From the NCBI GenBank assembly GCA_034189865.1, contig JAXHTV010000012.1, positions 1 through 64,000 of the forward strand: 64,000 nt of DNA, written 5' to 3'. Below, in pieces: positions 1 through 64,000 of the stretch. Under the pieces are notes generated by a model. That model ran no database searches. It was not told where the DNA came from and saw nothing but the letters and a program-made list of their open reading frames with translations. Source of the stretch: Pseudomonadota bacterium. Its GTDB lineage: Bacteria > Pseudomonadota > Gammaproteobacteria > UBA5335. The position numbers and the translations under genes were made by a program. Every line of letters starts with the position of its first letter. Within the stretch, counting starts at the first letter, position 1.

Positions 1-394
1 CGTGGGCGCCCAGTCCGGATATGACGCCGGCAGCAATATCCGAAAAATAGGATTGTCGGCGAAAGGGTTCGCGGGCGTAAATATTGGAGAGATGAATCTC
101 GATGAACGGCGCAGCCACTGCTAGCAAGGCGTCCCGGATGGCGACGCTGGTATGGGTAAACGCAGCGGGATTGATCAGTATGAATGCCACCCGTTCATCT
201 CGTGCCCGATGAACCCGCTCGACCAACTCGTGTTCGGCGTTGCTTTGGAAGCAGATGAGCTCATGGCCGGCCGCTTGGGCCTGTTGGGACAAGCGGGTTT
301 CGATGGTTGCCAGGTCCGTATGACCATATGTGGCTGTTTCCCGGTTACCCAGCAAATTCAGGTTTGGTCCGTTTAGCAGCAATAGTTTGGCCAT
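1..394 (-). CDS. aroQ: 3-dehydroquinate dehydratase, type II (partial, 3' end outside window)
   Basis: Converts 3-dehydroquinate to 3-dehydroshikimate in the cytoplasm, the third step of the shikimate pathway. Reading from the ATG at 394 gives the type II hallmark N-terminus [16 protein letters not shown], then NRETATYGH with the active-site tyrosine, NPAAFTHTS, and [13 protein letters not shown] with the catalytic histidine. About 131 of the usual 145-150 residues lie in the window; the C-terminus runs off at base 1. It is the last visible gene of the minus-strand run cutA-dsbD-tlpA-aroQ. In many gammaproteobacteria accB and accC follow, and that would be expected just outside the window. 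About 190 bases separate it from tlpA, so it may have its own promoter. Confidence 0.93.
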
Positions 395-583
395 GTGAAC
401 GATTCGAATACCCGGATCGAGTTCGCGTTGGTGGTTTGTATGCTACAGGTACGTTTGCGGCCGCCATGAATTTCGGAAAAAGTTCGCGAAATCGCTGGAA
501 TTGGCAGAAAAACGCAACGTAACAGCAGCGAATTTCACGCTATTTTGCATGGGCGCCGTGCGAGTTTCAATACTCGTAGCCGC

Positions 584-1162
584 TCATGGAGTGGCGGGGG
601 ATTGAGCGGCGGGCCGGGCGGTGATCGGAACAATGGCCTCAAGCCAGCCGTCAAGATCGGATTGGTCCAGCAGCCCGGTGTGGCTATCGAATAGGCTTCC
701 ATCCGGTGCGACGATGACAGTGTATGGAATCCCATTGGAGCGATTTCCGAAGGCGGTCGCCAGTTTGAATCCGGTTTTGGTCGCCAGCAGTATGGGGTAA
801 TTGATCTTCAGCTCAGCGGCAAATTTTTTTACCGGTTCTGCGCGATCGACTGCAACGCCGATGACCACGACGTCACGATCGGCATATCGTTTGTAGGCGT
901 CGATCAACAAGGGCACTTCTTTGCGGCATGGGGCGCACCATGTTGCCCAAAAATTCACGATCAGAATCTTTCCTTCCCATTCGGTTGAGCTGCGATCACG
1001 CCCGTCCAGGTCAGGTAAGGTGAATTTCGGTGCCTTATTGGGAAGTGCGGTGGTGGATGATCCGCCACCTTCTCCGGCCACGTAGTAATAAGTAAACGCT
1101 CCGGCGCCACCGGCAAGCGCCAGTAAGAAACCAATTAAAATGCCTCGCACGATATGAATCAC
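584..1162 (-). CDS. TlpA/ResA-like membrane-anchored thiol-disulfide oxidoreductase
   Basis: A 192-residue periplasmic thioredoxin-fold protein, probably a reductant relay for cytochrome c maturation or other cysteine proteins. An N-terminal hydrophobic anchor spans about residues 5-27. An AhpC/TSA-Redoxin-type domain follows, with the active site WCAPC at about 75-79 and the cis-proline loop NGIPYTVIV near 150. The start is a GTG whose bases overlap the dsbD stop (GTGA), so translation is probably coupled. Being next to DsbD, which delivers electrons across the membrane, suggests that DsbD reduces this protein. The exact client cannot be told from sequence. The proline/alanine-rich tail after residue 180 looks disordered. 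Confidence 0.88.
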   Translation of the reverse strand: MIHIVRGILIGFLLALAGGAGAFTYYYVAGEGGGSSTTALPNKAPKFTLPDLDGRDRSSTEWEGKILIVNFWATWCAPCRKEVPLLIDAYKRYADRDVVVIGVAVDRAEPVKKFAAELKINYPILLATKTGFKLATAFGNRSNGIPYTVIVAPDGSLFDSHTGLLDQSDLDGWLEAIVPITARPAAQSPATP

Positions 1163-3039
1163 GGGGTCCGCCGATTGCTGTCAGCGCGGGTTGCCTCCCG
1201 GAGGTGGCGGACGAATTCGTTCGGTTCCATAAAACCTAAAATCCGGTAGTTGGGGAGTTCATCGCCCCGTTGATTGAAGATCAGTAAGGTGGGCGGGCCA
1301 ATGACATCCAGTTGCCGCATCAGCTCTCGATCCGTTGCGTCATTGCGTGTGACGTCAGCTTGGAGAAGCCGGAACGACGACAACAAACTCGCGACCTCGG
1401 GGTTGTTAAAGGTTTCCCGCTCCATCTTAATGCAGTCCACACACCAGTCGGCGTAAAAGTCCAGTATCGCGTATCTGCTTTCGCTGCTTGCGCGTGTGAT
1501 TTCGCGCTGAAGGTCCGCAAATGACTTGATCGGGACAAATTCAACTTCGTTTAGTGTTGCCGACTGATCGGACGGGGCACGCAGGTGGGCCAGTGGCGTT
1601 TGCAAACGGTCGCCACCGCTCGCGGCTGAGATGATCAAAATGACGCCGTAAACGAATGTCGACAAACCCAGCCCCTGAATGAGTTTTTGCAAGGGCGTGG
1701 TATCAGTGGCGCTACGGAAGGCGCCAAGCAAGAGCGCGGTCGCGATCGCCAAGCCGCCCCAAGACAGCAGGCTGATCTCGGCCGGAATGATACGCTGCAG
1801 GAGCCAGATTGCAACGCCTAGCAGCAAGACGCCAAAGGCGGCCTTGACCGTTTCCATCCAGGGGCCAGCCTTGGGCAAAAAGCCGCCCGTGGAAACGCCC
1901 ACCACAATCAGAGGAACGCCCATGCCCAGTGACAGGGAAAACAGGGCTAATCCTCCCAGCACGGCATCCCCGCTTTGTCCAATGTAGATCAGGGCGCCTG
2001 CCAGTGGCGGTGCCAGGCAAGGGCCCACGATCAGGGCGGAGAGCAGCCCCATCACGGCGGCGCCTGTGAGTGTGCCGCCGTGCTGCCGGCGGCTGAGCGA
2101 ATCCACGCGATCCCGAATGGCACCAGGCAGTTGCAGCTCATAGAGCCCGAACATGGATAAGGCCAAGGCGACGAAAATTGCCGAGAATCCGATGAGAACA
2201 GCCGGGTGCTGGGCAAAGGCCTGGAGGTTCGCGCCGAACAGCCCGGCGAAAATCCCGGCTGCCGTATAGGCCAGCGCCATGGCCAGCACGTAGGCCAGCG
2301 ACAGGCTCAGTGCTCGGGCGGTCGAACGTTCTTGTGTTTGAGCCCCGACGATGACGGCAGACAAAATCGGCACCATCGGTAAAACACAGGGTGTAAACGC
2401 CAGCAGCAACCCCAAGCCGAAGAAGGTCATCGCGATCAGCCCGAGTTGGGTGGACGCGATCACTTCCACCAAGCGGTCTTGTTCGGAGACGAAAGGCGCT
2501 GTTGGCTCGGTTGACCCCGCAGGCGCTGTCGGGGCGGTGGTCGTCAGACGTTCGAGTTCGATGATCTGTTCTTGAGGGGCATAACAGATACCGCCGTCTG
2601 CACAGCCTTGATAGGTCAAGGTGATCGGGCCCGCGCCGGCGATGGGCTGGATGCGGATTTCCAGCAGATCGGTGTAAATGTGAGTTTCGCCGAAGTATTC
2701 GTCTGTTTTTGGCTTGCCCGACGGGATCTCGACCCGACCCATTGCGATCAGGTCCTGCCCGTCTTGCTCGGCGCCCAGTTGTTCCTGGTAAAGGTAATAA
2801 CCCGGTTCAATGATCCATCGGGCAAGGAGCGTACCGTCCGACATCGCTTCTGATTCAAGCCGGAAAGCTTCATCGGGGGTCAGAAATTGCCGGGGTGCTT
2901 GTTCTTCCGCGGCGAACAGATCGTTGAGAACGCCTATGGTGAACCGCTCCTGTCCGATTGCTGCTGGGGCATGGACAAGCGTTAAACAAAGCATCCACGC
3001 AAAGTGAAGGCGAACGAGGGTTTTCGTGATGTGGCTCAT
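1159..3039 (-). CDS. dsbD: Thiol:disulfide interchange protein DsbD
   Basis: Carries electrons from cytoplasmic thioredoxin to periplasmic disulfide-isomerising and cytochrome-maturation proteins. All three modules are visible in this 626-residue form. First is a periplasmic N-terminal domain with cysteines in GCADGGICYAP. Next is a multi-helix membrane domain with the paired cysteines in FTPCVLPMVP and GPCLAPPL. Last is a C-terminal thioredoxin domain with WCVDC (cysteines about 533 and 536). I chose the ATG at 3039 because it begins a good signal peptide (MSHITKTLVR..., cleavage after AAIG) and lies 2 bases past the cutA stop. A start at 3072 would overlap cutA and put charged residues before the signal. 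Somewhat longer than E. coli DsbD (about 565). Confidence 0.95.
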   Translation of the reverse strand: MSHITKTLVRLHFAWMLCLTLVHAPAAIGQERFTIGVLNDLFAAEEQAPRQFLTPDEAFRLESEAMSDGTLLARWIIEPGYYLYQEQLGAEQDGQDLIAMGRVEIPSGKPKTDEYFGETHIYTDLLEIRIQPIAGAGPITLTYQGCADGGICYAPQEQIIELERLTTTAPTAPAGSTEPTAPFVSEQDRLVEVIASTQLGLIAMTFFGLGLLLAFTPCVLPMVPILSAVIVGAQTQERSTARALSLSLAYVLAMALAYTAAGIFAGLFGANLQAFAQHPAVLIGFSAIFVALALSMFGLYELQLPGAIRDRVDSLSRRQHGGTLTGAAVMGLLSALIVGPCLAPPLAGALIYIGQSGDAVLGGLALFSLSLGMGVPLIVVGVSTGGFLPKAGPWMETVKAAFGVLLLGVAIWLLQRIIPAEISLLSWGGLAIATALLLGAFRSATDTTPLQKLIQGLGLSTFVYGVILIISAASGGDRLQTPLAHLRAPSDQSATLNEVEFVPIKSFADLQREITRASSESRYAILDFYADWCVDCIKMERETFNNPEVASLLSSFRLLQADVTRNDATDRELMRQLDVIGPPTLLIFNQRGDELPNYRILGFMEPNEFVRHLREATRADSNRRTP

Positions 3040-3041
3040 AA

Positions 3042-3368
3042 CTAACGGGAAGTCGTCGACTCGTCTATCCACGCCAAGTACTCGGGCAGCCCGGCGACGA
3101 TGGGAATGGCGATAATTTCCGGCACATCGTAAGGATGGGCCTCGAAAAGTGTCCGCTCCAATTCTTGGTAAGCGGTGGTGGTTGTCTTGATGGTCAGCGA
3201 ATACTCCGATTCTGTCTCGACTCGACCCTGCCAGCGGTAGACCGATTTTACATCCGGCGTGATGGTCACACAGGCTGCCAAGCCCAGGGCGACCACCGTC
3301 TCGGCGATCGTTTCAGCGGTATCGCCATCCGGGCAATTGCAAAGGACCAGCAGATGAGCATGTTTCAT
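3042..3368 (-). CDS. cutA: Divalent-cation tolerance protein CutA
   Basis: A 108-residue protein of the CutA1 family, small trimeric ferredoxin-like proteins linked to copper and divalent-metal tolerance; the biochemical role is still vague. Typical features are the start LVLCNCPDGDTAETIAETVV, the SVYRWQGRVETESE segment and AHPYDVPEIIAIPI near the C-terminus. It heads the minus-strand group cutA-dsbD-tlpA and is divergent from groES. The dsbD-cutA pairing is the usual one in gammaproteobacteria. Confidence 0.93.
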   Translation of the reverse strand: MKHAHLLVLCNCPDGDTAETIAETVVALGLAACVTITPDVKSVYRWQGRVETESEYSLTIKTTTTAYQELERTLFEAHPYDVPEIIAIPIVAGLPEYLAWIDESTTSR

Positions 3369-3429
3369 GCAATTAAATGACGCGTGTTATCTCGGCGTGC
3401 ATTGTACTGCGTCGCGTTCACTGGTGCAC

Positions 3430-3457
3430 TTGACTCGGTCGGATTAGTCACTATTAT
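3430..3457 (+). promoter_or_regulatory. Sigma-70-type promoter of groESL
   Basis: TTGACT at 3430-3435 and TATTAT at 3452-3457 are separated by 16 bases. Each hexamer matches the consensus at five of six positions. Transcription would begin near 3464, giving a leader of about 75 bases before the groES ATG. The -10 box abuts the CIRCE operator, so a bound repressor would cover the start site. Confidence 0.72.
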
Positions 3458-3483
3458 TAGCAGTCACTCGAGGTGAGTGCTAA
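3457..3483 (+). promoter_or_regulatory. CIRCE operator (HrcA binding site)
   Basis: The inverted repeat TTAGCAGTC-N9-GAGTGCTAA matches the CIRCE consensus TTAGCACTC-N9-GAGTGCTAA with one mismatch in the left arm and the exact 9-base spacer. It overlaps the predicted transcription start of groESL. This is the classic arrangement for repression by HrcA, with GroEL as the feedback sensor. hrcA itself is not in the window. Confidence 0.88.
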
Positions 3484-3538
3484 CGTGTCCTCGACCGAGT
3501 CAATACTACGCGATGGTAGCAGTTTAAGGAGAGCATTC

Positions 3539-3826
3539 ATGAAAATTCGTCCTTTGCATGACCGGGTGGTTGTGAAGCGTTTGGAAGAAGAGCGCACTTC
3601 CCCGGGCGGGATTGTGATTCCTGATTCCGCAGCGGAGAAGCCGATTCGTGGCGAAGTGCTTGCTGTAGGCAATGGCAAGCGTTTGGAAAATGGTGAAGTG
3701 CTGCCGCTGGATGTGAAGGTCGGTGATAGCGTCCTGTTCGCCAAATATGCCGGCACGGAGATCAAGGTCGAAGGCGAAGATGTCCTGGTGATGCGCGAAG
3801 ACGACATCATGGGCGTCATCGACTAG
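3539..3826 (+). CDS. groES: Co-chaperonin GroES
   Basis: The 95-residue lid of the GroEL folding chamber. The canonical start [14 protein letters not shown], the mobile-loop region [12 protein letters not shown] and the end EDDIMGVID are all present. The ATG at 3539 is chosen over an in-frame extension to 3473 because it gives the family length, follows the purine-rich AAGGAGAG, and lies downstream of the predicted transcription start. It forms an operon with groEL 59 bases on. Control is likely through the CIRCE element and sigma-70 promoter just upstream. Confidence 0.98.
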
Positions 3827-3858
3827 GCTGCCCGCTGCATAGATTCCTACCAGATTAA

Positions 3859-5526
<1,668 letters not shown>

Positions 5527-5551
5527 GATCCGGCTTTTCGCCTTGATTGGG

Positions 5552-5585
5552 AAGGCGCCTGGCTTCGGCTGGGCGCCTTTTCTTA
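5552..5585 (+). terminator. Rho-independent terminator of groESL
   Basis: The arms AAGGCGCC and GGCGCCTT enclose TGGC-TTCG-GCTG. The stem extends through two wobble pairs and two GC pairs to a UUCG-type tetraloop, giving 12 pairs in all, followed by TTTCTT. It begins about 25 bases after the groEL stop. Confidence 0.9.
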
Positions 5586-5677
5586 TTCAGAGTCTGCGCT
5601 GACGCGCACCTCCACAGTCGCTATTCCACCCCTCACGTAGGGCTACCGTAGCCCGGCGCTTCCGTCATCTGTTCACG

Positions 5678-6604
5678 CTATGCGGCCCAGTTGCCTGCGA
5701 TGGGGCAGGCGAGGCTGTGGCCATCCAGACACCAACGCATGGCATCGTATTCGACCAGTTTATTGTCGCGGATGAGTCGAAGAATATCGCGGATGTACGC
5801 ACTCGACCGTTCTGAATAGCGGGAGAGGCCGGGTGCCAACGCCGGTCCACTGAGAAACTGGCCGGCGTTTCGCAGGCGTCGGCGTTCGGCCCGAAACGTC
5901 TCGTAGGCCCGGTGCGTATTGAGGTTGTGAATGTAAGATCGAACCGAAGCGGCGGCGCTGGGATATCGAGCGAGCTGGTAGCGGGCATCTTCCGGGCGTG
6001 CCGCCGGCGTGAGGCCGCATCCGGGCCGATAGCAGTATTGGCCGAAATAGTTGTTTCCTTCGCGGGCGAACCGGGATGTTCCCCAGGCCGACTCGTTGGC
6101 TGCTTGGGCTAAGGCAATGGAGGGAGGAACCATATCCACCCGCATCATGAGTTGGTTCCACGCCTGGTGGTCATTCCAGTCGACTGTGCCCAGTTTGTAA
6201 CGATGAGCCAGGGCGTTCAGCCATTTCAGATCGTGACCGCTCAGCGTGGCTTGTTCGCTCAATCGGCGCAGCCGCGCGCGGTCGCTCAATAGGTCGGTGT
6301 TAACGTGTTTGATGTGGCCGTAAAGGTAGGCGAAGAAAAGCGCTTTTCGTTGACGGGTCGAAGTGAGCGCCGCGAATCTAGGGGTTTTTTGGGGGGCTGA
6401 GGCCAGGACCCGCTGCGTGGCACGGACCGTGGGGACAGGTTCCGGTCTCGTCGGTGATTGGTGGTCGGATGGCATCTCCAAAGCGTCGGGAGACTTGCCG
6501 GGATGAGGCGCAATCGCATAGACCATGGTTGCGGTGGCCATGAGCATCATCAGCGCCGAGAGACGGGGTATCGCCTGGGGTATCGGGTCCGGCTCATGCT
6601 GCAT
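5678..6604 (-). CDS. Bax-type glucosaminidase domain protein (putative peptidoglycan hydrolase)
   Basis: A 308-residue protein related to Bax and other beta-N-acetylglucosaminidase-domain proteins (lysozyme-like fold). The catalytic region PPSIALAQAANESAWGTSRF carries the expected glutamate, followed by EGNNYFGQYC and SVRSYIHNLNTHRAYE, all typical of the family. An N-terminal hydrophobic stretch (about residues 15-32) indicates export or membrane anchoring. It overlaps the upstream alpha/beta hydrolase by 11 bases, so the two are probably co-transcribed. Likely acts on periplasmic murein; the cleaved bond is inferred from the family only. Confidence 0.85.
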   Translation of the reverse strand: MQHEPDPIPQAIPRLSALMMLMATATMVYAIAPHPGKSPDALEMPSDHQSPTRPEPVPTVRATQRVLASAPQKTPRFAALTSTRQRKALFFAYLYGHIKHVNTDLLSDRARLRRLSEQATLSGHDLKWLNALAHRYKLGTVDWNDHQAWNQLMMRVDMVPPSIALAQAANESAWGTSRFAREGNNYFGQYCYRPGCGLTPAARPEDARYQLARYPSAAASVRSYIHNLNTHRAYETFRAERRRLRNAGQFLSGPALAPGLSRYSERSSAYIRDILRLIRDNKLVEYDAMRWCLDGHSLACPIAGNWAA

Positions 6605-7508
6605 CGGGCGAGGCCTCCAAGAACTCGAGTACGGCGCGATGAAAGGCCGCCGGTTGTTCCAGATGCAAGAAATGCCCGGCCTGGCTCAGCACCACTTCGC
6701 GGCTGAGCGGATGAGGGAAATCCCGTGCCCCCCCAACATACATTTCCGGGCCGATACAATCGTCCTGTTCGCCGACGATAATCAATGCCGGCAACGGCTT
6801 ACGGGAAAAAAGAATCCGGAACTGAGCGCGCCATTGAGATTGAAAAAAGAGTTTCGCCGGATTCAGCAAAAAGCGGTAGTAGGCGACTGCTTGCTCCAGG
6901 ATCATCGGTTCCTGGAGCTGTTGGGCGACGCGCTCGATTTGAGGGTGGTCCGCAGGGAGACCGGGTGACCATCGTCGCCAAAGCGTTCGGATATAGGCGA
7001 GGTCGCCTTGACGAATACGACGGGTGACCCCGGGCAACTGAAAATAATACATGTATCGCGACCGCACGATCTGGCGGATATTGATGTTCCTGACGAAGCG
7101 TCGCAGCGGCGGAACGGCCGCCAGGATCACGCGATCAATGTGGTACGGATTCGTCTCACGTTGTCGATGGATGCCCGCCAGGGTTTGCGCCAGGATCGAG
7201 CCCCAGTCATGACCGCAGAGCGCGACCGATTCCCCCGGCACAACCTGGGCGAGCCAATCGTCCAGTTGTTGGGCCATCGACAGCAGTGAAGCGTCATCCC
7301 CTCCCGGGAGATCGGAACCGCCGTAGCCGGGCATGTACGGGATCAGGCAGCGATAGCCGGCCTGCCCGAAAGCTGTGACAGATGCCTCGAAAGTATGGGG
7401 CGTGTCTGGGAACCCATGCATCAGGATCAGCGGCCGACCTTGGCCGATGTCAAAATAGCGAGTATTTCCCGATGCTGTGGAGCAGTTTTTGGCTTCGTTG
7501 CTACGCAC
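6594..7508 (-). CDS. Alpha/beta hydrolase, epoxide-hydrolase/dehalogenase-like
   Basis: About 304 residues. HGFPDTPHTF forms the oxyanion-side loop. GHDWGS carries an aspartate in the nucleophile elbow, as in haloalkane dehalogenases and soluble epoxide hydrolases rather than serine esterases. IIVGEQDDCIGPE would supply the acid and AGHFLHLEQP the histidine. I prefer the GTG at 7508, which follows AAGGA at 6 bases; a TTG at 7592 would add an unlikely tail. Substrate unknown. Divergent from lgt, with an inverted repeat between them, and overlapping the Bax-like gene. Confidence 0.8.
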   Translation of the reverse strand: MRSNEAKNCSTASGNTRYFDIGQGRPLILMHGFPDTPHTFEASVTAFGQAGYRCLIPYMPGYGGSDLPGGDDASLLSMAQQLDDWLAQVVPGESVALCGHDWGSILAQTLAGIHRQRETNPYHIDRVILAAVPPLRRFVRNINIRQIVRSRYMYYFQLPGVTRRIRQGDLAYIRTLWRRWSPGLPADHPQIERVAQQLQEPMILEQAVAYYRFLLNPAKLFFQSQWRAQFRILFSRKPLPALIIVGEQDDCIGPEMYVGGARDFPHPLSREVVLSQAGHFLHLEQPAAFHRAVLEFLEASPDAA

Positions 7509-7556
7509 AGGCTGTCCTTTGCCCCGGAATGTCTCATTGGGGCCGGGATTGTTTGA

Positions 7557-7577
7557 GAGTCTATTTAAAGCAGACTC
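7557..7577. repeat. Short inverted repeat between divergent hydrolase and lgt
   Basis: GAGTCT-N9-AGACTC is a perfect 6-base dyad lying between the hydrolase start and the lgt start. It could be an operator for a dimeric regulator, but the arms are short and chance cannot be excluded. Confidence 0.35.
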
Positions 7578-7647
7578 GCCACGAGGGGGCAACCGGTATC
7601 ACCGATGACTCCAGTTTGCCATCGACCGCGTGTTACCATGAGCGCCC

Positions 7648-8451
7648 ATGTTGTCCTATCCGCAAATTGATCCCGTCGCCATTCAAATCGGCCCGCTGTC
7701 CGTACGATGGTATGGGTTAATGTATGTTATCGGTTTCCTGGCCGGTTGGTGGTTGGGTCGATATCGTGCCCGCCGTTCCGATAGCCCTTTCACTCCCGAG
7801 CAGGTGGGGGATCTGGTCACCTGGGTGGCACTGGGGGTCATCATCGGTGGCCGGCTAGGTTATGTGTTGTTTTACGATTTCCAGCGTCTGCTTTCCGATC
7901 CATCGATCATTATCCGCATCTGGGAAGGCGGTATGTCCTTTCACGGTGGGCTCATTGGCGTGTTGATCGCTGCGATCTGGTTTTCCCGTGTCGCCGGGGT
8001 GAGATTTTTCCAGACCACCGATTTCGTGGCCCCCCTGGTACCTATCGGACTGGGATTCGGCCGGATCGGCAACTTTATCAATGCGGAGCTATGGGGTCGT
8101 CCCACCGATCTGCCGTGGGGTATGGTTTTTCCCATGGCCGGACCGGAACCCCGCCATCCGTCGCAGCTTTACGAGGCCGGTTTAGAAGGACTGGTCTTAT
8201 TCGTGGTGCTTTGGTGGTACTCGGCCAAGCCGCGTCCGATGATGGCTGTCTCCGGTCTGTTTCTCATCTTGTACGGTTTTTTCCGTTTCATGGTGGAGTT
8301 CGCGCGCGAACCTGATGCCCATTTGGGGTTTTTATGGGGGCAGTGGCTCACCATGGGTCAGCTACTCAGCGCGCCCATGATCGCCGCGGGGTGCATCTTT
8401 ATGATCGTGGCCTATGCCCGGGCCCGCTCAGGTGTCGCGTCAACCTCGTAG
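7648..8451 (+). CDS. lgt: Prolipoprotein diacylglyceryl transferase
   Basis: Transfers diacylglycerol from phosphatidylglycerol to the lipobox cysteine of prolipoproteins at the inner membrane. 267 residues, about seven membrane segments. The signatures are [15 protein letters not shown] near the start, HGGL at about residue 103, and [16 protein letters not shown] at about 138-153. First gene of lgt-thyA-folA; its 3' end runs almost into thyA (16 bases). Confidence 0.97.
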
Positions 8452-8467
8452 GGATGCTATCGAAATT

Positions 8468-9262
8468 ATGCAGCAGTATTTGGAACTGTTGAAACATGTG
8501 CGCCGTCACGGTACTCGCAAGACGGATCGCACCGGTACCGGAACGCTCAGTGTTTTCGGATACCAAATGCGCTTTGATTTGTCGGCCGGATTTCCCGCGG
8601 TTACGACCAAAAAACTTCATTTCAAATCCATCATTCACGAACTGATCTGGTTTATTCGTGGTGACACCAATATCGGCTATCTCCGCGACAACGGGGTGAC
8701 GATCTGGGACGAATGGGCAGATGAAAACGGCGATTTGGGGCCGATCTACGGCCATCAATGGCGGTCGTGGCCGACCCCCGACGGTCGCCATATCGACCAG
8801 TTGGCCGAGGTGGTGCGCGACATTCAGAACACCCCGGATTCTCGACGCTTGTTGGTCAGTGCCTGGAACGTGGCCGATCTTGACCGCATGGCGCTTCAGC
8901 CTTGCCACACGCTGTTTCAGTTTTATGTGGCCGATGGCCGTTTGTCATGCCAGCTCTATCAGCGCAGCGCCGACCTGTTCCTCGGTGTGCCGTTCAACAT
9001 TGCATCGTATGCCCTGTTGACGATGATGGTGGCGCAGGTCTGTGAACTCGCGCCGGGCGAGTTCGTCCACACCTTTGGGGATGCGCACATTTATCTCAAC
9101 CATCTCGAGCAGGTCGATACCCAGTTGCAGCGTGAGCCGTTGCCGTTGCCGCAAATGCGCATCAACCCAGCGGTGACCAACCTATCGGATTTTTGTTTTG
9201 AAGACTTCGAACTGGTGGATTACCAATCTCACCCGGCCATCAAAGCGCCTGTGGCGGTTTGA
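8468..9262 (+). CDS. thyA: Thymidylate synthase
   Basis: Methylates dUMP to dTMP with methylene-tetrahydrofolate, producing dihydrofolate. At 264 residues it has exactly the E. coli length when begun at the ATG at 8468; earlier in-frame codons would overlap lgt. The catalytic cysteine sits in [11 protein letters not shown], with the nucleotide-binding [13 protein letters not shown] after it. The folate site is seen at the C-terminus ([10 protein letters not shown]). Paired with folA, which regenerates its cofactor. Confidence 0.98.
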
Positions 9263-9283
9263 CATGAGGTATGGGAGCTCCAG

Positions 9284-9790
9284 GTGCATGTAGCGTTGGT
9301 GGTGGCCATGGACCGGCAGCGGGGCATCGGCCGGGAGGGTGCATTGCCCTGGCACTTGCCCGCGGATTTGGCCTATTTCAAGCGGGTGACGATGGGCAAA
9401 CCCATCATCATGGGGCGGCGCACCTATGAATCCATCGGTCGCCCCTTGCCCGGGCGGCTCAACGTCGTGCTGACCCGTAACCCCGCCTATACCGCACCCG
9501 GCTGTGAGGTGGTTGCCACACCGGAGGCGGCCCTCGCCTGTGCGGCCCAAAGCGGTACGGAGGAAGCCATGGTGATCGGTGGCGCGGCTGTCTACCAGGC
9601 ATTTCTCGGTCGGGCCGACCGTCTTTACGTCACCGAGGTCGCGACCGAAGTCGTGGCTGACACGCGGTTCCCGGCCATCGACCGCGAGCAATGGCAGGAA
9701 ATCCAACGAACGGACCGCGCTGCGGACGATCGCAATCCTTTCGCCCTGTCCTTCGTGGTGTTCGAGCGACGCTCCGCTCAAAAAGATTAA
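9284..9790 (+). CDS. folA: Dihydrofolate reductase
   Basis: Reduces dihydrofolate to tetrahydrofolate with NADPH. 168 residues. GIGREGALPWHLPADLAYFK contains the acidic catalytic residue, and MGRRTYESIGRPLPGR and VIGGAAVYQAF form the NADPH site. The start is a GTG with GGGAG six bases upstream. Twenty-one bases after thyA, and convergent with apaH 12 bases beyond its stop. Confidence 0.97.
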   Translation: MHVALVVAMDRQRGIGREGALPWHLPADLAYFKRVTMGKPIIMGRRTYESIGRPLPGRLNVVLTRNPAYTAPGCEVVATPEAALACAAQSGTEEAMVIGGAAVYQAFLGRADRLYVTEVATEVVADTRFPAIDREQWQEIQRTDRAADDRNPFALSFVVFERRSAQKD

Positions 9791-9802
9791 GCGTTAGCGC
9801 GT

Positions 9803-10645
9803 TCAGTCGTCCCCAGGGGGTTGTTTCGCTTGGCAGCGGATGCAGGTCGCCGGCGGTGGGCTGGTATCCGAGTCCAGGCGCAAGGCGGTCAGTTCCCCGC
9901 CCCACAGGCATCCCGTATCCAGGGCATAAACGCCGGGGGCATCAACCGTACCCAAGGTCGACCAGTGTCCGAATACAATCTTCAGATCCCGGCTTCGTCG
10001 GTTCGGAATTTGAAACCACGGCACCAATTCGGAAGGTTGAGTGCCCGGTGCGCCCTTGTAGCGCAGGTCCAGACGTCCATTCGGGTCTACGAATCGCATG
10101 CGGGTAAACGCATTGGTAATGTAGCGCAACCGCGAGGTGCCGCTAAGATCGGAACGCCACTGTTTCGGCTTGTTTCCGTACATTTTTCGCAAGAATTTTG
10201 GGGCGCCGTCTGAGCGCAGGACCCGCTCGACTTCCGCCGCACACGCCATGGCCGTGGGCAAATCCCACGCCGGGGGCAAGCCGGCATGGACCATCGTGAA
10301 ACCGAGTTCGGCGTCGTGATGCAATAACGGGCGATAACGGAGCCAAGTCATCAACTCCGCTCGGTCGGGGGCATCGAGGATAGGGCGTAAGGTCGGGTTT
10401 TCCTTGTCCCCGCCGAAGCCTTGATCCAGCGCCAGCAGATGGAGATCGTGGTTTCCAAGCACCGTGATTGCCGAATCACCCAGGGCTTTGACAAAACGGA
10501 GTGTTTCAAGGGACTGGGGGCCTCGGTTGACCAGATCCCCGGTTAACCAGATCCGATCGACCGAAGGGTCGAAGGTCACGCGGTCCAACAATGCTTGGAG
10601 CTCGTCGAAACAACCTTGTATATCGCCTATCGCGTAAACGGCCAT
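9803..10645 (-). CDS. apaH: Symmetrical diadenosine tetraphosphatase ApaH
   Basis: Hydrolyses Ap4A to two ADP. 280 residues with the metallophosphatase motifs GDIQGCFDEL, GDLVNRGPQS and GNHDLHLLAL, and a conserved histidine in the C-terminal half (VFGHWSTLG). In most gammaproteobacteria apaG lies between rsmA and apaH. Here a universal-stress protein occupies that place. Confidence 0.96.
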   Translation of the reverse strand: MAVYAIGDIQGCFDELQALLDRVTFDPSVDRIWLTGDLVNRGPQSLETLRFVKALGDSAITVLGNHDLHLLALDQGFGGDKENPTLRPILDAPDRAELMTWLRYRPLLHHDAELGFTMVHAGLPPAWDLPTAMACAAEVERVLRSDGAPKFLRKMYGNKPKQWRSDLSGTSRLRYITNAFTRMRFVDPNGRLDLRYKGAPGTQPSELVPWFQIPNRRSRDLKIVFGHWSTLGTVDAPGVYALDTGCLWGGELTALRLDSDTSPPPATCIRCQAKQPPGDD

Positions 10646-10771
10646 GCTCGTTGTTTGCTCAATCGTCCCAGGTTAGCGTTGCCGGCGTGCAACGACGGAA
10701 AGAAACACCATGCCGCTATTTGCGTCGATCTCTCGGCGAGTTTTCGCTAAAAACGGCGTGAACCAGTGCCG

Positions 10772-11224
10772 TTAGACGGGTCGATGCGTGGTCGGCAACA
10801 CCGCCAAGACATCACAGGGCGCACCGTGTAGTACGGCATCTTCCGTGTGGCCGAACAATACGGCCAGGCCATGTCGTTCGTGCCGGCCGATGACGATCAG
10901 ATCTGCCGCCAGTTCTCTCGCCGTTTCAATGAGTTGCTGTTTCACGCTGCCGAGCCGTATCAGGCAATTCGCTTCGGCAAATCCTATGGCTTGGGCCATG
11001 TCCCGTAAGCGCGATTGTTCCGCTTCCAGAAGCTCAGCCGGCGGCAGGCCGACGTCCGGCAGCAGAGATTCGGCGGCGGGATCGGTGAGCAAATACTCGG
11101 TGACATGGAGCAAAGTCAGTCGGGCACCGCAGCGTCTGGCCAACGCGGCTGCTCGTTTGCCGACAGCCAGGCTGTCGGGTGACATATCCAGTGCCAGCAG
11201 GATATGTGAGTAGGCGCTCATCAT
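10772..11224 (-). CDS. Universal stress protein, UspA family
   Basis: A single 150-residue Usp domain: beta-alpha Rossmann-like start SHILLALDMSPDS, and the ATP-binding-type loop DLIVIGRHERHGLAVLFGHTEDAVLHGAPCDVLAV. The usual motif is G-2x-G-9x-G-S/T; here the spacing is close but not perfect, so nucleotide binding is uncertain. GGGAGGAG lies 6 bases before the ATG. It is 26 bases downstream of rsmA, in the slot where apaG is normally found. Likely a soluble stress-survival factor. Confidence 0.85.
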   Translation of the reverse strand: MMSAYSHILLALDMSPDSLAVGKRAAALARRCGARLTLLHVTEYLLTDPAAESLLPDVGLPPAELLEAEQSRLRDMAQAIGFAEANCLIRLGSVKQQLIETARELAADLIVIGRHERHGLAVLFGHTEDAVLHGAPCDVLAVLPTTHRPV

Positions 11225-11250
11225 CGATCGCTCCTCCCGAGAGACTCGAT

Positions 11251-12030
11251 TCAGGGTACGGCGATATCTGCCAGCTGCGCAAACTGTTCGGGGGTGACTT
11301 GTTCAGGGCGAACGGTCGGTTTCAGCCCCGCGGCTTCGATCATGGCTTCCGATGCCAAGCCTTTGACCGCATTACGCAGGGTTTTGCGCCGCTGTGAGAA
11401 CGCCTGGTTGACGATTCGCGCAAATCGCTCATGATCGCGTACCGAAAGCGGCGGTGGCTCCAGCGGGATCACCCGGACGACCGCCGATTCCACCTTCGGC
11501 GGCGGCTTGAACGCCCCCGGTCCCACGGTGAACAGCGATTCCACCCGGCAGCACTGAGCCAACATGACCGTCAGCCGTCCGTAAGCCTTCTGGCCCGTGC
11601 GAGCTGCCATTCGGTCGACCACTTCTTTTTGCAACATCAAGTGCATGTCCTCGATGGCATCGGCCTGATCGAGCAAGTGAAAAAGCAGTGGGGTGGAAAT
11701 GTTGTAGGGCAAGTTGCCGATCACGCGCAGCTTTTGGCCTCGTTCTTTCGCCAGCTCGCGGAAATCGAAGCGCAGGGCGTCGTTTTCATGGACGCGCAGT
11801 TTGGAGCCAGGCGGGAAACGGTTTCTTAAGGCGGCGACCAGATCCCGATCGATTTCAATGACGTCCAGTTCGCCGAAGGCGGCCAGCAGCGGCACGGTGA
11901 TGGCCGCGCGTCCTGGGCCGATCTCTACCGCGGCCTGGTCTGGCCTTGGGTTAATCGCACGAACGATGCGTTCGATGACCGCGGCATCATGCAGGAAATT
12001 CTGTCCGAATCGTTTGCGTGGTCGGTTCAT
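11251..12030 (-). CDS. rsmA: 16S rRNA (adenine1518/1519-N6) dimethyltransferase
   Basis: KsgA-type methyltransferase that dimethylates two adenines in helix 45 of 16S rRNA as a late small-subunit assembly check. 259 residues. The start RKRFGQNFLHD, SAM-binding VEIGPGRAAIT and catalytic NLPYNIS are all present. Its ATG overlaps the pdxA stop as ATGA. Part of the lptD-surA-pdxA-rsmA run. Confidence 0.97.
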   Translation of the reverse strand: MNRPRKRFGQNFLHDAAVIERIVRAINPRPDQAAVEIGPGRAAITVPLLAAFGELDVIEIDRDLVAALRNRFPPGSKLRVHENDALRFDFRELAKERGQKLRVIGNLPYNISTPLLFHLLDQADAIEDMHLMLQKEVVDRMAARTGQKAYGRLTVMLAQCCRVESLFTVGPGAFKPPPKVESAVVRVIPLEPPPLSVRDHERFARIVNQAFSQRRKTLRNAVKGLASEAMIEAAGLKPTVRPEQVTPEQFAQLADIAVP

Positions 12031-13034
12031 GCGGGCAAGCGTCCCTGGGCGCAGCGGACGGCTTCGGCAACGGCCGCCCGCAGGCTACCGGGGTCAATTC
12101 CGCCGGTGCCGGCCAAGTCGAGGGCGGTGCCGTGGTCCACCGAGGTGCGGATCAACGGCAGCCCGAGGGTGACGTTTACCGCATCCCCGAAGCCTTTGTG
12201 CTTCAAGACCGTCAGGCCTTGGTCGTGGTACATGGCCAAGACCACATCGCATTTTTCCAGCTGCGGAGGCGTGAAGGCCGTGTCGGCGGGCATGGGCCCG
12301 AACACGTTCAACCCTTCCGCGGCGAGCTGTTGGATCACCGGTCGGATCACCCGGATTTCCTCATCGCCCAGATGCCCGTCTTCGCCAGCGTGGGGATTGA
12401 GCCCGCAGACCAAAATACGTGGTTGGTCGAGATGGTATTTGCTTTGCAGTTCCCGATGAAGAATCTCGACCGTGGTGCGCAGACGTTCCGGAGTGATGGC
12501 CTTGGGAACGTCCTTTAACGGCAGGTGCGTGGTGACCAAGGCCACGCGTAAGCCGGGGCAGGTGAGCATCATTACCGGAAGCGGGGCGCCGGTCCGTTGG
12601 GCCAGCCATTCGGTATGGCCGCTGAAAGGGATGCCGGCGGCGTTGATCACCGATTTTTGTACCGGCCCGGTGACCATGGCGTCGAATTCCCCGGACAGGC
12701 AGCCGGTCACCGCCCGCTCGAGTGTGGCGAGTACGTAAGGCGCGTTGTTCGGGTCGAGACATCCCGCCACGGTTGTGTTTTTCAGCGGCACCGGGATGAC
12801 ATCAAGACATCCCGCGGCTGAAGGGCCAGATTGTTCATGGTCTTTGAGTTCGCGGATTTGCAGCGGCAACCCCAGTTGGTCGGCTCGTTCGCCGAGTAGC
12901 GCCGGATCTGCCACGACCGCGATGTCGCACGGCGGATGGTCCTGGGCCAGCAAGACGCACAGATCCGGCCCGATACCTGCTGGCTCCCCAGGAGTTAAGA
13001 CAATCCGTGGCGTGCGGGTCGGCGAACCGTTCAA
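12027..13034 (-). CDS. pdxA: 4-hydroxythreonine-4-phosphate dehydrogenase
   Basis: Oxidises 4-phosphohydroxy-threonine in the DXP-independent branch of pyridoxal-phosphate synthesis. 335 residues with LTPGEPAGIGPDL at the start, the substrate/metal histidine in SGHTEWLA, and the metal-binding AMYHDQGL. The start is a TTG overlapping the surA stop (TTGA). No better codon lies nearby, so coupled translation is inferred. Confidence 0.96.
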   Translation of the reverse strand: MNGSPTRTPRIVLTPGEPAGIGPDLCVLLAQDHPPCDIAVVADPALLGERADQLGLPLQIRELKDHEQSGPSAAGCLDVIPVPLKNTTVAGCLDPNNAPYVLATLERAVTGCLSGEFDAMVTGPVQKSVINAAGIPFSGHTEWLAQRTGAPLPVMMLTCPGLRVALVTTHLPLKDVPKAITPERLRTTVEILHRELQSKYHLDQPRILVCGLNPHAGEDGHLGDEEIRVIRPVIQQLAAEGLNVFGPMPADTAFTPPQLEKCDVVLAMYHDQGLTVLKHKGFGDAVNVTLGLPLIRTSVDHGTALDLAGTGGIDPGSLRAAVAEAVRCAQGRLPA

Positions 13035-14341
13035 CTTTGATCGGCGGGGTTCAGGCGGATTTCCACGTAGGCTTCATCCCGCAACTGCCGGGCCCAGTTG
13101 GCAGTTTCCTCTTCCAATTTGCGCTGAAAGATGATCTGTCGGGCGCGTAGCCGCTGACTTTCTTCGGTGGTGTCGCGCTCCCGCCGCTCGAGCACCTGCA
13201 CGATATGCCAGCCGAATTGGGAGCGGAACGGCGGGCTGATTTCTCCCGGATTCAGAAGGTCCATGGCCTGTTGAAATTCGGGAACCACCACCCCGGGCGG
13301 CAACCAGCCCAACTCACCCCCGCGGGACGCGGAGGACGCATCATCCGAGTGTTGTTCCGCCAACGCGGCGAAATCGGCGCCGCTTGAGATTTGTTCTCTC
13401 AGTTGCCCCAACTGGATTCTGGCTTGGCTGTCACTGGTCAGTGCGTTGGTTTGAATCAGAATGTGCCGCGAGCGGGTTTCTTCGATGCGGGTCTGGGTGC
13501 TGCCCCGGCGGTCGGCGAGCTTCAGGATGTGAAATCCGTTCGGGCTGCGCAGCACTTCAGTAATATCGCCGACGGCCAAAGAGTCCACGGCGTCCATAAA
13601 GAAGCGGGGCAGCTGGTTGGCACGCCGCCAACCTAAATCGCCTCCTTGCAGAGCGTTTTGTCCATCGGAGTAGCTCAGTGCGACCTGGGTGAAATCGGCA
13701 CCGTCCATCAGCTCGGTGTGGAGCCGGTCCGCTTCTTCCCGACGGGATTTCAGTTGTTCGGGCGTGGCGCGCTCGGGGGCGGCGATGAGAATGTGCTGGA
13801 GACGCACTTCGATATCGGCTTCCGCACCACGGAGCCGCTCGTTCTCCAGCAGATTGTCGATTTCGCGATCGGTCACGGCGATGCGTCGCGCCACATCCCG
13901 CTGCCGCAGCTGTTCCATGCTGATTTCACGCCGGATACCTTCGCGAAAATCAGCGTAGTTCATACCATCGGCCTCCAGGGCCAGAACGAACTGATCCAGG
14001 CCCATGCCGTTGCGGCGGGCAATGCCGCTGATGGCGTTGTTCAAGTTCTCTTCGGTGACCTGAATGCCGGTTTTTTGTGCCAGCTGGACTTGCACTTCGG
14101 CGGCAATCATGCGCTCGAGCACTTGGCGTTCCAGGTCGGCCTGCGGCGGGATACGGGCGTTGACTTCGCGCAAGCGGCTGACCACTACTCGAACTTGATC
14201 ATCCAGTTCGCTGGCCAGGATGACGTCATCGTTGACCACGGCCACGACCCGGTCGAGCACCCGCGGTGCAGCCATTGCGGGCGAGAGGGTGCCTCCAACG
14301 ATCGTCAAAGCGAACATAAGGCCCATGATGTGCTTAGTCAT
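13031..14341 (-). CDS. surA: Periplasmic peptidyl-prolyl isomerase and chaperone SurA
   Basis: Escorts outer-membrane proteins, including LptD, across the periplasm. About 436 residues: signal peptide ending SPAMA, an N-terminal SurA chaperone domain (APRVLDRVVAVVNDDVI), then two parvulin domains with paired signatures (ADFTQVALSYSDG and ADFAALAEQHSDD). The start may be 14341 or 14350; both overlap the lptD stop and give a signal peptide. The longer frame to 14467 lies inside lptD and is unlikely. Confidence 0.95.
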   Translation of the reverse strand: MTKHIMGLMFALTIVGGTLSPAMAAPRVLDRVVAVVNDDVILASELDDQVRVVVSRLREVNARIPPQADLERQVLERMIAAEVQVQLAQKTGIQVTEENLNNAISGIARRNGMGLDQFVLALEADGMNYADFREGIRREISMEQLRQRDVARRIAVTDREIDNLLENERLRGAEADIEVRLQHILIAAPERATPEQLKSRREEADRLHTELMDGADFTQVALSYSDGQNALQGGDLGWRRANQLPRFFMDAVDSLAVGDITEVLRSPNGFHILKLADRRGSTQTRIEETRSRHILIQTNALTSDSQARIQLGQLREQISSGADFAALAEQHSDDASSASRGGELGWLPPGVVVPEFQQAMDLLNPGEISPPFRSQFGWHIVQVLERRERDTTEESQRLRARQIIFQRKLEEETANWARQLRDEAYVEIRLNPADQS

Positions 14342-16547
14342 TCGTTCCATAGCCTGAAATACTTCGATTAAGGAGCTCGTCGATATCGTTGCCCAGCGCG
14401 CCCAGGCCCTTGAGCTCGAGTTGTAAATAGACGCCGGCGTTGGTCTTGCCGTCCTCACCCCGAACATATTCTCGCGCCGCCACGCGTAGCGCCCAGCAGC
14501 AACTCTGGTACTCCACGCCGGCTAGCGTTTCCAGGTTTTGATCACCACGCAGCGAGTAGTTCCAGCGGCCCACCACCCGCCATTGCGGGGCCACGGGCCA
14601 GGCGAAACTCAAATCGACCTGTTCCAGTGGTTGTTGGGTATCTCGCCGCAGTCGGTAGCCCAGATTCAGCACCCGTTCATCGTCCGGGTGGTAACGAATT
14701 TGCGCCAACTGCCGGGTCAGGCGGTCGGCATCGGGGTTCCATTCTAACTGAAAGTAGCCGCCAATCTGTCGGTCTTGTCCGGCCTCCAATTCGGCCAGCA
14801 CGTTGGAGTAGGACCGGTCCAAATTCGTTTCGTTCGCCAGTGCCACTTCGCGGTCCTCGAAGTAGTAGATCTGGCCAATACGGGCCGCCAGCTCGGTTCG
14901 GCCGGAACGCGCATCGATCCATCGGCTGCTAAGCGCGGTGCTCACTTGCGCTGTGTCCCCGATGCGATCGGCACCGATGTAGCGATTGGTGTCGAACAGC
15001 CGCACAAAATCGAATTCGCCGGCGCGGGTATCGAACAGGGGCAGCTCGTCTTGGGAGCGTTCGGGCACCCATAGGAAGAAAGCCCGCGGCTCCAGGGTCT
15101 GGATGAAGGATTTGCCGACAAGGGTCCGTTCGCGTTCCAGGCGCACGCCGGTATCCAGGCTGGCGCTGGGTACGCCCCGATCGGGATGTTGATCGCCATT
15201 GTCTTCGGTGGCTTGGTCTAAGGCGTAAGCGGTATAGCGGTAGGCCGCCCGCGGTATGACGAAGTATCCGCCGCGGTCCCAGGGGATCTGAAGGCCGAGT
15301 TCCACATCGGCGCGATCGCCCGTCAGTTGGTCTTCGCCTTCGAACCCGGTGGCCTCGGCATACAGATCCCAGGCTACCGGTCCGATGAGCGAAACCGGCT
15401 GGCGGGTTCGCAGCAGCAACTGGGGTAGCCGTTGATAGGGCTCGGGTTGGTTGACCAAATCCGGATCCACCAACTGAAAATCCTGGGCACGCAGCAAGAG
15501 ATCCCATTGCGGTCCGGCGTAGCCGGCGCTGGCCCGGCGATTGAGATAACGCGAGCTGGTGTCCCGAAGGCCGTTGCCGAGATCTTCCTGGTATTGTACG
15601 TCGCTCACTTCGGTGAGATTGATATCCGCGTACCAGTCGCGCGCCGGTCGGGCTTGGTGGCGAAAAGCCCACAGCGTGCGGTCGTCGCCGAAATCTCGAT
15701 CATCCGGGAGATACTCGTTGTAGATCATCCCCCGACCCCAATGGCTCAGATAGCGATATTCCGTCTGCAACTGAGCGCCTCGTTTGCTCATGACGCGGGG
15801 TGTGAAGGTGGCATCCTGGTTGGGTGCGATATTCCAGTACCACGGCAGGGCTAAATCGAAACCGGTATCGTCGGAGTTGCCCAGCCTGGGGGCAAGGAAA
15901 CCGCTCATTCGACGATCGCTGATGGGAAACTGTAGATAGGGGCTGTAGAGAATCGGCCAGCCTTGAAACCAGAGGCTGGTACCCCACGCTTGACCGCGAC
16001 CGGAATCCGGGTCGAGAGACAGCTCGCCGGCCCGCAAATACCAGGCTTCGTCGTCCACTGCGCAGGTGGTGAAGGTGGCGCTTTCCAATCCGATGGCGCC
16101 GCGCTCTTCGAGCTCGATCCGTACCGCCGTGCCGCGTCCTGACCGCGGCCTGATATAAAAGGCCGTATCCGTGAACTGCCCCGCCCCTGAGCTGGGGTGG
16201 AGTTTGGCCGATTGCGCTTGGACGTCTAGAAATTCTCCCAAGTAGCTCAGCGATTCTGAGGTTTCGATGAGGTCATGTTCCAGATCGACGTAGAGCTGTT
16301 CCGTGCGCAGGAAACGGTCGCCACGCTGGATGAGTACATCGCCGGTCAAAAGGCCCAGCCCTTCGTTTTCCATGTCGATCTGGCCGGCAAACGCCTGAAT
16401 GCGCGTCAGATCCGGATCGGCTGGGGGCAGGCCAAGGTGCTGACTTTCCAAGGGGTTGGTGGTGCCGCACCAGGCGAGAGGTTCGGCGCCCGCCGGCGGG
16501 CTAAATATCAACCAGGCGAGCAACAGCAGGTGGCCGCGGCGTTTCAT
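14334..16547 (-). CDS. lptD: LPS-assembly outer membrane protein LptD
   Basis: The beta-barrel translocon that places LPS in the outer leaflet, together with LptE. 737 residues from the ATG at 16547, which begins the signal peptide (MKRRGHLLLLAWLIF, cleavage after PAGA). An OstA-like jellyroll (DVLIQRGDRFLRTEQLYVD) precedes the barrel. The four cysteines needed for the inter-domain disulfides are visible: one in LAWCGTT, one in TFTTCAVD, and the adjacent pair in YQSCCWAL near the C-terminus. Upstream in-frame residues run into the promoter region and were discarded. Heads the lptD-surA-pdxA-rsmA operon and is divergent from amgK. Confidence 0.96.
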   Translation of the reverse strand: MKRRGHLLLLAWLIFSPPAGAEPLAWCGTTNPLESQHLGLPPADPDLTRIQAFAGQIDMENEGLGLLTGDVLIQRGDRFLRTEQLYVDLEHDLIETSESLSYLGEFLDVQAQSAKLHPSSGAGQFTDTAFYIRPRSGRGTAVRIELEERGAIGLESATFTTCAVDDEAWYLRAGELSLDPDSGRGQAWGTSLWFQGWPILYSPYLQFPISDRRMSGFLAPRLGNSDDTGFDLALPWYWNIAPNQDATFTPRVMSKRGAQLQTEYRYLSHWGRGMIYNEYLPDDRDFGDDRTLWAFRHQARPARDWYADINLTEVSDVQYQEDLGNGLRDTSSRYLNRRASAGYAGPQWDLLLRAQDFQLVDPDLVNQPEPYQRLPQLLLRTRQPVSLIGPVAWDLYAEATGFEGEDQLTGDRADVELGLQIPWDRGGYFVIPRAAYRYTAYALDQATEDNGDQHPDRGVPSASLDTGVRLERERTLVGKSFIQTLEPRAFFLWVPERSQDELPLFDTRAGEFDFVRLFDTNRYIGADRIGDTAQVSTALSSRWIDARSGRTELAARIGQIYYFEDREVALANETNLDRSYSNVLAELEAGQDRQIGGYFQLEWNPDADRLTRQLAQIRYHPDDERVLNLGYRLRRDTQQPLEQVDLSFAWPVAPQWRVVGRWNYSLRGDQNLETLAGVEYQSCCWALRVAAREYVRGEDGKTNAGVYLQLELKGLGALGNDIDELLNRSISGYGTND

Positions 16548-16728
16548 GCGGCCGTGAGATTGCCTAGAGCGACCACGGAGATTGCGCTCCTGCCGGACGA
16601 AGGCTTTTCGGGTACTATGCGCTGCATCCAATGGTTTGAAATTGTTGCCTTGGCTCGCCGGTGGAGCAGCATAGCAGCCCGGCGTGATGGAGTGAATGGT
16701 GTTGGGTACCGCGGGAGATGGTGAACGA

Positions 16729-19041
<2,313 letters not shown>

Positions 19042-19045
<4 letters not shown>

Positions 19046-19302
19046 AGCGCCATCAGGATTCGTGATTCAGCCGTCAACGCGCCGTAGATCCGGTCGAGTT
19101 GATGCTGGCTCTCGGCTTCGATGGTGACCGTCACCGAGCAGTATTTGCCGGCCCGACTGGGGCGGGTCTGGTGGGAGAGAATCTGCTCGTCGGCGACGTG
19201 CTGTCGGACAATGGCCAAGACCAAGGCCTCCAGGTCGGCCGCGTTCTCTCCCATCGCCTTGATGGGAAACCGGCAAGGAAAAACCATCCCCTCGGCGGTC
19301 AT
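19042..19302 (-). CDS. ybeD: YbeD/DUF493 family protein
   Basis: A small (86-residue) ACT-like-fold protein that almost always sits beside lipB in gammaproteobacteria; its function is not established, with a link to lipoate metabolism only suspected. The family start [12 protein letters not shown] and the middle [19 protein letters not shown] are clear. The ATG at 19302 forms ATGA with the preceding aminotransferase stop and gives the normal length of about 87. Confidence 0.9.
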
Positions 19303-20210
19303 GTCGTTGCGGATTCCTCTATCTGTTCCGCCAGCCAAGTATGCAAGGACTGCCGCCACAAATTTCGAAGACGCAGCGAGACCGGCCCCGGCCGTCCGGT
19401 GCCGACGGGTTGATGGTTCAAACGGGTGATGGCCAGAACTTCTTTGGTCGAACTCGTCATCAGCAGCTCGTCTGCGCTGGCAAGCTCCGTTTGGTCCACT
19501 GGCCGCTCGTCGACCGGTATCCCGCCGTTACGTGCGACGTCGATCAAGGCGTCCCGCGTGATGCCGGGGAGAATGCTTTGGCTCTTCGGCGGTGTGATCA
19601 GAACACCTCCTTTCACCAGAAAAATATTGCTGGCGGCACCTTCGGTCAGCCGGCCATCGCGAATGTAAATGGCCTCGTTGGCATCGGCGTGGCGGGCTTC
19701 CTGCCGGCTCAGCACATTGGCCAGCAGCGTGATCGCTTTGACATCGCAGCGGGCCCATCGGGGGTCGTCCACGGTGATCGCTGACACGCCGTGCTCAATG
19801 GTTTCGGCCGGCGGTTCGCCTCGGCGTGAGGCCATGGCAAACACGGTAGGCGTCGTGTCATCGCTATAGAAATGATCCCGCCGCGTCTCAACGCCCCGTG
19901 TTACTTGAATATAGACGGCCAAATCGCCCCCGCCGTTTTGATGGATCAGTTGGGTGACCATCTGGTGCCATTCGCCACGCGTGAGCGGATCGGCGATTTG
20001 CAGTGCATCCAGGCTCTGCGCCAGCCGGTCCAAATGGGCATCGAGGCGGAACGGTTGGTTTTCGTAAACGGGTATGACCTCGTAGACCCCGTCACCGAAC
20101 AGAAACCCGCGATCGAGGACGGAAATTCGGGTCTCGCTCAGTGCTTGAAACGCGCCGTTCAGGTAAGCGATTTGCGGGTTTGTCGTGGCTGCGTTCATGG
20201 TCGTCGTCAT
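19299..20210 (-). CDS. dat: D-amino-acid aminotransferase (class IV PLP enzyme)
   Basis: Probably interconverts D-alanine and D-glutamate with their keto acids. About 303 residues, fold-type IV: YLNGAFQALSETRISVLDRGFLFGDGVYEV region at the N-terminus, the PLP lysine in CDVKAITLLANVL, and the phosphate-binding EGAASNIFLVKGG and SILPGITRDALI segments. Related enzymes are branched-chain aminotransferase and aminodeoxychorismate lyase; the location beside D,D-carboxypeptidase favours D-alanine use. I chose the ATG at 20210 (ATGA overlap with dacA); 20198 is also possible. Confidence 0.85.
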   Translation of the reverse strand: MTTTMNAATTNPQIAYLNGAFQALSETRISVLDRGFLFGDGVYEVIPVYENQPFRLDAHLDRLAQSLDALQIADPLTRGEWHQMVTQLIHQNGGGDLAVYIQVTRGVETRRDHFYSDDTTPTVFAMASRRGEPPAETIEHGVSAITVDDPRWARCDVKAITLLANVLSRQEARHADANEAIYIRDGRLTEGAASNIFLVKGGVLITPPKSQSILPGITRDALIDVARNGGIPVDERPVDQTELASADELLMTSSTKEVLAITRLNHQPVGTGRPGPVSLRLRNLWRQSLHTWLAEQIEESATT

Positions 20211-21373
20211 TGCCATAACAGCAGGACTTCGTCCCTTAGACGGCGCCAAAGACCGCCCTCCGGTACGGGTTCTAGTGGATATAAGGGGCGCTCGGCGAGT
20301 AACTCCTCGTGCAGCATCACCCGGGCAGTGCCGACGGACTGTTCCAGGCCGATGGGTGCGGTGATCAATTCGTTGAGGGTGATTGTGGCCTCCAAAGACT
20401 CGTATTGCCCTCGGGGGATGGTGACATAGAGCGGTTCTTCAATGCCGACCGCCACGGTGTCGCGGTCGGCCTTCCACACCGGCGCGGTGGTCAGGCCTTC
20501 GCCGGCGCCGTAAAGGCGGTAGGTTTGGAAAAATCGGAATCCGTAGTTCAACAGGGCTTGCGACGCGCTCTCGCGGGCGTTCTCGTTGTCCGTGCCCATG
20601 ACCACGGAAATCAGGCGCATATCATCCCGCAATGCAGTGGCCGCAAGGCAATAGCCGGCGGCTTCAGTATGGCCTGTTTTCAGACCATCCACGGTTTCGT
20701 CCCGCCACAACAGGCGATTCCGGTTGTATTGATCGATGCCGTTGTAGCTGAACTTTTTAACGGCGTACCAGGCATAGTACTCGGGAAATTCATTGATCAA
20801 AGCACGGGAAAGCGCCGCCACATCGCGGGCCGTCGTGTAGTGATCGGGGTCGGGAAGCCCGGTCGCGTTCATAAAATGGGTGTTGGTCAAGCCCAGTAAT
20901 TCGGCATGGTGGTTCATCAAGGTAGCAAACGCCGTTTCGGTACCCGCGAGATGTTCTGCCAGCGCCACGGAGGCGTCGTTGCCCGACTGAACGATCATGC
21001 CTTTGAGCAGCACTTCGGCCGGAACCGATTTACCCACCTCCACGAAGCTTCGCGAACCCGGCATGCGCCAAGCCTTTTCGCTGATACGAACAGGGTCGTC
21101 CAGTTTCAGCTCGCCTGATGCCAGCGCATGAAACACCACGTAAGAGGTCATGAGTTTGGTGATGCTGGCCGGTTCAACTCTAAGATCCGGCTGGTTTTCC
21201 GCCAGCACTCGCCCACTGTGGTGGTCAATCAAGACGTGGCTGTTTCCGGCCACCGGGGGTGGCGCCGGCACTGGCGCGGGTATTGCGCTGGCCGGAGAGG
21301 AGAATCCTGTCGCCAGGGTGGCCCAGAGCATGATCAGGGTGGGGAGAGTCAAGCGCAAAGGTAATAGGCTCAT
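20207..21373 (-). CDS. dacA: D-alanyl-D-alanine carboxypeptidase (PBP5/6 type)
   Basis: Trims the terminal D-alanine from peptidoglycan pentapeptides and so limits cross-linking. 388 residues with a cleavable signal peptide, then the three serine-DD-peptidase motifs: SITK (SxxK, near residue 64), SGN in VQSGNDASVAL, and KTG in DGLKTGHTEAAGY. The C-terminal amphipathic region (RLRDEVLLLWQ) should dock on the membrane. D-Alanine released here would be a substrate for the aminotransferase that follows. Confidence 0.96.
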   Translation of the reverse strand: MSLLPLRLTLPTLIMLWATLATGFSSPASAIPAPVPAPPPVAGNSHVLIDHHSGRVLAENQPDLRVEPASITKLMTSYVVFHALASGELKLDDPVRISEKAWRMPGSRSFVEVGKSVPAEVLLKGMIVQSGNDASVALAEHLAGTETAFATLMNHHAELLGLTNTHFMNATGLPDPDHYTTARDVAALSRALINEFPEYYAWYAVKKFSYNGIDQYNRNRLLWRDETVDGLKTGHTEAAGYCLAATALRDDMRLISVVMGTDNENARESASQALLNYGFRFFQTYRLYGAGEGLTTAPVWKADRDTVAVGIEEPLYVTIPRGQYESLEATITLNELITAPIGLEQSVGTARVMLHEELLAERPLYPLEPVPEGGLWRRLRDEVLLLWQ

Positions 21374-21529
21374 GTTTCCATCGTTTCGTCAGCGGATGGG
21401 TCCGCCCTGCCGGGCGTTCCGGAATAAAATCGTTTCGTGACCGAGGTCGATCCCGGTCGGTTCAGCATACATTCGGGCGCGTCATGATCACCCGACCCAG
21501 TTTAAAGATCACAAAACGCCTTGAATACA

Positions 21530-22351
21530 TCAATCGATCACCACATGACGGGCTTGGATGCCAAGGCTTTCTACCCGATCACTGATGCGATTCAGGGAGT
21601 CGAGGTCCGCCAAAGGGCCGATATGGACCCGATATAATAACGAGTCGCCTTGGGATGTCTGGCGAATTGACACTTGTTCAATTCGGGCATTCTGCAGGCG
21701 ATTTTGCATGCGTTCGGCGTTTTCCCGCTCTGAGAACGCACCGACCTGCAGGTATAGGTTCGTTTGGGGATCAGGGTTGGGTGGCCTCGGCGTTGCCGCT
21801 TCTTGCACGTTGATTGCTTCCACCTCCACCCGTGCTGTTCCGGCGGTGAGCATATCGAGCTTGGCAGCGGCGACGTAGGACAGGTCGATCAGTCGATTGT
21901 CTTTGAACGGTCCGCGATCATTGACCTTGACGATGACCGAGCGGCCATTTTCCACGTTACGCACGCGCACATAAGTCGGCAGCGGCAAAGTCTTATGAGC
22001 GGCGGTCATGGCATACATGTCATACGGTTCCCCGCTGGATGTCCGGCGGCCATGAAACTTGGTGCCGTACCACGATGCCACGCCCCGTTCCCGATAACCG
22101 AGACTGGATTGCTGAACATAATAGGTTCGGCCGAAGACCTCGTACTGGTCGGGGTTGCCATAGCGAGAGCGCGCTTCCGGGCGCGGCGTGGCGTCGGCGA
22201 TCTGGCTGACGTCGGGTACGTCGCGCGCGTTGGGCGCACCGTCAGACGTGGGTGAACCCGGGGTGGGGAGGGTGCTGCAACCGCTCAGCATCACGCCGGC
22301 GATCACCACGGAGAGCAGCGTGAGGTGCAAACGTGATTCAAGCCTCAGCAA
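21530..22351 (-). CDS. rlpA: Septal ring lytic transglycosylase/lipoprotein RlpA
   Basis: Outer-membrane lipoprotein that cleaves naked (stem-less) glycan strands at division sites. 273 residues: lipobox LSGC, a double-psi barrel with GVASWYGTKFHGRRTSSGE and the catalytic-type aspartate in VKVNDRGPF, and a C-terminal SPOR domain (LYLQVGAFSERENAERM). The start is a TTG with GGGAGG six bases upstream; it overlaps the mltB end by 14 bases. Confidence 0.94.
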   Translation of the reverse strand: MLRLESRLHLTLLSVVIAGVMLSGCSTLPTPGSPTSDGAPNARDVPDVSQIADATPRPEARSRYGNPDQYEVFGRTYYVQQSSLGYRERGVASWYGTKFHGRRTSSGEPYDMYAMTAAHKTLPLPTYVRVRNVENGRSVIVKVNDRGPFKDNRLIDLSYVAAAKLDMLTAGTARVEVEAINVQEAATPRPPNPDPQTNLYLQVGAFSERENAERMQNRLQNARIEQVSIRQTSQGDSLLYRVHIGPLADLDSLNRISDRVESLGIQARHVVID

Positions 22352-23342
22352 AATAGGCCTCCCGAATGCGTTGGCTCAATTGATAAACCGCCATGGCGTA
22401 ATGGACGCTGTGGTTGTAACGGGTAATGACATAAAAATTCGGAAATCCGACCCAGTACTCCAGCTCGCTCGGTTGTTCCAGCGCGATGAGGTTGGCCGGA
22501 GCGCTATCTGGAAGCTGGGATTCGAAGCTTACGCCCTGCTGGCGGAGTTTCGCCAGTGTATAGGGTAAATCTCGATTCCGATTACCCAACGCCCGCCCGT
22601 TGCCATTTACGAGCGCGGGGGTGGCAATGGGGCTGCCTAGGGTCCAGCCATGACGATGGAAGTAGTTGGCTACACTGCCGATGATATCGGCGGGACTGGA
22701 TAAGAGGTCGCGTCGACCGTCCTGATCAAAATCCACCGCATAGGCCCGATAGCTGCTGGGAATGAATTGCGGCCAGCCGATCGCGCCGGCGTAAGAGCCT
22801 CGAATACCGGTTGCATCCAGTTGTTCTTCACGGGAGAGCAAGAGGAACTGTTCCAGCTCCCGGAGGAAAAAATCACCGCGCGGCGGGTAGCCAAAGCCCA
22901 GGGTCGCCAGCGCTTCCACCACACGGTGGCGGCCGGTGAATTGGCCATACCGGGTCTCCACTCCGATGATGGCCACGATGATCTCGGGCGGGACGCCGAA
23001 TTGGGCTTGTGCCGCCTCCAATAGTGATGCGTGGGAGCGCCAGAACTGGACCCCGTCGGCAATCCGGCTCTCGGTGACGAAGATCGGCCGATACGCGTGC
23101 CAAGGCTTGGCTTCCCAGGGGCGTTGGATCGCGTCCAGGATTTCCGGCTGCATACTGGCCTGTTGGAACAGCGTCCTGAGCGCATCGCCGTCGAATCCGT
23201 GGGTTTCACTCATGCGCGCCATGAATGCACGCACATCGGCTCGATCGGCGAGCGGTGTGCCAGCAGCCGGCTCGTTGCTGTTTGCTGTGGCCACGGGTAG
23301 CAGCCATACGGCGAAGACGATAAGACAAAAACGCAGATTCAT
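22338..23342 (-). CDS. mltB: Membrane-bound lytic murein transglycosylase B
   Basis: Cleaves the MurNAc-GlcNAc bond of peptidoglycan with 1,6-anhydro product. 334 residues with a signal peptide (MNLRFCLIVFAVWLLP) but no lipobox cysteine in it, so it may be a soluble rather than lipidated form. The catalytic glutamate lies in IIGVETRYGQFTG, with SYAGAIGWPQFIPSSY after it. Its ATG overlaps the rodA stop (ATGA). Much longer in-frame sequence to 23849 is antisense-like readthrough of rodA and was rejected. Confidence 0.94.
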   Translation of the reverse strand: MNLRFCLIVFAVWLLPVATANSNEPAAGTPLADRADVRAFMARMSETHGFDGDALRTLFQQASMQPEILDAIQRPWEAKPWHAYRPIFVTESRIADGVQFWRSHASLLEAAQAQFGVPPEIIVAIIGVETRYGQFTGRHRVVEALATLGFGYPPRGDFFLRELEQFLLLSREEQLDATGIRGSYAGAIGWPQFIPSSYRAYAVDFDQDGRRDLLSSPADIIGSVANYFHRHGWTLGSPIATPALVNGNGRALGNRNRDLPYTLAKLRQQGVSFESQLPDSAPANLIALEQPSELEYWVGFPNFYVITRYNHSVHYAMAVYQLSQRIREAYFAEA

Positions 23343-24472
23343 TGGGCCAGTAATTTCCGATGGGTTTGAATGGACATCAGGATACCGAAACTCGCCATTA
23401 GCGTGACCATGGACGTGCCACCGTAACTCACCAAAGGCAACGGCACGCCCACCACCGGCAGGATACCGGTCACCATGCCGGTGTTGACGAAAACGTAAAC
23501 AAAAAAGGTCAGGCTCAGTCCGGCGGCGAGCAACCTCTCGAAGGTGCTCTGCGCCGATGCAGCGATTTGCATGCCGCGCAGAATGATTACCAGGTAGATG
23601 ATCAGTAGCATGATCAGTCCCAGAAAGCCGAACTCTTCGCCATAAACGGCAAAAATAAAATCGGTGGAGCGTTCCGGGAGGAATTGCAGATGGGCCTGAC
23701 TGCCATTGAGCCAGCCCTTGCCGAATAACCCGCCGGAACCCAATGCGATTTTGGATTGGATGATGTGATAGCCGGACCCCAGGGGGTCTTTCTCGGGATC
23801 CAGCAGCGTGAGTACACGCTGACGCTGGTAGTCGTGCATCGTCAACCACAGCAAAGGCAGGGCGGCCGTTGCCGCGCCACCGAGTAGGGCGATGGTCAGC
23901 CAGCTCAAGCCGGCGATAAAAAGCACCGACAGGCCTGCAGTCGCAACCAGCAGGGCTGTTCCAAGATCCGGTTGTTGGGCAATGAGTGCGGCGGGGATGC
24001 CGAGAATGGCCAGAACGGCGAGCACATGGCGGTAGCGCGGAGGCATGCCGTGGTCATGAATAAATCGCGCAACCGCGATGGGTACCGCCAGTTTCATGAT
24101 TTCCGAGGGCTGAAAGCGGATGAAGCCCAAATCCAGCCAGCGCTGGGCACCTTTGCCGGTGACACCGAGCAGGAGAACCAGGACCAATAAGCTCGTACCG
24201 ATCAGAAAAACCGGCGCACTCCAGCGGTAAAGGGTTTGGCCTGGGATTTGTGCCATCACGAACATCACGGCGAACGCGATCCCCAGCCGGACGCCCTGTT
24301 TGCTCATCAAGGTGGTGGACTCGCCGCTGGCACTGAACAGGATCGCCAGCCCCAGGCCGGTCAGTGCCAGCAGGGCAACGAATAAGGGGGGATCAACATG
24401 TAAACGCGGTGCCAAGCCTGAAATGCCCCGGTTGCGGGGGGCTCGGTCACGGTACTCCGGTTCGAAAATCAT
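23339..24472 (-). CDS. rodA: Rod-shape glycosyltransferase RodA (SEDS family)
   Basis: The peptidoglycan polymerase of the elongasome, partner of PBP2. 377 residues, about ten membrane helices. FIRFQPSEIMKLAVPI region, the loop around LDPEKDPLGSGYHIIQSKIA, and GIL...PLPLVSYGGTS near the C-terminus are SEDS hallmarks. Its ATG overlaps the mrdA stop (ATGA), which keeps the two subunits in step. Confidence 0.97.
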   Translation of the reverse strand: MIFEPEYRDRAPRNRGISGLAPRLHVDPPLFVALLALTGLGLAILFSASGESTTLMSKQGVRLGIAFAVMFVMAQIPGQTLYRWSAPVFLIGTSLLVLVLLLGVTGKGAQRWLDLGFIRFQPSEIMKLAVPIAVARFIHDHGMPPRYRHVLAVLAILGIPAALIAQQPDLGTALLVATAGLSVLFIAGLSWLTIALLGGAATAALPLLWLTMHDYQRQRVLTLLDPEKDPLGSGYHIIQSKIALGSGGLFGKGWLNGSQAHLQFLPERSTDFIFAVYGEEFGFLGLIMLLIIYLVIILRGMQIAASAQSTFERLLAAGLSLTFFVYVFVNTGMVTGILPVVGVPLPLVSYGGTSMVTLMASFGILMSIQTHRKLLAQ

Positions 24473-26325
24473 GGGCTATCCAACTCCCGGAGTAAGTATG
24501 AATCTAACAGCGCGCGCGCCACGGGGGCGGCGGTTCGACCGCCGCTGCCGCCGTGTTCGGCTACGATCGCCAGTGCAATTTTGGGGTCATCCAATGGTGC
24601 GAAGGCGATGAACAATGCATGGTCTCGCAGGTGCGCCGCGACTTCCGATTCCTCATACTCCTCGTCTTCGCCCAAGCCGAATACCTGCGCGGTGCCGGTT
24701 TTTCCGGCATAGCGATACGGCGCGTCGCCGCCGCTGGAAAAGGCGGTGCCACTTTGGCGTTGCACCACATCATTCATGGCGTTAATGACATAGTCCCAGT
24801 GGTTTGCCGAGTTCACTTCCACACTCGGGCCCGCTACCGGCGTCAGCGATTCTCGTGTGCCGGCCACGGGATCTTGAATTTCCCGAACCAGTCGGGGCAA
24901 GGCGCTTTTACCTCGTGTCGAAAGGATCGCGGTGGCCTGAGCGAGCTGCAGCGGTGTCGACAGCATAAACCCTTGACCGATCGAGTTAATCAGCGTTTCA
25001 CCAAGGTACCAGCTTTCCCCTCGGGATTGCTGCTTCCATTCGCGCGATGGAACGAGGCCGCGCCGCTCACCGGTCAGATCGATACCGGTTTTGTCCCCCA
25101 TCCCGAAACGGGTGAGATAATCATGGATGCGATCAATGCCCAATTCGAGCGACAGCTGATAGAAATAGACATCACAGGATTCGGCGATGGCCTTGCGCAG
25201 ATTGGTTTGGCCATGTCCCCAGCGTTTCCAGTCGCGATACTGCCGCTCAGTGTTGGGTAGCTGAAAGTGCCCGGGGCAATAGACGCCTTTCCCTCCCAGG
25301 GGGTGTCCGATGTCCAGGTCAGCTAAACCAAGAAAAGGTTTCACCGTCGATCCCGGGGGATACTGCCCCTGGATGGCTCGGTTGAACAACGGCCGGCCCG
25401 GGTCCGATTGCAGTTGGCGATAGGTCGACACGCTGATTCCGCCGACGAAAAGGTTGGCGTCGTAGCTCGGTACGCTGGCCATCGCAAGCACCTCTCCCGT
25501 GCTAGGCTCGATGGCCACCACGGCCCCCCGCCGTCCTTTGAGAGCGGCCTCCGCCGCCCGCTGAAGCTGAATGTCGATGCTGAGGTGAAGGTTTTTTCCA
25601 GGAACCTGCGGTTCGATGGTGAGACTCCGCAGGGGGCGGCCTTGTGCATCCACCTCGGCCTGCTCGTACCCCGGGGAGCCGTGCAGCGCCCGCTCATAGA
25701 ACTGTTCGACACCGGTTTTGCCGATATGGGTCGTACCGCGATAGGCGGCACGGTCCATTTCTTTTAGATCGTCTTCATCAATGGCGCCGACGTAGCCGAT
25801 AACGTGGGCCGTACTCTGGCCATAGACGTAATGCCGGGTCAGGTCGGCGCGCATTTCCACACCGGGAAAGTGGATTCGGTCAACGGCGAATCGCGCCAAT
25901 TCCTCTTCGCTCATTCGGTAGCGCAGCGGCACCGAGTCAAACACCCGATGGCGCTTGAGTTGCTGCTGGAAACGGGTGATCTCATCGTCTGAAAGGTTGA
26001 CCACCTGTTTCAGCCGGGCCAGGGTGTCGTCCAGGTCGTCGACCTCTTCCGGGATGACATCGAGACGATAGGAGGGCAAGTTCTCCGCCAGAAGCACACC
26101 GTTTCGGTCGAAGATCAAACCGCGGGTGGGCGCGATCGGCTGGATGCGTACCCGGTTGTCCTGGGACAGTGTCGCGTAGTGCTCGTGGCTATAGATTTGC
26201 AGATAGGCTAAGCGGGCGATGAGCAGGGTAAACAGCAATACCATCGCGCCCACGGCGATGATGCCCCGGCTTGCGACGATTCGCCGCTCGGCGGCGGTAT
26301 CCTGCATTTTGACGGGACGGGCCAT
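24469..26325 (-). CDS. mrdA: Penicillin-binding protein 2 (elongation transpeptidase)
   Basis: Cross-links new peptidoglycan along the side wall with RodA and MreBCD. 618 residues: a membrane anchor at about 18-40, the class B dimerisation domain, then the transpeptidase motifs GSTVKPF (SxxK), SCD in AESCDVYFYQ (SxN-type) and KTGTAQ. Starts 24 bases after the mreD stop. Confidence 0.97.
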   Translation of the reverse strand: MARPVKMQDTAAERRIVASRGIIAVGAMVLLFTLLIARLAYLQIYSHEHYATLSQDNRVRIQPIAPTRGLIFDRNGVLLAENLPSYRLDVIPEEVDDLDDTLARLKQVVNLSDDEITRFQQQLKRHRVFDSVPLRYRMSEEELARFAVDRIHFPGVEMRADLTRHYVYGQSTAHVIGYVGAIDEDDLKEMDRAAYRGTTHIGKTGVEQFYERALHGSPGYEQAEVDAQGRPLRSLTIEPQVPGKNLHLSIDIQLQRAAEAALKGRRGAVVAIEPSTGEVLAMASVPSYDANLFVGGISVSTYRQLQSDPGRPLFNRAIQGQYPPGSTVKPFLGLADLDIGHPLGGKGVYCPGHFQLPNTERQYRDWKRWGHGQTNLRKAIAESCDVYFYQLSLELGIDRIHDYLTRFGMGDKTGIDLTGERRGLVPSREWKQQSRGESWYLGETLINSIGQGFMLSTPLQLAQATAILSTRGKSALPRLVREIQDPVAGTRESLTPVAGPSVEVNSANHWDYVINAMNDVVQRQSGTAFSSGGDAPYRYAGKTGTAQVFGLGEDEEYEESEVAAHLRDHALFIAFAPLDDPKIALAIVAEHGGSGGRTAAPVARALLDSYLLRELDSP

Positions 26326-26349
26326 GGTCGGGCAGGGTCCTCTATTCCC

Positions 26350-26835
26350 TCAGGCGAGTTCGTAATGGCGGCGGATGCCGCGCAGCAGAGCAAAGACCCA
26401 GGGCCACAGCAAGCCGCTGGCGATAACCGCTTGCCAACCCAGTACGGGTTCGACTCGACTGCTCATCCCGCTTATCCAGAACAAGGGGAATTTGTAAACC
26501 AATAACAGCAGCATAACGACCAGGCTCTGCTGCCAGACGGGAAACGATCGCAGCTGGAGATAAAATCGTTGGATCAAATAAGCGACCAGTACCAGGGCCA
26601 AAGCATGTTGACCTAGCGTTGCCCCTTGCAAAACGTCCAGCAGCAGACCCAAACACCAAGCGGTGCCGATACTGACCCGCCACGGCATGGCCATACACCA
26701 GTAGATCATAGTCAAGGCCACCCACTCCGGGCGGGCGATGTCGACCCATTGGGGCAGCGGCACAATCGTCAGGCCGATCGCGACGACAAAGGTGGCGATC
26801 AGGACGATCCATTGAAAGGGCAGGGGTGCGCTCAC
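26350..26835 (-). CDS. mreD: Rod shape-determining protein MreD
   Basis: A small (161-residue) integral membrane subunit of the elongasome with five or so hydrophobic helices. The GTG at 26835 is chosen because it overlaps the mreC stop as GTGA and starts right before the first helix (FQWIVLIATFVVAIG). The charged LRGIRRHYELA tail is cytoplasmic in the family. Confidence 0.92.
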   Translation of the reverse strand: MSAPLPFQWIVLIATFVVAIGLTIVPLPQWVDIARPEWVALTMIYWCMAMPWRVSIGTAWCLGLLLDVLQGATLGQHALALVLVAYLIQRFYLQLRSFPVWQQSLVVMLLLLVYKFPLFWISGMSSRVEPVLGWQAVIASGLLWPWVFALLRGIRRHYELA

Positions 26836-27713
26836 GGTGACGGTTTGACCTCGCCAGCGGGAGCGGGTTCCGACTCTGTGCGTTTGACCGCCATTTGGTT
26901 GGTCCAAACCAACAGGACTTCCCGGCTGCGATCCAGGCGGGCCGAAACCAAGGCGCTAATGTCGGCGAAGCGTTCACTGGGATTGCGTTCAACTTGATAG
27001 ACGATGCCCACCGGATATCCGCGCGGGAAGCGGCCGCCCAGACCGGAAGCGACCAGCAGATCGCCCACCTCGATGTCGGCGTTGTTGGGCAGATAGGGCA
27101 ATGCCAAGCGATCGCGCTCGCCTGTCCCGACGGCCAGAGTTCTAAGGCCGTTTCTATTTACTTCGATGGGAATGGAATGGCTTGTGTCGGTGATCAGCAG
27201 CGCCGTCGACGTATAAAGACCGATTTCTGTGATCTGCCCCGTGATGCCCTGGGCATCAATCAAGGGCTGGCCGACGAAAACGCCGTTGATACGACCACGG
27301 TTAATGGTGATGCGCTGTCGGTAGGGGTCGAGATCCAAGGCAAGGATTTCGGCGACGCTCAAGCGTTCGCCCATACGGGAAGTGGATTCCAGCAGTTCAC
27401 GCAGCCGAGCGTTTTCCGCCTCCAGGGCTGCCAATTTGAGCATTTGTGCTTCCATGAGCAGCTGGCGGGTTCGCAATTCCAGGTTTTCTTCCCGCAACTG
27501 GCGTCGGCTTTTGATTCGATCCTGAGTCCACCGGCCGACCCGAATGGGCAGGTCGACCGCCACTTGCACAGGATAAATTACCGCGCTCAAAGCGATTCGG
27601 ATCTGTTCGCCTTGATCTAACCGGCTATCGAGCCACATCAACCCGATCGACAGGGCTGCAAACAGCACCAGTCTGAGATGAAGCGCCCCCGTTTTTTGAA
27701 ACAGCGGTTTGAT
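26832..27713 (-). CDS. mreC: Rod shape-determining protein MreC (probable ATC start)
   Basis: Links cytoplasmic MreB to periplasmic synthases. The MreC fold is plain: transmembrane segment ending WLDSRL, coiled coil (REENLELRTRQLLMEAQML), then the beta domains (INRGRINGVFVGQPLI and ALLITDTSHSIPIEV). The start is odd. The first conventional codon, GTG at 27668, falls inside the membrane helix. The frame stays open 15 codons upstream to an ATC at 27713 and reads IKPLFQKTGALHLRL, which resembles the normal MreC start. AAGG lies 9 bases before the ATC, and a TGA stop lies five codons further up. I therefore extend to 27713 (293 residues); from GTG it would be 278. Confidence 0.9.
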   Translation of the reverse strand: MKPLFQKTGALHLRLVLFAALSIGLMWLDSRLDQGEQIRIALSAVIYPVQVAVDLPIRVGRWTQDRIKSRRQLREENLELRTRQLLMEAQMLKLAALEAENARLRELLESTSRMGERLSVAEILALDLDPYRQRITINRGRINGVFVGQPLIDAQGITGQITEIGLYTSTALLITDTSHSIPIEVNRNGLRTLAVGTGERDRLALPYLPNNADIEVGDLLVASGLGGRFPRGYPVGIVYQVERNPSERFADISALVSARLDRSREVLLVWTNQMAVKRTESEPAPAGEVKPSP

Positions 27714-27802
27714 AGTGGTTCGCCTTCACACTCGGATTAAATCGGTGAATCGGCTCATCCGCCGAGCCACTATTGGCGTGCGGCTTCTTATCGCCGGGCC
27801 GT

Positions 27803-29266
<1,464 letters not shown>

Positions 29267-29308
29267 GGCGGCAGCCTCTCCCTTCTGTCAAGCCAAGGAA
29301 TCGCTGGC

Positions 29309-30763
29309 ATGTACGATCTTTCTGTGAGCGAAATGTCCGAAGCTCTGCAGCGCAGAGCCTGTTCCAGTGAGGAAGTAACCGAAATCCTGCTGGACCGAAT
29401 CGCGGCATTGGATTCTCAGCTCAATAGTCTTATCACCGTGGATCGGGAACAGGCACTGGCCCAGGCACGGGAAGCCGATCAGCGGATACAACGCGGGGAT
29501 GGCGGGCCCCTGACCGGTGTTCCTCTCATTCACAAGGATATTTTCCTGACGCAGGGGGTTAAAACCACTTGCGGATCGAAGATGCTGAGCAATTTCGTGC
29601 CGCCGTTCGACGCCACTGTCGTCACGCGCTGTCGCGAGGCCGGACTGGTGTCCCTCGGCAAGGCCAACATGGACGAATTCGCGATGGGTTCTTCCAACGA
29701 GACCAGCTATTTCGGTCCCGTGAGGAACCCCTGGGATACCATGCGAGTGCCGGGAGGCTCATCCGGCGGTTCAGCGGCGGCGGTGGCAGCGCGTTTGGCG
29801 CCGTTGGCCACGGGAACCGATACGGGCGGATCGATCCGCCAGCCGGCGGCCTTGTGCGGCATCACCGGCATCAAGCCCACCTACGGCCGGGTTTCCCGCT
29901 GGGGCATGATCGCTTTCGCCTCGAGCCTGGATCAGGCCGGTGTGTTTGCCCGGGACGCGCGTGACGCGGCGCTGCTGCTGGAGGCGATTGCCGGTTTCGA
30001 CGGCAAGGATTCAACCTGCGTCAATCAGGCTGTTCCGGCCTACCGCTTCATGCTGGAACAACCCCTGAAAGGCCTGCGTATCGGGCGGCCCGAACAGTTT
30101 TTCGGCGACGGGATCGATCCTGAGGTCCGGCGATGCATCGAGGAAGCTGAAGCGGTACTGGTGGAACTGGGTGCCGAGGTGCGTCCGGTGACCTTGCCCA
30201 ACCTGGATCTGTCGGTTCCCACCTATTATGTGATTGCTCCGGCCGAGTGTTCCTCCAACTTGTCTCGTTTCGATGGCGTGCGTTACGGCTATCGTTGCGA
30301 GGACCCCAGGGACCTGGAGGATATGTATAAAAGGACTCGCTCGGAGGCGTTCGGTGCCGAGGTCAAACGCCGGATCATGATCGGAACCTACGCCTTATCG
30401 GCGGGCTATTACGATGCGTATTACCTCAAGGCGCAGAAATGCCGCCGCCTGATCACCGAAGACTTTATCAAGGCGTTCGAAGAAGTCGATGTCATCATGG
30501 GGCCGACTTCGCCCGAAACCGCCTTTAAACTCGGCGAGAAGACGGATGACCCGGTCAAAATGTATCTCTCCGACATCAACACCATCGCGGTCAATCTGGC
30601 GGGCTTGCCGGGATTGTCCATGCCGGTGGGTTTTGCCGGTGGTTTGCCGGTGGGCGTGCAGCTTATCGGCAAGCATTTTGACGAGGGCAAGCTGCTCAAT
30701 GTGGCGCATCAGTACCAACGGGAAACCGACTGGCATCGGCAAGTCCCACCGGGGTTCGAGTAG
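29309..30763 (+). CDS. gatA: Asp/Glu-tRNA(Asn/Gln) amidotransferase subunit A
   Basis: Glutaminase subunit that releases ammonia for tRNA amidation. 484 residues, amidase-signature fold. The Ser-cisSer-Lys triad is visible: the lysine in IHKDIFL, and the serines in [15 protein letters not shown] and [11 protein letters not shown]. Starts 42 bases after gatC. Confidence 0.98.
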
Positions 30764-30798
30764 GGCGTCCCGCCTGCGATCTGAAGAGGTTTCACGGA

Positions 30799-32235
30799 AT
30801 GGAATGGGAAGTTGTCATCGGCCTGGAAGTCCATGCCCAGCTGGCTACCAAGAGCAAGTTGTTTTCCGGTGCCGCAACGCAGTACGGCGCATTACCCAAC
30901 ACCCAGGCCTGTGCCATTGACCTGGGTTACCCCGGCGTTTTGCCGGTATTGAACCAGGAGGTCGTGCGCATGGCGGTGCGATTCGGCCTTGCGATTGACG
31001 CCGAGGTGGCGCCGCGATCGGTATTCGCTCGCAAAAATTATTTCTACCCCGACCTGCCCAAGGGTTATCAGATCAGCCAGTACGAGCTACCGGTAGTCCA
31101 GGGCGGAAAGTTGGTCATCGACCTGGACGATGGTGTGCAAAAGACCATCGGCATCACCCGGGCGCACTTGGAAGAAGACGCCGGCAAGTCCCTGCACGAA
31201 AGTTTTCACAACATGACCGGCATCGATCTCAACCGCGCCGGCACACCGCTGTTGGAGATCGTCTCTGAGCCCGACATGCGATCGGCGAAAGAAGCCATTT
31301 CCTACATGAAGAAGCTGCATTCGCTGGTGCGCTACCTGGAGATCTGCGACGGTAACATGCAGGAGGGGTCATTCCGCTGCGACGCCAATGTGTCGATTCG
31401 GCCCAAAGGCGAGAGTCGGTTCGGGACGCGAACCGAGCTTAAGAACCTGAACTCGTTCCGCTTCGTGGAGAAGGCCATCAACTTCGAAGTTGAGCGCCAG
31501 ATCGATGTGATCGAGAGCGGCGGAAAAGTGATCCAGGAAACCCGCTTGTACGACCCGGACCGGCACGAGACACGGTCGATGCGGGGCAAGGAAGAAGCCA
31601 ACGACTATCGTTATTTCCCCGATCCGGACTTGTTGCCGGTGGTCATCGAACCGGGTTTCGTCGAGCAGGTTCGTGGTGAGCTGCCGGAACTTCCGGATGC
31701 CAAGCGCAGTCGCTTTGTCGAGCAATACGAGTTGTCCGACTATGACGCCGGTGTGCTCACTGCCACCCGCGAGATGGCCCAGTATTACGAGGCCGTGGTG
31801 GAGAAAAGCAGCAGCGAGCCCAAGCTGGCGGCCAACTGGGTGATGGGCGAGCTGGCGGCGGCTTTGAACAAGGCGACCGTGGAGATCGCCGATAGCCCGG
31901 TCAGCGCGGAGGATTTCGCCGGTTTGTTGAATCGAATCAGCGACAACACCATCTCCCAGCGGGTGGCGAAAGAAGTATTCGAAGCCATGTGGAACGGCGA
32001 AGGGAGTGCCGATGCGGTGATCGAAGCCAAGGGCTTGCGTCAGATCACCGATACCGACGCCATCGCCCGATTGGTTGATGAAGTCGTGGCTGCCAATCCG
32101 CAACAGGCAGAGCAGTACCGTGCCGGTAAAGACAAACTGTTCGGTTTCTTTGTCGGCCAGGTAATGAAGGCCTCTAAGGGCAAAGCCAATCCCCAGCAGG
32201 TGAACGACTTGTTGAAGGAGAAGTTGTCTTCGTGA
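30799..32235 (+). CDS. gatB: Asp/Glu-tRNA(Asn/Gln) amidotransferase subunit B
   Basis: Binds the mischarged tRNA and activates the acyl group with ATP. 478 residues with [12 protein letters not shown] at the start, HLEEDAGKS, the signature [16 protein letters not shown], and the C-terminal YqeY-like tail domain. Its stop overlaps the hslO GTG. Confidence 0.98.
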
Positions 32236-33098
32236 CAGATCGAACCGGCGATGTCGTCAGCCGTTTCCATTTCGAACATTTTCCGGTGCGCGGTGAAGTG
32301 GTGCATCTCGATGCCACGTGGCAGGAAGCCCAACGGCGTGCGGATTATCCCGCGCCGGTTCGTGATCTGGTGGGCGAGGCCATGGCGGCCGGTGCGTTGC
32401 TGGCGGCGACACTGAAGTTCAAAGGCCGTCTGAGTCTGCAAATCGAGAGCGAAGGCGCGGTTCGCTTGCTGTTGGTGCAATGTGACCACCAGCTGCACTT
32501 GCGGGCAACCGCCCGATTCCAGGAACCGTTGAGCGATCCGCTGCTGATTGGTGGTCGGGTGATGATTACCATCGAGCCGGAAGGTCAGGGTGAGCGGTAC
32601 CAGGGGATCGTCGCGTTGGAAAGCGGCGGCGTTGCCGCAGCCTTGGAGCATTACTTCGAGCGTTCCGAGCAGCTCCCGACTCGCTTGCACCTCGCTGTCG
32701 ACGAGCACTGTGCATCGGGCATGCTGATTCAACGGCTTCCGGGTGAATCATCGGATGCTGACGCTTGGAATCGCTGTACCCACCTCGCGGCGTCGGTTCG
32801 TCCGGAAGAATTGCGCGAATTACCGGTGGAAACCTTGCTGCATCGTTTGTTTTTCGAAGAAGACGTGCGGGTATTCGAGCCGCGTCCCACGAGTTTTCGT
32901 TGCCGCTGCTCACGGGAGCGTGTGGCGGGCATGCTTCAATCTCTCGGCGAGGAAGAAGTGCGTGATATCGTCAAAGAACAGGGGCGGGTGTCGGTGACCT
33001 GCGAGTTTTGCGGAAAAGGTTACGAGTTCGATAAGGTCGACGTGGAATTGTTGTTTTCCTCCGGTTTCGGGTCGCCCTCCAGCGATCGGCTGCATTAG
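32232..33098 (+). CDS. hslO: Redox-regulated chaperone Hsp33
   Basis: Holdase activated by oxidative unfolding of its zinc centre. 288 residues. The four C-terminal zinc cysteines are present as CRCS (CxC) and CEFC (CxxC), about 30 residues apart. GTG start within the gatB stop region (GTGA), so translation is probably coupled to gatB. Confidence 0.96.
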
Positions 33099-33236
33099 CG
33101 GCGCGCGAGGTTTTTTTGGCAATGGAAGCCTGATAATGTCGATTGACTGATGATCAAGCCTTCGTCCCCGTATTTGCGCGTTCGTTCAGCCAGCGCGCTA
33201 TTTTTCAACCAAGTGGCATATAAAGGTTGGTAGGCC

Positions 33237-33761
33237 ATGGAGCAGTTTCCGCGTCGTAGTTGGTTTTTGTTGGTGGCGCTTCTGATTGGTGGCACGGTCA
33301 GTATGACGGCCCAGGCGGAAGGGTACACCGCGTTGCAGTATCAAATCCGCTTCGGCGGGGAACGGCAGATAGAACACAATTTTCTTTTGCTTTCGAAATA
33401 CCGGGGCTGGGGGCTGGATGACCAATCCGCGCCGGCGGTGGCGCACATCTACAGCACCAATCCGGAGAATCCGCATCTGTTTAATCTCGGGCCTGTCGGA
33501 GCGACAGTGCGGGTGGTTCTGCCGGCCTTGGTCGCCGGCGCGGGAAGCATCGCGGTGTTGAGTGATTACGGTGATGACGATTCGGACGACGTTCAGCCTC
33601 CCACTTTGCCGACCCAGCCAAGCGGCAATGAGCAGCGTCGGGAACTATTGATTCGGGCGGCTCAAATCGGCTTGCTCGTCGGCGGCACGGTGGTGCAGAA
33701 CTTTATCGATAGCCAGACTGATCCGGATCCCGTTCCCGTAACAACGTTGACCATGCCGTAA
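33237..33761 (+). CDS. Exported protein of unknown function
   Basis: 174 residues, not recognised. A signal peptide is clear (PRRSWFLLVALLIGG, cleavage after TAQA). The mature part has a tyrosine-rich start, a hydrophobic helix around VVLPALVAGAGSIAVL, an acidic linker (DYGDDDSDD) and proline repeats (PPTLPTQP). A second hydrophobic stretch follows (AAQIGLLVGGTVVQNF). Two hydrophobic patches joined by an acidic/proline linker could mean membrane association. The start is supported only by the signal peptide. Its last 59 bases overlap the convergent PAP2 gene. Confidence 0.65.
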   Translation: MEQFPRRSWFLLVALLIGGTVSMTAQAEGYTALQYQIRFGGERQIEHNFLLLSKYRGWGLDDQSAPAVAHIYSTNPENPHLFNLGPVGATVRVVLPALVAGAGSIAVLSDYGDDDSDDVQPPTLPTQPSGNEQRRELLIRAAQIGLLVGGTVVQNFIDSQTDPDPVPVTTLTMP

Positions 33762-34503
33762 ATGGCCCCGTGTACACCGAGGACCACGGCTCGTCGTCTG
33801 AGCTGAAAAGCCATCCGCGTTGCCTAAAAGCCTCACGCCATAGCCAAGTCATCCATGCGCCGAGAAAACCGCCAACGAGTACATCGCTCAAAAAGTGAGC
33901 GGTCACGGCCACGCGGCTGAAAGCCGCGGCGATAAAAAGCGGGATCAACCATCGGCTCGCCCGCGGCGCGAGATAGATCAGGGCGGTTGCCAGTGCGATA
34001 GCCGTGGTCGCGTGGCCTGATGGGAATGACGCGAAATCATAACCAAGACGGAAAAAGTGAAAGCCGTAAGTGTCGCTTTCGAACAGCACGACGCAACGTG
34101 CGCGCCCAAACAGAATCTTGAGTATATTGACGGCAATTCCCGAGCTTGCGACACAGCTGAACACGAACGCGCACTGCAGAGCGACGCGCCGGGTATCGAA
34201 GGGGAGTCTCATCCGAATATCGGGTTGACGGCACACATAGGAAAAGATCAGCCAGCCCGCCAAACTCGGAACCAGTGAGTAACTCGAGTCGCCCAGGGCA
34301 TCGAGGCGGGCAAAAAACGACTTGAAGGGTGCCTCGGGCGATCGAAAGAAGCGGGCCAAGGGCTGGTCTGCCAGGAAAAAAGACGGAATTGACAGTACTG
34401 CGATGATGCAGAGCCCCGTCAACCAGGGGTGATCGCTGACCCAGTCGGTGACGAGCTGTCGATTAGGGCGATTGGCGAGCGTGGTTCGTTTCTGCGTTGT
34501 CAT
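33703..34503 (-). CDS. PAP2-family membrane phosphatase
   Basis: 266 residues, about five or six membrane helices. PAP2 motifs: C1 KILFGRARC (usual KX6RP, here RC in place of RP), C2 FPSGHA, C3 SRVAVTAHFLSDV with the catalytic histidine. Such enzymes remove phosphate from lipids such as undecaprenyl pyrophosphate, phosphatidylglycerophosphate or lipid A. Its start overlaps the upstream ArnT-like gene by 41 bases, so the two are co-translated. That suggests recycling of the glycosyltransferase's polyprenyl phosphate carrier, or dephosphorylation of the same lipid target. Confidence 0.84.
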   Translation of the reverse strand: MTTQKRTTLANRPNRQLVTDWVSDHPWLTGLCIIAVLSIPSFFLADQPLARFFRSPEAPFKSFFARLDALGDSSYSLVPSLAGWLIFSYVCRQPDIRMRLPFDTRRVALQCAFVFSCVASSGIAVNILKILFGRARCVVLFESDTYGFHFFRLGYDFASFPSGHATTAIALATALIYLAPRASRWLIPLFIAAAFSRVAVTAHFLSDVLVGGFLGAWMTWLWREAFRQRGWLFSSDDEPWSSVYTGPFTAWSTLLRERDPDQSGYR

Positions 34504-36217
34504 GACTCAATCCGCTGGCATGCACGTGGTTAGGCCGATCAAGCGCAAGGATGGCCAAGTCCATCCAGTCGCCGCCGTTGTAGTTGAAACCGCGAATCTC
34601 GTCCCACCATGTCGCGCCCAGTCCACGTTCTTTCAATAACTCCAAAAACTTTTGCGCGTCTTGGCGGGGAATCAGGGCCACTTTGGCGTTGCCGTTTCCC
34701 AGCAGCTTTGCGGCTGCTTCGGTGCTTGCGGCCAGTTGTGTCGATCGTCCCAACAGGAAGACCAGACTGGGTTCGTGATATCCCACCGCTGTCACACGGT
34801 CACTGGCCAGTTCGTGCGCTTGCAGGGATTCGGCGATTCGGGGACTGATCCAAAGCGGCGTGAGTCTCGGTAGTAGACCCAGGTAGAAACTCATCGCAAA
34901 CGCAATGGCCGTGACACTGGTCCATCGGAAGAGCCGTCGTCCGTCGGAGTCCTTCAGCGCGTAAACGATAGCGAGACTACCCAAAATGACCGTCGCAACG
35001 GTGAACAAAGAAGCCACCGGAATGCCGAAACCCAAATGCCATGGAATGGCGACGCATAGGGCAATCAAGGCGGAGCCGCCGAAAGCGCCGAATGCCCCGG
35101 CAAGCACGCGCGCTCCTGGGGCGGCTGCCTGCCACGTTCCTTTCGGGCTTGCCAAGGCGGCCGCTACCAGTAGGCTGGCGGCGGGAAAGACCGGCAGAAT
35201 ATAGTGCGGTAGTTTGGTGGCTACCAGTTCTAACATGAGCCATGTCGGTAACAGCCAAGCGATGCAAAAGCGCACAGCCGGATCATTTCGGGAACGCCAA
35301 ACCCACGGGGTCGCAACCAAGGCGAACAAGCTCGCGGGCCAGAAAGTCAGTGCAAAAGAGAGCAGATAGCTTCCCGGTGCTGCGCCATGAGATTCCTGGC
35401 CAGATGGAACTTTGGCCAACAGATCTCCCAACAGCGCATCGCGAACGAAGCGTCCTTCCGTGGCGATGGAAATGGCAATGATCCAGGGCAACACCAAGCC
35501 AGCGACAATCAGCAAGCCCCAGCCGGGGCGGAGTGATCTGAGCCAGCGTCGGTTGTCGTCGGTGATGGTCAGCCAGGCCACGGTGAGGCCGGAGATGGCA
35601 CAAATGATCGGGCCCTTGATCAGAATGCCCAAGCCTTGGGCAATCCAAAAAAGAACCGCCCAAAAGATTGGCGACGGTTTGTTTTTCGGGTCCAAATAGA
35701 GACGGGCAAGACAACCCTGGGCGAGTACGATCACGGCCAGCAGGACCGCGTCAGTCTTGGCTAATCGTGCTTCCACGCCCAGCAGCACCGAACTGGCCAA
35801 GAACAGCGCGGACAATGCGGCAACGGGTCGACTGAAAAGGCGTTGCCCCAGTTGATATGTGAGCAATACAGCCGCGATGGCACCGAGCAACGAAGGTATC
35901 CGGTAGGGCCAGATGGCTTGCTCGCCGGCGAAAGGCGCCAGGATCCGGGCAGACGCGGCCTGTAGCCAATAAACGCCCGCCGGCTTGCGATTTCGTTCAT
36001 CATCCTGAAAGCGAATCGTGACCCAATCGCCGCTTTGCCACATTTGTCGGCTTGCTTGAGCGAATCGCGACTCGTCCCGGTCAGTCGGTGGTAGCGATGT
36101 GAATCCCGGCAGGAAAAAGAGTAGGCAAAGTAAGACCAACCAACCCGCGACGCGGCGGGGCGGCCGGCGGTCGAGGTCGGTCGAAAGCGCCGGCACGTTC
36201 GTGGTATGCAGCAACAT
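34463..36217 (-). CDS. ArnT-like polyprenyl-phosphate glycosyltransferase (GT83 type)
   Basis: About 584 residues with twelve or so membrane segments. The first periplasmic loop reads PPTDRDESRFAQASRQM, then DDERNRKPAGVYWLQ, which matches the ArnT/PMT pattern with an acidic catalytic pair and a KPxxxYW substrate-loop motif. The family moves a sugar, for example aminoarabinose, from undecaprenyl phosphate to lipid A or another acceptor in the periplasm. No arnBCAD genes lie nearby, so the sugar is unknown. Start is uncertain (36217, or 36241). Paired with a PAP2 phosphatase. Confidence 0.85.
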   Translation of the reverse strand: MLLHTTNVPALSTDLDRRPPRRVAGWLVLLCLLFFLPGFTSLPPTDRDESRFAQASRQMWQSGDWVTIRFQDDERNRKPAGVYWLQAASARILAPFAGEQAIWPYRIPSLLGAIAAVLLTYQLGQRLFSRPVAALSALFLASSVLLGVEARLAKTDAVLLAVIVLAQGCLARLYLDPKNKPSPIFWAVLFWIAQGLGILIKGPIICAISGLTVAWLTITDDNRRWLRSLRPGWGLLIVAGLVLPWIIAISIATEGRFVRDALLGDLLAKVPSGQESHGAAPGSYLLSFALTFWPASLFALVATPWVWRSRNDPAVRFCIAWLLPTWLMLELVATKLPHYILPVFPAASLLVAAALASPKGTWQAAAPGARVLAGAFGAFGGSALIALCVAIPWHLGFGIPVASLFTVATVILGSLAIVYALKDSDGRRLFRWTSVTAIAFAMSFYLGLLPRLTPLWISPRIAESLQAHELASDRVTAVGYHEPSLVFLLGRSTQLAASTEAAAKLLGNGNAKVALIPRQDAQKFLELLKERGLGATWWDEIRGFNYNGGDWMDLAILALDRPNHVHASGLSHDNAETNHARQSP

Positions 36218-36368
36218 GGGCGTGCCGTGTTCCTGGTGCATTGGGAGATGTGGCCTGATGTGGCACGATAGCGGCTTGATGTGACGTCCCAATGACGGAT
36301 CTGCACCCCGTGGTGATTCGGACTGTCAACCGCTTGTCATGATGATCAGTCTTACTTTGAGGGCTGTG

Positions 36369-37904
36369 ATGTTGAGTTCAGTAGCGAGCCTTGGAAGTGA
36401 CCACACCGCTCCCCGCCAACCCATCAACCGGTGGCCGGCGGTGGCTTTTCTTTTCGTCAGCGCGGCGGTGACGGTTTGGCACGTCGCCTTCTTGTATCAG
36501 GGCTGGTTGAATCTGTTTTTCGACGAAGCCCAATACTGGTTTTGGTCGACCGAGCCGGCGTTCGGATATTTTTCCAAGCCGCCCATGGTGGCTTGGATCA
36601 TCTATCTCACGACCAGTTTGCTGGGCGACAGCGAATTTGCCATCAAGGTCGGTTCACCGTTGGTTCACTGCGCCACGTCGTGGTTGATCTTTGCCTTGAC
36701 CCGCGATTTGTATGGCCCAAAGGAGGCCTTCTGGGCCGGCCTGGGGTATCTCAGTTTGCCGGCGGTGGCTTTTTCCAGCGCCATTGTTTCCACCGACCCA
36801 CCCTTACTGTTGTTTTGGGCGGCCAGCTTAGTGTGTTTGCACCGGGCGCTCACGGGAGGGCAGTGGATCTGGTGGGTCGGCCTTGGTGTGGCGATCGGGT
36901 TGGGCATGCTGAGCAAATACGCCATGCTGTTTTTCCTGATGGGCTTGGTGGTACACGGGTTGTGGAGCGGTTCGCTGACCAAGCTGTTGCATCGGCGATT
37001 CGCGCTGTCCGTGCTCATCGCGGGTTTGATTTACCTTCCGAATGTGCTGTGGAACCTGGATCATGGGCTGGTCAGTTATGTTCATACGGGTGACAACGCC
37101 CGATTGGATCGGGCTGGCCTCCGGCCGGGTGAATTTCTGGCCTTTGTTGCCAGTCAGGCGCTGGTCTTCGGACCCGTGTTCTTCGGCGCATTGGTGGCCA
37201 TTTTGCTGCGATTATTTCGCAGCCGATCGGTTTCCGAGCGTACGGGTTTTTTGCTGAGTTTCTCCCTGCCCCCTCTGATCTTTTACAGCGTGTTGAGTCT
37301 GGTCTCAGGTGCGAATGCCAATTGGGCAGTGACGGCCTATGTCAGTGCTGTTCCGCTCGTGACTGCGACCTTGTATCGGCACCGAAAATGGTGGCTCTAT
37401 GGCGCGTTGGTGTTGCATGCGGCGCTGGCTGTCGCACTGCATGAAATTCCCAAGAGTCCCCAGCCGTTTGGGTTCGAGCTCTCCGCCCGCAGCGACCCGC
37501 TTCGCCGGATCCGCGGCTGGGATGAGATGGGCGCACAAGTCGTCGCGCTTTGGAAGCTTTATCCCGAGGCGAAGGTGCTGGTGACCGATCGTCCCTCCGC
37601 GGCCGAGTTTTTGTACTATGCTCGCCCCGCGCCGGTCGTGAAGTGGAACGCGGACGGCGATATCGATGACCACTTCGACCTGGTCAGAGGCTTGCGCGAT
37701 GAGGATACCGGGCGCTATTTGCTTGTCACCGACAAGTCACAGCCTACCGATATCCTGGCCAGGTTTGAGCGTATAATTTCGCTGGGTACGTTATCTGCGC
37801 CGCGCTGTTGCGGAGATTCGATGACCTACCACGCGTTTTTGCTCAGTGCATTTAGGGGTTACGGAACCGCTACGGACGAGCAACCCACAGGGAGGTCCCA
37901 CTGA
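36369..37904 (+). CDS. PMT/RgtA-like membrane glycosyltransferase
   Basis: About 511 residues, multi-spanning. The first loop LFFDEAQYWFWSTEPAFGYFSKPPMVAW carries the acidic DE pair and the KPPM motif of dolichyl/polyprenyl-phosphate-sugar transferases, in the style of the Rhizobium RgtA-D galacturonosyltransferases. The ATG at 36369 has GAGGG five bases upstream; 36339 is possible. Divergent from the ArnT-like gene and coupled to a second PAP2 gene by a one-base overlap. Sugar and acceptor are unknown. Confidence 0.82.
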   Translation: MLSSVASLGSDHTAPRQPINRWPAVAFLFVSAAVTVWHVAFLYQGWLNLFFDEAQYWFWSTEPAFGYFSKPPMVAWIIYLTTSLLGDSEFAIKVGSPLVHCATSWLIFALTRDLYGPKEAFWAGLGYLSLPAVAFSSAIVSTDPPLLLFWAASLVCLHRALTGGQWIWWVGLGVAIGLGMLSKYAMLFFLMGLVVHGLWSGSLTKLLHRRFALSVLIAGLIYLPNVLWNLDHGLVSYVHTGDNARLDRAGLRPGEFLAFVASQALVFGPVFFGALVAILLRLFRSRSVSERTGFLLSFSLPPLIFYSVLSLVSGANANWAVTAYVSAVPLVTATLYRHRKWWLYGALVLHAALAVALHEIPKSPQPFGFELSARSDPLRRIRGWDEMGAQVVALWKLYPEAKVLVTDRPSAAEFLYYARPAPVVKWNADGDIDDHFDLVRGLRDEDTGRYLLVTDKSQPTDILARFERIISLGTLSAPRCCGDSMTYHAFLLSAFRGYGTATDEQPTGRSH

Positions 37905-38608
37905 TGCCGCAGCATGTCATATTCTGGGTGGCCGGGCTGACGGGTTTGATGGCGCTGGTGTTTTTGTTGTTTCCCGAGATCGATCTGTGGGTGGCTGGCT
38001 GGTTTTTCCTGGAGCCGGGGCGCTTCGTTTTGACCGACACGACAACGGCCTGGTGGTTGGGCGAAGCGGTGGATTTCATCGTCTTGGCAGTATTGCTCGG
38101 TTTGCTGTTCGGCTTGACCCGTTGCTGGCGGAGCGGTCATCAATCCTTTGGGATGAATCGCCGCCGGATCTTATACTTACTGCTGGTGATGCTGCTCGGC
38201 CCCGGTTTGATGGTCAATACCGTATTTAAGGACAACTGGGGACGTGCCAGACCATTGCACGTTTCGGAGTTTGGGGGAGATGCGCAGTTTACGCCTCCCG
38301 TCCTGGTTGCCGAGCAATGTGAACGCAATTGCTCCTTTGTCTCGGGCGACGCCTCTGTTGGGTTCTACTTTGTGGCTTTGGCATTCGTATTTCGTCGCAA
38401 GTGGTTGCGCTTGATGTTATTTGGCGGCGCGGCCGGCCTGTTTTTGGGATTCGAGCGAATGCTGCAAGGTGCGCACTTTTTGAGTGACGTCCTTTTCTCC
38501 GGGGTCGTGACCTTCGCGGTGGCATGGCTGCTTGCCCAGGTTTTCCTGCCGGAAGACCGTGTCGCATGGTGGCCATCAGTTCGTGGTCGGCCTGCATCAT
38601 CCACCTGA
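37904..38608 (+). CDS. PAP2-family membrane phosphatase (altered C2 motif)
   Basis: 234 residues with about six membrane helices. C1 is intact (KDNWGRARP) and so is C3 (ERMLQGAHFLSDV, with histidine and aspartate). C2 reads FVSGDAS where PSGH is usual, so the helper histidine is replaced by aspartate. The ATG lies in TGATG with the upstream glycosyltransferase stop, and GGGAGG sits in front of it. Probable partner of that transferase in lipid-carrier turnover or LPS dephosphorylation. Confidence 0.82.
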   Translation: MPQHVIFWVAGLTGLMALVFLLFPEIDLWVAGWFFLEPGRFVLTDTTTAWWLGEAVDFIVLAVLLGLLFGLTRCWRSGHQSFGMNRRRILYLLLVMLLGPGLMVNTVFKDNWGRARPLHVSEFGGDAQFTPPVLVAEQCERNCSFVSGDASVGFYFVALAFVFRRKWLRLMLFGGAAGLFLGFERMLQGAHFLSDVLFSGVVTFAVAWLLAQVFLPEDRVAWWPSVRGRPASST

Positions 38609-38756
38609 TTTTTTAATCGCGACAAACGCTTGCTGATCATTCTCTCCGCTTGCGCCATTCCATCCCGTGAGGCTTGGGTCTGCCTACATTCGTCCACCAG
38701 GATGTGATATTTGTATTTCCCTAACGCGTCGAGAGAACGCACGATGGGGGAGAGAT

Positions 38757-39647
38757 ATGGAGGGTTTGGAGCGGCCGACGGCCGAGATGGCCGAAACCTG
38801 GGAATATGGCGTAGAACCTGGGTTAACGCTCAGGGGCGGAATCATCGATCGTGGTCGCTCCACGCTGATTCATTTTTTGCCGGGAACGGCTTTTGCCTGC
38901 CGATTGTATTGGCCATTTCTTTCTCGCCTGGCCGAACACTACGATCTTTTCTGGCACGATCTCCACGGTCACGGCGAATCGGATGACGGTGGGCTGGAAT
39001 TCCGGGGTTGGCGCTTTACGGTCGATGCCGCCACCGCCATGATGGATCGTTTCGGTTTGCGCCATGGCGAACGCCGTATCGTGGGCATGGGCCACAGTTA
39101 CGGTGGCTGTATGACCTTGATTATGGCGGCAGAGCGGCCCGAGCTTTTCGGACAATTATTGTTGACCGATCCTTTTATGGTTCCGGAATCGCGCGAAGTA
39201 ACCTACCGCAGCATGATGCCGACCCTGGTGCAGCGTACCCGCCAGCGCAATCCGGTCTGGTCCGACGAAGCCGCTGTAAGAAGTTATCTTAAAGCGCGGC
39301 TCATGTTTCAAGATTGGCACGAAGAAGCGGTCGACGCGTTCATTCGGTACAACATGTCGCCCACGGACAGCGGGCAACTGCAACTCAAGTGCCCACCCGT
39401 CATTGAGGCCGGGGTATACGACGATGTCGTCGATGCGCTTTGGCCCAGTGTAGACGTTCTCCAAACGCCGACAGTGATACTCTCCGGGGATCGTACAGTG
39501 CCGTTTTTCCGAGAGGGTCACGATCTGGCGGCGCGAATCAATCCCCACGTCGGTCTGATCCGGGTCGCCGGCGGTCACAACTTCATGCAAGAACGACCGG
39601 AAATTATCGCCCGTCAAGCCCTGGACGTGCTCGGTGCGTCCTCGTAA
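38757..39647 (+). CDS. Alpha/beta hydrolase
   Basis: About 296 residues. FLPGTAFACRLYWPF forms the oxyanion loop, GHSYGGCM the serine nucleophile elbow, SGDRTVPFF the acid region and AGGHNFMQERPE the histidine. A serine hydrolase of the esterase/lipase or C-C hydrolase type; substrate unknown. GGGAGAG precedes the ATG; longer in-frame sequence to 38667 has no ribosome site. It stands alone, about 150 bases after the PAP2 gene. Confidence 0.83.
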   Translation: MEGLERPTAEMAETWEYGVEPGLTLRGGIIDRGRSTLIHFLPGTAFACRLYWPFLSRLAEHYDLFWHDLHGHGESDDGGLEFRGWRFTVDAATAMMDRFGLRHGERRIVGMGHSYGGCMTLIMAAERPELFGQLLLTDPFMVPESREVTYRSMMPTLVQRTRQRNPVWSDEAAVRSYLKARLMFQDWHEEAVDAFIRYNMSPTDSGQLQLKCPPVIEAGVYDDVVDALWPSVDVLQTPTVILSGDRTVPFFREGHDLAARINPHVGLIRVAGGHNFMQERPEIIARQALDVLGASS

Positions 39648-39707
39648 CGAACAAGCCAGGGGCGAGCTGATTATGATTTCGGTCCAACGCCTCCCGGTCT
39701 TACCCCT

Positions 39708-39721
39708 TTGACGCAGATCAA
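39708..39721 (+). promoter_or_regulatory. FNR/ANR/DNR-type box upstream of the NosL-like gene
   Basis: TTGAC-GCAG-ATCAA matches the FNR-family consensus TTGAT-N4-ATCAA at nine of ten positions. It is flanked by matching T and A (TTTGAC...ATCAAAG). It lies in the intergenic region 138 bases before the NosL-like ATG. A weak -10-like GAAAGT is placed near 39744-39749, about where class II activation would need it. Confidence 0.65.
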
Positions 39722-39852
39722 AGTCCTTGCGGCTCTGAACGGCGAAAGTGAATTCGCCCCGTCGCATGGCGCGTGGGGATAGGGAGTCCGGCCGGCCCTT
39801 ACCATTAAGTTGTTGGTCGAGCTGGACGGGATGAAGATAAGGAGGAGATCAA

Positions 39853-40284
39853 ATGGGGCGCATCAAGCTCAGGGTTCTGTTGATGTTATCGCTGCTCGGT
39901 CTGGTTTTGCCGATCGTTGGCATGGCCGAGGTTCATAAGCACGAGGTGGATTACTGTGGTTTGTGTGGCAAGGAAGTTGCCAACGCCCATGTGAAGTTCG
40001 TCGTGACCTATCCCGGTGGAAAGCAGGAAACGTTAGGGTGTGCGGGTTGCGGTTTGAGTGTCATGAGCGTGCAGAAAGTCGAGGGCGGGCAAACCATGGA
40101 CTTCCTGCGGGGTGAAATGCTCGATGCCAAGGTGGCGTTCTATGTCGTCGGTTCCGACTTCGGTGCTTGCTGTGCGCCATCGTGGTTGTCTTTCTCCAGC
40201 CAGAAAGAAGCGGAGAAATTCGCCAAGGGCTTCGGCGGCGAGGTTCTTGATTTCGATGGTGCCATGGCGTGGCTGGCGAAATAG
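39853..40284 (+). CDS. NosL-like exported cysteine-rich protein
   Basis: 143 residues: signal peptide (LLMLSLLGLVLPIVGMA), then a domain with YCGLCGKEV, GCAGCG and FGACCAPSW. The paired cysteines, YVVGSDFG and the closing GGEVLDFDGAMAWL resemble NosL, the copper chaperone of nitrous oxide reductase, and related metallochaperones. Likely a periplasmic metal or heme-thiol protein. No nos operon is present in the window. AAGGAGGAG lies just before the ATG. An FNR box and a strong terminator frame it as a single-gene unit. Confidence 0.75.
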   Translation: MGRIKLRVLLMLSLLGLVLPIVGMAEVHKHEVDYCGLCGKEVANAHVKFVVTYPGGKQETLGCAGCGLSVMSVQKVEGGQTMDFLRGEMLDAKVAFYVVGSDFGACCAPSWLSFSSQKEAEKFAKGFGGEVLDFDGAMAWLAK

Positions 40285-40314
40285 TTCGCGAAGTCATTGA
40301 TTAGCGCAAAGGCT

Positions 40315-40350
40315 AACCGCGGTCGAAACTAATCTTCGGCCGCGGTTTTT
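40315..40350 (+). terminator. Rho-independent terminator after NosL-like gene
   Basis: AACCGCGG and CCGCGGTT pair perfectly, with an inner CGA/TCG closing, then five T residues. It begins about 30 bases past the stop. Confidence 0.9.
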
Positions 40351-40498
40351 GATCGCTTGGAGAGGTGGAACGGACGCTCACCTGAGGTCTGTCGCGCCGC
40401 CGCCGCTCGCTTCATAGAAGATACATCAGATTCGGCAGTACACACCGATGTGTTCTATCCTCAGATCCGGGGCATTAGATCAACGTCTATCAACTGAT

Positions 40499-40807
40499 AT
40501 GTTTGGCAAGAACAAAGTCCGGAAGCGGTTGAGCCGTTTGCGCGCGTCGGCATCCCAAGGGGTGATGCGTCACCGCTGGAAATTCTTCGTGTTGGGTGTG
40601 GGTTTGCTGTTGCTGGGATTCTATTTCTCCCTCATGCCACCCGAAGTCGGTCAAGAGTTTCTTCGGGTGTTGGATCGGAATGCCACTGCCGGCGTGGTAT
40701 TGCTGCGATTTTCAGGTTTGTTCTTTTTCCTGCTTGGCGGCATGGGTTTCAAGATGAAATTTGATCGTGACTATTTCCCTGAACGCTATCGCAATCGGAA
40801 AGACTAG
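40499..40807 (+). CDS. Small two-helix membrane protein of unknown function
   Basis: 102 residues from the ATG at 40499. A basic N-terminus (KVRKRLSRLRAS) precedes a helix (FFVLGVGLLLLGFYFSL). Then comes a periplasmic stretch of about 20 residues and a second helix (VVLLRFSGLFFFLLGGMG) with a charged tail. Not recognised. There is no clear ribosome site, so the start is uncertain (40448 also possible). It stands between two terminator-flanked genes. Confidence 0.55.
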   Translation: MFGKNKVRKRLSRLRASASQGVMRHRWKFFVLGVGLLLLGFYFSLMPPEVGQEFLRVLDRNATAGVVLLRFSGLFFFLLGGMGFKMKFDRDYFPERYRNRKD

Positions 40808-41047
40808 CCACGCTTATACCCGCGTTCTCCCCTCGTCCCTTCTACCCCGATACCGCGTTCAAATCTCTTGGTCGTCTTTCTGGTCGGCGGTCTCGCCGAG
40901 CAGAATTTCTCGCCCGATTTCGGGGTTCTCCACCGGTCATCGAGCACTGCTAAAGGTTCTGGGTCGATAGCCGTTATTGAAAGCGTGCGACTCTCTTTTC
41001 TCTTTTTACTCAACGCTTGTTTTGAGCGTAAGCCACGGTGACTCGTT

Positions 41048-41686
41048 ATGAACTTTACCAAGTCAGCTCTATGCGCCCTGGTCGGCGTAGGATTATTGCT
41101 GCCCGCCGCAGGTGTTGCTGCGTCAAGCGGTAAACTCTATAGATGGGTGGACGCGACCGGTCGGGTGCACATTTCCGATCAGTTGCCACCCGGCCAGGCT
41201 GAGGAAGATCGTGAGATCCTCAACCGCCAAGGGCGGGTTGTCGATCAGGTCAACATTCCCGAACCGAAATCACCCGAAGAATTGGCCGCTGAAGAGCGGC
41301 AACAAGCCATCGAGCGGGAGCAAGCTCGCCAAGATGAGATATTGCTCACCAACTATGCGAGCGCGGCGGAGATTACTCAGGCTCGTGACGAGCGTCTCGA
41401 CGAACTGCATCATTTAATCCACATCGCCAAACAACAGGTCGACCGGGTTAACGAACTGCTCGAGAAGCGACGTATACATGCCGATCGCTTCCTCGGCAAC
41501 AATGCTCCGGTTCCCGAATACTTGCAGTCGGAGCTGCACAAGCTTTCGGCTGAGCGCGACGCGCACCAGCGCTACATCGAGGCGCGTCAAGAGGAAATGG
41601 CGCAGACCTGGGTTAATTATCAACAGGATCTGGATCGGTTCAGTGCCCTTGGGTCGGTCACGCCGGTTGTTGCAAGCGATCACTAA
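41048..41686 (+). CDS. DUF4124-domain exported protein
   Basis: 212 residues. Signal peptide (MNFTKSALCALVGVG, cleavage after AGVA), then the DUF4124 core KLYRWVDATGRVHISDQLPPG, then a long charged coiled-coil region (about 80-200; EERQQAIEREQARQDE and onward). Family function is unknown; such proteins are periplasmic or envelope-associated in gammaproteobacteria. Followed by a strong terminator. Confidence 0.85.
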   Translation: MNFTKSALCALVGVGLLLPAAGVAASSGKLYRWVDATGRVHISDQLPPGQAEEDREILNRQGRVVDQVNIPEPKSPEELAAEERQQAIEREQARQDEILLTNYASAAEITQARDERLDELHHLIHIAKQQVDRVNELLEKRRIHADRFLGNNAPVPEYLQSELHKLSAERDAHQRYIEARQEEMAQTWVNYQQDLDRFSALGSVTPVVASDH

Positions 41687-41730
41687 CGGAGTGTCTAAAG
41701 GCCTTTTGCCGGTTCCCCCAAACCGGATAT

Positions 41731-41766
41731 TGCCGCGGGATATCATCTTATCCCGCGGCATTTTTA
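41731..41766 (+). terminator. Rho-independent terminator after DUF4124 gene
   Basis: A perfect 12-base stem (TGCCGCGGGATA / TATCCCGCGGCA) with a six-base loop, followed by TTTTTAT. It starts about 45 bases after the stop. Confidence 0.93.
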
Positions 41767-41921
41767 TACCCGATCACCAATCGATTCGCCCTCACCGGCC
41801 AGTCTTTGAGAAAATCGACAACCTGAACTGATGACTTTGCGAAGCCCCGGATCGCAGGAGTGGTGATTTTTTGGCGTTGGCTTGTTTAGTGCGTTCATCA
41901 ATCTCGGGTAGAGAGGTCTTA

Positions 41922-42809
41922 TTGGCGCACGTATTTACGTGCATTGTCTGGGTGACGGCCTTCGGATGTCTGCTGTTGCCGTCAGCCGCTGACGCGTGGG
42001 GGCATGCGGGACATCGCATCATCTGCGAGATTGCCTGGCTTGAGATGAGTTCGCCGGTCCGCCGGGAGATACGCCGAATACTGGCAACGGAATCCCCGCG
42101 GACTCGTTTTACAGACGCATGCGTCTGGGCGGATCAGGTACGCGGCGATGAACGATACGATCACCTTAAGCCGCAACACTATGTGAACGTGCCCCGCAGC
42201 AGTCGACGGTTCGACATCGCTCGCAGTAGCTGCATGACACAAGGCTGTGTCGTTGATGCGGTTCGGACGTATGCTGATCAACTCGATGCTGGCGTATCGA
42301 ACCCGGAAGCGCGCGCGAAGGCACTCAAACTGTTTGCCCATTTCGTCGCCGACGTCCATCAGCCGCTGCACGTGGCGTACGCCGACGACCGGGGCGGCAA
42401 CGACGTCTGGGTGCGCTTTTCGGACGCTCAAGCGCTTCCTGCGAGGTGGTCCGATCAACCGACCAATCTTCACCGACTCTGGGATTCTTTGCTCGTGGAC
42501 TATCTCAGTTCGGATTGGCGCAGCTACGCGCAAGCGCTGCAGAAAGACGTCTCACCGGCGGAGCGCCGACAGTGGGCATCGTTCGAGCCGGAAGCCTGGG
42601 CGCAAGAATCCTACGAGCTGACGCGGACGGTGGTTTATGCATTAGGGCCGGATCAGCGGATTGATCGCCAATACCTGGAGCGCAACTCGCGAGTGGTCAA
42701 GGCGCAACTGCGAAAAGCCGGCGTGCGGCTGGCGCAGCAACTGATCGAGCGCCTCGATCCGGTTAGGCAGTGTCCGACTCAACCCCCGGCAGCGACATGC
42801 TGGCACTAA
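41922..42809 (+). CDS. Secreted S1/P1-type nuclease
   Basis: Zinc-dependent endonuclease/3'-nucleotidase of the P1/S1 fold, degrading single-stranded DNA or RNA outside the cytoplasm. 295 residues. Cleavage after the signal peptide (SAADA) would leave tryptophan as residue 1, as the zinc site needs: WGHAGH. Other ligands are visible in CVWADQ, HLKPQHYVNVP, HFVADVHQPLHV, GGNDVWV and NLHRLWDSLLVD. The TTG at 41922 has GAGAGG five bases upstream and begins a clean signal peptide, so I prefer it to the earlier TTG at 41871. Confidence 0.9.
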   Translation: MAHVFTCIVWVTAFGCLLLPSAADAWGHAGHRIICEIAWLEMSSPVRREIRRILATESPRTRFTDACVWADQVRGDERYDHLKPQHYVNVPRSSRRFDIARSSCMTQGCVVDAVRTYADQLDAGVSNPEARAKALKLFAHFVADVHQPLHVAYADDRGGNDVWVRFSDAQALPARWSDQPTNLHRLWDSLLVDYLSSDWRSYAQALQKDVSPAERRQWASFEPEAWAQESYELTRTVVYALGPDQRIDRQYLERNSRVVKAQLRKAGVRLAQQLIERLDPVRQCPTQPPAATCWH

Positions 42810-42828
42810 CCGGGGGTAGGTTTGGGCT

Positions 42829-43230
42829 CTATAGATTGCTATGGCTGATACTGATGGGGGTGAAACCCTGTAGTAGCGGCCCAAAAATCGGTCCGTATTC
42901 GGTGAAGCTCAGCCCGACACCAAGTATCAGCGTGGCCGGGGGCGAGATGATATTGGCGCTGGTGATGGCAACGCGGCGAGAGAACCGAGTCAGGCGCGGT
43001 AGCCGCTGCTCCACGATGCGTGCGGCTCCGCTGATCGGGATCGGGCCAAGCATGAGGTTTGCTTCTGTTAAGTCGTTGACTTCAATGGCAAATTGATCGG
43101 CCAGTGAGATCGAAATTGCCTGGCCATGCACCGCTCTCAGTTCACGGTCCGTTAGGGATTCAAGTTCCGCATGCGCCACCCACGGAATTAGAAACGCAAT
43201 CGCTAAAATTGCCGTGAAAGCACTTCTCAT
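42829..43230 (-). CDS. Exported protein with LTDxEL-V-GQ motif, function unknown
   Basis: 133 residues. Signal peptide (AFTAILAIAFLIPWVAHA), then ELESLTDRELRAVHGQ, a motif found right after the signal in a class of gammaproteobacterial exported proteins (DUF6160-like). The rest is hydrophobic/beta-rich (ISISLADQFAIEVND and TLILGVGLSFTEYG) and might form amyloid-like or filament subunits; that is inference. AAGGAG lies 9 bases before the ATG. Convergent with the nuclease gene. Confidence 0.68.
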   Translation of the reverse strand: MRSAFTAILAIAFLIPWVAHAELESLTDRELRAVHGQAISISLADQFAIEVNDLTEANLMLGPIPISGAARIVEQRLPRLTRFSRRVAITSANIISPPATLILGVGLSFTEYGPIFGPLLQGFTPISISHSNL

Positions 43231-43513
43231 AACCCCGGTCTCCTTTGTGTTGAATCAGATTCGTTGCCTGACCAAAATTTTTGGTGAGGGAAGCGTATCG
43301 AACCATTTAACGGCCGACGCCGATGTTTCCGCAGCTTCGGTTGTGAGCTGGGATGTTCAGTACGTTTCAACTTTAGCTGGCGTTCGCGGAGCTGGCGAGT
43401 CGCGCTGCTGGCGATGGGGTGTTGTGGTGTCGCTGTGCTACTTTCAGTTCGGAGTGCCGGGATCTTCGTGGCGGGCGCGTTGCGTGACATACGAGATTGT
43501 GAGGGAGCGTTTT

Positions 43514-44554
43514 ATGATCAAAGAGGTCTTGGGGGTCGGGTTTGTTGTTATCTCCCTTTTGTGCATGTTGCCAAGTTCGGCCGCCGCCAGTTCCGATACC
43601 GATTTTAAATGGGGCCTGGTTGCCTATCATGTCAACTTCCCCGGTTACGAACTTTATCCCGATGATTTTCTGCGCATCGCCGGTAACGGTATTCAATGGA
43701 TCCGTATCGATTTCGCTTGGGGGCGTTTGGAACCGACTCGGGATGCGCCGTTCGATTTCACCTACTTCGACATGGTGGTGCAGGAGGCGAGAAAGAACGG
43801 ACTGCGAATCGTCGGAACCCTGGGTACTGGATACAATACGCTGCAGCGACCGGTTGCCCCGTTATGGACTCAGGCTTTGAGCGGTGGGGATTACGCGCGG
43901 AAGATCGCACAATATGCCGATGCGGTGGTTGAACGCTACGCTGCTGATGTCGACGCATGGGCACTGGAAAACGAGCAGCATTTGGCGCTCATACATGTCT
44001 TGACGCGATGGCGGTTTCGATTGTTTCGCCCCGAGATTAACGACCGGATCATGCTGGCTTTGTCGGACGCGGTGCAAGAGTACGATCCCACGGCGGAGGC
44101 CATTCTCACGGTATCGGCGGCGGGATTTGAGCCGTTTGTTCGGCGGATGGAAGGGCTGATTCAGTTCGATTCCATCGGCTTGTATACCTATCCTGTGTCC
44201 TTTGTGCCCTTTGTGGTTGAACCGGATGGCTTTGACGAACAAATCGCCAACGAGATTGCTCTCGTCAAATCGGTGGCAGATGGGCGCGATGTCATCTTGT
44301 TGGAGACCGGCTACCAAACCCCCACTCCAGGCCTTGGACGCACCGAGTCGTTGCAGGCGCGGTATATCGAGTCCATTGCCCGATCGGCCGTAGACGGCGG
44401 TGCCCAGGGCTTGTTTATCTATCAATATCTGGATAACCCGGACGAATGGCTCCCTCGGGAGGAAGCCTTCGGTTTGGTTCGAGCCGATGGCGAGCGTACC
44501 CCCAAGCCGGCTTGGATCCGCTACGGTGAGGTCATCCAGGCCTATACGCCTTAG
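43514..44554 (+). CDS. Secreted TIM-barrel glycosidase-like protein
   Basis: 346 residues with a signal peptide (cleavage after SSAAA). The mature protein follows the glycoside-hydrolase clan A pattern: WIRIDFAWGRLEP strand, WALENEQH at about residue 155 with the acid/base-type glutamate, and VILLETGYQTP at about 260 with a nucleophile-type glutamate. FIYQYLDNPDEW and AFGLVRADGERTPKPAW close the barrel. Substrate unknown. GAGGGAG sits six bases before the ATG; the frame further up overlaps the divergent gene and was rejected. Confidence 0.75.
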   Translation: MIKEVLGVGFVVISLLCMLPSSAAASSDTDFKWGLVAYHVNFPGYELYPDDFLRIAGNGIQWIRIDFAWGRLEPTRDAPFDFTYFDMVVQEARKNGLRIVGTLGTGYNTLQRPVAPLWTQALSGGDYARKIAQYADAVVERYAADVDAWALENEQHLALIHVLTRWRFRLFRPEINDRIMLALSDAVQEYDPTAEAILTVSAAGFEPFVRRMEGLIQFDSIGLYTYPVSFVPFVVEPDGFDEQIANEIALVKSVADGRDVILLETGYQTPTPGLGRTESLQARYIESIARSAVDGGAQGLFIYQYLDNPDEWLPREEAFGLVRADGERTPKPAWIRYGEVIQAYTP

Positions 44555-44646
44555 GGGGGCGTAGCTTGCCGGTCGGGAGAGCGTGGCCACCGGCGAGGGC
44601 GCGCGCGTTGACGGCCGCGGGTTCATTTTTTCTATGACAAAAACGG

Positions 44647-44668
44647 TATTAATTTAGAGTTATTAATT
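44647..44668 (+). repeat. AT-rich direct repeat upstream of cysH
   Basis: TATTAATT occurs twice, 14 bases apart, in the only markedly AT-rich stretch of the region. It is followed by TTGACT at 44675-44680. It could be an UP element or a LysR-type (CysB-like) site for cysH. No good -10 box follows at standard spacing, so the promoter assignment is weak. Confidence 0.4.
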
Positions 44669-44759
44669 CCTTTATTGACTATGCGAGCGGCTGATATGGT
44701 GTCGTCTATCACGGGGTTTTGCCCCTTGTCGATCATGAGTCCGGAGTCTGTCGTTCGCC

Positions 44760-45497
44760 ATGTCCGTACTGAGGGCTGTCAATTCGAGAGAAGACAAGCT
44801 GGCCGCCATTTTAGGCAGTTTGGATTCACTCAACCACGAGTTGGAATCCGAGTCCGCCCAAGCGCGGGTGGCTTGGGCGCTCGAGCAGTTCCCCGAGCGG
44901 TTGGTTCTGTCGTCCAGTTTCGGTGCTCAGTCCGCGGTCTCTTTGCATCTGGTCACCCGTCAGCGCCCCGATATTCCCGTCATCCTGATCGATACCGGAT
45001 ATTTGTTTCCCGAAACCTATCGGTTCATTGACGAACTCGCCGATCGACTGCAGTTAAACCTGCACGTTTACCAACCGCGCATGACCTCGGCCTGGCAGGA
45101 AGCGCGCTACGGCAAACTTTGGGAGCAAGGTGTCGAGGGGCTTGATCAGTACCACGAAATAAACAAAGTAGAGCCGATGCGCCGCGCCTTGGAAACCTTA
45201 GGTGCGGGCGCGTGGATCACCGGGTTGCGGCGGCAGCAAGCGTCTACACGGGCCAACCTGAACGTACTCGGCGAACAAAACGGCCGCTTGAAGATTCATC
45301 CCATCGTCGATTGGACGGATCGGGATATCTTTCGCTATATGACCCAATACGACTTGCCGTATCACCCGTTGTGGCACCAGGGCTATGTGTCCATTGGCGA
45401 TGTCCATACGACGCGACGATTGGCCGATGGCATGACAGAAGAAGAAACGCGTTTTTTCGGCCTCAAACGCGAATGTGGTTTACACGACAAAGTGTGA
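44760..45497 (+). CDS. cysH: Phosphoadenylyl-sulfate (PAPS) reductase
   Basis: Reduces activated sulfate to sulfite with thioredoxin as donor. 245 residues with [10 protein letters not shown] (PP-loop-like), [13 protein letters not shown], and the C-terminal active-site ECGLH. The two CC pairs that bind the iron-sulfur cluster in APS reductases are missing, so PAPS is the likely substrate. No other cys genes are adjacent; cimA follows. Confidence 0.93.
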
Positions 45498-45584
45498 GCT
45501 GTCCGCCCACGCCGTCCGGTTGATCCCCCCCGTTTCTGATTCGCGCGTCCAACCGGGCTGTAAACCATCCACCGAGCCGGGGCG

Positions 45585-45612
45585 TTCGCCCGCTGTCACA
45601 TCCCGCTATAAT
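45585..45612 (+). promoter_or_regulatory. Putative cimA promoter
   Basis: A perfect TATAAT at 45607-45612, with a poor -35 (TTCGCC, 45585-45590) 16 bases upstream. A start near 45619 would leave a leader of about 27 bases to the ATG at 45646. Confidence 0.45.
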
Positions 45613-45645
45613 CCTTCTCTGAAATTCAGCGGCGATGATCATGAT

Positions 45646-47274
45646 ATGGGGGCGCATCAGGTGAGCGATATCGGCACCACACGGCGTGTTTATCTGTACG
45701 ACAGCACCCTTCGGGATGGCCAGCAGACCCAGGGGATCGATTTTACGGTGGGCGACAAAATCGCTATCGCCCATGAGCTCGACCTGTTGGGGATCGACTA
45801 TGTCGAAGGCGGTTGGCCCGGGGCCAATCCCACCGACGATGCGTTTTTCGCCGAAGCGCCCGCTTTTCATCATGCTCGGCTGAGCGCGTTTGGGATGACG
45901 CGTCGTCCCGGTCGGGCGCCTAGCGACGATCCCGCCTTGGCCGCCATTGTCCACAGTCCGGCGCCGGTGGTCTGCCTTGTTGGAAAAACCTGGGATTTTC
46001 ATGTCGAGGTCGCCTTGCGGAGCGCGCTCGACGAAAATCTGGTGATGATCGCCGACAGCATCGCCTATGCCCGGGAACATAAAGACGAAGTGATGTTTGA
46101 TGCGGAGCATTTCTTCGACGGCTACAAAGCCAACCCCGATTACGCCATCCGTTGTTTGCAATCAGCCCTGGACGCCGGTGCGCGTTGGATCGTGCTGTGC
46201 GACACCAATGGCGGCACCTTGCCCCATGAGGTCTCCCGCATCGCCGCGGATGTGATTCGACATATTCCGGGTGACCGGCTCGGTATTCATTGTCACGACG
46301 ACACCGGTAACGCAGTAGCCAACAGTCTGGCGGCGGTCATGGCTGGCGTTTGCCAGATTCAAGGCACCCTCAACGGTCTGGGCGAGCGCTGTGGCAACGC
46401 CAATCTGATCACCTTGTTGCCGACGCTGATGCTGAAACTGGGTTTTGAAACAGGGGTGGATACTGACAAACTTCGGCAGCTCACACACGTCTCCCGGGTG
46501 GTGGATGAACGCTTGAACCGGGCACACAATCGCCATGCACCGTATGTCGGCGAGAATGCTTTTGCCCACAAAGGCGGTTTGCATGTCTCAGCGGTAGGCA
46601 AAGATCCGCGAAGCTACGAACACATCACCCCCGAGCAGGTCGGAAACAGCCGGAAAATTCTGGTTTCGGATCAGGCAGGACGGTCAAACGTGCTGTCATT
46701 GCTGAACGAAGTTGGGGTGGTTTATCCACCCAACGACCCCCGAATCGATCAATTGGTCCGGATGGTGAAAGAGCGGGAGTTCGCCGGCTACGCCTATGAT
46801 GGTGCAGAGGCCAGTTTCGAACTGCTGGCTCGGGCTTTGCTCGAAGACATGCCGATGCATTTCGAGCTGGTGACTTTCCGCGTCATGGACGAGCATCGCC
46901 AAACCCCCGATGGTGGTCGTTTTAATGTGTCCGAGGCCACCATGAAGCTGTCGGTGGACGGTGAGTTACATATGACCGTGGCAGAAGGCATCGGGCCGGT
47001 CAACGCTTTGGACCGTGCCTTGCGCAAAGCCTTGCTGCCGGCTTATCCGAGCTTGGCGGATTTGCGGCTGGTGGACTACAAAGTCCGTATTCTCACCTCT
47101 AACGCCGGGACCGAGGCGGTCACGCGGGTGATGATTGAAAGCGCGGATAACTCCGGCAAGCGTTGGACCACGGTGGGTGCTTCCAGTAACGTGATTGAGG
47201 CGTCATGGGAAGCGCTGTCCGATGCCATCACCTATAAGCTTTATCACGACACAGCGAGTCCGCAAGCCGGTTAG
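45646..47274 (+). CDS. cimA: (R)-citramalate synthase
   Basis: Condenses pyruvate and acetyl-CoA to citramalate, a threonine-independent entry to isoleucine synthesis. 542 residues. HMGL-like TIM barrel with YDSTLRDGQQTQG, IDYVEGGWPGANPTD and metal-binding HCHDDTGNAVANS, then a LeuA-type allosteric domain (about 400-530). The long class with EGGWPGANPTD is CimA rather than isopropylmalate synthase. The ATG at 45646 lies just after a perfect -10; GTG at 45661 is possible. Confidence 0.93.
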   Translation: MGAHQVSDIGTTRRVYLYDSTLRDGQQTQGIDFTVGDKIAIAHELDLLGIDYVEGGWPGANPTDDAFFAEAPAFHHARLSAFGMTRRPGRAPSDDPALAAIVHSPAPVVCLVGKTWDFHVEVALRSALDENLVMIADSIAYAREHKDEVMFDAEHFFDGYKANPDYAIRCLQSALDAGARWIVLCDTNGGTLPHEVSRIAADVIRHIPGDRLGIHCHDDTGNAVANSLAAVMAGVCQIQGTLNGLGERCGNANLITLLPTLMLKLGFETGVDTDKLRQLTHVSRVVDERLNRAHNRHAPYVGENAFAHKGGLHVSAVGKDPRSYEHITPEQVGNSRKILVSDQAGRSNVLSLLNEVGVVYPPNDPRIDQLVRMVKEREFAGYAYDGAEASFELLARALLEDMPMHFELVTFRVMDEHRQTPDGGRFNVSEATMKLSVDGELHMTVAEGIGPVNALDRALRKALLPAYPSLADLRLVDYKVRILTSNAGTEAVTRVMIESADNSGKRWTTVGASSNVIEASWEALSDAITYKLYHDTASPQAG

Positions 47275-47307
47275 CGGCGAGATATACCAACCTGGAGGAT
47301 ACCGACT

Positions 47308-48324
47308 ATGGCGAGCATGATGGCGGCACAGATTTCTGCTCCCGGTGGCGAGTTCGAACTGGTTGAGCGGCCAATTCCCGAGCCTGGTCCTGGGCAGGTG
47401 CGGGTGCGGGTGGAAGCCTGTGGAATCTGCCACAGCGACGCTTTTGTCAAGGATGGTGCGTTTCCGGGACTGACCTATCCGCGCGTACCTGGACACGAAG
47501 TGGCGGGGGTCGTCGATTCGGTAGGCTCCGATATCGCCGCCTGGAAAGTGGGACAGCGAGTGGGCGTGGGCTGGCATGGTGGGCATTGCTTTCATTGCGA
47601 TTCCTGCCGGCGCGGCGATTTCGTGACTTGCGAAAATCAGCAGGTCTGCGGCATCAGTTACGATGGGGGCTACGCGGAATACATGATCGCTCCCCCCGAA
47701 GCGTTGGTGGCCATCCCGGATGCCCTAGCTGCCAGGGAAGCGGCACCGCTGCTGTGTGCCGGAATCACCACCTACAATGCGTTGCGTCATTCCGGGGCTC
47801 GTCCGGGCGACTTGGTGGCTGTCCAAGGCATCGGCGGACTGGGTCACTTGGCGATCCAGTTTGCAGCACGAATGGGTTTTCGAACTGCGGCCTTGTCGCA
47901 AGGTCAAAACAAGGCCGTGTTGGCGCAAGAATTGGGCGCTCACCATTACATCGACGTGACGCGCGAAAATCCCGCCCAGTCTTTGCGCAGGTTGGGCGGC
48001 GCGCGCGCGATTATTGCCACGGCGCCGAACAGCGCTGCCATTTCCTCCGTCGTGGATGGTTTGGCGGTCGATGGACGTTTGCTGGTGGTGGCGGCCAGCG
48101 CCGAGCCGATTTCGGTGAGTCCGTTTCAGCTGATTATGCAAAGGCGCTCCATCATGGGTTGGCCGAGCGGGGCACCTTGCGATTCGGAGGAGACGGTGCA
48201 ATTCAGCGCGTTGGCGGGGATACGTCCGCGTATCGAATGTTTCCCGTTGCGAGATGTTGCCGAGGCCTATGCCCGCATGATCGAGAATCGAGCCCGATTT
48301 CGCGTCGTCTTGACGATGGGTTGA
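47308..48324 (+). CDS. Zinc-dependent alcohol dehydrogenase
   Basis: 338 residues, medium-chain dehydrogenase. Catalytic zinc ligands in CGICHSD and GHEVAGVV; four structural-zinc cysteines in HCFHCDSC and VTCENQ; nucleotide fold GIGGLGHLAIQFAARMG. Resembles the AdhP/Ahr aldehyde-reductase branch, and the cofactor specificity is not decided. TGGAGGA precedes the ATG. Confidence 0.9.
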   Translation: MASMMAAQISAPGGEFELVERPIPEPGPGQVRVRVEACGICHSDAFVKDGAFPGLTYPRVPGHEVAGVVDSVGSDIAAWKVGQRVGVGWHGGHCFHCDSCRRGDFVTCENQQVCGISYDGGYAEYMIAPPEALVAIPDALAAREAAPLLCAGITTYNALRHSGARPGDLVAVQGIGGLGHLAIQFAARMGFRTAALSQGQNKAVLAQELGAHHYIDVTRENPAQSLRRLGGARAIIATAPNSAAISSVVDGLAVDGRLLVVAASAEPISVSPFQLIMQRRSIMGWPSGAPCDSEETVQFSALAGIRPRIECFPLRDVAEAYARMIENRARFRVVLTMG

Positions 48325-48449
48325 TGTCATCAGATCCGGCGGGGGCAGCGATCTCGCCGTTGGAAACTAACACGGTTCGTGTCCCAAAGATCACTGTGGG
48401 TTTGTCGATAAGGGTTAGGCGTTATCGCCAGCTTGTCGACGGAGTAACC

Positions 48450-49937
48450 ATGCCGGATATTCATGACCTGGGACTGATCCTCAAGTCGAGGGTTCCGATC
48501 ATCGTGATCGAAACCCATGAAGAGCAACGGGCGCTGCAGACGCTTACCCGGCTATCGATTTCTCAAGGGTTGGATCTGTACACCTGGAGCGTGACGGCGG
48601 GTCTGTGCCGCCAACCGGGGGACGTTGAAACCGGTGCGGGCGTTAAAACCTCGCAGCCCGACCGGGCCCTGTCCCGCATCAAAAACATGGATCGGGACGG
48701 GCTGTTCGTCCTATTGGATTTCCACCCCTATCTGGAAGACGACCCGACTATTGTCCGCCTGATCAAGGATCTCGCCTTGGCGGAAGGTCGGCCCAAACGC
48801 CATTTGGTTTTCATCAGCCATCGTTTCGACTTGCCGGCGGAGCTGCACCGCTTGGCGGCTCGTTTTCAGTTGCGTATGCCGAATGAGAAACAGCTGGAAG
48901 CCATCGTCAAAGCCGAGGCTCAACATTGGAGCGAGATGCATCGCGGCGCACGAGTACGAACGGACCGCGCGACCTTGGAGCGTTTGGTGTTCAATCTGCG
49001 TGGTTTGACGCTCGCAGACGCCCGACGCGTGGTGCGCAAGGCCATCTATGACGATGGCGCGATCACCGAGGCTGACCTTCCGACGGTCAATCAGGCCAAG
49101 TTCGAGTTGATGAATCTCGACGGTGTGCTGCACTACGAGCTGGATACGGCGAAGTTTTCCGAGGTGGGTGGGTTTTTCAATCTAAAGCGTTGGGTCGAGG
49201 CGCGGGCCCTGGCGTTTCGGACTGCGGATCGCCGATCCGATTTGGACGCACCCAAAGGTGTCATGCTGATTGGCGTGCAAGGCGGGGGTAAGAGCCTGGC
49301 GGCCAAAGCGGTGGCCGGCATCTGGGGCTTGCCGCTGTTGCGATTGGACTTCGCCAGTCTCTACAACAAGTTCTACGGTGAGACGGAACGCAATCTGCGT
49401 GAAGCCTTGGCGCTGGCCGAGCGGATGGCGCCGTGCGTGCTGTGGATGGACGAACTGGAAAAAGGCATCGCCACCGACGGAAACGATGGGGGTACCTCGC
49501 GGCGGGTGCTCGGTACGCTGTTGACCTGGATGGCGGAGCGGACTGCCCCCGTTTTTATCGTCGCTACGTCGAATGATATTTCCCGCTTGCCGCCCGAATT
49601 GATTCGTAAGGGCCGATTGGATGAGATTTTTTTCGTTGATCTGCCCGACGAAGCGGTGCGGGCAGAAATTTTTCGAATTCATCTGGAACAGCGGGGCATC
49701 GATTATTCCGAGCTTGATCTTTCCGGCCTGGCCGGCGAAACGGACGGTTTCTCCGGTGCGGAAATTGAGCAGGCTGTGGTTTCCGCGCTCTATCAAGCCA
49801 CGGCGGAGGATTCGCCGTTAAATCAGGGCCGCCTGGAAAGCGAAATTCGAAATACCCGCCCACTGTCGGTGGTGATGGCGGAACCGATTCGGCAATTGAG
49901 GGCTTGGGCCCAAGGGCGTACCGTCCCGGTCGGTTAG
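48450..49937 (+). CDS. AAA-family ATPase, Ycf46-like
   Basis: 495 residues from the ATG at 48450. The N-terminal region (LGLILKSRVPIIVIETHEE) is the family's RecA-like inactive domain. The AAA module has Walker A GVQGGGKSLAAKAV near residue 275 and Walker B VLWMDELEK near 330. The second region of homology (IVATSNDISRLPPELIRKGRLDEIF) supplies sensor-1 and the arginine finger. Known from cyanobacteria and plastids (Ycf46, linked to inorganic-carbon use) and widespread but uncharacterised in bacteria. A much longer in-frame upstream reading lies over the dehydrogenase and is not used. Confidence 0.88.
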   Translation: MPDIHDLGLILKSRVPIIVIETHEEQRALQTLTRLSISQGLDLYTWSVTAGLCRQPGDVETGAGVKTSQPDRALSRIKNMDRDGLFVLLDFHPYLEDDPTIVRLIKDLALAEGRPKRHLVFISHRFDLPAELHRLAARFQLRMPNEKQLEAIVKAEAQHWSEMHRGARVRTDRATLERLVFNLRGLTLADARRVVRKAIYDDGAITEADLPTVNQAKFELMNLDGVLHYELDTAKFSEVGGFFNLKRWVEARALAFRTADRRSDLDAPKGVMLIGVQGGGKSLAAKAVAGIWGLPLLRLDFASLYNKFYGETERNLREALALAERMAPCVLWMDELEKGIATDGNDGGTSRRVLGTLLTWMAERTAPVFIVATSNDISRLPPELIRKGRLDEIFFVDLPDEAVRAEIFRIHLEQRGIDYSELDLSGLAGETDGFSGAEIEQAVVSALYQATAEDSPLNQGRLESEIRNTRPLSVVMAEPIRQLRAWAQGRTVPVG

Positions 49938-50075
49938 GGCGACATTTGCGCAGCCGACGGCCAACCTTCCGCCGGGCGGTCTGTTCAATGGTGAAACACT
50001 CGGCCATTATGGTTTGGGGGTGTGTCGTGTTTCCGTGTGTCACGATGAAATAATCCGCAAGGAGGCAGGTGAGCC

Positions 50076-51911
50076 ATGAAGCCAGGAACATGGGACCCCA
50101 TACCCAGCGATGAGGCGACGACGCTGGACGGGCTTTTTCAGGCGCGGGTCGAGCGAACGCCCAACGCCATCGCCTATCGCGCATTCGACCGTGATACCCG
50201 CCAATGGCGGGATTACCGCTGGTCGGAAATGCAAGCGGCGGTACATCGGTGGCAGGCTGCGTTTCTGCGGGAGGGGCTAAAATCCGGCGATCGTGTGGCC
50301 GTCGCGATTCCCAATGGACCCGAGTGGGTGATCTTCGACCAGGCGGCCTTGGCGATGGGCTTGGTTGTGGTGCCCCTGTATGTGGATGATCGGCCCAATA
50401 ACACGGCCTATATTCTGGCGGACTCCGGTTCGCTGCTGCTCCTCACGGTAGATGTCGAGCACTGGCATCGGGTAGCCAATGCCCTATCGGATTTCGACGA
50501 TTTACGCCGTGTTATTTTGTTGCAAGGGCAAGCGGATGAGTTGGGAGCGGATCCCCGGCTTCGTCTGGCCGAGGATTGGCTGCCCATGCCGCCTATGGCT
50601 CTGCCCGTGGCCCACGCCAATGAACCCGGTACACTCGCGACCATTATTTACACCTCGGGCACGACCGGACGTCCCAAGGGGGTGATGCTTAGCCACGCCA
50701 ATCTGTTGAGCAATGTCTATGACGTGCTGAGCGTGATCAAAGCCTATCGTGAGGATGTCCTGCTTTCGTTTTTGCCCATGGCTCACGCGCTGGAGCGTAC
50801 CGGTGGGTATTACCTGCCCATGGTGGCCGGTTGCACTGTGGCCTATGCGCGAAGCTTGCAGCAGTTGGCTAAAGACTTCGCGGCGGTTCGTCCCACCGCA
50901 ATCATCTCGGTACCTCGCGTCTATGAAACGGTGTTCGGGCGCATCCGGCGGCAAGTGGCTGAGAGCGGGGCCATGCGTCGGAAACTGTTCCGCTTCGCCG
51001 TGCGGGTGGGTTGGAAACGCTTTGAATTTCACCATGGGCGTGCGTTTTGGAATCCGACTTTTCTTCTTTGGCCGCTGCTCAAACGCTTGGTGGCGGCACG
51101 GGTCATGGAGCGTTTGGGTGGGCGGTTGCGCTTGGCTGTGAGTGGTGGCGCGCCCTTGCCGCCGGAAGTGGCGCGCCTGTTCATCGGCTTGGGACTGCCG
51201 ATCGTGCAAGGTTACGGTTTGACCGAAGCGAGTCCGGTGGTCAGTTGCAACGCGCTGGAAACCAATTTGCCCGCCAGCGTAGGGCAAGTTCTACCGGAGG
51301 TCTCGGTGCGGATTGCCGAGAACGGTGAAGTGCTGGTGCGGGGTCCCAGCGTGATGATGGGGTACTGGAACAATTCGGCGGCGACCCGCAAGGCCATCGA
51401 CGAGGACGAGTGGTTGCATACCGGGGATCAGGGGCGGCTGGAAGGGGACCGCTTGTTCGTCGGTGCCCGTCTTGACGACATCATCGTATTGTCGAATGGC
51501 GAAAACGTCTCGCCGGAAGATATCGAAACGGCGATTCGCCTCGATCCGCTGTTTCAGCAAGTGATGGTCTTCGGCGCCGGCCGTCCCTACCTGGCGGCGC
51601 TGGTGGTTTTGAACGAGGAAGTGTGGAAAGAAGAAGCCGCGAATCGGAAGCTGGACCCGAATGACCCGGCCAGCTTGGAACAGGCGCAGGTCCGTCGCGA
51701 TTTTCTGGCGCGCATCAACGCAGCCTTGGGCGATTTTCCCGCTTACGCCCGTGTTCAGCGGGCTCATTTCAGCCTGGATCCTTGGACTGTCGAGAATGGC
51801 TTGCTCACTCCCACGATGAAATGCAAACGCAAGCGCCTGATGGAGCGTTTCTCCGCCGTGGTGGCCAGCTTGTATCCCAGCGCCAAGGGGGGCGTGTCGT
51901 CGTCGAGGTAG
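50076..51911 (+). CDS. AMP-forming long-chain acyl-CoA synthetase (FadD15-like)
   Basis: Activates fatty acids to acyl-CoA via acyl-AMP. 611 residues. P-loop IYTSGTTGRPKGVMLSH near 192, VQGYGLTEASPVVS near 385, hinge GARLDDIIVLSNGENVSPEDIE, and the C-terminal catalytic lysine in LTPTMKCKRKRL. Closest in layout to FadD15/FACL-type synthetases that end with a short C-terminal tail. AAGGAGG precedes the ATG. The ROK kinase follows 9 bases later. Confidence 0.92.
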   Translation: MKPGTWDPIPSDEATTLDGLFQARVERTPNAIAYRAFDRDTRQWRDYRWSEMQAAVHRWQAAFLREGLKSGDRVAVAIPNGPEWVIFDQAALAMGLVVVPLYVDDRPNNTAYILADSGSLLLLTVDVEHWHRVANALSDFDDLRRVILLQGQADELGADPRLRLAEDWLPMPPMALPVAHANEPGTLATIIYTSGTTGRPKGVMLSHANLLSNVYDVLSVIKAYREDVLLSFLPMAHALERTGGYYLPMVAGCTVAYARSLQQLAKDFAAVRPTAIISVPRVYETVFGRIRRQVAESGAMRRKLFRFAVRVGWKRFEFHHGRAFWNPTFLLWPLLKRLVAARVMERLGGRLRLAVSGGAPLPPEVARLFIGLGLPIVQGYGLTEASPVVSCNALETNLPASVGQVLPEVSVRIAENGEVLVRGPSVMMGYWNNSAATRKAIDEDEWLHTGDQGRLEGDRLFVGARLDDIIVLSNGENVSPEDIETAIRLDPLFQQVMVFGAGRPYLAALVVLNEEVWKEEAANRKLDPNDPASLEQAQVRRDFLARINAALGDFPAYARVQRAHFSLDPWTVENGLLTPTMKCKRKRLMERFSAVVASLYPSAKGGVSSSR

Positions 51912-51920
51912 GGGCTGCTT

Positions 51921-52832
51921 ATGCGCATCGGAATCGATCTGGGTGGAACGAAGATCGAGGGCATTGTGTTGGGTCCGGGTTCGGTGGTGTCGGCTCGCAA
52001 ACGGATTCCCACGCCGCGTGAGGACTACACGGCGACCGTGGCCGCCATCGTGGACCTGGTTTGCGCGTTGGAACACCGTGTCGGGCACTCGGCGCTGCCG
52101 GTGGGGATCGGCACACCGGGAACGCAAGTGCCGCCATCGGGGGCCATAAAAAACGCCAACTCCACCTGGCTGAACGGGCGAACTTTGGGGCAGGACGTTG
52201 AGCGCGCGTTGGGGCGCCCCGTCCGCTTGGCCAATGATGCCGATTGCCTGGTCCTTTCCGAGGCCCTGGATGGTGTCGCTGCGGATGCTCGGCTGGTGTT
52301 CGGCGTGATACTGGGAACCGGTGTCGGGGGTGGCATTGTGGCCAACCGGGCATTGCTTTCGGGCCCCAATGGCATCACGGGCGAGTGGGGCCATAATCCC
52401 CTGCCATGGCCGTCATCGGCTGAAATGGCTAACGGCCCGGACTGTTGGTGCGGTCTGCAGGGCTGTATCGAAAGCTGGCTGTCCGGTCCGGGCCTGGCGG
52501 CAGACTTTGCGCGAAGCGGCGGAGGGCATTTTTCCGCCGTGGAGGTCGCGCGTCTTGCCCGCCGGGGCGATGCGCTGGCCGAGGCGGCGTTGTCTCGCTA
52601 CGAAAATCGTTTGGCGCGGGCGCTGGCCGCGGTCATCAATCTCATTGACCCGGAGGTGATCGTGTTGGCGGGGGGGATCTCCGCGATCGAGCGTTTATAC
52701 TCCACTGTGCCAAGATTATGGGATGCCTATGTGTTCTCGAGCACGATCAACACCCGGCTGGTTCCGGCGCGGCACGGCGACGCCAGTGGTGTTCGGGGCG
52801 CCGCTTGGTTATGGCCCGAGCGATCAGCCTGA
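51921..52832 (+). CDS. ROK-family sugar kinase
   Basis: 303 residues: ATP-binding GIDLGGTKIEGIV at the start, GTGVGGGIV in the middle, the ROK signature with EWGHNPLPW, and the zinc motif CWCGLQGCIES. Likely phosphorylates a hexose such as fructose, glucose or N-acetylglucosamine (NagK/Mak type). Specificity is not readable. No DNA-binding N-terminus is present, so it is an enzyme and not a repressor. Confidence 0.9.
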   Translation: MRIGIDLGGTKIEGIVLGPGSVVSARKRIPTPREDYTATVAAIVDLVCALEHRVGHSALPVGIGTPGTQVPPSGAIKNANSTWLNGRTLGQDVERALGRPVRLANDADCLVLSEALDGVAADARLVFGVILGTGVGGGIVANRALLSGPNGITGEWGHNPLPWPSSAEMANGPDCWCGLQGCIESWLSGPGLAADFARSGGGHFSAVEVARLARRGDALAEAALSRYENRLARALAAVINLIDPEVIVLAGGISAIERLYSTVPRLWDAYVFSSTINTRLVPARHGDASGVRGAAWLWPERSA

Positions 52833-52916
52833 TTTGGTTTGATAGGAACAGGCGTGCCAAACTGCTCCGCCAGCCATCATTGAAGATAACGATTTCTCAA
52901 CCATGGAGAAGGTTTG

Positions 52917-53915
52917 ATGTCGAAAACGAAGTCCGTCACGGGCCAGAATGGCCGATCTCCCATCCCCAAAATCGTGGCGGGGGTTTTTGTCCTGTTGGTG
53001 CTGGTGTGCGTCGCACTGGGAGTCTACTGGTCCAATACCCCGGCCTTACCTGGCACCGTTCCGGTGAGCGAGCGCAAAGTGGTGGGATATGCCACCACCG
53101 AAACTTTGATCGATGTGGCTTCGGTGTTGCTGGAAAAGCCCGGTGGCTATCTCAGCAACGATATTGCGCCACCGGGGCTGTTTCTCGACAACATGCCCAA
53201 CTGGGAATTCGGGGTGTTGGTGCAGATACGGGATCTGGCGCGCGTGATGCGCAACGATCTGAGTCGGTCGCAATCGACCTCGGTGGAAGATCCTGATTTG
53301 GCGATTGCTGAACCGCAGTTCAATTACGACAGTGAGAGTTGGGTTTTCCCCTCCACGGAAGGTGAGTACCGCGAAGGGCTCCGTGCCTTGGTGCGTTACC
53401 GCGATCGTTTGATGGACCCGGCCGTACCCGACGCCCAATTCTATGCCCGCGCGGATAACTTGGCCGGGTGGCTCGGGATCGTCGAAAAGCGGCTCGGCAA
53501 TCTCTCGCAGCGTTTGAGCGCGAGCGTTGTCACGGTGCGTGAGAACACCGACTTGGCCGGTGATCCCGCGGCGCGTCAGTCCACGACGCGTCCGGAACAA
53601 ATTCGAGTTAAGACCCCGTGGCTACAGATTGACGATGTGTTTTATGAAGCGCGGGGCACGACTTGGGCGTTGGTGCAATTTCTGCGCGCTGCAGAAGTGG
53701 ATTTTCGAGAAGTGCTGGAGAAGAAAAACGCGCTCGTCAGTATTCGCCAGATTATCCGTGAGTTGGAAGAGAGCCAGCGCTCCTTGCGCAGCCCGGTGGT
53801 GCTGAACGGCAGCGGCTTCGGCATTCTGGCGAATCACTCGCTGGTGATGGCCTCCTACGTTGCGCAGGCACACGCCGCGACCATCGATTTGCGCGAGCTG
53901 TTACAGCAGGGTTAA
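52917..53915 (+). CDS. DUF2333 inner-membrane protein
   Basis: 332 residues with an N-terminal basic region and a single helix (KIVAGVFVLLVLVCVALGVYW), then a periplasmic domain of the DUF2333 family: PGGYLSNDIAPPGLFLDNMPNWEFG and DAQFYARADNLAGWL are the recognisable stretches. Function unknown. The ATG at 52917 follows GGAGAAGG. Its stop shares TTAA with the convergent MBL gene. Confidence 0.88.
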   Translation: MSKTKSVTGQNGRSPIPKIVAGVFVLLVLVCVALGVYWSNTPALPGTVPVSERKVVGYATTETLIDVASVLLEKPGGYLSNDIAPPGLFLDNMPNWEFGVLVQIRDLARVMRNDLSRSQSTSVEDPDLAIAEPQFNYDSESWVFPSTEGEYREGLRALVRYRDRLMDPAVPDAQFYARADNLAGWLGIVEKRLGNLSQRLSASVVTVRENTDLAGDPAARQSTTRPEQIRVKTPWLQIDDVFYEARGTTWALVQFLRAAEVDFREVLEKKNALVSIRQIIRELEESQRSLRSPVVLNGSGFGILANHSLVMASYVAQAHAATIDLRELLQQG

Positions 53916-54811
53916 CGCGGCGCGATCAGCTGCCAACGGGACTCGCGCGTGGCGGTGGCGTTTGACGTCGCCGCCACGCGTTTTTCGTCCATCAATTTGA
54001 GCAGGTGGGCGTGTACCGAAAGTTCCGCAACCGGATGAAGAAATCGCGGGACGTCGGTATAGGCGCGGGTCACGATTTCCGGGATGGTCATCTCGCCCGG
54101 GGTTTCGGCCAAAGCGATAAGGATCTTGTCTTGCCGCACCAAACGGTGGTCAATGATCCGCTGCAACACCGATTGGGCGTCATCGAGAATCCGTCCGTGG
54201 CCCGGGGCGATGTGCTGAATGTTCTCCCCCATGAGCCGTTCCAGTGACGCCAGATAGGCTCGCATGTCGCCGTCGGGCGGTGCGATCACCACCGTCGAGC
54301 CGTCCATCACCTGATCGCCTGCAATGAGCAGTGCTTCCTGATCTAGTAGAAAGCACAGATGGTTGGATGCGTGGCCTGGGGTGTGTAGCGCCCGTAAGGT
54401 GAACTCGTCCGTTTCGATGGTGTCGCCGTCATTCAAAGGCTGATCGGCGCGGAAGCCGGGTACGCGCGCTGGGCCTTTGGGTATGGCTGGATGGGCATAA
54501 ACGGGCGCGCCGGTCAGTTCGCTGAGGCGATGGCAGCCCGGGGCATGGTCCGGATGCGTATGGGTCACAAGAATCCAGCGAATGGGGCCGGGCGAGCCAT
54601 TGATGATGCTTTGGATATGTTGGGCGTTATCCGGACCTGGGTCGATGATGGCGACTTCGCGCTTGCCGATCAGGTAGCAATTTGTGCCGGGGCCGGTCAT
54701 GGGGCCGGCGTTGCCGGCGGTGATGCGACGAACCAGCGGAAACAGCTGCCGGGGCTCGCCCGGTTTGAATTCTGCACGCAGGCTTGCCCATTCGGCGGGA
54801 CTCATGCTCAT
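53912..54811 (-). CDS. MBL-fold hydrolase, LACTB2-like
   Basis: 299 residues. Metal ligands THTHPDHAPG, TPGHASNH, IAGDQVMDGS and APGHGRIL complete the binuclear metallo-beta-lactamase site, and a small winged-helix-like C-terminal domain follows as in LACTB2/glyoxalase-II-type hydrolases. Substrate unknown (thioester or RNA both occur in the family). ATG at 54811 preferred over the TTG at 54829. Confidence 0.88.
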   Translation of the reverse strand: MSMSPAEWASLRAEFKPGEPRQLFPLVRRITAGNAGPMTGPGTNCYLIGKREVAIIDPGPDNAQHIQSIINGSPGPIRWILVTHTHPDHAPGCHRLSELTGAPVYAHPAIPKGPARVPGFRADQPLNDGDTIETDEFTLRALHTPGHASNHLCFLLDQEALLIAGDQVMDGSTVVIAPPDGDMRAYLASLERLMGENIQHIAPGHGRILDDAQSVLQRIIDHRLVRQDKILIALAETPGEMTIPEIVTRAYTDVPRFLHPVAELSVHAHLLKLMDEKRVAATSNATATRESRWQLIAPR

Positions 54812-54977
54812 CGTCGGTCCATGTTTCAAGGCGTTGTCAGTGCGGGAAGTCGAGGCGGCATCTTACTACGGAGGCTGTCCACGGTCGAACGGCCGCACGG
54901 AGGCGTACTCTTCCCGCTTTCAATGTGACGTTCGCTGGCGTCAGAATGCACAAACTAGGATGGAATAACGGAGGTCG

Positions 54978-55730
54978 ATGATGAGTCGCGCGATGATGTT
55001 GACCGGGGCGAGTTCCGGTATTGGCAAAGCGGTGGCGCTGGAAATGGCCGGGCGGGGCTATCGATTGGGGCTGACTGCGCGGCGGATTGAGTTGCTGGAG
55101 GCGCTGCGCGATGAGATTCTAGCGCGTTATCCGGACACCTTGATCGCCGTTCGGGCCTTGGACGTCAACCAATACGAGGATATCGGGCCGGTATTGCGTG
55201 ATCTGGCGGAAGAACTGTCTGGGCTCGATATCGTGTTCGCCAATGCCGGTATTGGCCTGGGAGGGCGGATCGGCGCGTCGGATTTTTCCAACGCCCGCCG
55301 AACCATCGAAACCAACGTAATCGGGGCAATGGCCACGCTGGATGCGGCGGTGGCTTATTTTCGTGAGCGCGGTCAAGGCCACGTGGTGGGTACCAGCTCC
55401 GTGGCGGCTTTCCGCGGCATGCCGGGCAATGCCGCCTACTCGGCTTCCAAGGCAGCATTGGCGACCTACATGGACGCGCTCAGGAGTGAAAACTACCATC
55501 GCAATATCGACGTCACGGTACTTTACCCCGGATTCATCGACACCCCGATCAACGACATGCTTACCAGTCGTCCGTTCTTGATCACCGCGGAAAAAGGCGC
55601 CCGGATTATTGCCGACCGAATTGAACAAAAAGCAAAGTCGGCCGTAGTGCCGGCTTTTCCCTGGGTCCTGGCGCGGCCGCTACTGAAATGGATCCCGACC
55701 CGCTGGATGGCTGGGTCGGGAATGCGTTGA
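54978..55730 (+). CDS. Short-chain dehydrogenase/reductase
   Basis: 250 residues, classical SDR: TGASSGIGKAVA cofactor loop, NAGIGLGG, catalytic serine in VGTSSVAAFRG and YSASKAALATYM. Arginine/lysine residues after the first strand (TARRIELL) suggest NADPH. GGAGG is 6 bases before the first of two adjacent ATGs. Substrate unknown. Confidence 0.9.
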   Translation: MMSRAMMLTGASSGIGKAVALEMAGRGYRLGLTARRIELLEALRDEILARYPDTLIAVRALDVNQYEDIGPVLRDLAEELSGLDIVFANAGIGLGGRIGASDFSNARRTIETNVIGAMATLDAAVAYFRERGQGHVVGTSSVAAFRGMPGNAAYSASKAALATYMDALRSENYHRNIDVTVLYPGFIDTPINDMLTSRPFLITAEKGARIIADRIEQKAKSAVVPAFPWVLARPLLKWIPTRWMAGSGMR

Positions 55731-55741
55731 TTCCGTGCGCA

Positions 55742-56053
55742 TCAGTCGAGACAGCGGTAAATGCCGTACTTGCGCTGGCCGTCGGCGATCTTGGTCAGGG
55801 GGGCAACCGTATCGCCACCCATGTTAACGGCGTTGTTTTTGGCCAGACGCTCCAGATCCCGCGAAATATCCTCTTCGCGGCGAGAGAGAAACCAGATTTT
55901 TTCGAGCACCGTGACCGTGATTTCGCCAAGTTTTTCACAGTGAGTGACCCGCTCCTGCGGCAGTGCCAGCACATGTTCCGCTTTCGGCGTGACGGTGACC
56001 CAGCTGCAACCGACCAGCAGCAGTGGGAACAGCAGGGCGAAAACGTTTTTCAT
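55742..56053 (-). CDS. DUF4156 lipoprotein
   Basis: 103 residues: lipobox LLVGC at 12-16, then VTVTPKAEHVLAL, THCEKLGEITVTV, a central helix and KYGIYRCLD. A two-cysteine envelope lipoprotein of the DUF4156 family; function unknown. Convergent with the SDR gene. Confidence 0.88.
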   Translation of the reverse strand: MKNVFALLFPLLLVGCSWVTVTPKAEHVLALPQERVTHCEKLGEITVTVLEKIWFLSRREEDISRDLERLAKNNAVNMGGDTVAPLTKIADGQRKYGIYRCLD

Positions 56054-56125
56054 GGGGAGCTCCTCACATTGACTAAACCAGCGGGTCGCTGGCTACGGTG
56101 CGTATTCTAGCTCGCGTTCGGGGCG

Positions 56126-56896
56126 CTAGGTGAACTTTGAAAAATCGGGTTCTCTGCGTTCCAAAACCGCCTGCATGGCTTCCCGTGCCTCCGGTGATCG
56201 GAGCTGTTCGAGAAACATGTGTGATTCCTTGGTGATCGTCTGGCTAATCGATTCCAGATGGGGTGCCTTGAGCAGCGCTTTTGTTTTTCGAAGCGCTGCG
56301 GGCGGAAGGGCCGCCAAGCGTTCCGCCGCTGCCTGTGCCCTGGGCAAGTAGGCGTCGGCCTCAAAGACCGCGTTGACCAGCCCGAGTTCCGCGGCCCCCC
56401 GAGCATCCAAGGTCTCGCCGAGCATCAGCAGTTCACAGGCTCGGTGGTAGCCCATCAGCTCCGGCAACAGTTTGCTGGACCCGCCTTCCGGGACCAGTCC
56501 CAGCTTCATGAACGGCAGCTCGAAACGGGCATTCGGACCGGCATAGGCCAGATCGCAGTGGAGCAGCAAGGTGGTACCGATGCCAATGGCCGGTCCGTTA
56601 ACGGCGGCTACCACCGCTTTTCTGGCGGTGCTGATGGCATGCAGAAAACGGATCACAGGGCTGTCGGGGCCGGTGGGCGGGTTTTGTAAAAAGTCGTTAA
56701 GGTCGTTTCCGGCGGTGAAGCAGTCCCGCGTACCGGTGATCAGAACGACCCGTGTGTCGTGATCGGTTTCGGCTTGGTCGATGGCGTTTGCCATGATGGT
56801 GTACATGGCATGCGTCAGCGCGTTTTTCTTTTCCGGGCGCTGGATGCTAATCCGGCAAATGCCACCGGCCCGGTTGACCGCAATGTGTTCCGTCAT
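56126..56896 (-). CDS. Enoyl-CoA hydratase/isomerase
   Basis: 256 residues, crotonase fold. Oxyanion-hole segments DCFTAGNDLNDF and VAAVNGPAIGIGTTLLLHCDL; the single acidic residue in LVPEGGSS, with a non-acidic residue at the other hydratase position, is more like the isomerase or the broader PaaG group. Which reaction it performs is not decided. Stands alone. Confidence 0.88.
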   Translation of the reverse strand: MTEHIAVNRAGGICRISIQRPEKKNALTHAMYTIMANAIDQAETDHDTRVVLITGTRDCFTAGNDLNDFLQNPPTGPDSPVIRFLHAISTARKAVVAAVNGPAIGIGTTLLLHCDLAYAGPNARFELPFMKLGLVPEGGSSKLLPELMGYHRACELLMLGETLDARGAAELGLVNAVFEADAYLPRAQAAAERLAALPPAALRKTKALLKAPHLESISQTITKESHMFLEQLRSPEAREAMQAVLERREPDFSKFT

Positions 56897-57015
56897 GAGC
56901 CAGTCTCCTCGGTGTTTATGGGTCTGTTTTGGCTCGGTCGATCTGGAAGCCGCATGTTAGCTGGCGATTTGAGCAGCCGGCAACGCGTGTTTGGTTGCCA
57001 GCCGTTGGGGCGGGG

Positions 57016-57969
57016 CTAGTGGTCCGCCGCTGTCCTGGGGCCCTCGCGGCGTTCGTCGGGAAATGGCATGGGTCGCAAGACATGGAGTTGGGGTTCTGGT
57101 TGCAGTGTGACATGGTCGATGTCGAACTCGTCGTGTAGTATTTCCCGGCAACGTTGAAGAACGCCTTCCCATTGATCCATGTGATCGATCTCGATATGAG
57201 CCGATAGCGCGTAGTGACCGCTCGAGAGCGTCCACACGTGCAGGTCGTGTACCGAGCGAATATCTTCGATTCGCGCTAACGCGTAACCGATTACGTCCAT
57301 GTCCAAATGGCCCGGCACACCCTCCATGATGATATTCAAAGCCTCTCGGAGTAGACGCAGGCTGGCAATTAAAATGAGCCCGCAGATGAACAGCGAGAGC
57401 AGCGGGTCAATGGGGGACCAGCCGGTGAAAACCACGACGATCCCGGCCATCAGTGCGGCTACGGAACCAAGAAGGTCACCCAAGACGTGGAGAATCGCCC
57501 CGCGCATATTCAAGCTTTGTTCGCCTCGACTGAGGGTGAACAGGACGGCGCCGTTGATCGCCAGCCCCAGTCCGGCGACCAGCATCACTGTGAGCCCCCC
57601 GACTGGGGTGGGGGTTTGTAATCGGCGAACCGCACCCACCACGATTGCTGAAACGATGGCCAGCATAAAAAGCCCGTTGATCAAGGCGGCAATCACTTCC
57701 GCTCGTCCCATGCCGAAAGAATGGCGCCGGGTGGCGGGGCGCCGCGCAATCACGGCTGCCAAGGCCGCAAGGCCCAGCGCGCTGGCGTCGGTCAGCATAT
57801 GTCCCGCATCGCCCAGCAGCGCCAGGGAGTTGGCGAACCAGCCTGTGACGGCTTCGATGCCGGCGAAACCCAGCGTCAGCACCAAAGCGCGGACAAGCTG
57901 ACGGTCGGCGCCGTTCGCCCCGTGATGAGAGTGCACATGGCTGTGGTCGTGATGATGAGAATGATGCAT
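57016..57969 (-). CDS. Cation diffusion facilitator metal exporter (ZitB/CzcD-like)
   Basis: 317 residues, six membrane helices. A histidine-rich start (HSHHHDHSHVHSHH), HMLTDASALGL on helix 2 and HVLGDLLGS on helix 5 form the transport metal site. The cytoplasmic C-terminal domain (YALARIEDIRSVHDLHVW) is intact. Zinc (or cobalt/cadmium) proton antiporter. moaC lies just upstream on the same strand (12 bases), perhaps co-transcribed. Confidence 0.93.
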   Translation of the reverse strand: MHHSHHHDHSHVHSHHGANGADRQLVRALVLTLGFAGIEAVTGWFANSLALLGDAGHMLTDASALGLAALAAVIARRPATRRHSFGMGRAEVIAALINGLFMLAIVSAIVVGAVRRLQTPTPVGGLTVMLVAGLGLAINGAVLFTLSRGEQSLNMRGAILHVLGDLLGSVAALMAGIVVVFTGWSPIDPLLSLFICGLILIASLRLLREALNIIMEGVPGHLDMDVIGYALARIEDIRSVHDLHVWTLSSGHYALSAHIEIDHMDQWEGVLQRCREILHDEFDIDHVTLQPEPQLHVLRPMPFPDERREGPRTAADH

Positions 57970-57981
57970 ACCCGGTGCGTG

Positions 57982-58458
57982 TCACCCGTCGTCCGCTGTC
58001 CAGTCGCCAGACCGGCCACCCGATTTTGCCAGTAGTCGGATGCCTTCCATGCGCATGCCTCGATCAATTGCTTTGCACATGTCGTAGATGGTTAACAACG
58101 CCACTTGAACGGCGGTAAGCGCTTCCATCTCCACGCCGGTTTGACCGTGGGTTTGAGCCACGGCGGTGCAGTGAATGCGATTGGCGTCCACGGCGAACTC
58201 AACGGTAACCTTGGTGAGCGGAAGAGGGTGGCAAAGCGGGATGAGGTCGGACGTTCTTTTGGCCCCCATGATGCCAGCGAGCTGAGCGACCGCTAAGACG
58301 TCGCCCTTTTTGTTCTCGCCCCGCCTTATGGCCTCTACCGTGGTGGGTTGCATAACAATGGCGCCGGTGGCTTTGGCCCGTCGCGAAGTGACAGGTTTGT
58401 CGCCTACATCCACCATGTGGGCGTTACCTTGGGCGTCAAAGTGGCTCAGCCTTGACAT
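57982..58458 (-). CDS. moaC: Cyclic pyranopterin monophosphate synthase
   Basis: Rearranges 3',8-cH2GTP to cyclic pyranopterin in molybdenum-cofactor synthesis. 158 residues with [49 protein letters not shown] and the C-terminal GGRSGDW, full length. Divergent from moaD-moaE; moaA and moaB are not in the window. Confidence 0.97.
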
Positions 58459-58614
58459 AATGGGATGGTTCCGAGACTACCGCGAAGTGAGTACAGCATA
58501 GCCTTCATTGTCGGGCCTAAGGTGGAGCGAGTCCAGATGTGCGTTGTTTTGCCGGGCGGCGTGATCCATCTCGAGCCGGGTTGTTAAGTTGTTGTTTGCA
58601 AAATCCCCGTTTCC

Positions 58615-58652
58615 CGCGGGCCAGCCCGCGTGCGGTCTTGCCCGTAGCTTGG
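58615..58652. repeat. Inverted repeats in moaC-moaD intergenic region
   Basis: CGCGGGC-CA-GCCCGCG is a perfect 7-base dyad at 58615-58630. Just after it, TGCCC (58639-58643) can pair with either of two GGGCA copies (near 58651 and 58660), the second close to a ribosome-site-like GGGAGG. It could be an mRNA leader structure. It does not match a riboswitch I can name. Confidence 0.3.
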
Positions 58653-58705
58653 GCATCAGGGCATGATGGGAGGATTTCCAGTGGTCGATTCTCAAGGTTT
58701 CGTGT

Positions 58706-58939
58706 ATGGCTATAAAAGTTCGGTTTTTTGCCTCCCTGCGAGAACAGGTGGGGATCGATGAGCGGGATATTGACTGCAGAGATTCCGCCACCGTCGGCTC
58801 GATTTGGGACCATGTCACTGGTCAGGCGGCCCGGCCGACCAAATTGCTGGCTGCCGTCAATCTCGAGTACGCGGATTTGGATCAACGGGTCCGTGATGGC
58901 GACGAAGTCGCGTTTTTCCCGCCGGTCACGGGAGGCTGA
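58706..58939 (+). CDS. moaD: Molybdopterin synthase sulfur carrier subunit
   Basis: 77-residue ubiquitin-like protein ending in the required GG (FPPVTGG), which carries the thiocarboxylate. Start KVRFFASLREQVG and the DGDEVAFFPPVTGG tail are typical. AAGG is 8 bases before the ATG. moaE follows at once. Confidence 0.95.
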   Translation: MAIKVRFFASLREQVGIDERDIDCRDSATVGSIWDHVTGQAARPTKLLAAVNLEYADLDQRVRDGDEVAFFPPVTGG

Positions 58940-58940
58940 G

Positions 58941-59393
58941 TTGTCGATTGAGCTACTCGGCGAGCCGTTTGATCCGTGGCGCCGGCTCTCCGATCGTGAC
59001 CAGGAACTGCGGGAGGCTGACCGGGGCTGTGGTGCGTGTTCGTCGTTCGTGGGGATTATGCGGCCGAAAAATGACGGACTTGCGGTTCGCGAGATGATTT
59101 TGGAATATTATCCGAAAATGACACAGCGCCAGTTGTCGAATATCGTCGATGAAGCCTATGAGCGCTGGCCTATTGAGCATATCGATGTCGTCCACCGGGT
59201 TGGGGCTATTCGGCCGGGCGACACCATTGTCTTGGTCGGGGTTTGGTCAGCCCATCGTGGGCCGGCGATCAACGGTTGCCGCCATATACTGGAGCATTTG
59301 AAAAGGCAGGCGCCTTTTTGGAAAAAGGAAATACTCACCGACGGGTCGTCACGGTGGGTAACAGGCAACACCGACGTCATTTACGAACAATAA
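58941..59393 (+). CDS. moaE: Molybdopterin synthase catalytic subunit
   Basis: Large subunit that adds the dithiolene sulfurs. 150 residues from a TTG at 58941, which has GGGAGG five bases before it and gives the family start SIELLGEPFDPWRRL. HRVGAIRPGD, WSAHRGPA and KRQAPFWKKE with the active-site lysines are present. Overlaps nothing; 1 base past the moaD stop. Confidence 0.95.
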   Translation: MSIELLGEPFDPWRRLSDRDQELREADRGCGACSSFVGIMRPKNDGLAVREMILEYYPKMTQRQLSNIVDEAYERWPIEHIDVVHRVGAIRPGDTIVLVGVWSAHRGPAINGCRHILEHLKRQAPFWKKEILTDGSSRWVTGNTDVIYEQ

Positions 59394-59643
59394 ATCTTAA
59401 GGTAGCGGGAGTCGTTATCAACTCCACATACAACAAGGCCCGCAGGCGCGCGATTCGTTGTGGACTGTCGTTTCGGGCGAGTCTGTCATGGTGGGTCAGT
59501 CAGCTCACCGGGGAGTGGTCGTACCGATGGGCGCGACTCGGTTTCCTATTCTCCACAGCTAACACAGACTCCATCATACCAGGGCACTCCTTTCAACTGC
59601 CCGTGCGCGGTTCGGGGTGGCGGCTTGAGAAAAGGGTGACGCG

Positions 59644-62600
59644 ATGCGCTTGAACCAGGGGGGGCTGGGTTACAAAATCGCGTTGATCGTCGGCGTATTG
59701 TTTCTCTTCGCGGTTGCTTTCGAGTTCTTCCTGATCCGCTTCGTGATGCTCGATCATTTCGCGGAGTTGGAGGCCACCGAGACGCGGGGCAGCGTTTCGC
59801 GCGCTCGATCCGAACTTATGGACGCGCGGGAGCAGCTGGGTTACCTGGCCGAGATTTGGGCGGCACGCGAGGCTGTCACCGCTTTTGTTCGGACTCGTGA
59901 CAATGAATGGGTTGCGAAACGATTCGACGGCCGGGTTATGCGTGATACGCGCCTGAGTTTGATCGCCATTACTGATTCTACCGGTCGCATCCTGTTCGCT
60001 CGGGTATTTGACCTCGCGCAGGGAACACCGAAGCCGGTGACCAAAGGTCTTTTGGCGAGTTTGCGCGCCTTCGGCGAGTTCTATCAGCATGAATCTGTTA
60101 CTCGTGAGTTTCTTCAGATCGGTCAGTCGCCTTGGATGCTCGCCTCGGCGCCAGTATTGACCGATCAGCGTGTCGGCGGCTATGTGTTGGTCGGGCGAGA
60201 ATTAAACGCAGCGGGACTGAAAGAGACCATCCGGGATTTATCATCGCCGCTGGCCGTGGTTCCTATTGCCGAGACCGGCGCGTCCTTATCTGAAATGCTC
60301 ACCGCGGTTCCAGTCGGCACGTTGCCCATTTGGCTGCAAGCGCTCGATGACGCCACCTTGAGTGCGGTGGCGCCCTTGGATCGTCCGCAGCGGGATACGG
60401 ACTTGGTCCTGAAGACCGAATTGCCTCGCAACATCTATTCGCAGGGACGACGGACGCTGTATCGCTTGTTGGTTGTCGGTTGGACGTTGACCGCGCTGAT
60501 GGCGATCATGTGGGCTTATGTGCTGAACCGTTTGGTGGTTTCCCGTATCGAGCGTCTGACCGACCAAGTCCGCCGGGTGGGGGCTGGCCGTCAGCGGCAA
60601 GTTCCCGAGCAAGCGACCCGTCAAGACGAGTTGGGCGAGCTTGCTCACAGTATTAATTCCACGGTTCGCCAGCTCAACGACATCGGTAAGGCCTTGCGGC
60701 AGAGCGAGGCGCATTTTCGCACCTTGGCCGAATCCATTAACGCATGCGTGGTTTTGCACCGCGAAGACATTCTCTATTGCAATCCGGCCGTGACGGAGAT
60801 GCTGGGATACACCGTTTCCGAAATGGTCGGACAGCCAACCCTGCGTTTCGTGGCGCCCGATGATCGTGAACGGGAGCAGGAGCGTATGGCCCGGCGCTTC
60901 AGAAAAGATAGCCTGGAGCGGCACCATGAAGTTCGTCTTTTGACCAAATCCGGCGAGGAGCGCTGGTTCGAGCTGTCCTGCGACCTGATCCAGTACGAAG
61001 GTCGGGACACGATACTTAACACCGCATTCGACATCACCCATCGCAAGCTCGCGGAGGAACGACTGCAAGACGAGCGGGATCGGATCGAGGTGACCCTGGC
61101 GTCCATCGGCGACGGTGTCATCAGAACCGATTTAAATGGGGCTGTCGACTACGTGAATCCCGTGGCCGAGACATTGACAGGCTGGTCGTTCGAAGATGCC
61201 AAAGGTCGTGCTCTGAGTGACGTCTTGACACTCTTGGACGAAGAGACCCGGCGTCCGTTGTCGAGTCCGGCGCAGAACGGCTTGGTCGATTCCAGTGAGC
61301 CTGAACGTCAGGGGCAGCTGGTTTTGGTCTCCCGTGGCGGTGGCGCGGAGTTCAGCATCGAGATTACCAAATCCGCGATCTGCGATGACTCGGGCGACGT
61401 CAGCGGGATGGTCCTGGCCTTGCACGACGTGACACAGCTTCGCGGCTTGACCAAGCGCATGGCCTATGAGGCGACGCACGACGGCCTGACGGGGCTCGTG
61501 AACCGGCCGGAGTTCGAGGAACGTCTGGCCCAGACAGTGGAGGCGGCGGAGCGCGAATTCAGCCATCACGCCCTGTGTTACCTCGATCTGGACCAATTTA
61601 AGGTGGTCAACGATACCTGGGGTCACGTAGCGGGCGACGAACTTTTGCGTCAACTCGCATCGAAGTTGAAGGCCAGTATCCGACAAACTGACACCATCGC
61701 TCGTTTGGGCGGTGACGAGTTTGGTGTGCTATTCCGCGATTGTTCGCTGGAAACCGCTCAGCGTTTGGCTGAAAAGTTGCGGAACGAAGTGAAAAGTTTC
61801 CGCTTCACCTGGGGCGAGAGCGTGTTGGATAGCAGCGTCACCATCGGCTTGGTGCCCATCGATCAGGACAGCGCGAATGCCACTGAACTTCTGAGTTTGG
61901 CCGATGGCGCGTGTTATCTCGCCAAAGAACGTGGACGGGATCGTATTCACGTTACACAGCGAGGCGATATTGCGCTGCGCCGCCAGCAGGGGGAAATGCG
62001 CTGGCTGCAGCGTATTCAGCGGGCCTTGGAAGAGCAGCGTTTCGTGTTGTTCGCCCAGCGCATCATGCCCTTGGGGCGTGATGGTGAAGGCGTGCCAATC
62101 AAGGAAGTGTTGGTGCGGATGGTCGACGAGCAGGGCCGTAAGATTCTGCCGCAGCACTTTTTGCCCGCCGCGGAGCGTTATCGCTTGATGCCGGCTATCG
62201 ATCGATGGGTTGTCGGGCAGGTCGTGCGCGCGATCCAGCGCGACGCCCAAAACGGCGATGAGGGCAGTGTGTACTCCATCAATTTGTCCGGGCAAACGGT
62301 CTGCGATGACGGCTTTCTCGAATACGTCGTCGGCTTGGTCAAAGAATCCGGAATCCGCCCGGAGCGGCTTTGGTTTGAATTGACCGAAACGGCGGTGATT
62401 TCCAACCTCGCGTTCGCCAAACGATTCATCGAAACCCTTCGGCACATGGGCTGTCGTTTCGCGTTGGACGACTTTGGCAGCGGTTTGAGTTCGTTTGCCT
62501 ATCTCAAGACCCTGCCGATGGATTTCATCAAGATCGACGGCCACTTCGTGCAGTCTTTGTTCGCGGGCAAGGTTGATCGGGCTCTGGTGGGGACCATCCA

Positions 62601-62781
62601 CGAGATGGGCAAGGTGATGGGGATGCGCACTATTGCGGAGTTCGTGGAGAGCGAACGTTTGCTGGATGCGCTGAGACGTATCGGCGTGGACTATGCGCAA
62701 GGCAACTTTATCGAAGAGGCGCGTCCGATGTACTCCGTTGCGATGAACGCGACCGAGCAAAGTTCACCGGAAGAGTCCTAG
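59644..62781 (+). CDS. Membrane sensor diguanylate cyclase/phosphodiesterase (GGDEF-EAL)
   Basis: 1045 residues. Two membrane helices (about 12-32 and 270-295) frame a periplasmic CHASE4-like sensor. HAMP (about 295-345) and two PAS domains (about 355-470 and 480-600) follow. The GGDEF domain has an intact RLGGDEF near 687 and an inhibitory RxxD (RQTD) five residues ahead. The EAL domain has EVL for EAL (KEVLVRM), ELTE, LDDFGSGLSS and FIKIDG; all usual metal and catalytic residues remain. So both cyclase and phosphodiesterase look possible. The signal sensed is unknown. Confidence 0.93.
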   Translation: MRLNQGGLGYKIALIVGVLFLFAVAFEFFLIRFVMLDHFAELEATETRGSVSRARSELMDAREQLGYLAEIWAAREAVTAFVRTRDNEWVAKRFDGRVMRDTRLSLIAITDSTGRILFARVFDLAQGTPKPVTKGLLASLRAFGEFYQHESVTREFLQIGQSPWMLASAPVLTDQRVGGYVLVGRELNAAGLKETIRDLSSPLAVVPIAETGASLSEMLTAVPVGTLPIWLQALDDATLSAVAPLDRPQRDTDLVLKTELPRNIYSQGRRTLYRLLVVGWTLTALMAIMWAYVLNRLVVSRIERLTDQVRRVGAGRQRQVPEQATRQDELGELAHSINSTVRQLNDIGKALRQSEAHFRTLAESINACVVLHREDILYCNPAVTEMLGYTVSEMVGQPTLRFVAPDDREREQERMARRFRKDSLERHHEVRLLTKSGEERWFELSCDLIQYEGRDTILNTAFDITHRKLAEERLQDERDRIEVTLASIGDGVIRTDLNGAVDYVNPVAETLTGWSFEDAKGRALSDVLTLLDEETRRPLSSPAQNGLVDSSEPERQGQLVLVSRGGGAEFSIEITKSAICDDSGDVSGMVLALHDVTQLRGLTKRMAYEATHDGLTGLVNRPEFEERLAQTVEAAEREFSHHALCYLDLDQFKVVNDTWGHVAGDELLRQLASKLKASIRQTDTIARLGGDEFGVLFRDCSLETAQRLAEKLRNEVKSFRFTWGESVLDSSVTIGLVPIDQDSANATELLSLADGACYLAKERGRDRIHVTQRGDIALRRQQGEMRWLQRIQRALEEQRFVLFAQRIMPLGRDGEGVPIKEVLVRMVDEQGRKILPQHFLPAAERYRLMPAIDRWVVGQVVRAIQRDAQNGDEGSVYSINLSGQTVCDDGFLEYVVGLVKESGIRPERLWFELTETAVISNLAFAKRFIETLRHMGCRFALDDFGSGLSSFAYLKTLPMDFIKIDGHFVQSLFAGKVDRALVGTIHEMGKVMGMRTIAEFVESERLLDALRRIGVDYAQGNFIEEARPMYSVAMNATEQSSPEES

Positions 62782-62836
62782 CGAGTGCCACCCTTGGCGT
62801 GATCGTGCAGTCGGGTTCCTAGGTGCGCGAAGCCAA

Positions 62837-62869
62837 AAGAGCCGTGAATGGGCGTCACTCACGGCTCTT
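62837..62869. terminator. Bidirectional terminator between GGDEF-EAL gene and ppa
   Basis: A perfect 11-base stem (AAGAGCCGTGA / TCACGGCTCTT) with an 11-base loop. Four A residues at its left edge become a T-tract for transcripts from ppa on the minus strand; on the plus strand the stem itself ends in CTCTTC. It lies between two convergent stops. Confidence 0.8.
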
Positions 62870-62891
62870 CGCTGTGGATCATTAGTCGGCG

Positions 62892-63431
62892 TTAGCTGGC
62901 TTTTCTTTGAAAGCGTTCCATACTTTCCAGGACTGCTTGTTCGGCTGCGGCGCCGTCAAGCCAATCTTCGACCTTCACCCACTTGCCGGTTTCCAGATCC
63001 TTATAGTGCTCGAAAAAGTGAGCGATCTGTTTCAGCAGTATTGCCGGAAGGTCATTTAACGTTTTGACGTGCTCATAAAGCCCGCCGTCGATTTTGGGCG
63101 CCGGTACCGCCAGCACTTTGTGATCTTCTCCGGATTCGTCGGTCATGGCCAGAATGCCGATGGGCCGTGCTTTGATCACTGATCCGGGGATCAATGGCGC
63201 GGGTGTGACCACGAGTACGTCGACGGGGTCACCGTCCAACGCCAATGTCTGGGGGACGTAGCCATAGTTGCAGGGATAGTACATGGCGGTGTTCATGATT
63301 CGATCGACCATCAACGCGCCGCTGTCTTTGTCCACTTCGTATTTGACTGGTGCGCCGCCCATGGGTATTTCAATCACGACATTGACCGCTTTGGGGGCCT
63401 CTTTTCCCGGGGCAATCCGAGCAAGGTCCAT
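62892..63431 (-). CDS. ppa: Inorganic pyrophosphatase
   Basis: Hydrolyses pyrophosphate released by biosynthesis. 179 residues from the ATG at 63431, close to E. coli's 176. Metal/substrate motifs [25 protein letters not shown] and the DGDPVDVLV signature are intact. GGAGTG precedes the ATG. The longer frame to 63488 was rejected. Confidence 0.97.
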
Positions 63432-63488
63432 TGAGCACTCCGTTAAAAGGTTGGATGGGTGGAGGTGTTTTGAGAGGTTAAGGGGCAC

Positions 63489-63494
63489 ATTATA
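63489..63494 (-). promoter_or_regulatory. Putative -10 box of ppa
   Basis: A perfect TATAAT on the minus strand; the region 17 bases upstream (CTGGTT) is a poor -35. A start near 63482 would give a leader of about 50 bases to the ppa ATG. Confidence 0.4.
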
Positions 63495-63583
63495 GCCGCA
63501 GGTGCGTCCAAAACCAGTGTATGTTGCCCAATATCGGCTGGCTTTGGGACAACTTTTGCGTCAGTTAAGGGCTTTTTGTTCCG

Positions 63584-63613
63584 TTGACTTCTTGTTCAAC
63601 CAAACGGTACGGT
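63584..63613 (+). promoter_or_regulatory. Putative adk promoter
   Basis: TTGACT (63584-63589), 18 bases, TACGGT (63608-63613). Transcription would begin near 63620, about 90 bases before the adk ATG. Confidence 0.5.
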
Positions 63614-63710
63614 AGCGGTCTTTTTTAAACGCCTTTCCGGGATGAGCTTTTGAGACCGTCATAAACCGGCTGAGCCAAGCGGACAGGTCACGCATGGATG
63701 AGGATTGCCA

Positions 63711-64000
63711 ATGAGAATCGTGCTCTTGGGTGCGCCCGGGTCCGGAAAGGGCACTCAGGCCAAACTACTGGTAGAAAAATATGGCATACCGCAGGTTTCC
63801 ACGGGAGATTTGTTGCGTGCGGCGGTCGCGGCTGGAACGCCACTGGGTCAGCGTGCTAAAGCGGCAATGGATGCGGGCGAATTGGTGACGGACGAGGTAG
63901 TCCTCGGGATGATTCGGGAACGAGTCGGTGATGAGGACGCCACCAATGGATTCATCTTGGATGGGTTTCCCCGTAACTTGGTTCAGGCCGGCGCGCTAGA
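63711..64000 (+). CDS. adk: Adenylate kinase (partial, 3' end outside window)
   Basis: Interconverts ATP + AMP and 2 ADP. The visible 96 codons include the P-loop [10 protein letters not shown], the AMP-binding VSTGDLLRA and ILDGFPRN, in the exact family order. The remaining half (LID domain and C-terminus) lies past base 64000. Confidence 0.97.

What the first reader, a model, noticed from the sequence alone, without database searches (positions are those of the whole stretch)
33703..38608. Twin divergent glycosyltransferase + PAP2 phosphatase modules
Two polyprenyl-phosphate-sugar transferases of different subtypes (ArnT-like, RgtA-like) are each translationally coupled to their own PAP2 phosphatase, and the two pairs diverge from about 36.3 kb. 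No nucleotide-sugar or undecaprenyl-sugar synthesis genes are nearby. This looks like a compact envelope-decoration system that strips a phosphate and adds a sugar, twice, or recycles two lipid carriers. I know of no described system with exactly this mirror arrangement.
Basis: inference. Interest (0 to 1): 0.62.

Follow-up and report, generated by a model that had tools for sequence, protein, structure and literature searches.

The report
Paired lipid A phosphate-for-sugar swap genes
This bacterium carries, in one small back-to-back gene block, two membrane phosphatases each coupled to its own sugar-adding enzyme; the block is conserved in relatives and most likely replaces both phosphates of its outer-membrane lipid A with a sugar (probably galacturonic acid), a chemistry already known from rhizobia and Aquifex but here packed into one locus.

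Summary
Window 33.7-38.6 kb encodes two divergent, overlapping gene pairs: ArnT/RgtF-type GT-C transferase + PAP2 (minus strand), and Rgt-type transferase + LpxF-like PAP2 (plus strand). It is not a chance arrangement. The same mirror block, with overlaps and an 87-97 base divergent gap, occurs in another genus of the family at 40-47% identity. Elsewhere in the class the four functions recur together in three further families, as an operon or a mirror, and once with two PAP2 domains fused. Related clusters also carry a polyprenyl-phosphate-sugar synthase, and some a UDP-glucuronate-epimerase-like gene. The window's genome has these unlinked, plus a sugar dehydrogenase, lacks ArnA, and has no other PAP2 gene.

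Best reading: a lipid A module in which LpxF-like PAPb + Rgt replace the 4'-phosphate and LpxE-like PAPa + ArnT/RgtF-like replace the 1-phosphate, probably with galacturonic acid. The phosphatase/transferase logic is known (LpxE-RgtF, LpxF-RgtD); the one-locus double cassette is, as far as I could find, undescribed. PAPb as an LpxF relative is well supported; PAPa as LpxE, the positions and the sugar are inferred. New variant of a known kind; interest 0.45.

The parts
33703..34503 (-). PAPa: PAP2 membrane phosphatase, LpxE-like (assignment inferred)
   Evidence: Pfam PAP2 E 1e-19; canonical K..R.R/PSGH/SR..H..D invariant; model closest to YodM Z 17.9 and Aquifex LpxE Z 16.5; grouping with Francisella-like UppP or E. 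coli YbjG rejected (p 0.017, 0.027), with Francisella-like LpxE not rejected (p 0.12)
34463..36241 (-). ArnT/RgtF-like GT-C polyprenyl-phosphate-sugar transferase (listed ORF extends to 36292; ATG 36241 preferred)
   Evidence: PMT_2/PMT, ArnT model 83 bits of 567 needed, profile match to ArnT structure 5ezm E 6e-21; clade with Azospirillum GT39 98/94 and with the other genus 98/96
36242..36338 (.). divergent intergenic region, presumed to hold both promoters
   Evidence: 97 bases; 87-93 bases in relatives; no sigma-70-like site found in it
36339..37904 (+). Rgt-type GT-C transferase (RgtD-like role inferred)
   Evidence: PMT_2 E 4e-30; one clade 100/100 with the Rgt proteins beside LpxF-like genes in other families
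37904..38608 (+). PAPb: LpxF-like PAP2 phosphatase, second motif SGD, CxxNC motif
   Evidence: LpxF model E 5e-39 over residues 15-213, 134 bits, below the 400-bit cut-off; one clade 100/100 with Francisella-type LpxF; near-invariant CxxNC, SG[DH]

Best explanation
The block is a two-armed lipid A remodelling module working on the periplasmic face of the inner membrane. PAPb, an LpxF-type phosphatase, removes the 4'-phosphate of lipid A, and the coupled Rgt-type transferase puts a sugar on the freed hydroxyl. PAPa, an LpxE-type phosphatase, removes the 1-phosphate, and the coupled ArnT/RgtF-like transferase puts a sugar there. Both transferases would use a polyprenyl-phosphate-linked sugar, most likely galacturonic acid, made by unlinked genes: an NDP-sugar dehydrogenase, a UDP-glucuronate-epimerase-like enzyme and an ArnC/RgtE-like GT2. 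The product would be a lipid A without phosphate whose charge is carried by uronic acids. Shown by sequence: gene families, overlap of the genes, conserved mirror, recurrence of the quartet, presence of donor-gene candidates, absence of ArnA. Inferred: lipid A as substrate, 1 versus 4' assignment, and the sugar.
For: PAPb is a full-length LpxF relative in one strongly supported clade with proteins that pass NCBI's LpxF cut-off (414 and 424 bits) and shares their GD motif. The mirror quartet is conserved across two genera with overlapping genes in each pair. The four functions co-occur in other families: ArnT-PAPa-Rgt-PAPb operons (L067 with GT2 in front, L068), a mirror with GT2 and an LPG_synthase_TM gene (L076, L077), and Rgt + ArnT + a 508-residue LpxF-like/second-PAP2 fusion (L073). 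Rgt directly precedes the LpxF-like gene also in L080, L082 and L030. ArnT-PAPa occurs with GT2, LAB_N and a sugar epimerase in L107 and with GT2 and LAB_N in L109; L108 has PAPa-GT2-LAB_N-epimerase-Rgt. The genome has an epimerase 56% identical to the L108 one, an NDP-sugar dehydrogenase at 451 bits, one GT2 at 295 bits, no ArnA, and exactly two PAP2 genes, both here. Published pathway: lpxE-rgtF, with rgtE, for alpha-GalA at C-1, and LpxF + RgtD for GalA at 4'; A. lipoferum, whose relative of the ArnT-like protein sits in a GT2-LAB_N-GT39 cluster, is among the bacteria reported with GalA at C-1 (PMC7663294, PMC7795004, PMC5644692).
Against: No lipid A structure is known to me for this organism, which is unnamed here. 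PAPb is far below NCBI's LpxF cut-off. PAPa matches undecaprenyl-diphosphatase models (weakly) and not the LpxE model, and LpxE enzymes also act on C55-PP (PMC6581854), so a carrier-recycling role is not excluded. In L067/L073/L077 the second PAP2 and the ArnT-like protein belong to other clades, so these quartets are not strict orthologues. RgtD, RgtF and rhizobial LpxE/LpxF sequences could not be compared directly. No donor gene is in the block, and the GT2 lies next to a third GT-C transferase, which may be its main partner. The epimerase's substrate is not tested.
Confidence: 0.55

Rival explanations
1. Same two-armed architecture, but the sugar is not galacturonic acid (for example mannose or a hexosamine), or the two arms add different sugars.
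For: GT-C transferases of this group use many sugars; published neutral lipid A with mannose replacing phosphate is cited in PMC7795004. The two transferases are only about 26% identical, and the GT2 may belong to a third transferase.
Against: An epimerase-like gene is clustered with PAPa-GT2-LAB_N in L107 and L108, and the window's genome keeps a 56% identical homologue and a sugar dehydrogenase. ArnA is absent.
Confidence: 0.25
2. Only the LpxF-like pair acts on lipid A; PAPa is mainly a C55-PP (or similar) phosphatase recycling the carrier, and the ArnT-like enzyme decorates core sugar or a remaining phosphate.
For: PAPa hits undecaprenyl-diphosphatase models, though weakly; the PAP2 paired with ArnT in L067/L073/L077 lies on the YbjG side of the tree; LpxE enzymes are also C55-PP phosphatases (PMC6581854).
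Against: The genome has a separate UppP/BacA-like gene (by eye). Transferases of this kind should release C55-P, not C55-PP. A clade of PAPa with Francisella-like UppP or YbjG is rejected, with Francisella-like LpxE it is not.
Confidence: 0.15
3. The four genes are neighbours by passive synteny, without joint function.
For: Flanking housekeeping genes (gatB, hsp33, a nosL-like gene) are syntenic too in the other genus.
Against: The quartet recurs in other families in different order and context, and once with two PAP2 domains fused; the genes of each pair overlap in every complete relative.
Confidence: 0.05

Closest known systems
LpxE-RgtF-RgtE cluster of Mesorhizobium loti (also Oligotropha, Phyllobacterium in part)
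   Same: PAP2 phosphatase beside a GT-C transferase; similar protein sizes (M. loti RgtF 549 aa + LpxE 271 aa; here 592-609 aa + 266 aa, transferase 546 aa in relatives); rgtE-like GT2 clustered in some relatives.
   Different: Here no rgtE in the block; a second pair is added in mirror; sequence identity to M. loti proteins not measured.
LpxF + RgtD of Rhizobium leguminosarum
   Same: Phosphatase plus GT-C transferase for the 4' end; similar sizes (257 and 473 aa versus 234 and 521 aa).
   Different: In R. leguminosarum the two genes are far apart by locus number (RL1570, RL0684); here overlapping and co-directional.
Francisella LpxE / LpxF
   Same: PAPb is in one clade with Francisella-type LpxF and shares its GD motif; PAPa shares a GYDFASxPSGH-like motif with the LpxE candidate.
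   Different: Francisella genes are unlinked (FTN_0416, FTN_0286; PMC4688374); in the Francisella-like loci read here no GT-C transferase was found beside them.
ArnT (aminoarabinose transferase)
   Same: GT-C family and Asp-Glu/Lys/Asp motif residues; profile match to 5ezm.
   Different: Far below the ArnT cut-off, separate clade from E. coli ArnT, ArnA absent from the genome.

Membership tests
LpxF (lipid A 4'-phosphatase), for PAPb | Curated NCBIfam LpxF score of 400 bits | tested here: not met
   134 bits, though full length, E 5e-39; Francisella-type proteins reach 414-424. Filed as LpxF-like only.
LpxF (lipid A 4'-phosphatase), for PAPb | Clade with known LpxF, apart from other PAP2 | tested here: met
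   100/100
LpxF (lipid A 4'-phosphatase), for PAPb | Removal of the 4'-phosphate | not testable with these tools
   needs enzyme assay
LpxE (lipid A 1-phosphatase), for PAPa | KX6RP / PSGH / SRX5HX3D motifs | tested here: met
   K129, R134/R136, PSGH 161-164, SR 196-197, H203, D207 invariant; the Pro of the first motif is Cys here; motif from PMC6581854. The motif is shared by the whole PAP2 family, not only LpxE.
LpxE (lipid A 1-phosphatase), for PAPa | Phylogenetic grouping with a known LpxE | tested here: inconclusive
   not rejected with the Francisella-like LpxE candidate, p 0.12; rejected with UppP and YbjG
RgtF (1-position GalA transferase), for the ArnT-like protein | Orthology to characterised RgtF | tested here: inconclusive
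   clade with Azospirillum lipoferum/ramasamyi proteins of a GT2-LAB_N-GT39 cluster; M. loti RgtF sequence not available
ArnT / aminoarabinose pathway | ArnA present in genome; ArnT score of 567 bits | tested here: not met
   83 bits; no ArnA over cut-off in a 99.4% complete genome
RgtD-type transferase, for the Rgt protein | Orthology to R. leguminosarum RgtD | not tested
   no RgtD sequence was to hand

The most novel reading that the evidence does not exclude
Several gammaproteobacterial lineages have assembled, by different routes (mirror, operon, PAP2-PAP2 fusion, swapped PAP2 subtypes), a one-locus cassette that replaces both lipid A phosphates by sugar, so that a phosphate-free lipid A is an unrecognised but recurrent trait of the class.
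Probability: 0.4. Interest if true: 0.6.

Novelty: new variant of a known kind. Interest (0 to 1): 0.45.

Why it matters
Lipid A phosphates are targets of polymyxins and are recognised by innate immunity; they are absent in a scattered set of bacteria where the genes were found one by one. A compact, coupled, conserved cassette would let one predict from sequence which bacteria make doubly substituted lipid A, and gives LpxF-like and transferase partners that can be tested together. Recurrent pairing, and in one case fusion of two phosphatases, suggests that the two ends are remodelled together.

Tried and rejected
A long open frame (1037 aa) over the ArnT gene in L024 looked like a fusion; it is only a spurious upstream extension. 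LAB_N was sought as a missing donor partner: no match in the window's genome, present in three other-genus genomes near further GT-C transferases or their GT2. Aminoarabinose as the sugar: rejected for this genome, no ArnA; ArnA over cut-off only in one incomplete relative (G005), possibly acquired or contaminating. PDB sequence search did not separate LpxE from acid phosphatases for either PAP2, and fold comparison only shows PAP2 folds with YodM and LpxE on top. Promoter scan found nothing above chance.

Full report
Observation. The four genes and their coordinates are confirmed. On the minus strand a GT-C transferase (34463-36292) overlaps the PAP2 gene 33703-34503 by 41 bases; on the plus strand a second GT-C transferase (36339-37904) overlaps the PAP2 gene 37904-38608 by one base. 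The pairs diverge. ATG 36241 is a better start for the first transferase than the listed TTG.

Not chance. In four genomes of another genus of the family the same genes lie in the same mirror order at 40-47% identity, between gatB-hsp33 on one side and a nosL-like gene on the other; in one of the four (L023) the contig ends inside the ArnT-like gene, so only three are complete. The genes overlap by 1-4 bases and the divergent gap is 87-93 bases in the three. Because the flanks are syntenic too, this alone could be passive. A search of 369 genomes of the class found LpxF-like genes in 30. Among the loci outside the family, the Rgt transferase directly precedes the LpxF-like gene on the same strand in six (L067, L068, L076, L077, L080, L082); counting L073, where the gene order differs, five families have both, and three of these families have an ArnT-like gene too. 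L067 and L068 are co-directional operons, L067 with a GT2 in front; L077 is a mirror with GT2 and an LPG_synthase_TM gene between the arms and L076 matches it as far as its contig goes; L073 carries an LpxF-like domain fused to a second PAP2 domain. Many other LpxF-like genes had no such neighbours within the stretches read, so pairing is common but not universal.

Identity. PAPb is a full-length LpxF relative and forms a 100/100 clade with proteins of Francisella-like genomes that pass NCBI's LpxF cut-off. The second motif SGD replaces SGH as in those LpxF; Aquifex LpxE also has Asp there and is active (PMC6581854). PAPa is a canonical PAP2. Grouping it with Francisella-like UppP or E. coli YbjG is rejected, with the LpxE candidate not rejected, and with the PAP2 of L107-L110 weakly favoured. 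The LpxE candidate was picked by its place between pilin genes and a folD-like gene (recognised by eye) and its position relative to lpxF, which agrees with the locus numbers in PMC4688374; it is itself an inference. Fold comparison puts YodM and LpxE first for both models, which shows fold, not substrate.

The ArnT-like protein falls with Azospirillum proteins encoded in a GT2 - LAB_N - GT39 cluster, next to L107 and L109, where ArnT and PAP2 are followed by GT2 and LAB_N, and in L107 by an epimerase. The genome's third such transferase and the ArnT of L067/L073/L076 are separate clades. The Rgt protein is in a 100/100 clade with those beside LpxF-like genes.

Donor. None is in the block. The genome has one ArnC/RgtE-like GT2 on contig 1 beside a third GT-C transferase, an epimerase 56% identical to the L108 one, downstream of what looks like lipA, and an NDP-sugar dehydrogenase. 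The epimerase's best solved relative, 5u4q, is labelled dTDP-glucose 4,6-dehydratase in the PDB; that it and 6zl6 are UDP-glucuronate 4-epimerases is my own knowledge. ArnA is absent. Only two PAP2 genes were found in the genome, both here.

Mechanism. Published work assigns LpxE + RgtF to alpha-GalA at C-1 and LpxF + RgtD to GalA at 4', with RgtE making the donor; both ends carry GalA in Aquifex, Caulobacter and Oligotropha (PMC7663294, PMC5644692, PMC7795004). The block fits a two-armed version: dephosphorylate, then glycosylate, at each end. Carrier recycling is a weaker reading because such transferases should release the monophosphate carrier and a UppP/BacA-like gene is present (recognised by eye). 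I estimate: pairs are functional units 0.9, lipid A is the substrate 0.75, PAPb acts at 4' 0.7, PAPa at 1 0.55, sugar is GalA 0.6. These are judgements, not computed.

Novelty. The chemistry and gene families are known. The single-locus double cassette, its mirror form and the PAP2-PAP2 fusion did not turn up in the open-access papers I searched; most subscription papers were not searchable. New variant of a known kind.

Noticed in passing
L073 4823-6349: A 508-residue protein with two PAP2 domains, LpxF-like at the N end and undecaprenyl-diphosphatase-like at the C end, next to ArnT-like and Rgt-like genes.
   Followed up: partly
L076, L077, L080 LpxF-like genes: These LpxF-like proteins are about 413-418 aa, with roughly 180 residues beyond the LpxF match in L077; the extension was not identified.
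   Followed up: no
L026 (G006:C129): An 899-residue open frame joins a GT2-like part, a GtrA-like membrane region (by eye) and an Rgt-like GT-C transferase.
   Followed up: no
G000:C1:34015-35843: The genome's only RgtE/ArnC-like GT2 sits beside a third GT-C transferase of a separate clade; its acceptor is unknown.
   Followed up: partly
G005:C152:4522-7430: Full ArnA and an ArnC-like GT2 on one contig of one relative only; the other three family genomes searched have no ArnA over cut-off. Possibly acquired or contamination.
   Followed up: no
window 39853-40284: A NosL-like gene follows the LpxF-like gene in all four relatives read (after an alpha/beta hydrolase gene in the window); its link, if any, is unknown.
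   Followed up: no
window 42829-43230 (-): Small secreted-looking protein of family DUF6160 with an LTDRELRAVHGQ motif; a similar motif (MQDAELSSVRGQ) is in L132 528-983.
   Followed up: no
L067 5131-5697: A TIR-domain protein lies directly beside the LpxF-like gene.
   Followed up: no
window 33000-39700: 16 terminator-like patterns against 8.5 +/- 3.0 expected, mostly inside genes; probably without meaning.
   Followed up: no
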